Assembly: GCA_030635995.1 (NCBI GenBank)
Contig: DAOVXU010000002.1
Span: 1-33,586 of the forward strand
DNA length: 33,586 nt
Source of the DNA: Arcobacter sp.
Lineage (GTDB): Bacteria > Campylobacterota > Campylobacteria > Campylobacterales > Arcobacteraceae
Direction of reading: 5' to 3'
Position numbers and translations under genes: made by a program. This document shows positions 1-33,586 of this stretch, one piece after another. Below the pieces are notes generated by a model. The model saw only the letters and a list, made by a program, of their open reading frames with translations, made no database searches and was not told the DNA's origin. The stretch's first letter is position 1; each line of letters opens with the position of its first letter.

Positions 1-1
1 A

Positions 2-883
2 CAAACACTTGATAGTAATTTTGATGTAGAATATAGTGGTGATTTGACAGTTTCAGAGTATGGGTATACTAATGCACCAGAAGCTGCAGTTGGTATTGGT
101 GAGGTACATACTTATAATTTATCAGCTAAACCTTCACCTGATGCTACATTAGATTATAAATTAGTTGTTGATGGAGTAGAAATTATAAGTGATAATTCAG
201 GTGATTTAGATTTATTAATTACTGATATACTAGCTAATGCTAAATTTGTTGCAGAAGGTACAACGACAATTAACACTGTTCAAGTATATAAAGATTCAAA
301 TGGCTACTTGGTATTTAAAAATAATGATGCAAATGAACCATTTACTTCAGTAATAACTATTGATACAAATAATGATGCTTCATATAATGATGATATTAGT
401 TTAAAAAGAAATGCAGATTATAGTGTTAGAGAAGGTACTGGTGCTGAATTTATGGAGATAAAAACTAGAATTGATCAAACCACTTCAAAAAGTAGTATGC
501 AATTAAGACTTGATACTCTTAAGATTTCTGATAGTGCATTTGGGGATTTTTCAGTTGATGAGACAGGATTGATTACTATGAGTCAAGATGGTGCAATGTT
601 TGCAGTTGGTCAAATTGCTATTGCAAAGTTTATTACAAATAGAGGACTTGAACCTATTGGAAATAATCTTCTAAAAGTTACACTTGCTAGTGGTGATCCT
701 ATTTATAATCTTAATAATGATAAAACAGCAGAGATCCAATCAAGTACACTTGAGCTTAGTACAGCTGATCTAAGTGAAAGTTTAGTTAATCTTATGGTAT
801 TTCAAAGAGCTTTTGAAGCAAATGCGAAATCAATCACAACAGCTGATACGATACTGAATACACTTATTCAGTTGAAACGATAG
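2..883 (+). CDS. flgE: Flagellar hook protein FlgE, 3' part only
   Basis: The reading frame is open from the first complete codon at base 2, so the gene begins outside the window; the TTG at 44 is an internal codon, not a start. About 293 residues are visible. The last ~45 residues carry the conserved C-terminal signature of hook/rod axial proteins (SESLVNLMVFQRAFEANAKS, followed by a short helix ending in IQLKR), which forms the inner coiled-coil core of the hook. Upstream are the variable outer domains, rich in Asp, Asn and Thr. FlgE is exported by the flagellar type III apparatus and polymerises outside the cell into the hook. It is first in the visible gene run, 39 bases before the next gene. 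The C-terminal motif alone could fit other axial proteins, but the long variable domain before it fits FlgE best. Confidence 0.88.
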   Translation, partial: QTLDSNFDVEYSGDLTVSEYGYTNAPEAAVGIGEVHTYNLSAKPSPDATLDYKLVVDGVEIISDNSGDLDLLITDILANAKFVAEGTTTINTVQVYKDSNGYLVFKNNDANEPFTSVITIDTNNDASYNDDISLKRNADYSVREGTGAEFMEIKTRIDQTTSKSSMQLRLDTLKISDSAFGDFSVDETGLITMSQDGAMFAVGQIAIAKFITNRGLEPIGNNLLKVTLASGDPIYNLNNDKTAEIQSSTLELSTADLSESLVNLMVFQRAFEANAKSITTADTILNTLIQLKR

Positions 884-922
884 GAGTTTAGTGGTTAGTG
901 GTTAGCTAACCTCTATTTTAAA

Positions 923-1249
923 ATGGATAATATTTTACTCGTATCAATTTTTGGTGTTTTGGCTCTTTATTATTATAGTAGTATGAATGTATACAAATCT
1001 ATGTATAGAAAAATAAAAGAAGAGAAAGAGATGATTGATAGTGCTCATGATAATCGAACTACTGAATTAGATAGATTAGAGAGAAGTTTTAATGATGCTC
1101 TGGAGACTATTCAACACTCTGATGAGAACTTAACAAAAGTTAGAGAAGAGGTTCAAAGAATTAAATTAGCTAATAATGATTTGAAACATAGAAATGAATT
1201 ATTACAAAAAAGAGTTAATGAACTCTACTCTTCTGTTGGGATGATTTAG
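923..1249 (+). CDS. Small membrane-anchored coiled-coil protein, unknown function
   Basis: This 108-residue protein has one N-terminal hydrophobic segment (about residues 2-20). The rest is a long charged helix (about residues 30-105) with heptad-like spacing of Leu/Ile, consistent with a coiled coil. I do not recognise a family. It lies between the hook gene and an exported repeat protein, in the same direction as the flagellar genes, so it may be co-transcribed and motility-related, but that is inference from position. No clear Shine-Dalgarno sequence precedes the ATG. The gap before it holds a short tandem repeat (GTGGTTA twice, 891-904) running into the perfect palindrome GGTTAGCTAACC (900-911). 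Confidence 0.7.
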   Translation: MDNILLVSIFGVLALYYYSSMNVYKSMYRKIKEEKEMIDSAHDNRTTELDRLERSFNDALETIQHSDENLTKVREEVQRIKLANNDLKHRNELLQKRVNELYSSVGMI

Positions 1250-1301
1250 ATAATTATGAATTTTGAATTATAAATGTTGAATTGGGAGATATAAATCAAG
1301 A

Positions 1302-3317
1302 ATGAAGAACTTACTATATATTGTAATTTTATGTTCTCTTTTATTTGGAGCTAAAGAGTCTTATATTTATGAATCTCAACCTAATGTAATTTTTAATTAT
1401 GATAAATTAACCCAAAAAGAACGTTCTATTGCTTTACAAGTTGATTTTAACAATGCAGTATTATATTTAGAACAAAAAAAATATCTACAGGCGATAAGAT
1501 TATTTAAAAAAACTGCTAAAATACTTAAAATTCCATCTTTCTTAAATATAGGTATTGCTTATTATAAATTGGATTCTATAAATAATGCTTATCTTTATCT
1601 AAAAAAGATATATGATGTTAAAGAAGCAGCCTCTCAAGATGTATATTCATATATTAGTTCCTCTTATTATCTTTATTTAATAACAAATGATAGAAAATAT
1701 ATCACAACGATATTAGATGTTGTAAAAACCATTAAAAAAAAGAAAATCTCTTCTCATGTAAAAAGACTTGTTGCTGATACTTATATTTTATTAAAAGAGT
1801 ATGAAAAAGCTATAAGAATAATAAAAACTATGAAAGATAAAGATCTTTTAAAACTAGCTCTTTTATATATTAAAACAAAAGATTATGTGATGGCTGATAT
1901 AAATTTACAAAAAGCATATGAAAATACTAAAAATGATAAGATGATGAATAAAATATTATGGTTACAAGTATTTAGAGATCTTAAAGCGAATGATACAGTA
2001 AAAATACAAGATCATATTGATGTTATTATTAGTAGAAAAAAGATTTTTAATGCAAATAGAAAGATGCCATTAAAAATATATTTTAATAAAGATAAATACA
2101 GTTCAGAGCAATATTTTAATAGAGTTGTAAAATTTTCGCAAGATAGAAAAATTGATATGATATTTTATTTTGCACCATTTATTTTTGTAGATAAAAAAGA
2201 GATATATAATGATTCTTCATTTGGTTTTGTATTAAAAAATCAACAAAATATAAACTCTTTAGATATGATGATAGAATATAATAAAAAGTTTATAGATATA
2301 GTAAAAGATGACCCTATAATAAGGGTTAATAAATTACAAAAGATAGTTGATGAAAAATATGATACTAAATCGTATGAGTATTATAATCTAGCTGTTAGTT
2401 ATGCTCAAATTGATAACTTTAGTAGTGCTTATAAATACTTTAAAAAAGCCTATGATCTAAACCATGCAAATAAATTGTATAGTGCTATGGCATTGATTAG
2501 TGCTAAGAGAGCTGATATAGATATTTCTAAAGTTATAGAAAAAAAAATAAGTCAGAATTTGCTAGCTAAAGGTGGTGAATATCCATATTTAGGTAAATAT
2601 ATATATAAATTAATCTATAATCCAAAATATAAATTAAATCCAAGAAAACTTACTAATATATCTAAAAGATCTATTTTTTTAAGAGCATTGTATTTTCTTG
2701 AGCATATTAATGAAAATGGAATAAATGAAGATGAACCACTTTTAAAAGCTGATGTAAAAGATCCTTTAGTATTTTTATTTAGAGAGTTGGTAAAATTAAA
2801 AGATGAGAGTAGATATAATTATATCTCAAGGCTTCAAGACACTATACCTAAAGTTTATAATGATTATTTTTTAAAAGGTCCATTAATCATAACTCAATAT
2901 TATATTGATCTCTTAAAAGGATTGGGTATATTTGATAGGGTTGATTTTCATATTAAAGGGGAAATATCCCCTACATATTTAAGAACAAAAGCTTTAGTTC
3001 AACTTTATGATGGTTATCCAGTACAAAGTATAAAAATACTTGAGCATTTGCAAGAAAAATATAACCTAAATGATAAATATACTTCATATTTAATAATTGC
3101 TTCTTTTTTAAGGGCTAATGATTATAGTAATGCAAGTGCAACTTTAGGAATGCTAGAGTTTGAATTGAATGATAATGATGCAAAATTTTTAAATGGTGTA
3201 CAGCTACTTCAAAGTTTAAAATTAAATAGTGCAAGACGAGCATTTAAAAATAAATATAAAGGTTTTTTAATAGATTTTAAACTTGAAGGTTTTGATGATT
3301 ATTTAGAGTCTTTATAA
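1302..3317 (+). CDS. Exported helical-repeat (TPR-like) protein of the flagellar cluster
   Basis: This 671-residue protein starts with a typical signal peptide (hydrophobic core about residues 4-16, ending around FGAKES). It is followed by repeated Lys/Tyr-rich helix pairs of TPR character, for example near residues 50-100 (two segments with LEQKKYLQAIRLFKK-like spacing), 160-200 and 365-400 (a TPR-like unit ending in YKYFKKAYDLNHANK). A GGAGAT site lies about 12 bases before the ATG. It should act in the periplasm or at the outer membrane. Campylobacterota motors carry extra periplasmic scaffold proteins built from such repeats (PflA, PflB), and the position inside a flagellar cluster makes this a candidate for that type of part. 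I cannot assign it to a named family by sequence alone. A second protein of similar size and build lies at 14004-16001. Confidence 0.75.
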   Translation: MKNLLYIVILCSLLFGAKESYIYESQPNVIFNYDKLTQKERSIALQVDFNNAVLYLEQKKYLQAIRLFKKTAKILKIPSFLNIGIAYYKLDSINNAYLYLKKIYDVKEAASQDVYSYISSSYYLYLITNDRKYITTILDVVKTIKKKKISSHVKRLVADTYILLKEYEKAIRIIKTMKDKDLLKLALLYIKTKDYVMADINLQKAYENTKNDKMMNKILWLQVFRDLKANDTVKIQDHIDVIISRKKIFNANRKMPLKIYFNKDKYSSEQYFNRVVKFSQDRKIDMIFYFAPFIFVDKKEIYNDSSFGFVLKNQQNINSLDMMIEYNKKFIDIVKDDPIIRVNKLQKIVDEKYDTKSYEYYNLAVSYAQIDNFSSAYKYFKKAYDLNHANKLYSAMALISAKRADIDISKVIEKKISQNLLAKGGEYPYLGKYIYKLIYNPKYKLNPRKLTNISKRSIFLRALYFLEHINENGINEDEPLLKADVKDPLVFLFRELVKLKDESRYNYISRLQDTIPKVYNDYFLKGPLIITQYYIDLLKGLGIFDRVDFHIKGEISPTYLRTKALVQLYDGYPVQSIKILEHLQEKYNLNDKYTSYLIIASFLRANDYSNASATLGMLEFELNDNDAKFLNGVQLLQSLKLNSARRAFKNKYKGFLIDFKLEGFDDYLESL

Positions 3318-3345
3318 TAATTTATCATATAAAGATAAAGTGTGA

Positions 3346-3351
3346 TATAAT
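3346..3351 (+). promoter_or_regulatory. Candidate -10 element before the flaG-like gene
   Basis: TATAAT lies 26 bases before the flaG-like ATG, in a 60-base AT-rich gap that follows the TPR gene. Sigma-70 promoters of this lineage depend mainly on the -10 box, so an internal promoter for the flaG-fliY-mot segment is plausible. No good -35 box is visible, and TATAAT-like strings are common by chance in DNA this AT-rich. Confidence 0.35.
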
Positions 3352-3377
3352 AATTTAGATTTTATAAGGAGTATTTT

Positions 3378-3695
3378 ATGCAACTTGGTAGATTTGAGAT
3401 GATGGATCAATCTAAACTTGAGTATATTGAAAAAATCTCTAAAATAGAAACTATAGATAAACAACATACAATAGTTGAAGATGAAAAGTACAAAGAACTA
3501 GAAGAGGGCATGCGTCCACAAAAAAAGAATGAAGTTCTTTTAGATAATGTAAAATTTGGATTTGATAATGAAACAAAAGAATTTTTTGTAAGAGTTACAA
3601 ATGATGGTGTAGAGTATCAGTATCCAACTGATCAGATGATGAGATTAAAAATGCAACTAAATGAAAGTTTAGAAGAGCAATTAAAAAAAGTATAA
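3378..3695 (+). CDS. flaG: FlaG-like flagellar protein
   Basis: The protein has 105 residues. The second half follows the FlaG pattern: a beta-hairpin (VKFGFDNETKEFFVRVTNDG) and then a Tyr-Pro/Thr-Asp-Gln stretch leading into an amphipathic helix. FlaG proteins affect filament length or assembly in several bacteria, and in Campylobacter and Helicobacter they sit near filament genes. The first half is charged and low in structure, as usual for the family. The start is supported by AAGGAG about 7 bases upstream of the ATG. The gene precedes fliY by 12 bases. The match is to a divergent member, so the family name is probable rather than certain. Confidence 0.62.
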   Translation: MQLGRFEMMDQSKLEYIEKISKIETIDKQHTIVEDEKYKELEEGMRPQKKNEVLLDNVKFGFDNETKEFFVRVTNDGVEYQYPTDQMMRLKMQLNESLEEQLKKV

Positions 3696-3707
3696 AGGAA
3701 ATAGTAA

Positions 3708-4583
3708 TTGGCATCAGATATATCAAGTATTATACAAAATGAATTAATAAATACATTTGAAAGTTTACTGTCATTAGAATCAACTGTAGATGATATAGGT
3801 TTATCATCTAAAGATGATATTAGTGATGAACAATGTGTAAAGGTAACTGCTGAGTTAAAATCAAAAGATTTACAAAGTACTTGGCATTTCTTTTTACCAA
3901 CATTGATTGCAACAAAGTTTGAATATTATATGTTAGGTGAAATTGGGGATCTTAAAGCATCTTTAGATGATGAGATTGTAGATGCTACTAAAGAGATTAT
4001 ATCAACGATTGGAGGAAGTTTAAGTACTTCAATTGATGCACAAGCTTTTGATGATATCTCTAAAGTTCAATTTTCAATTCAAGATGCAACCATAGTTCAA
4101 GGGTCTAAATTAGAAAATTATGATAATCTATTTAAAATAAATTTAACTTTTAATGGTGAACAATTAAATTTATTTATACAGTTTGATGAGCCAATTTTAG
4201 AATTTTTAGGAAAAATTGTTTCTGGTGAAAATATACTTACAGAAGAAGAGGAAGCTGAGGCTGAAGCTGAATCTTCAGGACCAGTTGCTATTGGTACGGC
4301 TTCATCTATATTATCTTTACTAGGGGAAGAATCTACTGAAAATTTAAAGTTATTATTTGGTGTAAATTTAAGATTTAGTGTTAGGCTTGGCGTAAAAACA
4401 TTTCTTTTAAAAGATATAGTAAATTGGGATGTAGGTCAAATAATAGAATTAGAACAGATGGTAAATGAGCCTTTAGATATTCTTGTTAATGGTATGAAGG
4501 TTGGAGAGGGTGAAGCTGTAATAGTTGAAGGTAGATTTGGTGTAAAAATTAAATATATTGGCGAAAAGAAGATAGAGATATAA
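3708..4583 (+). CDS. fliY: Flagellar motor switch protein FliY (CheC-like + FliN domains)
   Basis: The length of 291 residues matches FliY of Helicobacter. Residues 1 to ~175 form a CheC/FliM-middle-like domain. Residues ~178-190 are an acidic linker (EEEEAEAEAE). Residues ~205-291 are a FliN-type SpoA domain, seen in the segment from LLFGVNLRF through the VNEPLDILVNG core to the final IKYIGEKK. FliY belongs to the cytoplasmic C-ring, which sets rotation direction and couples to export. The TTG start is preferred because AAGGA lies 8 bases upstream and the frame has no better ATG. The E-x2-N phosphatase signature of true CheC proteins is not evident: the equivalent helix reads DATKEIISTIGG. 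It lies 11 bases before motA. Confidence 0.88.
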   Translation: MASDISSIIQNELINTFESLLSLESTVDDIGLSSKDDISDEQCVKVTAELKSKDLQSTWHFFLPTLIATKFEYYMLGEIGDLKASLDDEIVDATKEIISTIGGSLSTSIDAQAFDDISKVQFSIQDATIVQGSKLENYDNLFKINLTFNGEQLNLFIQFDEPILEFLGKIVSGENILTEEEEAEAEAESSGPVAIGTASSILSLLGEESTENLKLLFGVNLRFSVRLGVKTFLLKDIVNWDVGQIIELEQMVNEPLDILVNGMKVGEGEAVIVEGRFGVKIKYIGEKKIEI

Positions 4584-4594
4584 AAAGGTAAGTT

Positions 4595-5350
4595 ATGGAT
4601 AAAACGACCGCAGGTGGAGTTGCTGGAGTTTGGGGACTTGTAGCATTAGCTATTGTTTTAGGTGGTGCTGGATTTGGAGCATATGTTGATATCCCATCTG
4701 TTATTATTGTATTTGGAGGAACAGCTGCTGTTACTGCTGGTCAATTTGAGGCTGCTGCTTTAAAGCAAATGGGTAAAGCAATGGGAGTTGCTTTTAATGA
4801 AGTTAAAGTTGAAACTACACCAGAACTTATTGAAAAGATTATCCATTATGCAACAGAGATTAAGAAAAATGGTGTTATGCAAATGGAACAACAAATTATG
4901 GATGAACTAAATCCATTTTTTAAAGAAGCATTTGCTTTACTTGTAGACAATACAAAGCCAGATGTATTAGAAGCTTTAATGGAAACTAAAATGGAACATA
5001 TGGAGGGTCGTCATAAAACTATGATATCTATTTTTGGTAATATTGGTGGAAGTGCTGGATCAATGGGTATGATTGGTACTCTTGTAGGACTTGTAGCAAT
5101 GCTGGCAAACCTTTCAGATCCTTCAGCTGTTGGACCTGCTATGGCTGTTGCACTTCTTACAACTATGTATGGTGCATTGATTGGTACGGCAATTGCTGGT
5201 ATTATAGAATCAAAATTGGAACAAAAAAATAGTGTAGAGATGATAGCAAATCAAATTACTATTCATGGTGCAAGTATGATTGCATCTGGGGAATCAATTG
5301 GGAATATTAAAATGAAATTAAATGCAATACTTCCAGTAGAGGAAGAGTAG
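4595..5350 (+). CDS. motA: Flagellar stator protein MotA (PomA-like)
   Basis: This 251-residue membrane protein has the MotA/PomA layout: two N-terminal hydrophobic segments (about residues 8-27 and 31-50), a cytoplasmic charged region (about 55-140) that contacts FliG, and two further segments (about 145-170 and 178-203), the first beginning near GNIGGSAGSMGMIGTLVGLV. It forms a pentamer around two MotB subunits and conducts ions to drive rotation. Length and residue pattern are closer to the shorter PomA type than to the ~295-residue E. coli MotA. It stands 3 bases before motB, so the pair is surely co-translated. Confidence 0.93.
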   Translation: MDKTTAGGVAGVWGLVALAIVLGGAGFGAYVDIPSVIIVFGGTAAVTAGQFEAAALKQMGKAMGVAFNEVKVETTPELIEKIIHYATEIKKNGVMQMEQQIMDELNPFFKEAFALLVDNTKPDVLEALMETKMEHMEGRHKTMISIFGNIGGSAGSMGMIGTLVGLVAMLANLSDPSAVGPAMAVALLTTMYGALIGTAIAGIIESKLEQKNSVEMIANQITIHGASMIASGESIGNIKMKLNAILPVEEE

Positions 5351-5353
5351 GCA

Positions 5354-6148
5354 ATGGCTAAAGATAAGTGTCCTGATTGTCCTAAGTGTTTACCTGGTTG
5401 GCTAGTTCAATTTGGAGATCTTATGTCACTTCTACTTTGTTTTTTTATCCTTTTATTATCTATGGCAACAATGGATAAAAAGAAAGTTGAAGAATATTTT
5501 GAGATTATGAAAAGAAGTATGGGATTTTTAGAAGGTGCAGCAGATACAGCAGCAGCTTCCAAAGAGAGTTTATCAAAAGATCATAGAGATTCTAGTGAAG
5601 CAGGAAATCAAGGTGATATGGGTGGTGGAAATGATTATGGAGAATTTACCCAAGAGGTTGAAGATTTAGCAAATGAATATAATGATACAAATGATGCAAG
5701 TAAAGATGATGAAGTAACATTAACAATAAAAAATAATAATGAATTTTCTATGGATATACCATCATCACTTATGTTTGATGAGGGTAGTTATAAAATTAAT
5801 AATATTCAAGCAAAAAGATTTATAAGAAAAATTGCTAGAGTTATAAGAACTATGTCTGATGGGATGGATATTGAGATTATTGGATATTCAAGTGTTGGTG
5901 AGGTAAATAGTGGAGATATACCAAGGGATAGTTGGGATATATCTGCATTAAGGTCTATTGAAATAGTAAAAGAACTTATTAAAAATAAGATTGAACCATC
6001 AAGGCTTAAAGTAGCTGCATTTGGCTCTTATAGACCAAAAAGTGATGACTATAATGCAAATAGACGAGTTGAATTGAAATTTAGATCTACAGGTTATGAA
6101 GAGAATGAATTTGGAAATGAAAACTTTTTTGATAGAATTGATAAATAG
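5354..6148 (+). CDS. motB: Flagellar stator protein MotB (PomB-like)
   Basis: This 264-residue protein has a short cytoplasmic tail, one membrane helix (about residues 14-37) and a C-terminal OmpA-like peptidoglycan-binding domain (about residues 130-250; note DIEIIGYSS and NRRVELKF). Asp22 in the segment VQFGDLMSLLL is the expected ion-carrying residue. The helix sequence, with LMSLLLCFFILLLS, resembles PomB (sodium type) more than E. coli MotB. The tail contains Cys6, Cys9 and Cys12 spaced as CxxCxxC; Cys-containing tails also occur in PomB. A plug/linker region rich in Asp, Gly and Ser lies at about 60-115. Ion choice cannot be proven from sequence. Confidence 0.93.
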   Translation: MAKDKCPDCPKCLPGWLVQFGDLMSLLLCFFILLLSMATMDKKKVEEYFEIMKRSMGFLEGAADTAAASKESLSKDHRDSSEAGNQGDMGGGNDYGEFTQEVEDLANEYNDTNDASKDDEVTLTIKNNNEFSMDIPSSLMFDEGSYKINNIQAKRFIRKIARVIRTMSDGMDIEIIGYSSVGEVNSGDIPRDSWDISALRSIEIVKELIKNKIEPSRLKVAAFGSYRPKSDDYNANRRVELKFRSTGYEENEFGNENFFDRIDK

Positions 6149-6157
6149 GGGTAATTT

Positions 6158-6448
6158 ATGGAGATGTTAAGTGCTAATGTAGATATTTCAATGTTAAACC
6201 AAAAAAAATATGAGAATATTGACTCAAAAAATATGAAAAAAGATGATTTAAAATCTGCGTGTGATAATTTTGAATCATTTTTTATGCAACAATTACTTGA
6301 TATATCTTTAAAAAATACAAATGTTGCAGGTGATAATACAGGTAGTGATATTATTAAAGGTATGTATACAGAGAATTTATCAAAACAAAGTGCAGGGACA
6401 CTTGGGATTAGTGATATTTTATATAAATTTTTAAGTGAAAAAAGGTAA
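6158..6448 (+). CDS. flgJ: Rod-binding protein, FlgJ N-terminal domain only
   Basis: This 96-residue protein matches the N-terminal rod-capping part of FlgJ: residues ~25-90 include ACDNFESFFMQQLLD and a helix ending LSKQSAGTLGISDIL. The C-terminal muramidase domain of enterobacterial FlgJ is absent, as is normal in this lineage, where a separate enzyme opens the peptidoglycan. TAGGGG stands about 8 bases before the ATG. It lies 9 bases after motB and 5 before the next gene. An ORF overlapping it on the opposite strand is a shadow. Confidence 0.85.
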   Translation: MEMLSANVDISMLNQKKYENIDSKNMKKDDLKSACDNFESFFMQQLLDISLKNTNVAGDNTGSDIIKGMYTENLSKQSAGTLGISDILYKFLSEKR

Positions 6449-6453
6449 TTAAG

Positions 6454-6831
6454 ATGATAACTAATCAAGTAAATAAGATGATAGATATGGCAGTATCTTT
6501 AAAAGAAGCTATAAAAGAAGATATAGAAGATGTTAAGATGGCAAATCATGAAAAACTTTTAGATAGAAATGAGATAAAATTGGAGCTTATGCAAAATATT
6601 AGTAATGCTCATCAAGAGCTAAATGAGCTTTTAGCTACTGCTATGCAAAATGGGGAAGATATAAATGATTATAGAGATATTGTTAATAATTTGGAAGAAC
6701 ATTTAAGAGAATTATATGATTTAAATGGGAAATTAGCATCTATAGTTTTACCTGTAAAACAGATGTATAAGCAGATAATAGATGATATTACACTTGTAAA
6801 TGGTGGTTCACTTTTTGAGGTAACTGCATAG
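6454..6831 (+). CDS. flgN: FlgN-like export chaperone
   Basis: This 125-residue, almost wholly helical, acidic protein resembles FlgN in size, charge pattern and heptad-like Leu/Ile spacing through residues 8-110. FlgN is the cytoplasmic chaperone for the hook-junction proteins FlgK and FlgL, and flgL lies further down this cluster. FlgN sequences are weakly conserved, so the call rests on size, helicity and a position just after flgJ. Its stop codon overlaps the GTG start of the next gene. Confidence 0.6.
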   Translation: MITNQVNKMIDMAVSLKEAIKEDIEDVKMANHEKLLDRNEIKLELMQNISNAHQELNELLATAMQNGEDINDYRDIVNNLEEHLRELYDLNGKLASIVLPVKQMYKQIIDDITLVNGGSLFEVTA

Positions 6832-7217
6832 TGAGATTTATAGTTTTTCTTTTTTTAATTATTTTTTCTGCTAATGCTACAGAGATTCTTGTAAGTGATA
6901 AAAATATTAGATATCAAGAGATTCTGGATTATGATAATTTATCAATTAGTACAACTGAAAAAAGAGTTAGATGTGAGATGTTTGATAAAAATAATTTATT
7001 AAATACAACATATCAAGCCAAACATTACATTCTCAAGGGAAAACCTATTTGTATTAAAGATGTACAAGTGGTGAAAAAAAATAAGATTCGGTATGATTTT
7101 GGAAATATTGTAATAGAGCGAAATGGAAAAGTTATTGGGGAAAATAAAAAGTATATTAGAGTTAAAAATATTGATGGAACAATCGATAAGATCTATAAAA
7201 ATGGACAGTTAAAATGA
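6831..7217 (+). CDS. Small exported protein, unknown function
   Basis: This 128-residue protein has an N-terminal signal peptide (residues 1-16, ending ...IIFSANA). The mature part of about 110 residues is rich in beta-forming residues, Lys and Ile, with two cysteines (near residues 44 and 70) that could form a disulphide. The GTG start overlaps the stop of the flgN-like gene and its own end overlaps the flhF start by 4 bases (ATGA), so it is translationally coupled on both sides. I do not recognise a family. A periplasmic flagellar role is inferred only from this coupling. Confidence 0.7.
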   Translation: MRFIVFLFLIIFSANATEILVSDKNIRYQEILDYDNLSISTTEKRVRCEMFDKNNLLNTTYQAKHYILKGKPICIKDVQVVKKNKIRYDFGNIVIERNGKVIGENKKYIRVKNIDGTIDKIYKNGQLK

Positions 7218-8359
7218 ATATGTTATCTTTTTTAGGTGAAACACCTACACATGCTCTACGAAAAGCTCAAGAGGAGTGTGGAGAGGATGCTATTGTAATC
7301 TCTACTAAAAAAATATCTAATAAGGGTAAAGGTAGTAAAGATATGTATGAGATCCTTGTGGGTCTTGAAGATGAAACACATGCTCAAGCTGTAAAACAAA
7401 GGCTTCAATTATCTTCACAAAACAATGAAAAAAAAGTTGATGCTCAATTTTATGATTTTAGAGCAGAAATTTTACAGATGCAAGATGAATTAAAAAAAGT
7501 CCAAAAATCACTTTGGGAACCAAAAAGTAAATTGTATGATTTGGTAATACCTTCAGAATTTATAGATATTTATGCTTTATTTGAAAAAAATGAATTTGAT
7601 GAAGAGATGACTTATACTATTTTAAAGAAAACTATAACTCAACTTCCTCTTGCTATGAAATCAAATGAGAAAAAAATAAAGGATTTTTTCAAATTAATCT
7701 TAAGAAGAATTATCCCTATAAAATATGAAGTACCAGCTCGTGTTCATCAAAGAAAAGTGATGATGTTTGTTGGTCCAACAGGTGTAGGTAAAACAACAAC
7801 TATTGCTAAACTTGCAGCTAGATACGCTTATAAAATGGGTGTTGATTATAAAGTTGGTATTATCACTTTAGATTCTTTTAGGGTTGGTGCTATTGAACAA
7901 CTTAAAGCTTATACAAATATTATGAGGATACCTTTAGAGGTTGTAAAAAAATCTGAAGATTTAGTTGAAGCACTTTTACGACTTCAAGATTGTCATTATA
8001 TTTTAATAGATACAGCTGGTAGTAGTCAATATGATGCTGATAAAATAGAGATAATAAATAAATATCAAAATAGATTAAAAGATATAAATATTGAAAAGAT
8101 GTTAGTTTTACCTGCAAATATAAAAAGGACTGATCTTCTTGAAATTTATGACCATTATTCAATATTAGGGATCAATAATTTAATTCTTACAAAACTAGAT
8201 GAAACTAAAAGTTTTGGTAATATTATATCATTTGCATATAAAGTTAAAAAATCAATTGCATATCTTTCAATTGGACAAAATGTGCCAGATGATTTGGTGT
8301 GTGCTGATGACAGTTATCTTATTGATTGTTTTATGAATTTATCTATAACTAAAAAGTAA
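7214..8359 (+). CDS. flhF: Flagellar placement GTPase FlhF
   Basis: This 381-residue SRP-type GTPase sets where the flagellum forms at the pole. Residues 1-~55 form the N-terminal region typical of FlhF (SFLGETPTHALRKAQEECG). The G domain follows, with P-loop GPTGVGKTT at 187-195, the LDSFRVGAIEQLK segment, DTAGSSQYD, and the specificity motif TKLDETKSFG. The middle B domain (about 70-180) is mostly charged helices. The ATG at 7214 overlaps the previous gene's stop; the ATG two codons later is an equally possible start. FlhG follows after 8 bases, the usual partner that stimulates its GTPase activity. Confidence 0.95.
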   Translation: MNMLSFLGETPTHALRKAQEECGEDAIVISTKKISNKGKGSKDMYEILVGLEDETHAQAVKQRLQLSSQNNEKKVDAQFYDFRAEILQMQDELKKVQKSLWEPKSKLYDLVIPSEFIDIYALFEKNEFDEEMTYTILKKTITQLPLAMKSNEKKIKDFFKLILRRIIPIKYEVPARVHQRKVMMFVGPTGVGKTTTIAKLAARYAYKMGVDYKVGIITLDSFRVGAIEQLKAYTNIMRIPLEVVKKSEDLVEALLRLQDCHYILIDTAGSSQYDADKIEIINKYQNRLKDINIEKMLVLPANIKRTDLLEIYDHYSILGINNLILTKLDETKSFGNIISFAYKVKKSIAYLSIGQNVPDDLVCADDSYLIDCFMNLSITKK

Positions 8360-8367
8360 TATAGTAT

Positions 8368-9189
8368 ATGTTTAATACAATCTCTTCACAAGCTAGTAAA
8401 TTAATAAATTTAACAAAAAAAGAACATAGCAGAGTAAATTCTAAAACTAAAATTATTGCTATTACTTCTGGAAAAGGTGGAGTTGGTAAATCAACAATAA
8501 CAGCAAATATGGCATATCTTTTTTCTCAATATGGTAAAAATGTTGCAGTTGTAGATGCTGATATTGGTTTAGCTAATATGCAAATATTATTTAATTTAAA
8601 GCCTAAAAAGACATTATATGATCATCTTGAAAATGGGGCTAAATTAGAAGAGATTATATCTCAAACCCAATATGACAATATCTCTTTAGTAGCAGGTAAA
8701 AGTGGGCATAACTTTATACATAACAATTCATCAAGACTATATTCTAGAATTATTTTAGATATAGTAGCTTTGAATAAATATGATATATTACTAATAGATA
8801 CTGGTGCAGGATTGAATGATTATGTTCAAGAATTTCTTGAAATTGCTGATGAGATTGTTGCAATTACTACAACAGATCCTAGTGCTTTAACAGATGTATA
8901 TGCTTTATTGAAAATGATAAGTACAACTAAAAAAAGATTATTTTTAGCTTTTAATCAAACAGCAAATTATAAAATAGGTCAAGCTATAACTCAATCCTTA
9001 AAAGATTTGGCTTTAAAAAATCGACTAAATAGAAATTTTATGGTAAAATATATAGGTAATGTAATTCCTGATTTAAATATAGCAACAACAGGAAGATTAA
9101 GAAAGTTATTTGTAAAAGAATTTGCAGGGAGTAGTTCAGCTTTGGATTTAGAAAGAATAGTAGATAGTTTGATAAAAGAGATTAAATGA
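8368..9189 (+). CDS. flhG: Flagellar number regulator FlhG (MinD/ParA-type ATPase)
   Basis: The 273-residue protein has the deviant Walker A motif GKGGVGKST at 35-43, followed by VVDADIGLANMQ, the DTGAGLND Walker B region, and a C-terminal amphipathic stretch that may bind the membrane. A short basic N-terminal tail (about residues 9-27, KLINLTKKEHSR) precedes the ATPase core, as in FlhG/FleN, where it activates FlhF. FlhG limits flagellar number and, in Campylobacter, also affects cell division. Its stop overlaps the start of the next gene (ATGA). Confidence 0.93.
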   Translation: MFNTISSQASKLINLTKKEHSRVNSKTKIIAITSGKGGVGKSTITANMAYLFSQYGKNVAVVDADIGLANMQILFNLKPKKTLYDHLENGAKLEEIISQTQYDNISLVAGKSGHNFIHNNSSRLYSRIILDIVALNKYDILLIDTGAGLNDYVQEFLEIADEIVAITTTDPSALTDVYALLKMISTTKKRLFLAFNQTANYKIGQAITQSLKDLALKNRLNRNFMVKYIGNVIPDLNIATTGRLRKLFVKEFAGSSSALDLERIVDSLIKEIK

Positions 9190-9515
9190 TTATAGAAGAT
9201 TTTTCATATAGATTAATATCTAGTAAAATGATGAATACATATGTAGCTACTGCATTTTTTTCTACAGTTATATTTTTTGTCCTTAATGCTAATTCCTATA
9301 CACCTTTAGAGATGATAACTGGTATTATACTTGCAACTATTGCTTTTAAGGGAGTTGCAAATATGATGCTTTCTCTTGTAATATTATTGTTTAATTTAGA
9401 TAATAAGGGTGATGCTTTAGAGTTTGAACAGAGATCTGCAAAAGTAAATGGTTTATTAAATGAATTGTCTTTGCAACAAACAAAAATTAAATCAAATCAA
9501 CTAGTTAAAGGATGA
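9186..9515 (+). CDS. Small membrane protein coupled to flhG, unknown function
   Basis: This 109-residue protein has two hydrophobic segments (about residues 20-35 and 42-71) and a charged, probably cytoplasmic, C-terminal helix (about 75-105). The ATG overlaps the flhG stop by 4 bases, so the two are translationally coupled. I do not recognise the family. Between flhG and fliE, where Campylobacter usually has fliA-type regulators nearby, it may be a lineage-specific membrane factor for flagellar placement or assembly; that is inference from position. It ends 3 bases before fliE. Confidence 0.7.
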   Translation: MIIEDFSYRLISSKMMNTYVATAFFSTVIFFVLNANSYTPLEMITGIILATIAFKGVANMMLSLVILLFNLDNKGDALEFEQRSAKVNGLLNELSLQQTKIKSNQLVKG

Positions 9516-9518
9516 TAG

Positions 9519-9824
9519 ATGACATTGGGTGAAATTTCAACACAAATAAAAGGTTTAAGTACCGATAAACTTTTTTCTCAAACTACTAATCCTGAAGTAG
9601 AAGGGGAATCTTTCTCTTCGATGTTAAATAAAGCTATTGGGGATGTTAATAATTCTCAAGTAAAAGGTTATGAAGCGATGGAGAGTATTGCTACAGGTAA
9701 GGTAGAGAATTTACAAGAGGCTGTTCAGAAGATTGAAGAGGCTGAACTTAGTTTGAAACTTGCCTTAGAGGTTAAAAACAAAGCACTATCAGCATACAAA
9801 GAAATTATGCGAATGCAAGTATAA
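9519..9824 (+). CDS. fliE: Hook-basal body protein FliE
   Basis: At 101 residues this is the usual length of FliE, the adaptor between the MS ring and the rod. The conserved C-terminal half is clear: residues ~30-100 include FSSMLNKAIGDVN, the LQEAVQKIEEAELSLKLALE helix and the end ALSAYKEIMRMQV. AAAGGA lies about 6 bases before the start. It is followed not by flgC directly but by a 105-base fold-back element whose first base is the last base of the fliE stop codon. Confidence 0.93.
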   Translation: MTLGEISTQIKGLSTDKLFSQTTNPEVEGESFSSMLNKAIGDVNNSQVKGYEAMESIATGKVENLQEAVQKIEEAELSLKLALEVKNKALSAYKEIMRMQV

Positions 9825-9928
9825 AATAGTGTAATTTTTGCACTATATGGCACGATTATGCTTCTTGAAATACTTGAGTATTCCTGCGAAGCCTAATCAT
9901 ACCATATAGCACAAAACTTACACTATTT
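9824..9928. repeat. 105-base imperfect inverted repeat between fliE and flgC
   Basis: Arms 9824-9864 and 9888-9928 (41 bases each) are complementary at 35 of 41 positions by hand alignment. The 23-base middle contains a further small inverted repeat (AATACT / AGTATT, 9869-9882). Four of the six mismatches are C-A type when read as + strand RNA and become G-U wobbles in the - strand transcript, so the - strand RNA would fold better. The right arm can also pair downstream in two mutually exclusive ways: ACAAAAC 9911-9917 with GTTTTGT 9931-9937, or AACTTAC 9915-9921 with GTAAGTT 9936-9942, ending just before the flgC ribosome-binding site. It could be a regulatory RNA structure, a processing site or a small mobile-element relic. 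Confidence 0.85.
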
Positions 9929-9963
9929 GAGTTTTGTAAGTTTAGAATAAGAAAGGATATAAT

Positions 9964-10428
9964 ATGGGATTTTTTGATGGATATAATGTAGCAACATCTG
10001 GGATGACGGCTCAGAGAACTAGAATAAATACAGTGAGTGCTAATATTGCTAATGCACAAACAACGCATAGTGCTGATGGTGGTCCTTATAAAAAACAAAA
10101 TGTTGTATTTGAAGAGATTTTATTAAATAAGCAAAAGGATGCAACATCTTCTGAGCGAGGAGTAAAAAATTCTAATAATAGTAATTCTTTTTCTCCTGTT
10201 GGTGTTGGGGTAAAAGAGATTGTTGATGCAAAAGGTCAGCCTATAATGAGATACGAACCTGCACATCCAGATGCAAATAATGATGGTTATGTAGCATATC
10301 CAAATATAAATCCTGTAATAGAGATGACAGATTTAATAGAAGCTATGAGAAGTTATGAAGCTAATTTATCAGCATTTCAAACTCAAAAAACAATGGATAC
10401 AAAGACTATTGATATTTTAAAAGGTTAA
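9964..10428 (+). CDS. flgC: Proximal rod protein FlgC
   Basis: The 154-residue protein has the FlgC N-terminal signature (GYNVATSGMTAQRTRINTVS then ANIANAQT) and the axial-protein C-terminal helix (LIEAMRSYEANLSAFQTQK). FlgC is exported and forms part of the proximal rod in the periplasm, next to FliE. AAAGGA lies 6 bases before the ATG. FlgB, its usual partner gene, is not in this window. The opposite-strand ORF over its start is a shadow. Confidence 0.95.
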   Translation: MGFFDGYNVATSGMTAQRTRINTVSANIANAQTTHSADGGPYKKQNVVFEEILLNKQKDATSSERGVKNSNNSNSFSPVGVGVKEIVDAKGQPIMRYEPAHPDANNDGYVAYPNINPVIEMTDLIEAMRSYEANLSAFQTQKTMDTKTIDILKG

Positions 10429-10446
10429 TTTTTTGGAGGAATTTAA

Positions 10447-12168
10447 ATGTCTAGTGATATATTAAAAAGTGAAATTTTACCTAATGTTAAGGTTGATAAA
10501 GAATCACCTGCATCTAAGGTTCCTAGTGATGAGGTTAAAAAGGAAGGTGTATCTCTTTTTGATTCAATACTTTCTAAAACAAAATCTAAAGTTACATTAT
10601 CTAAAGAGGTGACTTCTCAAAGTAAACAAAATACTATTGTAGAAAAAAAAGAAGTAAATAGTGCAAAAATATTAGAAAATATAAAGGTAGAACCATCTAA
10701 AGTATCACTTTTAGATAGAATGGCTAGTAATTTAAAAGCAGATTCTCCTTTAGATAAAACAAAAAAAGATATAAAACCTGAAGTTGATAATAAAACATTA
10801 TTTGATAAATTAACAACGAATAAAATACAAATAGATACAAAAAAAGATGATATTCCAAAAGAGGGAATAAAAAATCAAGAATTTGAAAAATTAAATTTAA
10901 AAATAGAAAAACCTGATATTGGAAAATTAAAAACTGAAGATAATAGTGCTGAAAAAAAGATTGTTATACCTGCTAAAAAAGTAGAAATAAAAGAGACTCA
11001 AAATAGTAATATAATCGAAAAGAATATATCTAAAGCTGATATTGAAAAGTTGAATAAGTTGTCTAAACAAGAAGATAATAAAATTTTTATAGATGATTTA
11101 GTAAATAGTATAAATAGTATAAAAAGTGAAGATATAGTTAATGATAAAAATAATAAAAAACCTATATCAAATCAAAAAGAGAAAAAAATCTCTTTATTAG
11201 ATAGTTTAGTAGAACAAACAAAGGTTAAAACTCAAGCTGAAGATATACCTAGTGATAAAAAAGTATTAGAACATAGTAAAGAGAAAATAGATGAAACACC
11301 TCTTCAAGCAAAGATATTTTTATCAAATCAAAGGGTTCAAAAAGAGATCCTTTCTGGACAAAAAATAGTTGAAGCTAAAGAGATGTTAAATAGTAAAGAG
11401 AAATCAGTATCAAATATTAAAAAGAGTGCAGATACTTTAGAGTTGAATTCTAGTAAAATAGAGATAGTTGAAGAGGAAAGTTTAACAGATAAAAAAGATA
11501 TAAAAATAGTTGGAACTAAAACTGATATAAAAGAGCAACTAAAACAACAAAATAATATGTTAAATAAAATATTTTTAAATCAAACTAAAGGTAGTGAAAC
11601 AATTACATTATTAAAAGAAGTTGAGATTAAAAATGATAAAAAATCAGTAGAGGTTAAAAGTGTAAAAGAGAATGCAATTAAAGTAGATGAAGATATAAAA
11701 GTAACAGTTGAACAAACTGTAGCGCAAAGTATAACAACTAAGATTGTTGAATCAAAACAAAAAATGAACTCTTTTATGTCTGATGTCGCTAAAAATATCT
11801 ATTTAAATTATAAACCACCAATTACGGCATTTAGAATTAGATTAGACCCTGCGAATTTAGGAAGTATTGCTATTATGATGAAAAGTGATAAAGCTAATAA
11901 TTCTATATCTGTTAGTTTAAATATGTCCCAAAGCAGTACATTAGAGACATTTAGTGAAAATAGAGGTACATTACAAAATGCACTAAATAAAGTTTTTGAT
12001 ACTGAATCAACTTTCTCTTTAGATTTTGGTATGCAAGATAGCGATAATAGTTCTTTTGAGCAGTTTAATCAGCAACAAAATAGCAATCAATCAAATTCAC
12101 AAAATAGTAGTGAAGATATAAATATAAAAAATGAAGAAGAGATAGTAGAAGATCAAAGTTATATGTAG
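10447..12168 (+). CDS. fliK: Flagellar hook-length control protein FliK
   Basis: This 573-residue protein is an exported molecular ruler that ends hook growth by switching FlhB specificity. Residues 1-~430 are a long, disordered, Lys/Glu/Ser-rich ruler region with low-complexity composition. Residues ~440-525 form the conserved C-terminal domain (PPITAFRIRLDPANLGSIAI and following helix to LQNALNKVF). The tail is rich in Gln, Asn and Ser. The ruler region contains spaced copies of an S/T-L-[LF]-D motif near residues 35, 87, 117 and 249. A strong GGAGGA stands 7 bases before the ATG. Its stop directly abuts fliR, and flhB, its functional partner, is the second gene on. Confidence 0.9.
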   Translation: MSSDILKSEILPNVKVDKESPASKVPSDEVKKEGVSLFDSILSKTKSKVTLSKEVTSQSKQNTIVEKKEVNSAKILENIKVEPSKVSLLDRMASNLKADSPLDKTKKDIKPEVDNKTLFDKLTTNKIQIDTKKDDIPKEGIKNQEFEKLNLKIEKPDIGKLKTEDNSAEKKIVIPAKKVEIKETQNSNIIEKNISKADIEKLNKLSKQEDNKIFIDDLVNSINSIKSEDIVNDKNNKKPISNQKEKKISLLDSLVEQTKVKTQAEDIPSDKKVLEHSKEKIDETPLQAKIFLSNQRVQKEILSGQKIVEAKEMLNSKEKSVSNIKKSADTLELNSSKIEIVEEESLTDKKDIKIVGTKTDIKEQLKQQNNMLNKIFLNQTKGSETITLLKEVEIKNDKKSVEVKSVKENAIKVDEDIKVTVEQTVAQSITTKIVESKQKMNSFMSDVAKNIYLNYKPPITAFRIRLDPANLGSIAIMMKSDKANNSISVSLNMSQSSTLETFSENRGTLQNALNKVFDTESTFSLDFGMQDSDNSSFEQFNQQQNSNQSNSQNSSEDINIKNEEEIVEDQSYM

Positions 12169-12924
12169 ATGGAATCATTAGTTGCTCTTTTAGATCAAAA
12201 TACAATATATATATTTCTTTTACTTTTTGCTAGAGTATTAGCGTTTATGGCATTTATGCCAATTTTTGGACATACAAGTGTATCCCCTACAATAAGAGTT
12301 GCAATATCTTTTTATCTATCAATTTTTTTATTTCCATTAATTGATGTAGAGTTGATAAATATTACTAGTGATGCCGATTTTCTAAAAAGTATTATTGGTG
12401 AAATTACACTAGGATTAGTTGCTGCTGCTATGGTTCAAATAATATTTTCTGCTGTTCAAATTGTAGGAGATTTAATAGGTTTTGCAACGGCACTTTCTAT
12501 GGCGAATATGTTTGATCCTGCTACAGGAACTCAGCAAGGTATAATTAGTAGATTTTTATTTATGTTAGTATTGGTTTTATATTTTCAAACAGGTATGTAT
12601 GAAGTGACACTTTTAATGCTTGGTAGTAGTTTTGGGATGATACATCTTGGTCAATTTAATATTTTTGATTATGATATAGTTTCTATGGCAATAACAGAGG
12701 TAAATAATATGTTTATATTTGCTTTTGCTTTTTCATTTCCTCTGTTTTTTATAGGCTTTATATTAGATATTTATTATGGTTATGGTACAAAATCTATGCC
12801 AGCATTTTCACCATTTATTGTAACTTTTCAAATAAAATTCACATTGATTTTTGTATTTTTAATGTTGGGGCTAGATATATTTGCACATAGTCTTGAAACA
12901 TATTTTATTAGTAAATTTAGTTAA
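12169..12924 (+). CDS. fliR: Flagellar export gate protein FliR
   Basis: This 251-residue, very hydrophobic protein has about six predicted membrane segments and conserved FliR features: an N-terminal segment with FARVLAFMAFMPIFG, the phrase GEITLGLVAAAMVQIIFSAVQIVGD, and the block MFDPATGTQQG. With FliP and FliQ it forms the export gate of the flagellar type III system. The ATG follows the fliK stop with no gap, implying coupled translation. It lies 20 bases before flhB. Confidence 0.94.
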   Translation: MESLVALLDQNTIYIFLLLFARVLAFMAFMPIFGHTSVSPTIRVAISFYLSIFLFPLIDVELINITSDADFLKSIIGEITLGLVAAAMVQIIFSAVQIVGDLIGFATALSMANMFDPATGTQQGIISRFLFMLVLVLYFQTGMYEVTLLMLGSSFGMIHLGQFNIFDYDIVSMAITEVNNMFIFAFAFSFPLFFIGFILDIYYGYGTKSMPAFSPFIVTFQIKFTLIFVFLMLGLDIFAHSLETYFISKFS

Positions 12925-12944
12925 GAAAAGGGATCTAGTTTAAT

Positions 12945-13994
12945 ATGGCTGATGCAGATAAAGACTCCAAAACCGAAGAGGCCACCTCCAAGAAGATTGA
13001 AGACTCTAAAGCAGAGGGGAATGTTCCAAAATCTGCTGAAGTTCCAGGTGCTGCAATCTTATTTTTTTCCTCAATTTATTTATTATTTTTTGCAGGAGAT
13101 ATTTTTGAAAATATACAAAAAATGATGCTTTATGTTTTTAGTTTTATTGGGGAAGATATTGATGGTACAGTTTTATTTACTATTACCTATACTGTTATAA
13201 ATACACTTCTGTATTCTTTAACGCCACTATTTATTATGGTCGTTTTTTTAGCTGTAATTTTTAATGTAATGCAATTTGGTTTTATATTGACACCTCTAAA
13301 ATTAGAATTATCAAAAATAAATCCATTTACTGGATTCTCAAATGTATTTAGTTTAAAAAAAGGTCTTGAAGCACTTAAATTAACAGCAAAATTAACAATT
13401 ATTTTTATAGTTATGGTTATTATATTAGTTATTGTTTGGGATGATATTTTAGTGATGATGGATATGACTATACATGGTTCTATCTCATTGATTATTAATC
13501 TTATAGGTTATTTTCTTGTAGCTATTTTGCTTATTGTAATCATTTTTGCTATAATAGATTTTTTCTTTACGAGACATTATTATTTTGAACAATTAAAAAT
13601 GACAAAGCAAGAGATAAAAGATGAACATAAACAAATGGATGGTGATCCTCTAGTAAAAGGTAGAATTAGATCTATTCAGATGAAGATGTCTCGTCAAAGG
13701 ATGATGAAAGATGTAGCAGATGCTGATGTAGTTATAACCAATCCTACACATTATGCAGTTGCATTACAATATAAACAAGGTGAACAAAATGCACCTAAAA
13801 TGGTGGGAAAAGGGATAGATTTTTTAGCAATAAAGATGAAAGATGTAGCTAGAGAGAACAATATCCCAATTATAGAAAATCCAGCAATGGCAAGAGCTTT
13901 GTACGATCAATTAGATATAGAGCAAGAGGTTCCTGAAGAGTTTTATAAAGCGATTGCTGAGATTTTTACATATATATATGAATTGAATAAATAG
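12945..13994 (+). CDS. flhB: Flagellar export switch protein FlhB
   Basis: At 349 residues it has the full FlhB layout: a charged N-terminal tail (KTEEATSKKIEDSKAEGNVP), four membrane segments between about residues 35 and 210, a cytoplasmic linker (KQEIKDEHKQMDGDPLVKGR), and the self-cleaving site NPTH at residues 266-269. Cleavage between Asn and Pro switches export from rod/hook to filament substrates when FliK signals. The first 25 codons use more C and G than neighbouring genes. It lies between fliR and an exported repeat protein. Confidence 0.95.
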   Translation: MADADKDSKTEEATSKKIEDSKAEGNVPKSAEVPGAAILFFSSIYLLFFAGDIFENIQKMMLYVFSFIGEDIDGTVLFTITYTVINTLLYSLTPLFIMVVFLAVIFNVMQFGFILTPLKLELSKINPFTGFSNVFSLKKGLEALKLTAKLTIIFIVMVIILVIVWDDILVMMDMTIHGSISLIINLIGYFLVAILLIVIIFAIIDFFFTRHYYFEQLKMTKQEIKDEHKQMDGDPLVKGRIRSIQMKMSRQRMMKDVADADVVITNPTHYAVALQYKQGEQNAPKMVGKGIDFLAIKMKDVARENNIPIIENPAMARALYDQLDIEQEVPEEFYKAIAEIFTYIYELNK

Positions 13995-14003
13995 GAAATA
14001 AAA

Positions 14004-16001
14004 GTGAATATTCTAATATCTTTGTTCTTAGTTTTAACAATAGGTTTTGCTAAAAAAGATTTTTATTATAGTTTTATCGATGAAGATAAAAATCAGATGG
14101 AACAATATAAAAAAGATAAAATATCTGGAGGAAATGATAAATTATCTTATATTAAAAGGTTAGTTCGAGAAGGGCAACTAAATGAAGCTTATAAAAGTAT
14201 TGTAAAGTTTAAAGAAGAGAATAGTATAAAAGTTTTAAAATCTACTGTTGAGATACTGTATGCTGAAATTTTATATAAAAGAGGTAGTAAAAAATTTGCT
14301 ATAAAAGGTGCAGCTTTACTTGAAAATGCTATAAATAATGGGACAATTATTGAATCTGATCTTTTAGAAGCATTACGATTATTAGTGAAATTAGAGATAA
14401 AAATAAATAAAATAAAAGAAGCAAAATTTTATGCAAATTCTATTGTTGAAAGTTTTGATGATCCCTTGTCTCAAGCTTATGGAAAAATAGCTGAAGCACA
14501 AATATCAACGCATAGAAGAAAATATAAAAATTCAATTAGAATATTATATAAAATATTAGTAAAAACAAAAGATATTGAAGTAGCTACAGTTGTCGCTGAT
14601 GAATTGTATGATGTATATGTTTTAAATGGTGAAGATGAAAAAGCACACAATTTAGCAACTAAAGTTTTAAAAAAGAATATTGCATATTATGCTAATGATA
14701 GTTTTTTAGCATTAAAAAAAGTTGATAAACTAATAAAAGCTCAGATGCCACACTTAGCAATACAAATTTTGAAAATGTTACTTAAAAATGCAAAACAAAA
14801 AGAGAGTATTAATACATTTAAATATAAGTTAGCAAATGCCTATATGTCTATAAAAACTTTTGAAACACAATATATGCTTGAAGCAAAAGAGTTATATAAA
14901 GATTTAATAAGTTCAAAACGAGGTAATCCTTATAAAAAAAGAGCAAAGATGTATATTGATGAGATATTGATGAGAGAAGGGAAACTTTCTCCAGCTTTAA
15001 TAGTACGAAAATATCCACATTCAGAACCAATGCAAGAAAAATCATTGATGCAAGAGTTATTAAATCAAGCTAACAATCATGAATATGATAGGGTTAATAA
15101 AGTTAAAAAAATATATAGAAAGATTAGTATAGTAACTGCAAGAAGATATGGATTTACAAATATTAAAGAAGTATTTATTAGTATTGATGAGGATATGATT
15201 AGATATTATTTAAAAGATGACAAATGTTTAGAGTTGTCCAAGGTCCTTAAAAAGATAGATATAGGAGCATTAAAAAAGATAATAATAGACAATGAAGCAA
15301 ATGAGAAGATGTTTAATTGTTTATTGGAATATCCAAGTAAAGTAACTTTTAATATAGCAAATAAGGCATTTGCAGATAGTAAGAATGGAAATATATATTT
15401 ATACCTAGAAAAGATAGCATTGCAGTTGAATTTAAATGAAGAGGCATATAAATTGTCTCAAAATTTAGATATGGTTGAAAAAGATAAGGAGTTATATAAA
15501 AGTAAGGAATTTTTATATAGATTTTTAATATATGGTAAACTGAATAATAAATACAAGATGGAAAAGTTTTTTGCCTATGCTTTACGAAATAAACATTATA
15601 TTGAACAAAATGAAAATGAACCATTAATAATTGACTTTTATTATCAATATTATCTATATTTAATTGATAAGAATAAAGAGAAACAAGCTATAAAAATATT
15701 AAAAAAATTATATGATGCTCAAAATAAGATGGATGCATTTGTTTATTCTCCATTTGTAGAGATGCAATTATCTTTAGAGGAAAAATTGGATGACAATTAT
15801 AAAGGTGCATTGGAATACTTAGAATTAGCACTTGATAATCCAAGAAATATAAAACCAAATGATTTAGTACAAATATATTTTGAGATGTCAAAGATATATA
15901 AAAAGCTAGGAAAAGAAAATAGATATAAGCATATGATAGATAAGTGTAAAGATGTAAAAGATGCAGATAGTTTATATAAAAAGATGTGTGATAAGTCTTG
16001 A
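14004..16001 (+). CDS. Exported TPR protein, candidate PflA-like motor scaffold
   Basis: This 665-residue protein begins with a signal peptide (residues 1-15, ending ...TIGFA), followed by KKDFYYSFIDEDKNQ and then many helix pairs of TPR/Sel1 character (for example about 50-110, 150-215, 230-330 and 540-650). The GTG start is supported by AGGAAA about 5 bases upstream. Its stop overlaps the TTG start of fliI, tying it to the export genes. PflA of Campylobacter is an exported TPR protein of roughly this kind that builds spokes of the periplasmic motor scaffold; the size, signal peptide and context fit, but I cannot confirm orthology by eye. Several opposite-strand ORFs in this gene are shadows. 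Confidence 0.72.
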   Translation: MNILISLFLVLTIGFAKKDFYYSFIDEDKNQMEQYKKDKISGGNDKLSYIKRLVREGQLNEAYKSIVKFKEENSIKVLKSTVEILYAEILYKRGSKKFAIKGAALLENAINNGTIIESDLLEALRLLVKLEIKINKIKEAKFYANSIVESFDDPLSQAYGKIAEAQISTHRRKYKNSIRILYKILVKTKDIEVATVVADELYDVYVLNGEDEKAHNLATKVLKKNIAYYANDSFLALKKVDKLIKAQMPHLAIQILKMLLKNAKQKESINTFKYKLANAYMSIKTFETQYMLEAKELYKDLISSKRGNPYKKRAKMYIDEILMREGKLSPALIVRKYPHSEPMQEKSLMQELLNQANNHEYDRVNKVKKIYRKISIVTARRYGFTNIKEVFISIDEDMIRYYLKDDKCLELSKVLKKIDIGALKKIIIDNEANEKMFNCLLEYPSKVTFNIANKAFADSKNGNIYLYLEKIALQLNLNEEAYKLSQNLDMVEKDKELYKSKEFLYRFLIYGKLNNKYKMEKFFAYALRNKHYIEQNENEPLIIDFYYQYYLYLIDKNKEKQAIKILKKLYDAQNKMDAFVYSPFVEMQLSLEEKLDDNYKGALEYLELALDNPRNIKPNDLVQIYFEMSKIYKKLGKENRYKHMIDKCKDVKDADSLYKKMCDKS

Positions 16002-17311
16002 GTTTAGATATAGATAATATTTTAAATAATATCAGTATGGATAACTTAATAGTCCCTTTTGGTAGAATTCATAAGATAAATAGTACAACAATAGTTGCAA
16101 GTGGTTTGGTTGTGGCTATTGGTGATGTTGTAAAGATAGAATCAGAAATGCACTTATATACTGTACTTGGAATGGTTGCTTCAATTGTAGAAGATGAATT
16201 TACAGTTGTGCCATTTTCTTTTATAGATGGATTTAGAATAAATGATAAAGTTTATTTACAAAAAGATGGACTTAATGTAAAGTGTGGTTATGGTCTTTTA
16301 GGTAGGGTAGTAAATGCTATGGGAGAGCCAATAGATGAGAAAGGTAAAATTCAAGATTTAGAAGAGACATCACCTATAAATAAAGAATCTATATCTCCTT
16401 TAAAAAGGGGAATTATAAGTGAAAAATTCTCAACTGGGGTAAAATCGATTGATTCTATGCTCACTTGTGGAAAAGGACAAAAAGTTGGTATTTTTGCTGG
16501 TTCTGGTGTGGGTAAATCTACACTTATGGGAATGATTGTAAAAGGTTGTCAAGCTCAAATAAAAGTTATAGCACTTATAGGGGAAAGAGGTAGAGAGATA
16601 CCTGAATTTATCCACTATAATCTTGGAAATAATTTAGAAAATATAGTGATAGTAACAGCAACTAGTGATGAATCATCCTTAATGAGAAAATATGGAGCAT
16701 TTACAGCTATGGCTATTGCTGAATATTTTAGAGATAAAGGGCATGATGTACTACTTATGATGGATTCTGTTACAAGATTTGCTATGGCACAAAGAGAGAT
16801 AGGACTTAGTACTGGTGAACCACCTGGTAGGGGTGGATACCCACCTTCTGTATTTGCACTTTTACCTCAACTTATGGAGAGAGCTGGAGCGAATGAGAAA
16901 GGGACTATGACTGCATTTTTTACAGTTCTTGTAGATGGTGATGATATGAGTGATCCTATTGCTGATCAAAGTAGGTCTATCTTAGATGGGCATATTATTT
17001 TAACTAGAGAACTAACAGAACAAGGTTTTTATCCACCTATTGATCTACTTCAAAGTGCTTCAAGAGTTATAGATAAGGTTATCTCTAAAGACCAATATAA
17101 TGGTTTTTTAAAGTTAAAAAGGGTATTATCATTAATAAAAGAGAATGAAGTGTTGATAAGAGTAGGGGCATATAAAAAAGGTATGGATTTGGAACTTGAT
17201 CGAGCTTTAGCAAAAAAAGATAAGATTAGAGAGTTTTTAACTCAAGATACAAATTCTAGCTATTCTTATGATGAAGTTATAAATAAATTCTTAGGAGTTG
17301 CAAATGATTGA
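15998..17311 (+). CDS. fliI: Flagellar export ATPase FliI
   Basis: This 437-residue F1-beta-like ATPase powers unloading of export substrates at the cytoplasmic face of the export gate. Key motifs are the P-loop AGSGVGKST (167-175), the segment LIGERGREIPEFI, Walker B LLMMDSVTRFAMAQRE, and STGEPPGRGGYPPSVFALLP. The TTG start overlaps the stop of the preceding TPR gene (TTGA); a later ATG (residue 14) is possible, but starting there would drop part of the N-terminal region. The 3' end overlaps the flgL start. FliH is not in this window. Confidence 0.95.
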   Translation: MSLDIDNILNNISMDNLIVPFGRIHKINSTTIVASGLVVAIGDVVKIESEMHLYTVLGMVASIVEDEFTVVPFSFIDGFRINDKVYLQKDGLNVKCGYGLLGRVVNAMGEPIDEKGKIQDLEETSPINKESISPLKRGIISEKFSTGVKSIDSMLTCGKGQKVGIFAGSGVGKSTLMGMIVKGCQAQIKVIALIGERGREIPEFIHYNLGNNLENIVIVTATSDESSLMRKYGAFTAMAIAEYFRDKGHDVLLMMDSVTRFAMAQREIGLSTGEPPGRGGYPPSVFALLPQLMERAGANEKGTMTAFFTVLVDGDDMSDPIADQSRSILDGHIILTRELTEQGFYPPIDLLQSASRVIDKVISKDQYNGFLKLKRVLSLIKENEVLIRVGAYKKGMDLELDRALAKKDKIREFLTQDTNSSYSYDEVINKFLGVAND

Positions 17312-18518
17312 TTTAACTAGTAGTATGATGTACAGAATTGGTAATCTTGATGTTCAAAATGAGAGAATTTCATATCAAATGAGTACAGGAAAAGTTATCG
17401 ATAGAGGTAGTGATGATTCTGTACTTTATGGTAGGTATCTTGATGTAGAAGATAATCTTAGGACACATGAGGGGCTTAAAGTACAAATTGAAAAAACTAC
17501 AGCTCAAAATAATGTAGCAGATTCAAGTGTAGATGAGATAAAAAAGACTTTAGACAGTATGAAAGTTGATTTATTAAAATCATTAAATTCTGGAATGACA
17601 AGATCAGATCGACTGGCAGTTGCAACTAATATGGAAGGGATGAGAGAAAATCTTATAACTTTATCAAATACAACAGTTGATGGAGAATATCTTTTTAGTG
17701 GTTCGAATACAACAAAACAAACATTTATAAAAGATAATGATTTTGAAGTTACTGGAAAAGTAGATTTTGGTGGAAATGGACACTTACGGAATATTGCAGT
17801 AGATCCAGGTGTATATCGGGATAGAGGAGTTACTGCTCATGATGTTTTAATGTATAGTGTAGATACTTCAAGTGCTGAGGATAAAATAAGTTTTCAAGAG
17901 GTAGATATTGTTGTGGATGAAAATGGTAATACATGGAAACTTAATGGATCAAAAGATCAACTTGTAAAATTGAATGAACAAGGTGTTGAAACGGCTGAAT
18001 ATTTAAAAGTTACAAATGATGGGGGTACTCCTAAAACATATACTAGTGAAACATTAACTGATGCTAATAATGCTAGTAGAATTAAAGATAGTACAGCTTC
18101 AGGTTTACTATTGGAAGCAAAACATAGTATTTTTGAAGATTTAAATGTAATAATAAATGCATTAAAAGGGTACAATACTCAATTAACAGATGATGCAAAT
18201 GATGGTAAACAAGGTACAGTTGCAACAGATGAAGAGGTAAGAGATACCCTATCTAACTATCTTGGAAAATTATCTAACCAATATGATGCAACAAATATTG
18301 GTCATGCTGAACTTGGTGGAAGAAATAAGATTTTTGAAACAGCATTAGAGAGTTTAACTGCAAAAGTTACACACTATAATATCTTGATGCAAGAGACAAA
18401 TGGTGCAGATATGGCTAAACTTGCTATGGAATCAAAATCATTGGAGATGACATACAATGCACTTTATTCAACAGTATCGAAAATGCATCAATTATCTTTA
18501 GTAAATTTTATAAATTAA
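17304..18518 (+). CDS. flgL: Hook-filament junction protein FlgL (HAP3)
   Basis: From the ATG at 17304 the product is 404 residues. I prefer this to the TTG at 17298 because AGGAG (17293-17297) is 6 bases upstream of the ATG but touches the TTG. The N-terminal helix (SSMMYRIGNLDVQNERISYQ, then MSTGKVIDRGSDD) and C-terminal helix (TAKVTHYNILMQETNGADMA and following) are the flagellin-like D0/D1 regions of FlgL, with a variable central domain. It is exported and joins hook to filament. The start lies inside the end of fliI. The FlgN-like protein encoded at 6454 is its likely chaperone. Confidence 0.9.
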   Translation: MIDLTSSMMYRIGNLDVQNERISYQMSTGKVIDRGSDDSVLYGRYLDVEDNLRTHEGLKVQIEKTTAQNNVADSSVDEIKKTLDSMKVDLLKSLNSGMTRSDRLAVATNMEGMRENLITLSNTTVDGEYLFSGSNTTKQTFIKDNDFEVTGKVDFGGNGHLRNIAVDPGVYRDRGVTAHDVLMYSVDTSSAEDKISFQEVDIVVDENGNTWKLNGSKDQLVKLNEQGVETAEYLKVTNDGGTPKTYTSETLTDANNASRIKDSTASGLLLEAKHSIFEDLNVIINALKGYNTQLTDDANDGKQGTVATDEEVRDTLSNYLGKLSNQYDATNIGHAELGGRNKIFETALESLTAKVTHYNILMQETNGADMAKLAMESKSLEMTYNALYSTVSKMHQLSLVNFIN

Positions 18519-18532
18519 TTTTTTAGTCTTAC

Positions 18533-20653
18533 ATGAATTTTAGAGATCTATTTTTTAGGAAAGAGTATGTATTAGTTGCATTTATCTTTGCGATGCTTGC
18601 AATTATAATTGTACCTCTACCTAAAAGTTTTTTAGATTTTTTTCTAATTATATCGTTAACTTCTGCAATATTAATACTTTTAATATCTCTTTTTGTTCAA
18701 AAACCAACTGATCTATCGACCTTTCCAACTCTTTTATTAATACTTGTACTTTTTAGATTATCTCTAAATATTGCTACAACTAGATCTATTTTAAGTGAGG
18801 GGCATAATGGTCCTGATGAGGTTAGTTCTATCATTGCAGCTTTTGGTGAATTTGTTGTTGGTGGAAATATGGTAATTGGAATTATTATATTTATAATACT
18901 TGTACTTATAAACTTTATGGTTGTAACAAAAGGGGCAGGAAGAGTAGCTGAAGTTCAAGCAAGATTTTCACTTGATTCTTTACCTGGTAAACAGATGGCA
19001 ATTGATGCGGATTTAAATGCTGGGTTTATTGATGATAAACAAGCAAAAGAGAGACGAGAATCATTAGCTAGTGAAGTTAGTTTTTATGGGACAATGGATG
19101 GTTCTGCTAAGTTTGTAAAAGGTGATGCAGTTGCAGGGATAATTATCACTATGGTAAATCTTGTAGGTGGACTTTTAATAGGTATGTTTCAGCATGATAT
19201 GACAGCAGGGGAAAGTGCAACTGTCTATACAATATTAACTATTGGAGATGGTCTTGTTGCTCAAATTCCAGCATTGATTATATCAACAGCAACAGCTATT
19301 ATAATTACTAGATCAAATTCAGATGAAGATAAATTTGCTAGTGGAACTATATCTCAACTTGTAAAAGACAGTAAAGCTATGATGATTACAGGAATTGCAC
19401 TATTATTATTTGGATTAGTTCCTGGTTTTCCTATTGGAATACTGTTTTTTATGGGATTTTTACTTATGGGAATTGGATATATTGTGTATCTACTGGAATC
19501 TGGGCAAGAGAATGCTTTTACTCAGTTTTTTAAACCACAACCTAAAAATAAAAAAGTTAAAACACCCACTGATATTGATAAATTAAAGAAAAAGAAAAAA
19601 GAGATACAAGCTGTAGATGAAGAGAAAGTTTTGGATAAAACTATGAAAATGGAAGTTTTAGAACTTAAACTTGGACCACGACTTTTATCATTAATTCAAG
19701 GGGATAGTGAACTTTTAGATAAAATAAAAGGGATAAGAAATACTATTGCAGGTGAGTTAGGATTTGTTATTCCTCAGATTAGAATTTCAGATGCAATAAA
19801 TTTAAGTATGAATGAATATTCTTTTAATTTAAAAAGGATACCAATAGCAAAAGGGAATGTTGAATTAAATCAACTTCTAGCTATGGGTGGGATTAGTAGT
19901 GCAAAGATAGAGGGTAAAAAAGTAAAAGAGCCTGTATTTGGACTAGATGCTACTTGGATAACTGAAGATAAAAAAGATTTAGCTTTAAGTAAAGGCTTTA
20001 CTGTTGTGGATGCTCCAACAATTATATCTACACATATCTCTGAACTTATTAAAAAACATTCAGAAGATATACTTACAAGACAAGATATTGTAAATATTGT
20101 GGATAGACTTAAAGAGAGCTTTCCTATAGTTGTGGATGAAGCTATGAAGATCACAACTTATGGGATACTTTTAAGAATTTGTAAAGACCTTCTTCATGAG
20201 AAAATACCAATTGTTGATATGCTTACTATTTTAGAATCATTAGCTGATATAGGTGAAGTTACAAAATCACCTGAGATATTATTGGAACATGTAAGAAGTA
20301 AATTATTTAGACTTATAACCAATAAATTTACAGGAAATGATGGAGCTTTACATATAATTACTATTAAACCTGAACTTGAACAACAATTTTCAAGTAAACT
20401 TCAAGAACAACATGGTGTTAGCCACCTTATGTTAAGTATCTCTGAGATAAATTCTTTAGTAACAAAAACTAGAGAATTGGTACAAACTATTGAATCAAAA
20501 GGGGTAAATACTGTTTCAATGGTAGTAGATCCAATTTTAAGAAAAAGGATTTCTGAGATATTTGAGAAATTTGGATTTGATATAGCTGTTTTAAGTCATG
20601 CCGAACTTGATACAAAAGCAGAATTTACAATAGAGGGAACTTTAGAATTCTAA
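18533..20653 (+). CDS. flhA: Flagellar export gate protein FlhA
   Basis: At 706 residues it is full length. Residues ~15-325 contain the eight predicted membrane segments, with the conserved FHIPEP-family loop (GRVAEVQARFSLDSLPGKQM and IDADLNAGFI). Residues ~350-706 are the cytoplasmic ring domain that receives chaperone-substrate complexes. A Lys-rich linker (KKKKKEIQ) joins them. The ATG has only a weak ribosome-binding site. It is the last clear flagellar gene of the cluster, 10 bases before a small Cys-rich gene. Confidence 0.96.
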   Translation: MNFRDLFFRKEYVLVAFIFAMLAIIIVPLPKSFLDFFLIISLTSAILILLISLFVQKPTDLSTFPTLLLILVLFRLSLNIATTRSILSEGHNGPDEVSSIIAAFGEFVVGGNMVIGIIIFIILVLINFMVVTKGAGRVAEVQARFSLDSLPGKQMAIDADLNAGFIDDKQAKERRESLASEVSFYGTMDGSAKFVKGDAVAGIIITMVNLVGGLLIGMFQHDMTAGESATVYTILTIGDGLVAQIPALIISTATAIIITRSNSDEDKFASGTISQLVKDSKAMMITGIALLLFGLVPGFPIGILFFMGFLLMGIGYIVYLLESGQENAFTQFFKPQPKNKKVKTPTDIDKLKKKKKEIQAVDEEKVLDKTMKMEVLELKLGPRLLSLIQGDSELLDKIKGIRNTIAGELGFVIPQIRISDAINLSMNEYSFNLKRIPIAKGNVELNQLLAMGGISSAKIEGKKVKEPVFGLDATWITEDKKDLALSKGFTVVDAPTIISTHISELIKKHSEDILTRQDIVNIVDRLKESFPIVVDEAMKITTYGILLRICKDLLHEKIPIVDMLTILESLADIGEVTKSPEILLEHVRSKLFRLITNKFTGNDGALHIITIKPELEQQFSSKLQEQHGVSHLMLSISEINSLVTKTRELVQTIESKGVNTVSMVVDPILRKRISEIFEKFGFDIAVLSHAELDTKAEFTIEGTLEF

Positions 20654-20663
20654 GGATAAAAAT

Positions 20664-20921
20664 ATGTTAGATAATAATTTTAAAGAGGTAGATTTTTGTA
20701 AAGATTGTGTATGCTTTGTGGAATGTAATAGTTCAAAATATGATATAAAATTACTTGAACAGTATATGATTTTTACAGCATTAAGGGATACTGAAAGTTT
20801 AATTGAAAAGAAATTTAATGAGATATTCAAAAATCCAAATTATCTACTTAACGAAGTAAGAGATTTTATGGAAGATAAAAAAGAAAATTGTATATATTTT
20901 AACAATAGGAAGGATATTTAG
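20664..20921 (+). CDS. Small Cys-rich protein, unknown function
   Basis: This 85-residue protein has AAGGA about 7 bases before the ATG. Near the N-terminus it has CKDCVCFVEC (Cys12, 15, 17 and 21), and a fifth Cys lies near the C-terminus, which could bind metal or an iron-sulphur cluster. No membrane segment or signal peptide is visible; the middle is helical and charged. It sits between flhA and a DUF502 gene and ends one base before the latter. I do not recognise the family. Confidence 0.7.
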   Translation: MLDNNFKEVDFCKDCVCFVECNSSKYDIKLLEQYMIFTALRDTESLIEKKFNEIFKNPNYLLNEVRDFMEDKKENCIYFNNRKDI

Positions 20922-20922
20922 T

Positions 20923-21528
20923 ATGGGACAATTATTAAGATATATATTTGTAGGAGCATTGGCTTTAATTCCTCTTTTTATAGTAGTTCAAGTTGTATTT
21001 TGGGTAAATAGATTAAGTATAGATCTTTTTAGAGAGATCTCAGTTTATACGAATAGTACTTTGTACAGTTCATTGATTTTATTGATAACTGTACTATTAC
21101 TTGGAATTATAGGATACTCTACTGAAAAATTTGGTAAGTCATTGTTAATTGGTGTGATAGATAATATATTAAATAAAATTCCAGCTATAAGAACTATATA
21201 CTCAATAGTTAAAAAAATTACAAATCTTTTTATGTCAAATGGTAAAGAGGAAAAAAAAGAGGTTGTATTGGTTGAATATCCAAAGAAAGATTTATGGGTA
21301 CCTGCTTATGTGTTAAGTAAATATGAAAATACTTTAGTATTGTTTGTCCCAACAAGTCCAAATCCTACAAGTGGATACACTGTAATAGTAGAGAGAGAAA
21401 ATATAAAAGAGACAACTTTAACAGTTGCCCAAGCTAGTCAATTTATAGTTAGTATGGGTGCAGATTTTATAAAAAAAGAGGAGATTTCTGCTATAATCTC
21501 AAAAAACTCAACTAAAAATAAGGCTTAA
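20923..21528 (+). CDS. DUF502 family membrane protein
   Basis: The 201-residue protein has two N-terminal membrane segments (about residues 5-27 and 45-66) and a soluble domain with the DUF502 pattern: NKIPAIRTIYSIVKK, then VVLVEYPKKDLW and FVPTSPNPTSGY. DUF502 proteins are widespread inner-membrane proteins without a firmly known role. AGGAAGGA precedes the ATG at good spacing. It may be co-transcribed with serS downstream. Confidence 0.88.
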   Translation: MGQLLRYIFVGALALIPLFIVVQVVFWVNRLSIDLFREISVYTNSTLYSSLILLITVLLLGIIGYSTEKFGKSLLIGVIDNILNKIPAIRTIYSIVKKITNLFMSNGKEEKKEVVLVEYPKKDLWVPAYVLSKYENTLVLFVPTSPNPTSGYTVIVERENIKETTLTVAQASQFIVSMGADFIKKEEISAIISKNSTKNKA

Positions 21529-21530
21529 TA

Positions 21531-21737
21531 ATGATAACTTTAAAGATGGAAAAAGAGTGTGGATGTTTTAAAAAGAGTAGTTTTAATGCAGAACAAACTT
21601 TTACTACAAAAGGGGAAGCATTACAGAGTGCAAAAGGTATGTGTGAAGATATGAATGAAACATTTTGTCAAAAACATAAATTTAATTTTGAGCAAAATGA
21701 AAATGAAATAATAATAAAAATGGAAAGAAATAAATAA
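21531..21737 (+). CDS. Small soluble protein upstream of serS, unknown function
   Basis: This 68-residue protein has four cysteines (ECGCF near residue 10; MCEDMNETFC near residues 38-47), no membrane segment, and a C-terminal Lys/Glu-rich beta-like end. The start follows the DUF502 stop by 2 bases and its stop is 1 base before the serS ATG, so translation of the three is likely coupled. I do not recognise the family. Confidence 0.65.
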   Translation: MITLKMEKECGCFKKSSFNAEQTFTTKGEALQSAKGMCEDMNETFCQKHKFNFEQNENEIIIKMERNK

Positions 21738-21738
21738 T

Positions 21739-22983
21739 ATGATAGATAATAAACTTTTACAAAAAGATTTTACTACAGTTGCTAGTGCCTTAGAGAAAAA
21801 AGGCGTAAGTACAACTTTACTAGAAGAGCTTAAAAATGATGTTTTGGCAACAAAATTAAAACGGCAAAGTATGGAGGAGATACAAGCAAAACAAAATGCT
21901 TTATCATCTTAATTTGGTTTATATAAAAAAGAGGGGAAAGATATAGCTCCTTTAAAGCAAGAGATAGATGAACTAAAAAAACAAAAACAACTAATAGAAG
22001 AAGAGGTTAGAACTCTTGAAGAGGGCTTAAATGATATTATGATGGGGATTCCAAATCTTCCAGATGATAATGTCCCTTTAGGGGAGAGTGAAGATGATAA
22101 TATTGTGATTAAAACTGTTGGAACTCCTAAAGAATTTAACTTTATACCAAAAGAGCATTGGGATATAGGTGAGAGTACTGGTATCATTGATTTTACAAGA
22201 GGTGTAAAAGTAGCAAAAAGTAGATTTGCAGCACTTAAGGGAATTGGAGCTAGACTTGAGAGAGCTTTAATCAATTACTTTTTAGATTTTAATCGTGAGA
22301 GAGGATTTGAGGAGTGGTATGTTCCATTTATGGCAAATTCAAATACTTTAAGAGGAACTGGGCAGTTACCAAAGTTTGAAGATGATCTATTTAAAATTGA
22401 GGGTGAAGACTTATATTTAATCCCTACTGCTGAAGTGAGTTTAACAAATTTGTTTAATGATGAGATAGTACCACAAAATGAGTTGCCAATGCTTTTAACA
22501 TCTTATACACCTTGTTTTAGAAAAGAAGCAGGAAGTGCAGGAAGAGATACAAGAGGGATAATTAGACAACATCAATTTGATAAAGTAGAGATGGTTGCTA
22601 TTACAAAACAAGAGCAGTCCGAAGAAGTATTTAAAAAGATGGTTGAATGTGCTAGTGATCTATTAACTTCATTAGAGTTACCACATCAAGTTGTACAACT
22701 TTGTACAGGAGATTTGGGATTTTCTGCAGCTACAACGATTGATCTTGAAGTGTGGTTACCTGGACAAGGACAATATAGAGAAATTTCATCAATTTCAAAC
22801 ACAAGGGATTTCCAAGCTAGACGAGCAAAAATAAGATATAAAGATGGTAAGAAGAATATGTTATGCCATACATTAAATGGCTCATCACTTGCAGTTGGAA
22901 GAACATTAGTAGCTATTATAGAAAATAATCAAAATGAAGATGGTAGTATTACTGTACCTTCTGTATTACAGAAGTATATGTAG
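21739..22983 (+). pseudogene. serS: Seryl-tRNA synthetase gene interrupted by an in-frame stop
   Basis: SerRS charges tRNA-Ser and is essential. Reading from ATG 21739 gives MIDNKLLQKDFTTVASALEK and 37 further residues, then TAA at 21910-21912 (codon 58), then the same frame continues without a further stop to 22983, 415 codons including the TAA. The remainder has all the expected features: the second coiled-coil helix, [21 protein letters not shown], motif 2 ([15 protein letters not shown]) and motif 3 ([10 protein letters not shown]). The stop lies in the tip region of the N-terminal coiled-coil arm that holds the tRNA, at a position variable between species. The nearest in-frame ATG after it (22039, residue 101) would remove the whole arm and has no good ribosome-binding site. 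Options are a true pseudogene with another serS elsewhere, read-through, or a sequence error. Confidence 0.85.
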
Positions 22984-23039
22984 AGCTTATTTTGGATGAT
23001 TATTTACTTTTTTTAGTAGATGACTGTATATAGGCTGCC
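22750..23039 (+). repeat. Direct repeat, copy 1 (3' end of serS and downstream)
   Basis: The 3' end of serS plus 56 bases after its stop recurs at 25258-25427. The matching parts are 22750-22854 (3 differences in 105 by eye) and 22971-23039 (2 differences in 69). The 120 bases between 22851 and 22971 are missing from the second copy. Similarity stops sharply at GGCTGCC. Confidence 0.92.
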
Positions 23040-23086
23040 GAGATTATAGATGAGAAAGTAGAATATAATATGGATAAGGATTTAAG

Positions 23087-23329
23087 ATGATAGGAACATT
23101 AATTAAGTTAGCAGTATTGGCAATAATAATATTTGTAGGCTTGAATATATTTAATCCTGAAATGGCAGATAATGCAGTTAATAAAATTAGTGAAACTACA
23201 GGTATAGACAAAAATACTATAAATAATAATTTAGAAAAAGCTACAAATATGGCATTAGATGGAGCTGAAAAATTAAATGATGCTGCTAAAGAGAAGATTG
23301 AAGAAGCTAAAGATAAGATGGATAACTAA
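23087..23329 (+). CDS. Small membrane protein with amphipathic helix
   Basis: This 80-residue protein has one N-terminal membrane segment (residues 4-22) followed by a charged, Ala/Lys/Glu-rich helical region (residues 40-80) like that of YtxH-type small membrane proteins. It begins about 100 bases after serS, just past the end of the serS duplication, so it is on the recently rearranged segment. Its stop overlaps the end of a decayed recombinase fragment on the opposite strand. No function can be assigned. Confidence 0.65.
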   Translation: MIGTLIKLAVLAIIIFVGLNIFNPEMADNAVNKISETTGIDKNTINNNLEKATNMALDGAEKLNDAAKEKIEEAKDKMDN

Positions 23330-23412
23330 TAAATATTCGCAACTACCTCCATTTTTTTAACTTCAGCTACTTTCACATATCTTAGTGTTTGATTTATATC
23401 TTTATAAGGTAG
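23326..23412 (-). pseudogene. Tyrosine recombinase C-terminal remnant (copy A)
   Basis: On the - strand, reading towards a TAG at 23328-23326, the sequence translates as KDINQTLRYVKVAEVKKM plus seven residues. This matches the end of the larger remnant at 25043-25257 (KDINQTLRYAKVDEVKKM), including the nucleophile Tyr context TLRY. Only about 25-29 codons are recognisable and everything upstream is lost. It overlaps the stop of the 80-residue gene. The match to copy B is clearly imperfect, so the two probably come from different recombinase genes or an old duplication. Confidence 0.7.
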
Positions 23413-23528
23413 ATATGTAAATGGGATTTGATAAATTCTTTACATAGTTTCAAGAATATATTTAAGTATAAAAGTGCTACACTTATGAAATTAATAAGTT
23501 TTTATAATAAGTGGAGGGTGTAATTTTC

Positions 23529-25046
23529 ATGAATAAAATGACTAGTAAAATTATTTTAATGCCGCTTATATTTATTTTTCTTATGTCAATTATGGTTAGT
23601 TATACTTATATATATTTAATTAAATTACATCACAATGAGAATATTAGAAATTTTACAGAATCTTATAATGAAGAACAATATAAAAAAATCAAAAATAATG
23701 TAGATGGAATTAGAAATACAATTAGTTATGCAAATAAAATATATGATGAAACTCAATCAGAATTAAAAGCAAGAGTATTAAGAAGAATTAATCATATTAA
23801 TATGATAAACACACCTTATGTATTTATTTTAAAATTAATAAATATTAACGGTGGAGATAATTTTGCTAAAATAATTTTTTATAACAATAAACCACAGGCA
23901 ATAGGTAAATTTATTTCAGATAGTAAAAAAGACATTAATAATAAATATTTTTTAAAAAAAGTTTTAAAAGATATAAAACAAAAAGGTTATTCCTATGTTA
24001 TATATAAACATGCTAAACCAAATAATAAAAATATAAATAAAAAACTTACATATTTTTATCTTGATAAAAAATTTAATTGGATAATCACAAGCAGTATATT
24101 TCTAGATGAAGTCAATACTGATATAAATAAAAAAAATAAGAAATTTGAAATGCAGATTAAAAAATTAATTCAACTAACTGTCTTTATAACAATAATATTA
24201 TCTTGTATACTTGGTATTATATCTTATTTTTTCTCCAAAAATATATCTAAACAAATAGAATACACAAAAGAAAAGTTAAAAATTAATGTAGCAAAAGAAA
24301 TAGAAAAAAATCAATTAATAGAAAAACAACTTATTAAATCAGAAAAAATGGTAGCAATGGGAGAGATGATAGGTAATATAGCTCATCAATGGAGGCAGCC
24401 ATTGTCTGTAATATCAACAGCATCGACAGGTATTATTATGCAAAAAGAGTATGGTGTATTAGATGATGATAAACTTATAAAAACTTGCCATGCTATAAAT
24501 GACAATGCACAATATCTATCAAAAACAATAGATGATTTTAAAAATTTCATTAAAGGGGATAGAACTAAAGAAATTTTTAATTTAAAAAATGGTATTGATA
24601 GTTTTTTAAATTTAGTAGAAGGCTCAATTAAAAATTACAATATAAATATAATATTAGACTTAAAAAAGAATATTGAAATAAATGGCTATGAAAATGAATT
24701 AATTCAATGTTGTATAAATGTTTTTAATAATGCAAAAGATGTTTTAGTAGAAAATAATATTGAAGATAAATTAATATTCTTATCAATTTATAAAAAAGAA
24801 GATAAAGCAATTATAAAAATTAAAGATAATGGTGGTGGAATACCTGATGATATACTACCAAAAATATTTGAACCCTATTTTACAACTAAACATCAATCCC
24901 AAGGTACAGGACTAGGACTTCATATGACTCATAATTTAATTGTAGATGGTATGGGTGGAACTATTGAAGCTACAAAGCAAACTTATACTTATGATGATAA
25001 AGAATATACTGGTGCTGAATTTGTGATAACTTTACCACTTAATTAA
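23529..25046 (+). CDS. Membrane histidine kinase with single Cache-like sensor
   Basis: From ATG 23529 the protein has 505 residues; GGAGGG 10 bases upstream supports this start over the GTG at 23511. Layout: membrane segment (about residues 8-29), an extracytoplasmic domain of ~165 residues ending in FNWIITSSIFLDEV (typical of single Cache domains), membrane segment (about 212-234), coiled coil, dimerisation helix with His286 in MIGNIAHQWRQPLS, and an ATPase domain with NNAKD (N box), DNGGGIPDDIL and GTGLGLHM. It would sense a small molecule outside the membrane and phosphorylate an unlinked regulator. No response regulator gene adjoins it. Recombinase remnants flank it on both sides, suggesting acquisition by transfer. 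Confidence 0.9.
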   Translation: MNKMTSKIILMPLIFIFLMSIMVSYTYIYLIKLHHNENIRNFTESYNEEQYKKIKNNVDGIRNTISYANKIYDETQSELKARVLRRINHINMINTPYVFILKLININGGDNFAKIIFYNNKPQAIGKFISDSKKDINNKYFLKKVLKDIKQKGYSYVIYKHAKPNNKNINKKLTYFYLDKKFNWIITSSIFLDEVNTDINKKNKKFEMQIKKLIQLTVFITIILSCILGIISYFFSKNISKQIEYTKEKLKINVAKEIEKNQLIEKQLIKSEKMVAMGEMIGNIAHQWRQPLSVISTASTGIIMQKEYGVLDDDKLIKTCHAINDNAQYLSKTIDDFKNFIKGDRTKEIFNLKNGIDSFLNLVEGSIKNYNINIILDLKKNIEINGYENELIQCCINVFNNAKDVLVENNIEDKLIFLSIYKKEDKAIIKIKDNGGGIPDDILPKIFEPYFTTKHQSQGTGLGLHMTHNLIVDGMGGTIEATKQTYTYDDKEYTGAEFVITLPLN

Positions 25047-25257
25047 AACAACTTCTCAACAGCTTTCATTTTTTTAACTTCATCAACCTTAGCATATCTC
25101 AAAGTTTGATTAATATCTTTATGATTTAATAATTTCTGAACCAAAAATATATCATTGTATAAAACACAGTGAGTAGCAAATGTCTGGCGTAACGTATGGT
25201 GGCAAACTTTATTTTTTTCATCATCAGTTTCAATTATTAAATAAATCATCATCTGGC
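25043..25257 (-). pseudogene. Tyrosine recombinase (integrase) C-terminal remnant (copy B)
   Basis: On the - strand the frame ends at TAA 25045-25043 and shows the C-terminal catalytic region of a XerC/D-like integrase: [14 protein letters not shown] (the His-x-x-Arg motif, with Gln where His is usual in LRH), LVQKLLNHKDINQ, and the nucleophile context TLRYAKV. About 70 residues remain. The N-terminal and core-binding parts are absent, because the serS duplication starts at 25258, exactly where integrase similarity ends. The last bases overlap the histidine kinase stop. It marks the remains of a mobile or integrative element. Confidence 0.82.
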
Positions 25258-25427
25258 GTGTGGTTACCTGGACAAGGACAATATAGAGAAATTTTATCAA
25301 TTTCAAATACAAGGGATTTCCAAGCTAGACGAGCAAAAATAAGAGATAAAGATGGTAAGAAGTATATGTAGAGCTTATTTTGGATGATTATTTACTTTTT
25401 TTAGTAGATTACTGTAAATAGGCTGCC
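25258..25427 (+). repeat. Direct repeat, copy 2 (serS 3' fragment with internal deletion)
   Basis: A second copy of the serS 3' end and trailer. Bases 25258-25371 still read as SerRS sequence ([20 protein letters not shown] and beyond) in frame to a stop, but 120 bases present in copy 1 are missing. The deletion junction lies at the short repeat GAAG(A/T)ATATG, found at both edges in copy 1 (22851 and 22971), which points to recombination between these repeats. The 40 lost codons include motif 3, so this fragment cannot be active. No start or ribosome-binding site serves it. Confidence 0.92.
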
Positions 25428-25630
25428 AGAAAGTTCGAAGGAGTCTTTTTTTATTAGTGTTTAATTATTGGGTGGCACTTAAATAGTTAATTTAAAAAAA
25501 ATATCATAATTAATACTTAAGTAAATTATATATATAATTATCCTTAAGTCATAAAGGGTAGGGATGAATAATATAAATCTTTTTATTATATTACTGGTTG
25601 GGTTTTTATTCTTTAATATCAGGATGTATC
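25428..25630. other. Non-coding gap before the second histidine kinase
   Basis: This ~200-base AT-rich stretch follows the serS repeat. It holds one notable inverted repeat, ACTTAAG (25515-25521) with CTTAAGT (25543-25549), around an AT-only core, and two purine-rich stretches, AAGGGTAGGGATG, near 25554-25566. I see no gene. The region probably carries the promoter or leader of the next kinase gene. Confidence 0.5.
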
Positions 25631-27526
25631 ATGTCAATATTTAATATCGCCCAACAAAATTTTTCTAAATATTTGTATGCTGTTCTAGTGATTATATTTG
25701 TATTCTTTTTCATTTTTATATCTGGCTTATTTGTAATTATTGAAAATAACTATATAAAAGAGGATTTAAACTATCAAAAAGAGAAATTAATAGATAGGAA
25801 TAATAATATTATTCATGCTGAAGTTAATAGATTGATAGAACTAATAGACAGAAAAAATACAGAATTAATTCAAAAAGGTTTAACTCCCACTGAGATAAAA
25901 GAATATATTATAAGTATGATATCTCATAAAGGAGCAGGTGCTGATGAAAAGTTTGTAGTACTTGATAGTAATTTAAATATACTTTGGAATAGACACATTA
26001 AAGCCATTGGTAAGAATTTAAATGATGTTGATATTAATACATATAGTAAGGTGTCAAAACTAAATTTTCAAAAAGGGGAATATATAGAGTTAACTAATTT
26101 TATGAAAAAAAATAGAATAGTTTATTTTAAAAGTTATAATAAATTTAATTGGATTTTACAAACAGGATATTACTCTGCAAAAATCGATAAAATTATAAAT
26201 GAAAAAGAAATAATTTTACATAATAGAATTCATGACAAAGTCAAACTAATTCTTATTTTAGTTTTTATATTTTTAATAATTACTTTAATATTTTCTTCTT
26301 TGATTGTAAAAAACATATCTAATATAATTAAAACATATCAAAATAAACTTATTAATGCTAATGAAACTCTTGAAGATAAAGTAAAAGAACAAACGGATGA
26401 ACTTCATAAAAGTTTAGAAATTATAAGTAATGATATTATATATTCAAAAACAGATTTAGATGGAATTATAACAGAAGTTAGTCATGCTTTTTGTAAGATT
26501 TCACAATATACTAAGGATGAATTAATAGGTAAGACACATGCAATTATGAAACATGAAGATACACCTAAAGAGTTACATAGTTTTTTATGGCATACTTTGG
26601 AAGAAAATCATATATGGTATGGAAAAACTAAAAATCATAAAAAAGACAATACAAGTTATACTTTTAATATGTCAATTACGCCACAATATGATAAAAATAA
26701 TAAAAAAATTGGATATATGGCGATAAGACATGATATAACAGCTCAATTAGAGCTTGCAAGAGTAAATGAAAATCTAGAAATAAAAGTCAAAGAGGAAGTT
26801 GATAAAAATATAGCAAAAGAGTTACTTTTATTTGAACAATCAAAAATGGCATCAATGGGAGCAATGATAGGTAATATAGCTCATCAATGGAAACAACCAC
26901 TTTCTGTTATTAGTGTAATAGCTTCAGGACTAAGTTTTAAATATGATTTAGATACATTAGATATAGATACAATTCCAGAAGAAACAAAAACAATAGAGAA
27001 ACAAATTACTCATCTCTCTAATACAATTGATACATTTAGAAACTTCCTAAAAGAAAAAAAAGTGTTTAAAGAGGTAGTGCTTCAAGATAGAATAGATGTA
27101 GCATTAAGTATATCAGGTGTAGTACTTAAAGATTCTGGTATAGAACTAAAAAATAATATAAATTATAACAATCCAATTAAAATATCTTTAGTAGTTGGAG
27201 AGTTAGCAGAAGTATTAATAAATATAATTAATAATGCAAAAGATATACTGAAGGACAAAAATACTCAAGATCCTTGGGTTCAATTAGATTTAATAGAAAA
27301 AAAAGATAAGGTTATTATTACTATTGAAGATAATGGTAAAGGGATACCAGATGATATATTGCCACATATTTTTGATGAGTATTTTACAACAAAAGATGAA
27401 GATACTGGAACTGGACTAGGACTTTATATGAGTTATCAAATTATCACTAAAAGTTTAAAAGGTAAACTATATGTTCAAAATACTGAAAACGGTGCAAAGT
27501 TTTTCATAGAGTTGCCACTTAATTAA
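25631..27526 (+). CDS. Membrane histidine kinase: Cache-like sensor, PAS, kinase
   Basis: From ATG 25631 the protein has 631 residues; AGGA 6 bases upstream favours this over the TTG at 25598. Layout: membrane segment (about 12-37), extracytoplasmic single-Cache-like domain ending in FNWILQTGYYSAKI, membrane segment (about 205-228), coiled coil, PAS domain (about 262-370; YSKTDLDGIITEVSHAF, IMKHEDTP, WYGKTKNHKKD), then His418 in MIGNIAHQWKQPLS, NNAKDIL, DNGKGIPDDILPHI and GTGLGLYM. The Aer-like PAS may bind FAD or haem and report redox state; the Cache would sense a ligand outside. It shares its kinase core with the genes at 23529 and 27683. Confidence 0.92.
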   Translation: MSIFNIAQQNFSKYLYAVLVIIFVFFFIFISGLFVIIENNYIKEDLNYQKEKLIDRNNNIIHAEVNRLIELIDRKNTELIQKGLTPTEIKEYIISMISHKGAGADEKFVVLDSNLNILWNRHIKAIGKNLNDVDINTYSKVSKLNFQKGEYIELTNFMKKNRIVYFKSYNKFNWILQTGYYSAKIDKIINEKEIILHNRIHDKVKLILILVFIFLIITLIFSSLIVKNISNIIKTYQNKLINANETLEDKVKEQTDELHKSLEIISNDIIYSKTDLDGIITEVSHAFCKISQYTKDELIGKTHAIMKHEDTPKELHSFLWHTLEENHIWYGKTKNHKKDNTSYTFNMSITPQYDKNNKKIGYMAIRHDITAQLELARVNENLEIKVKEEVDKNIAKELLLFEQSKMASMGAMIGNIAHQWKQPLSVISVIASGLSFKYDLDTLDIDTIPEETKTIEKQITHLSNTIDTFRNFLKEKKVFKEVVLQDRIDVALSISGVVLKDSGIELKNNINYNNPIKISLVVGELAEVLINIINNAKDILKDKNTQDPWVQLDLIEKKDKVIITIEDNGKGIPDDILPHIFDEYFTTKDEDTGTGLGLYMSYQIITKSLKGKLYVQNTENGAKFFIELPLN

Positions 27527-27682
27527 CTTAATTTATAAATTATAAAAGCTTAAGACTATCATATAAGCATTATGTTACAATGTAATCATAAAATGACATC
27601 AAAAGGTGTTTGGTTAAGCATAAGCGTATTTAGAAGTTTTAAAGAGTGTAAAAAAATATAAACAAACAAGAGGGGGTATTTA

Positions 27683-28780
27683 ATGATGACTAATAAAACA
27701 ATATTAATTGTAGATGATACGATTATAAATCTTGATATCTTGGTTGTTCTTTTAAAAGAATATGATGTTTTAGTAGCAGTTAATGGTTTAGAGGCATTAA
27801 CGATAGCAAGTGAGAATAAACCAGATTTGATATTATTGGACATAATGATGCCAGATATGGATGGGTATGAAGTATGTACAAAATTAAAAGAAAATCAAAA
27901 TACAAAAGATATTCCAATAATATTTATAACAGTAAAAACAGATGAAGATAGTATAGAAAAAGCTTTTGATATTGGTGGTGTTGATTATGTAACTAAGCCA
28001 TTTCGTTCAAAAGAATTATTAGCAAGAGTAACTACACAGTTAAAGATAGCAGAGCAATCTTATTTTAAAGATAAACTTATTCAAGAACAAGCTAAAATGG
28101 CTTCAATGGGAGAGATGATTGGTAATATTGCTCATCAATGGAGGCAACCCTTAAATGCTATAAGTTTAACAGCATCTGCTTTACAACTTAAACTTAAAAT
28201 AGAAGAAGATATATCTAAAGAATATTTTGATAAAGAATTAGGCTTAATAGATGAATATACGCAACATTTATCTAATACAATTAATACTTTTAGAGATTTT
28301 ATAAAAGCTAAAAAAGTATATAAAGAGTTAATACTTCAAGATGAAATATCACAAGCTTTAAATATATCTGTTATTACACTTAAAAATAAGTTTATTAAGT
28401 TAAAAGATAATATTGATTATGAGAATGGTATTAAGACTATTATGACTACAGGAGAATTAGGGCAAGTTATTATAAATATTATTAACAATGCAAAAGATAT
28501 TTTAATTGAAAAGAATATTGAAAATCCTTTTGTTAAAATAGAGTTAAAAAAGTTAAGAGATAAAGTAATAATTACAATAGAAGATAATGGTGGAGGGATA
28601 CCAGCTGATATATTACCTAAAATCTTTGAACTATATTTTACAACTAAACATCAATCTCATGGTACAGGGTTGGGACTTCATATGAGTTATGCAATTATTA
28701 CTAATAGTTTAAAAGGTAAATTATGGGCAGAAAATATTGAAAATGGTGCAAAATTCTTCATTGAATTGCCGTTAAATTAA
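27683..28780 (+). CDS. Receiver-histidine kinase hybrid (REC first), soluble
   Basis: The 365-residue protein has no membrane segment. Residues ~5-120 form a receiver domain with the acidic pair Asp11-Asp12, phospho-acceptor Asp53 in LLLDIMMPDMDG, and the Lys of YVTKPF. Residues ~140-365 form a kinase with His151 in MIGNIAHQWRQPLN, NNAKDIL, DNGGGIPADIL and GTGLGLHM. A kinase downstream of a receiver suggests that an upstream kinase controls its activity; the two neighbouring membrane kinases are natural candidates. AGGGGG about 7 bases upstream supports the ATG. The 155-base leader before it carries a short palindrome (TTACAATGTAA near 27573). No DNA-binding output domain is present. Confidence 0.92.
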   Translation: MMTNKTILIVDDTIINLDILVVLLKEYDVLVAVNGLEALTIASENKPDLILLDIMMPDMDGYEVCTKLKENQNTKDIPIIFITVKTDEDSIEKAFDIGGVDYVTKPFRSKELLARVTTQLKIAEQSYFKDKLIQEQAKMASMGEMIGNIAHQWRQPLNAISLTASALQLKLKIEEDISKEYFDKELGLIDEYTQHLSNTINTFRDFIKAKKVYKELILQDEISQALNISVITLKNKFIKLKDNIDYENGIKTIMTTGELGQVIINIINNAKDILIEKNIENPFVKIELKKLRDKVIITIEDNGGGIPADILPKIFELYFTTKHQSHGTGLGLHMSYAIITNSLKGKLWAENIENGAKFFIELPLN

Positions 28781-28793
28781 ATAAAAAGATAAT

Positions 28794-29480
28794 ATGATAA
28801 AAAAGATAATACAAATTTTTCTAGCTATTTTACTGTTTACAATAAAAAAGATATTTGTTAGAGAAAACAGAGTACCGCATAAAATAATGGATAACATTTC
28901 TAATAAATTACATTCTATTTTTATTTTTACCTCTTTTCCTGCACTTTATTTATTGTGGTTTGATATTTATATAAATTTATTTTCTTTAAATACGGCAATA
29001 TATATATTACTATTTTTCCAGTTTGTAATGATAATAAGATATTTTAATCCACTAATGTTAAAAGAGAAGAAATTACAGATTGGTATTATTGAAAAAATTA
29101 AAAAATTATCTTTATTGATTTTTATTTTTAATTGGATATTTTTATCTTTTGGTTTAGCTTTTTCATTTATTATTATAACTTTTTTAAATAATGGGTTTTA
29201 TCTATTTATAATTAACCAGATAAAAAAACAAAAAGAACAAGAAGAGTTTAAAAAACAATTTGGTGATGGTGATTTTTCAAAAGAAGATATTGTTAAAAGA
29301 CATATTTTAAATCTATTTGAATCAGATTTAAATGTTGAACAATTAACAAGAGGTGAAATAAAAAAACAATATAGAATAATGGCAAAGAAATATCATCCTG
29401 ATGTTTATAAGGGAGATGAAAAAAATAAATTTACATCTATTAATTCATCTTATAAATTTTTAATTGATTTGGTAAAATAA
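28794..29480 (+). CDS. Membrane-anchored J-domain protein
   Basis: This 228-residue protein has about four hydrophobic segments (residues ~3-17, 40-60, 64-84 and 104-140) and a C-terminal J domain (about residues 165-228) with the essential His201-Pro202-Asp203 in MAKKYHPDVYKGDEKNKF. J domains stimulate DnaK ATPase, so this protein probably recruits DnaK to the membrane. The J domain being at the C-terminus resembles the DjlA type, but the membrane part is not recognisable as DjlA. It begins 13 bases after the hybrid kinase, so it may be in its operon. Confidence 0.82.
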   Translation: MIKKIIQIFLAILLFTIKKIFVRENRVPHKIMDNISNKLHSIFIFTSFPALYLLWFDIYINLFSLNTAIYILLFFQFVMIIRYFNPLMLKEKKLQIGIIEKIKKLSLLIFIFNWIFLSFGLAFSFIIITFLNNGFYLFIINQIKKQKEQEEFKKQFGDGDFSKEDIVKRHILNLFESDLNVEQLTRGEIKKQYRIMAKKYHPDVYKGDEKNKFTSINSSYKFLIDLVK

Positions 29481-29511
29481 TGAAATTTTTAGATATTAAA
29501 GTGGTTTAAAT

Positions 29512-29757
29512 ATGATTACAATAGAAATAATTACAGAGTTTTTAGGTTGGTGTTCAATAATTAATATAGGGATGTTAATGTTATCTGCAATATTACTAGT
29601 GTTATTTAATGATACTATATTAAATATTCATATTAAAATGTTTAATTTAGATAAAAAATATTTGCAACAAACATATTTTAAATATTTAGCACAATACAAA
29701 ATTATAATTATAATATTTAATATTGTTCCATATTTTGTTCTAAAAATAATAGTTTAA
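29512..29757 (+). CDS. Small membrane protein, DUF6868-like
   Basis: This 81-residue protein has two hydrophobic segments (about 12-32 and 62-79). The opening ITEFLGWCSIINIGMLM and the end FNIVPYFVLKII resemble, from memory, the DUF6868 family of small proteobacterial membrane proteins, whose function is unknown. It follows the J-domain gene by 31 bases. The family call is moderate. Confidence 0.65.
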   Translation: MITIEIITEFLGWCSIINIGMLMLSAILLVLFNDTILNIHIKMFNLDKKYLQQTYFKYLAQYKIIIIIFNIVPYFVLKIIV

Positions 29758-29908
29758 TTATTATTTTTAGGCACTTATTCTTTTCATTAATCCTTTAGTG
29801 GGAATCTTTATAACATTTTAAAGTTCTATTTAGATAATGACAATATTTTTACAAAATAATTGAGGTTTTATTATATTAATCATATAAGCTTAAATTAATT
29901 ATATAAGT

Positions 29909-29914
29909 GATAAT
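29909..29914 (+). promoter_or_regulatory. Candidate -10 box of the riboswitch transcript
   Basis: GATAAT, preceded by T to give an extended TGATAAT, stands about 15 bases before the riboswitch P1 helix, which would place transcript start near 29921. The upstream stretch 29758-29900 holds no gene: it is AT-rich with related short words (ATAAGCTTAA near 29884, ACAAGCTTAA near 29923). Placement fits, but the box alone is weak evidence. Confidence 0.45.
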
Positions 29915-29929
29915 ATTTTCATACAAGCT

Positions 29930-30012
29930 TAATTGTTAAAGCCAAACTTATCGCGAGGTAAGGACGGAAAGCTACGGGTCTTAAATTTAAGATAGCCGAG
30001 TTGTCTTGATTA
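29930..30012 (+). ncRNA. Class I cyclic-di-GMP riboswitch (GEMM-I) aptamer
   Basis: The sequence follows the GEMM-I plan. P1 can form between TAATTG (29930-29935) and TTGATTA (30006-30012). GCCAAAC (29941-29947) leads into P2 (29947-29952 with 29957-29962), closed by the GNRA tetraloop GCGA (29953-29956). Next come the conserved joining segment GACGGAAAGC (29963-29972), a P3 arm with CGGGTC and the tetraloop-receptor side GATAGCCG, and the closing GAGTTGTC. The long-range C-G pair of the family (C29965 with G29995) is kept. Relative to the well-known Vibrio Vc2 aptamer there are two linked changes: the G-C pair next to the ligand is C29942-G29967. It should control the 60-residue gene downstream. 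No search was run. Confidence 0.85.
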
Positions 30013-30040
30013 TATTCAATATTTATGCGACTTGACTATT

Positions 30041-30063
30041 CTAAATTTTGACCTAAAATTTAG
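30041..30063 (+). promoter_or_regulatory. Hairpin reaching the ribosome-binding site (riboswitch expression platform)
   Basis: CTAAATTTT (30041-30049) and AAAATTTAG (30055-30063) are perfectly complementary with a 5-base loop. The last bases of the hairpin are the first of the Shine-Dalgarno AGGAG (30062-30066), which is 6 bases before the ATG at 30073. No run of T follows, so control of translation rather than of termination is the likelier mode. Confidence 0.6.
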
Positions 30064-30072
30064 GAGTAAATT

Positions 30073-30255
30073 ATGATTAATCAACAAGAAATAAATTTCT
30101 TTAATTCAAATTCTAAGTCATCAACATACATCAATAGAGATAAAAAAGATTGCAACTGGAGTTTTTCAAAAAAGAATATAAATAATAGTAATAATATATT
30201 TAGTATAGTCACAATATTTGTATTTACAATATCAATAATAGCCTATATAATATAG
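30073..30255 (+). CDS. 60-residue tail-anchored protein under riboswitch control
   Basis: The protein has an Asn/Ser/Lys-rich hydrophilic part (residues 1-40) with one Cys (residue 27) and a single hydrophobic segment at the very C-terminus (residues ~42-60, IFSIVTIFVFTISIIAYII). That is the layout of a C-terminally anchored membrane protein. AGGAG and ATG spacing are good, and the riboswitch upstream argues that it is a real gene. I do not recognise a family. It is followed 13 bases later by a hairpin shared with the convergent chemoreceptor gene, so it is probably a single-gene unit. Confidence 0.65.
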   Translation: MINQQEINFFNSNSKSSTYINRDKKDCNWSFSKKNINNSNNIFSIVTIFVFTISIIAYII

Positions 30256-30268
30256 TAATTTATTTATA

Positions 30269-30288
30269 GGTAAGTTTAAAAACTTACC
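30269..30288. terminator. Candidate bidirectional terminator hairpin
   Basis: GGTAAGTTT (30269-30277) pairs perfectly with AAACTTACC (30280-30288). It lies between the convergent 60-residue gene and the chemoreceptor gene and includes the chemoreceptor stop codon. No strong T run follows on either strand, so terminator function is likely from position but not certain. Confidence 0.45.
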
Positions 30289-32663
30289 CATTCATCAGAA
30301 TCATTGTTTGATACAATTTCTTTTGGTGATATAGTTTGCTTTAGATTTTTTGACTTTACTGCTATATTTGGTTGTACAATTTGTTTAGAGTTAATTCGTC
30401 TTTGATTTTTTTTATCAATAGCTACATCTTTTTCTCTTTTATCTTTTATTTGTAGTATTTCATCTTTTGCTTTTACTGTATCTTTACCAATAAAATTCTT
30501 TTCATTAGCATCATTCACAATATCATGTGCAATCTTTTGTGTCTGAATTGATATATCTTTTGTATGAGAGGCAACACTTGCATTTTTTTGTGTTTGTTGA
30601 TCAAGCTTACTAATTGCATCATTAATTTGCTCAATACCAATTTGTTGCTCCTTACTTGCCATCTCTACATCTGATACAAGTTCTAATGTTTTAGTGATAG
30701 AATTATTTAGTTGAGTGTAGCCAGCTATCATCTCATCTGCAATTAATTTACCATCATTTGCTTTATTTGTTGCATTTTGAACCAATACTTTAATCTCATT
30801 AGCTGCTTCTGCACTTCTTGAAGCTAGATTTCTAACCTCTTGAGCAACTACAGCAAATCCTTTACCAGCTTCACCAGCTGTTGCTGCTTCAACTGCTGCA
30901 TTTAAAGAAAGTATATTTGTTTGGAATGCTATTTGATCTATTATACCAATAGCATCACTAATAGCATTTACTTCATTATTTATAGAATCCATAGCTGTTG
31001 TAGTTTGAGTTGCTAAATTTTGACCTGTATTTACAGAATCCTTTACTTGACTTCCATGACTTGCCATATCATTAACAGTATTTGTATTATTTATTATATT
31101 TGCTGTTATCTCTTCTAGTGCAGCTGCAGTTTCCTCTAAAGATACGGCAGTTTCATTTGATGCAGAGTTTAAAGTAGCGACATTTGTCATTAAAACATCT
31201 GAACTTGACTGAAGTGTTAGACCATTTGATTTATTTTCAACTAACATTTTATTTATAATATCAGCTAATGAATTTAACTCTTTAGCAGTTTGTCCATTAG
31301 TGTCTTTTATTCTATGTGTAAAGTTTAAATCATGAAATTCTTTTAATATCTCTCTTACTTTATTTAAATCATCTGCAACTACATGTGATATAGCTTTTAG
31401 CATTTCATTAAAGATTGTTTTTAACTCTTCTAAACCTTCATTTTGAGTTGAGGCATTTATAGTTTGTTTTATATGTCCATCTTTTACAAGATTTACAACT
31501 CTTTTTACATCTATTATAACTGCTTCATCTTGCTCTATAAGTGATTTTGTTTTAGTTATATTTTTATTTACAACTTTTGCCATTGTACCTATTTCATCAT
31601 TTGAATTATCATCTAATTTTATCACCGATGATGATTCTTTATTTAGATATTTAAAAAATCCTAATATTCCATTTTGAAATAGATTAAGTGGATTAATAAC
31701 TATTTTTTGCACAGATATTGATATTGCTATTAGGATAAATATCACAAGAAATACTATAATTAAAAGAGCAATATTAATAATCTTATTGGCACTATTAACA
31801 GCCATATTTACTTTTTCTAAAGGTGATCCTACTATTGCAATTCCTAGTTTAGTTCCTCTAAAATCTTTAACATCAATATATGTGTATAAAAATTTATCTG
31901 TTTCAAATCTTTTTGTTTTTAAAAATTGAGCCATATTTAAATTTTGTGCATCTGCTAAAAACTTTTTATCTATAAATTTTTGAGAAATAATATAATTAGT
32001 TTTAAAAATACTAGTTTGATTAAATGTTTTTACTGATGATACTCGTTTATCCATTAGCAGTATAAAGCCATCTTTATTTTTATTAAATGCTTTTGCAACA
32101 CTATTTAAACCTTGCATAAACTCCAATGACCCTAGATGTTTACCACTATTTGAAGTAACAGGAACAACAGAACGAAGTGATAATCCAGCTTTTCCTAGTT
32201 CAAAAGTATTTACAGCAGTTTTTGTTTGATTTACCTTTACAATAGAGTGTCTAAAAGAACTTAGATCATCTCCAAATTTATCAAGTTTCCATATTCTTAC
32301 AAATGATTTATTGTCTTTTGTATGTACATGTACTTTTACATTTTTAAATGGTGTTGATGACTTTAAACTTTTACCAAGATTTATTAAACTCTCTATAGCT
32401 ATTTTTCTATCATTTTTTTCTAGTGATTCTTTTATTTTCCCATCATTTGCAACAGAAACTGCATTTGATATACCAACATCTTTTTTTAATTGAAACTTAT
32501 CATTTGTTTCTATCTGTAAACTTTTTATAAATTGAGCATCTACTTCATCTTCTATTTGAATTGAATACCAATTTAATAATAAAAATCCAAGTAGAAGTCC
32601 TACCGCAGAAATACCAACTACAGTATAATTAAGTTTTTGACCTATCTTTTTATTTTCAAACAT
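30276..32663 (-). CDS. Methyl-accepting chemotaxis protein, double-Cache type, with CheR-docking-like tail
   Basis: The 795-residue receptor has membrane segments at about 12-33 and 295-320. Between them lies a large periplasmic domain of dCache_3 type (note [19 protein letters not shown], and [20 protein letters not shown]). A HAMP-like region and then the signalling hairpin follow, with tip [15 protein letters not shown] and [18 protein letters not shown]. The chain ends in EWVSF (791-795) after an ~80-residue, Lys/Asn-rich linker; this fits the aromatic-x-x-aromatic pentapeptide used to tether CheR (NWETF in E. coli Tar). AAGGGA precedes the start. Ligand unknown. It probably shares a transcript with the PAS gene 104 bases upstream, though a separate promoter is possible. 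Confidence 0.93.
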
Positions 32664-32767
32664 TACATTCCCTTATATTAAAATTTATTTTTTATTGTAA
32701 CATAACTATTGTCGCATTAATATAATAAAAACAAAGTTATATAATGATTGGTATTAATATTATAAAA

Positions 32768-33379
32768 CTAATGTTGAGATTTTTTTTCTATTTTTTTACT
32801 TTTTGCCATAGTGCTTTTCATGTGTAATTTTGACAGAGCAAATTCTTTGGCAGATTTGTTAACATTTAATTCTTTCTGTAAACTTTGAATTTTTTGATTT
32901 AATTCTTTAATTAATTTATCTTGTTTTATGGAACTATTTTTATATTCATTTTTTAAATTAGCATTTTTAAGTTTACTCTCTTTTAATAAAAGACCAAGTT
33001 TTCTTTGAAATTCTTCCGCTTGTACTCTTACTGTTATATCTTCTCTTACTGAATCATAACTAAGTAGAGTGTGATTTTTGTCAAATATGGGACTTATGAT
33101 AGTTTTAGTTATATAAAAATCACCATCTTTTTTAAGGTTCTTAATGATTCCTTCCCATTTGTGACCATCTTTAATGGTTTTCCATAAATCTTCAAAATCA
33201 CTTGCCTCCATATCAGGATGTCTTACAATATTGTGAGATTTACCAATTAATTCATCTTTAGAATAGCCACAAATATTACAAAATGCAGTTGAAGCATGAG
33301 TTATTATACCTTCTAAATCAGTTTTTGTATAAATTACATAGCTATCAATTAATGTATCTTCTTCCATATGATTATCCAT
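32768..33379 (-). CDS. Aer/CetB-like PAS protein with C-terminal coiled coil
   Basis: This 203-residue soluble protein has a PAS domain of Aer type at residues ~12-115 (YTKTDLEGIITHASTAF, NIVRHPDMEASDFEDLWK, HKWEGIIKNLKKDGD). Such domains usually bind FAD and sense redox or energy state. Residues ~120-190 form a charged coiled coil, and the end is Lys-rich. No kinase or signalling domain is attached. In Campylobacter the PAS protein CetB works with a separate membrane transducer (CetA) in energy taxis; here the chemoreceptor gene lies directly downstream, which suggests a similar pairing, but that is inference. AAGGAT about 10 bases upstream supports the start. Confidence 0.85.
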   Translation of the reverse strand: MDNHMEEDTLIDSYVIYTKTDLEGIITHASTAFCNICGYSKDELIGKSHNIVRHPDMEASDFEDLWKTIKDGHKWEGIIKNLKKDGDFYITKTIISPIFDKNHTLLSYDSVREDITVRVQAEEFQRKLGLLLKESKLKNANLKNEYKNSSIKQDKLIKELNQKIQSLQKELNVNKSAKEFALSKLHMKSTMAKSKKIEKKSQH

Positions 33380-33411
33380 AATACAACGATCCTTTATATT
33401 TAGTATAAATA

Positions 33412-33432
33412 ACTAATGATAATATCATTAGT
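33412..33432. promoter_or_regulatory. Palindromic candidate operator in a divergent promoter region
   Basis: ACTAATGATA (33412-33421) and TATCATTAGT (33423-33432) form a perfect 10-base inverted repeat around a single A. It lies between the - strand PAS gene and the + strand gene starting at 33488, next to TATAAT (33432-33437) and TACAAT (33443-33448), which could be -10 boxes for the latter. The spacing and NAT-rich halves recall Fur-type boxes, but the regulator cannot be named from this. Confidence 0.45.
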
Positions 33433-33487
33433 ATAATTATGATACAATAATAGTTATTAAAAAAATATATATAAGTAGGTTGGGTAT

Positions 33488-33586
33488 TTGAAAAAATTAA
33501 TATTTTTAGTTTTATTATCTTCATCATTGTTTGCTTCGTTGATTGGTAATGGATATATATATAATGATTTAAAAGTTTTAGAAGAA
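33488..33586 (+). CDS. Exported protein, 5' end only
   Basis: From TTG 33488 the frame stays open to the window end (33 codons). The N-terminus is a clear signal peptide (MKKLIFLVLLSSSLFA), then SLIGNGYIYNDLKVLEE. A G-rich stretch (GGTTGGG, 33478-33484) precedes the TTG, close to the start for a ribosome-binding site. The product should be periplasmic or outer-membrane. Too little is visible to name it. Confidence 0.65.
   Translation, partial: MKKLIFLVLLSSSLFASLIGNGYIYNDLKVLEE

Follow-up and report, generated by a model that had tools for sequence, protein, structure and literature searches.

The window, by which we mean the whole stretch of DNA analyzed here (33,586 nucleotides), carries a single RNA above the Rfam curated cut-offs when scanned in its entirety with cmscan, and this RNA is confirmed as a cyclic-di-GMP (c-di-GMP) class I riboswitch. 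To judge from predicted folding of the leader, it probably acts in cis as a translational OFF switch on one small gene, which encodes a membrane protein of 60 amino acids. The computed results are the identity of the aptamer, its covarying helices, two mutually exclusive predicted folds of the leader and, between the two closest homologues, constraint on the protein. The riboswitch class is already known and widespread, and the aptamer is an ordinary find, a well-supported added member. Its main elements are:

29932-30009, forward strand: c-di-GMP class I riboswitch aptamer (RF03167, RF01051, covariation in 23 family aptamers)
29942-29967, forward strand: helix P2 with a GCGA (GNRA) tetraloop at 29953-29956 (Rfam match, alignment, covariation)
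29970-30002, forward strand: helix P3, with the receptor side for the tetraloop and the bulged G83 at 29995 (Rfam match, alignment, covariation)

The best Rfam match of the window is RF03167 (c-di-GMP-I-GGC) at 29932-30009 on the forward strand, with 62.9 bits (E = 9.4e-13) over the full length of the model (1-80); RF01051 (c-di-GMP-I) matches at 29931-30008 with 65.4 bits. Both scores exceed the curated cut-offs, which are 59 bits for RF03167 and 35 bits for RF01051. An earlier note on this DNA had placed the RNA in the GEMM-I class and proposed a search with RF01051 as the check; the two scores uphold the assignment. The extent then given (29930-30012) and the strand agree with the match to within a few bases, and all the landmarks listed are in place: the GNRA loop, GACGGAAAGC at 29963-29972, the receptor side of P3 and the closing GTT. 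We found no functional distinction of the RF03167 subfamily in the literature searched, and a covariance-model search of the 1.78-Mb, 267-contig genome found no second copy above cut-off.

In an alignment of 23 aptamers from the family, standard pairs fill 96.1% of pair cells and ten pairs have changed on both sides. None of 500 shuffles matched this pairing quality, and displacing the partners by one to three columns left only 27-51% of the cells paired. The earlier note had proposed a test of covariation across P1-P3. Covariation is borne out for P2 and P3, both preserved by compensatory change. P1 is a weak helix: G14-C93, the sole P1 pair examined, is present in the window and is paired in only 52% of family cells. 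Equivalents of the tetraloop receptor pairs C59-G79 and U60-A78 are present as well. A chance match is ruled out by the two covariance models together with the covariation.

The following elements surround the aptamer in the proposed switch:

29909-29914, forward strand: candidate -10 promoter element, GATAAT, immediately before the aptamer (a guess, read by eye)
30027-30053, forward strand: predicted anti-aptamer segment, partner of P3 and the J3-1 strand when no ligand is bound (minimum free energy fold)
30041-30063, forward strand: predicted hairpin CTAAATTTT / AAAATTTAG, burying the Shine-Dalgarno sequence in the locked-aptamer fold (constrained folding)
30062-30066, forward strand: Shine-Dalgarno sequence AGGAG, 7 bases before the ATG at 30073 (sequence)
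30073-30255, forward strand: small protein of 60 amino acids with a C-terminal transmembrane segment and a Y..R....W.WSF.K-like motif (homologues, dN/dS, hydrophobicity)

A promoter scan gave no significant forward-strand site at 29909-29914. In its minimum free energy fold the free leader forms a long hairpin, with 30027-30053 pairing to P3 and the J3-1 strand. When the aptamer is locked by constrained folding, 30041-30049 pairs with 30055-30063 instead, and the probability that the Shine-Dalgarno sequence is unpaired falls from 0.73 to 0.03, in a thermodynamic treatment that ignores co-transcriptional folding and leaves out the ligand energy. Shuffling the linker 300 times with dinucleotides preserved never produced so extreme a fall in accessibility. 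The anti-aptamer core, CRACTT, is common to all four homologous leaders, that of the window included, and the other three shift weakly in the OFF direction.

One can envision the following sequence of events. At low c-di-GMP, both strands of P3 and the J3-1 strand would pair with 30027-30053, the Shine-Dalgarno sequence would be mostly exposed and the membrane protein would be made. At high c-di-GMP the aptamer would be locked, and the downstream segment, once freed, would pair with 30055-30063, burying the Shine-Dalgarno sequence and stopping translation. Production of the protein would thus belong to cells low in c-di-GMP, which are typically motile. That the ligand binds, which way the switch works and what the protein does are what we infer here, and direction is the least certain step because it is mixed over 26 family leaders and because one homologous leader, L060, carries a terminator-like hairpin compatible with an ON switch.

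An ON switch would use the same riboswitch and ligand, with binding preventing a long anti-aptamer hairpin that stops transcription or translation. In L060 the stem AGTTGCA/TGCAACT, whose 5' arm lies inside the aptamer, is followed by TTGATTTTTTT; the unliganded leader of the window also favors a long hairpin there, and class I is known to include switches of both kinds, ON and OFF (PMC9262584). However, neither an intrinsic terminator nor any terminator-like site was found in the window, where the stem lacks a following run of T, and locking the aptamer makes the Shine-Dalgarno sequence less accessible, not more. We consider an ON switch possible but rather unlikely.

The gene that the favored OFF switch would control encodes a protein with a hydrophobic C-terminus and no match to a Pfam family above cut-off. 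A profile search yielded convincing homologues in just 4 of the 104 family genomes, and each of these has the gene immediately after the riboswitch. Since those four homologues were the basis of the profile, the search tests whether others appear; three of them were first spotted via the riboswitch, to which the profile search itself is blind. Past these true matches, profile and protein searches returned weak ones only, mostly interrupted by stops or lying inside longer unrelated frames. The dN/dS ratio is 0.27 in the closest homologue pair, more distant comparisons being near saturation, and this value and the presence of homologues in the same place rule out the small ORF as noise. The link between riboswitch and small membrane protein, suggested when the RNA was first noticed, is strengthened by the position of the homologues and by the hydrophobic C-terminus. 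A small membrane-protein family seen, within the sampled family, only behind this riboswitch is a good candidate to be an effector under c-di-GMP control.

The ligand pocket was surveyed in an alignment, made with the family model, of 92 distinct aptamers: that of the window plus 91 from other families of the order. Positions follow the numbering of Vc2 from Vibrio cholerae, taken from PMC3764141 and PMC4744006 and mapped onto the window by sequence:

29941, forward strand: ligand-contact base G20, kept (G in all 92 aptamers surveyed)
29968-29970, forward strand: J2-3 adenines A47-A49 (A in 92 of 92 aptamers; numbering from PMC3764141)
30004, forward strand: ligand-contact position C92, occupied by U (shared with 3 of 91 aptamers of other families)

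The window aptamer has the same three-helix fold, GNRA loop and receptor as Vc2 (GEMM-I, RF01051). It keeps the conserved J2-3 adenines, including A47, the base between the ligand bases (A29968), and the G20, C44 (C29965) and G83 (G29995) positions; it differs from Vc2 in having U for C at 92, a weak P1 and an uncharacterised small membrane protein as its target. The same U stands against the consensus C at model position 75 of RF03167. The four aptamers with U92 (window, L130, L143 and L167) come from four different families of the order, the last three being further natural C92U aptamers. By contrast, within the window's own family the other 27 aptamers all have C there, and the GTT is followed by GT in the window (30003-30004) versus GC or AC in all 27. 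Neither this change nor a switching mechanism figured in the earlier note. Judged by sequence, U92 is a minority variant within the riboswitch family, its carriers scoring as members. C92 is highly conserved without being strictly required, conservation being lower at G20 and C92 than at A47 (PMC9049102), and the recurrent C92U change offers a natural test of how much variation a ligand-contact base tolerates. G20 contacts one ligand guanine and C92 the other; U30004 stands where the C is expected, which could weaken binding, and this U is also compatible with a possible U-G pair in the anti-aptamer stem.

The most likely ligand is c-di-GMP, because G20 is kept, 17 GGDEF and 5 EAL hits occur in the genome, and searches for DAC, SMODS and Hypr-type enzymes came back empty. 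Wherever the active site of a GGDEF domain can be recognized, it retains the guanine-reading aspartate, and none has the Hypr-type serine (PMC7288161), the search for this residue and for DAC and SMODS domains having been made in a fragmented genome.

U92 might instead mark a decaying aptamer, whose binding C92U has weakened and whose leader is unresponsive at physiological c-di-GMP. Its absence from the 27 other family aptamers fits such decay, as does the lack of an RF03167 copy (E up to 0.001) in the seven other sampled genomes of the genus, and mutated ligand contacts in Vc2 raise the dissociation constant (PMC9049102). Yet all other conserved pocket and tertiary positions are kept, the same change recurs in three other families and the switching fold is far from random. 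Vc2 with C92U still binds c-di-GMP. We regard decay as improbable.

Least probable of all is a G20/U92 pocket whose preference has moved to a mixed cyclic dinucleotide, for example 3',3'-cGAMP, and through which the cell would read a second messenger other than c-di-GMP: the Vc2 G20A/C92U double mutant, which binds c-di-AMP (PMC7288161, PMC9049102), indicates that U at 92 can suit adenine, but the change reported to allow cGAMP binding is that at position 20 (PMC7288161), where the window has G (G29941), not A, and the enzyme survey described above speaks against it too. The 3',3'-cGAMP riboswitches, rare variants of c-di-GMP-I, share the overall fold of the window RNA but have A at position 20, and the genome search turned up no GGDEF of the Hypr type. 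A cGAMP or c-di-AMP sensor is therefore not favored.

Immediately upstream of the c-di-GMP riboswitch, on the same strand, lies a gene for a DUF6868 protein (29512-29757), itself preceded by genes for a J-domain protein and a sensor kinase. The RNA had been described as beside a motility region; the distance of about 9 kb to the flagellar cluster is correct, but other genes lie between and the cluster is not within the regulated unit. The argument from a motility neighborhood is weak, although other family members do carry the riboswitch before flagellin and pilin genes. The flhA gene of the contig is closest to those of same-genus genomes (77 to 83% identity), which rules out a mis-binned contig. 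Between the flagellar genes and the sensor kinases, 22039-22983 encodes a 314-amino-acid ORF whose sole Pfam match is a class II tRNA synthetase core.

Many genomes of the window's order carry class I c-di-GMP riboswitches: RF01051 scores above cut-off in 75 of 399 sampled genomes, some with up to ten copies, and RF03167 has matches (E up to 0.001) in 19 of 104 family genomes. No paper joining a c-di-GMP riboswitch with Campylobacterota or Arcobacter was found in the literature searched. The exact core pattern also occurs in records of named Arcobacteraceae, Hydrogenimonas, Sulfurovum, Nitratifractor, Desulfobacterota and Methylophaga, and two of the named relatives match loci of the same family as the window; judged by these relatives, the host is Arcobacteraceae-like. 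With gene names read from the sequences, other family copies precede flagellin, two further kinds of putative small membrane protein, or a putative Flp-type pilin and prepilin peptidase. The last arrangement (L044, L047, L048, L050, L062 and L067) suggests c-di-GMP control of pili in the genera concerned. In genus g9 (L054-L059) a different small membrane protein family follows the riboswitch, and in L054, L055, L057 and L058 predicted hairpins seem to mask the Shine-Dalgarno sequence. Eight to ten class I aptamers per genome are present in G130, G284, G302 and G380 (genus g64) and in G308 (g84), several of them tandem or head to head. Genome G422 has three aptamers within about 0.5 kb (L046, L064 and L066): one faces a flagellin-like gene and stands back to back with two tandem aptamers, and the tandem pair faces a 133-amino-acid protein with a signal-like N-terminus.
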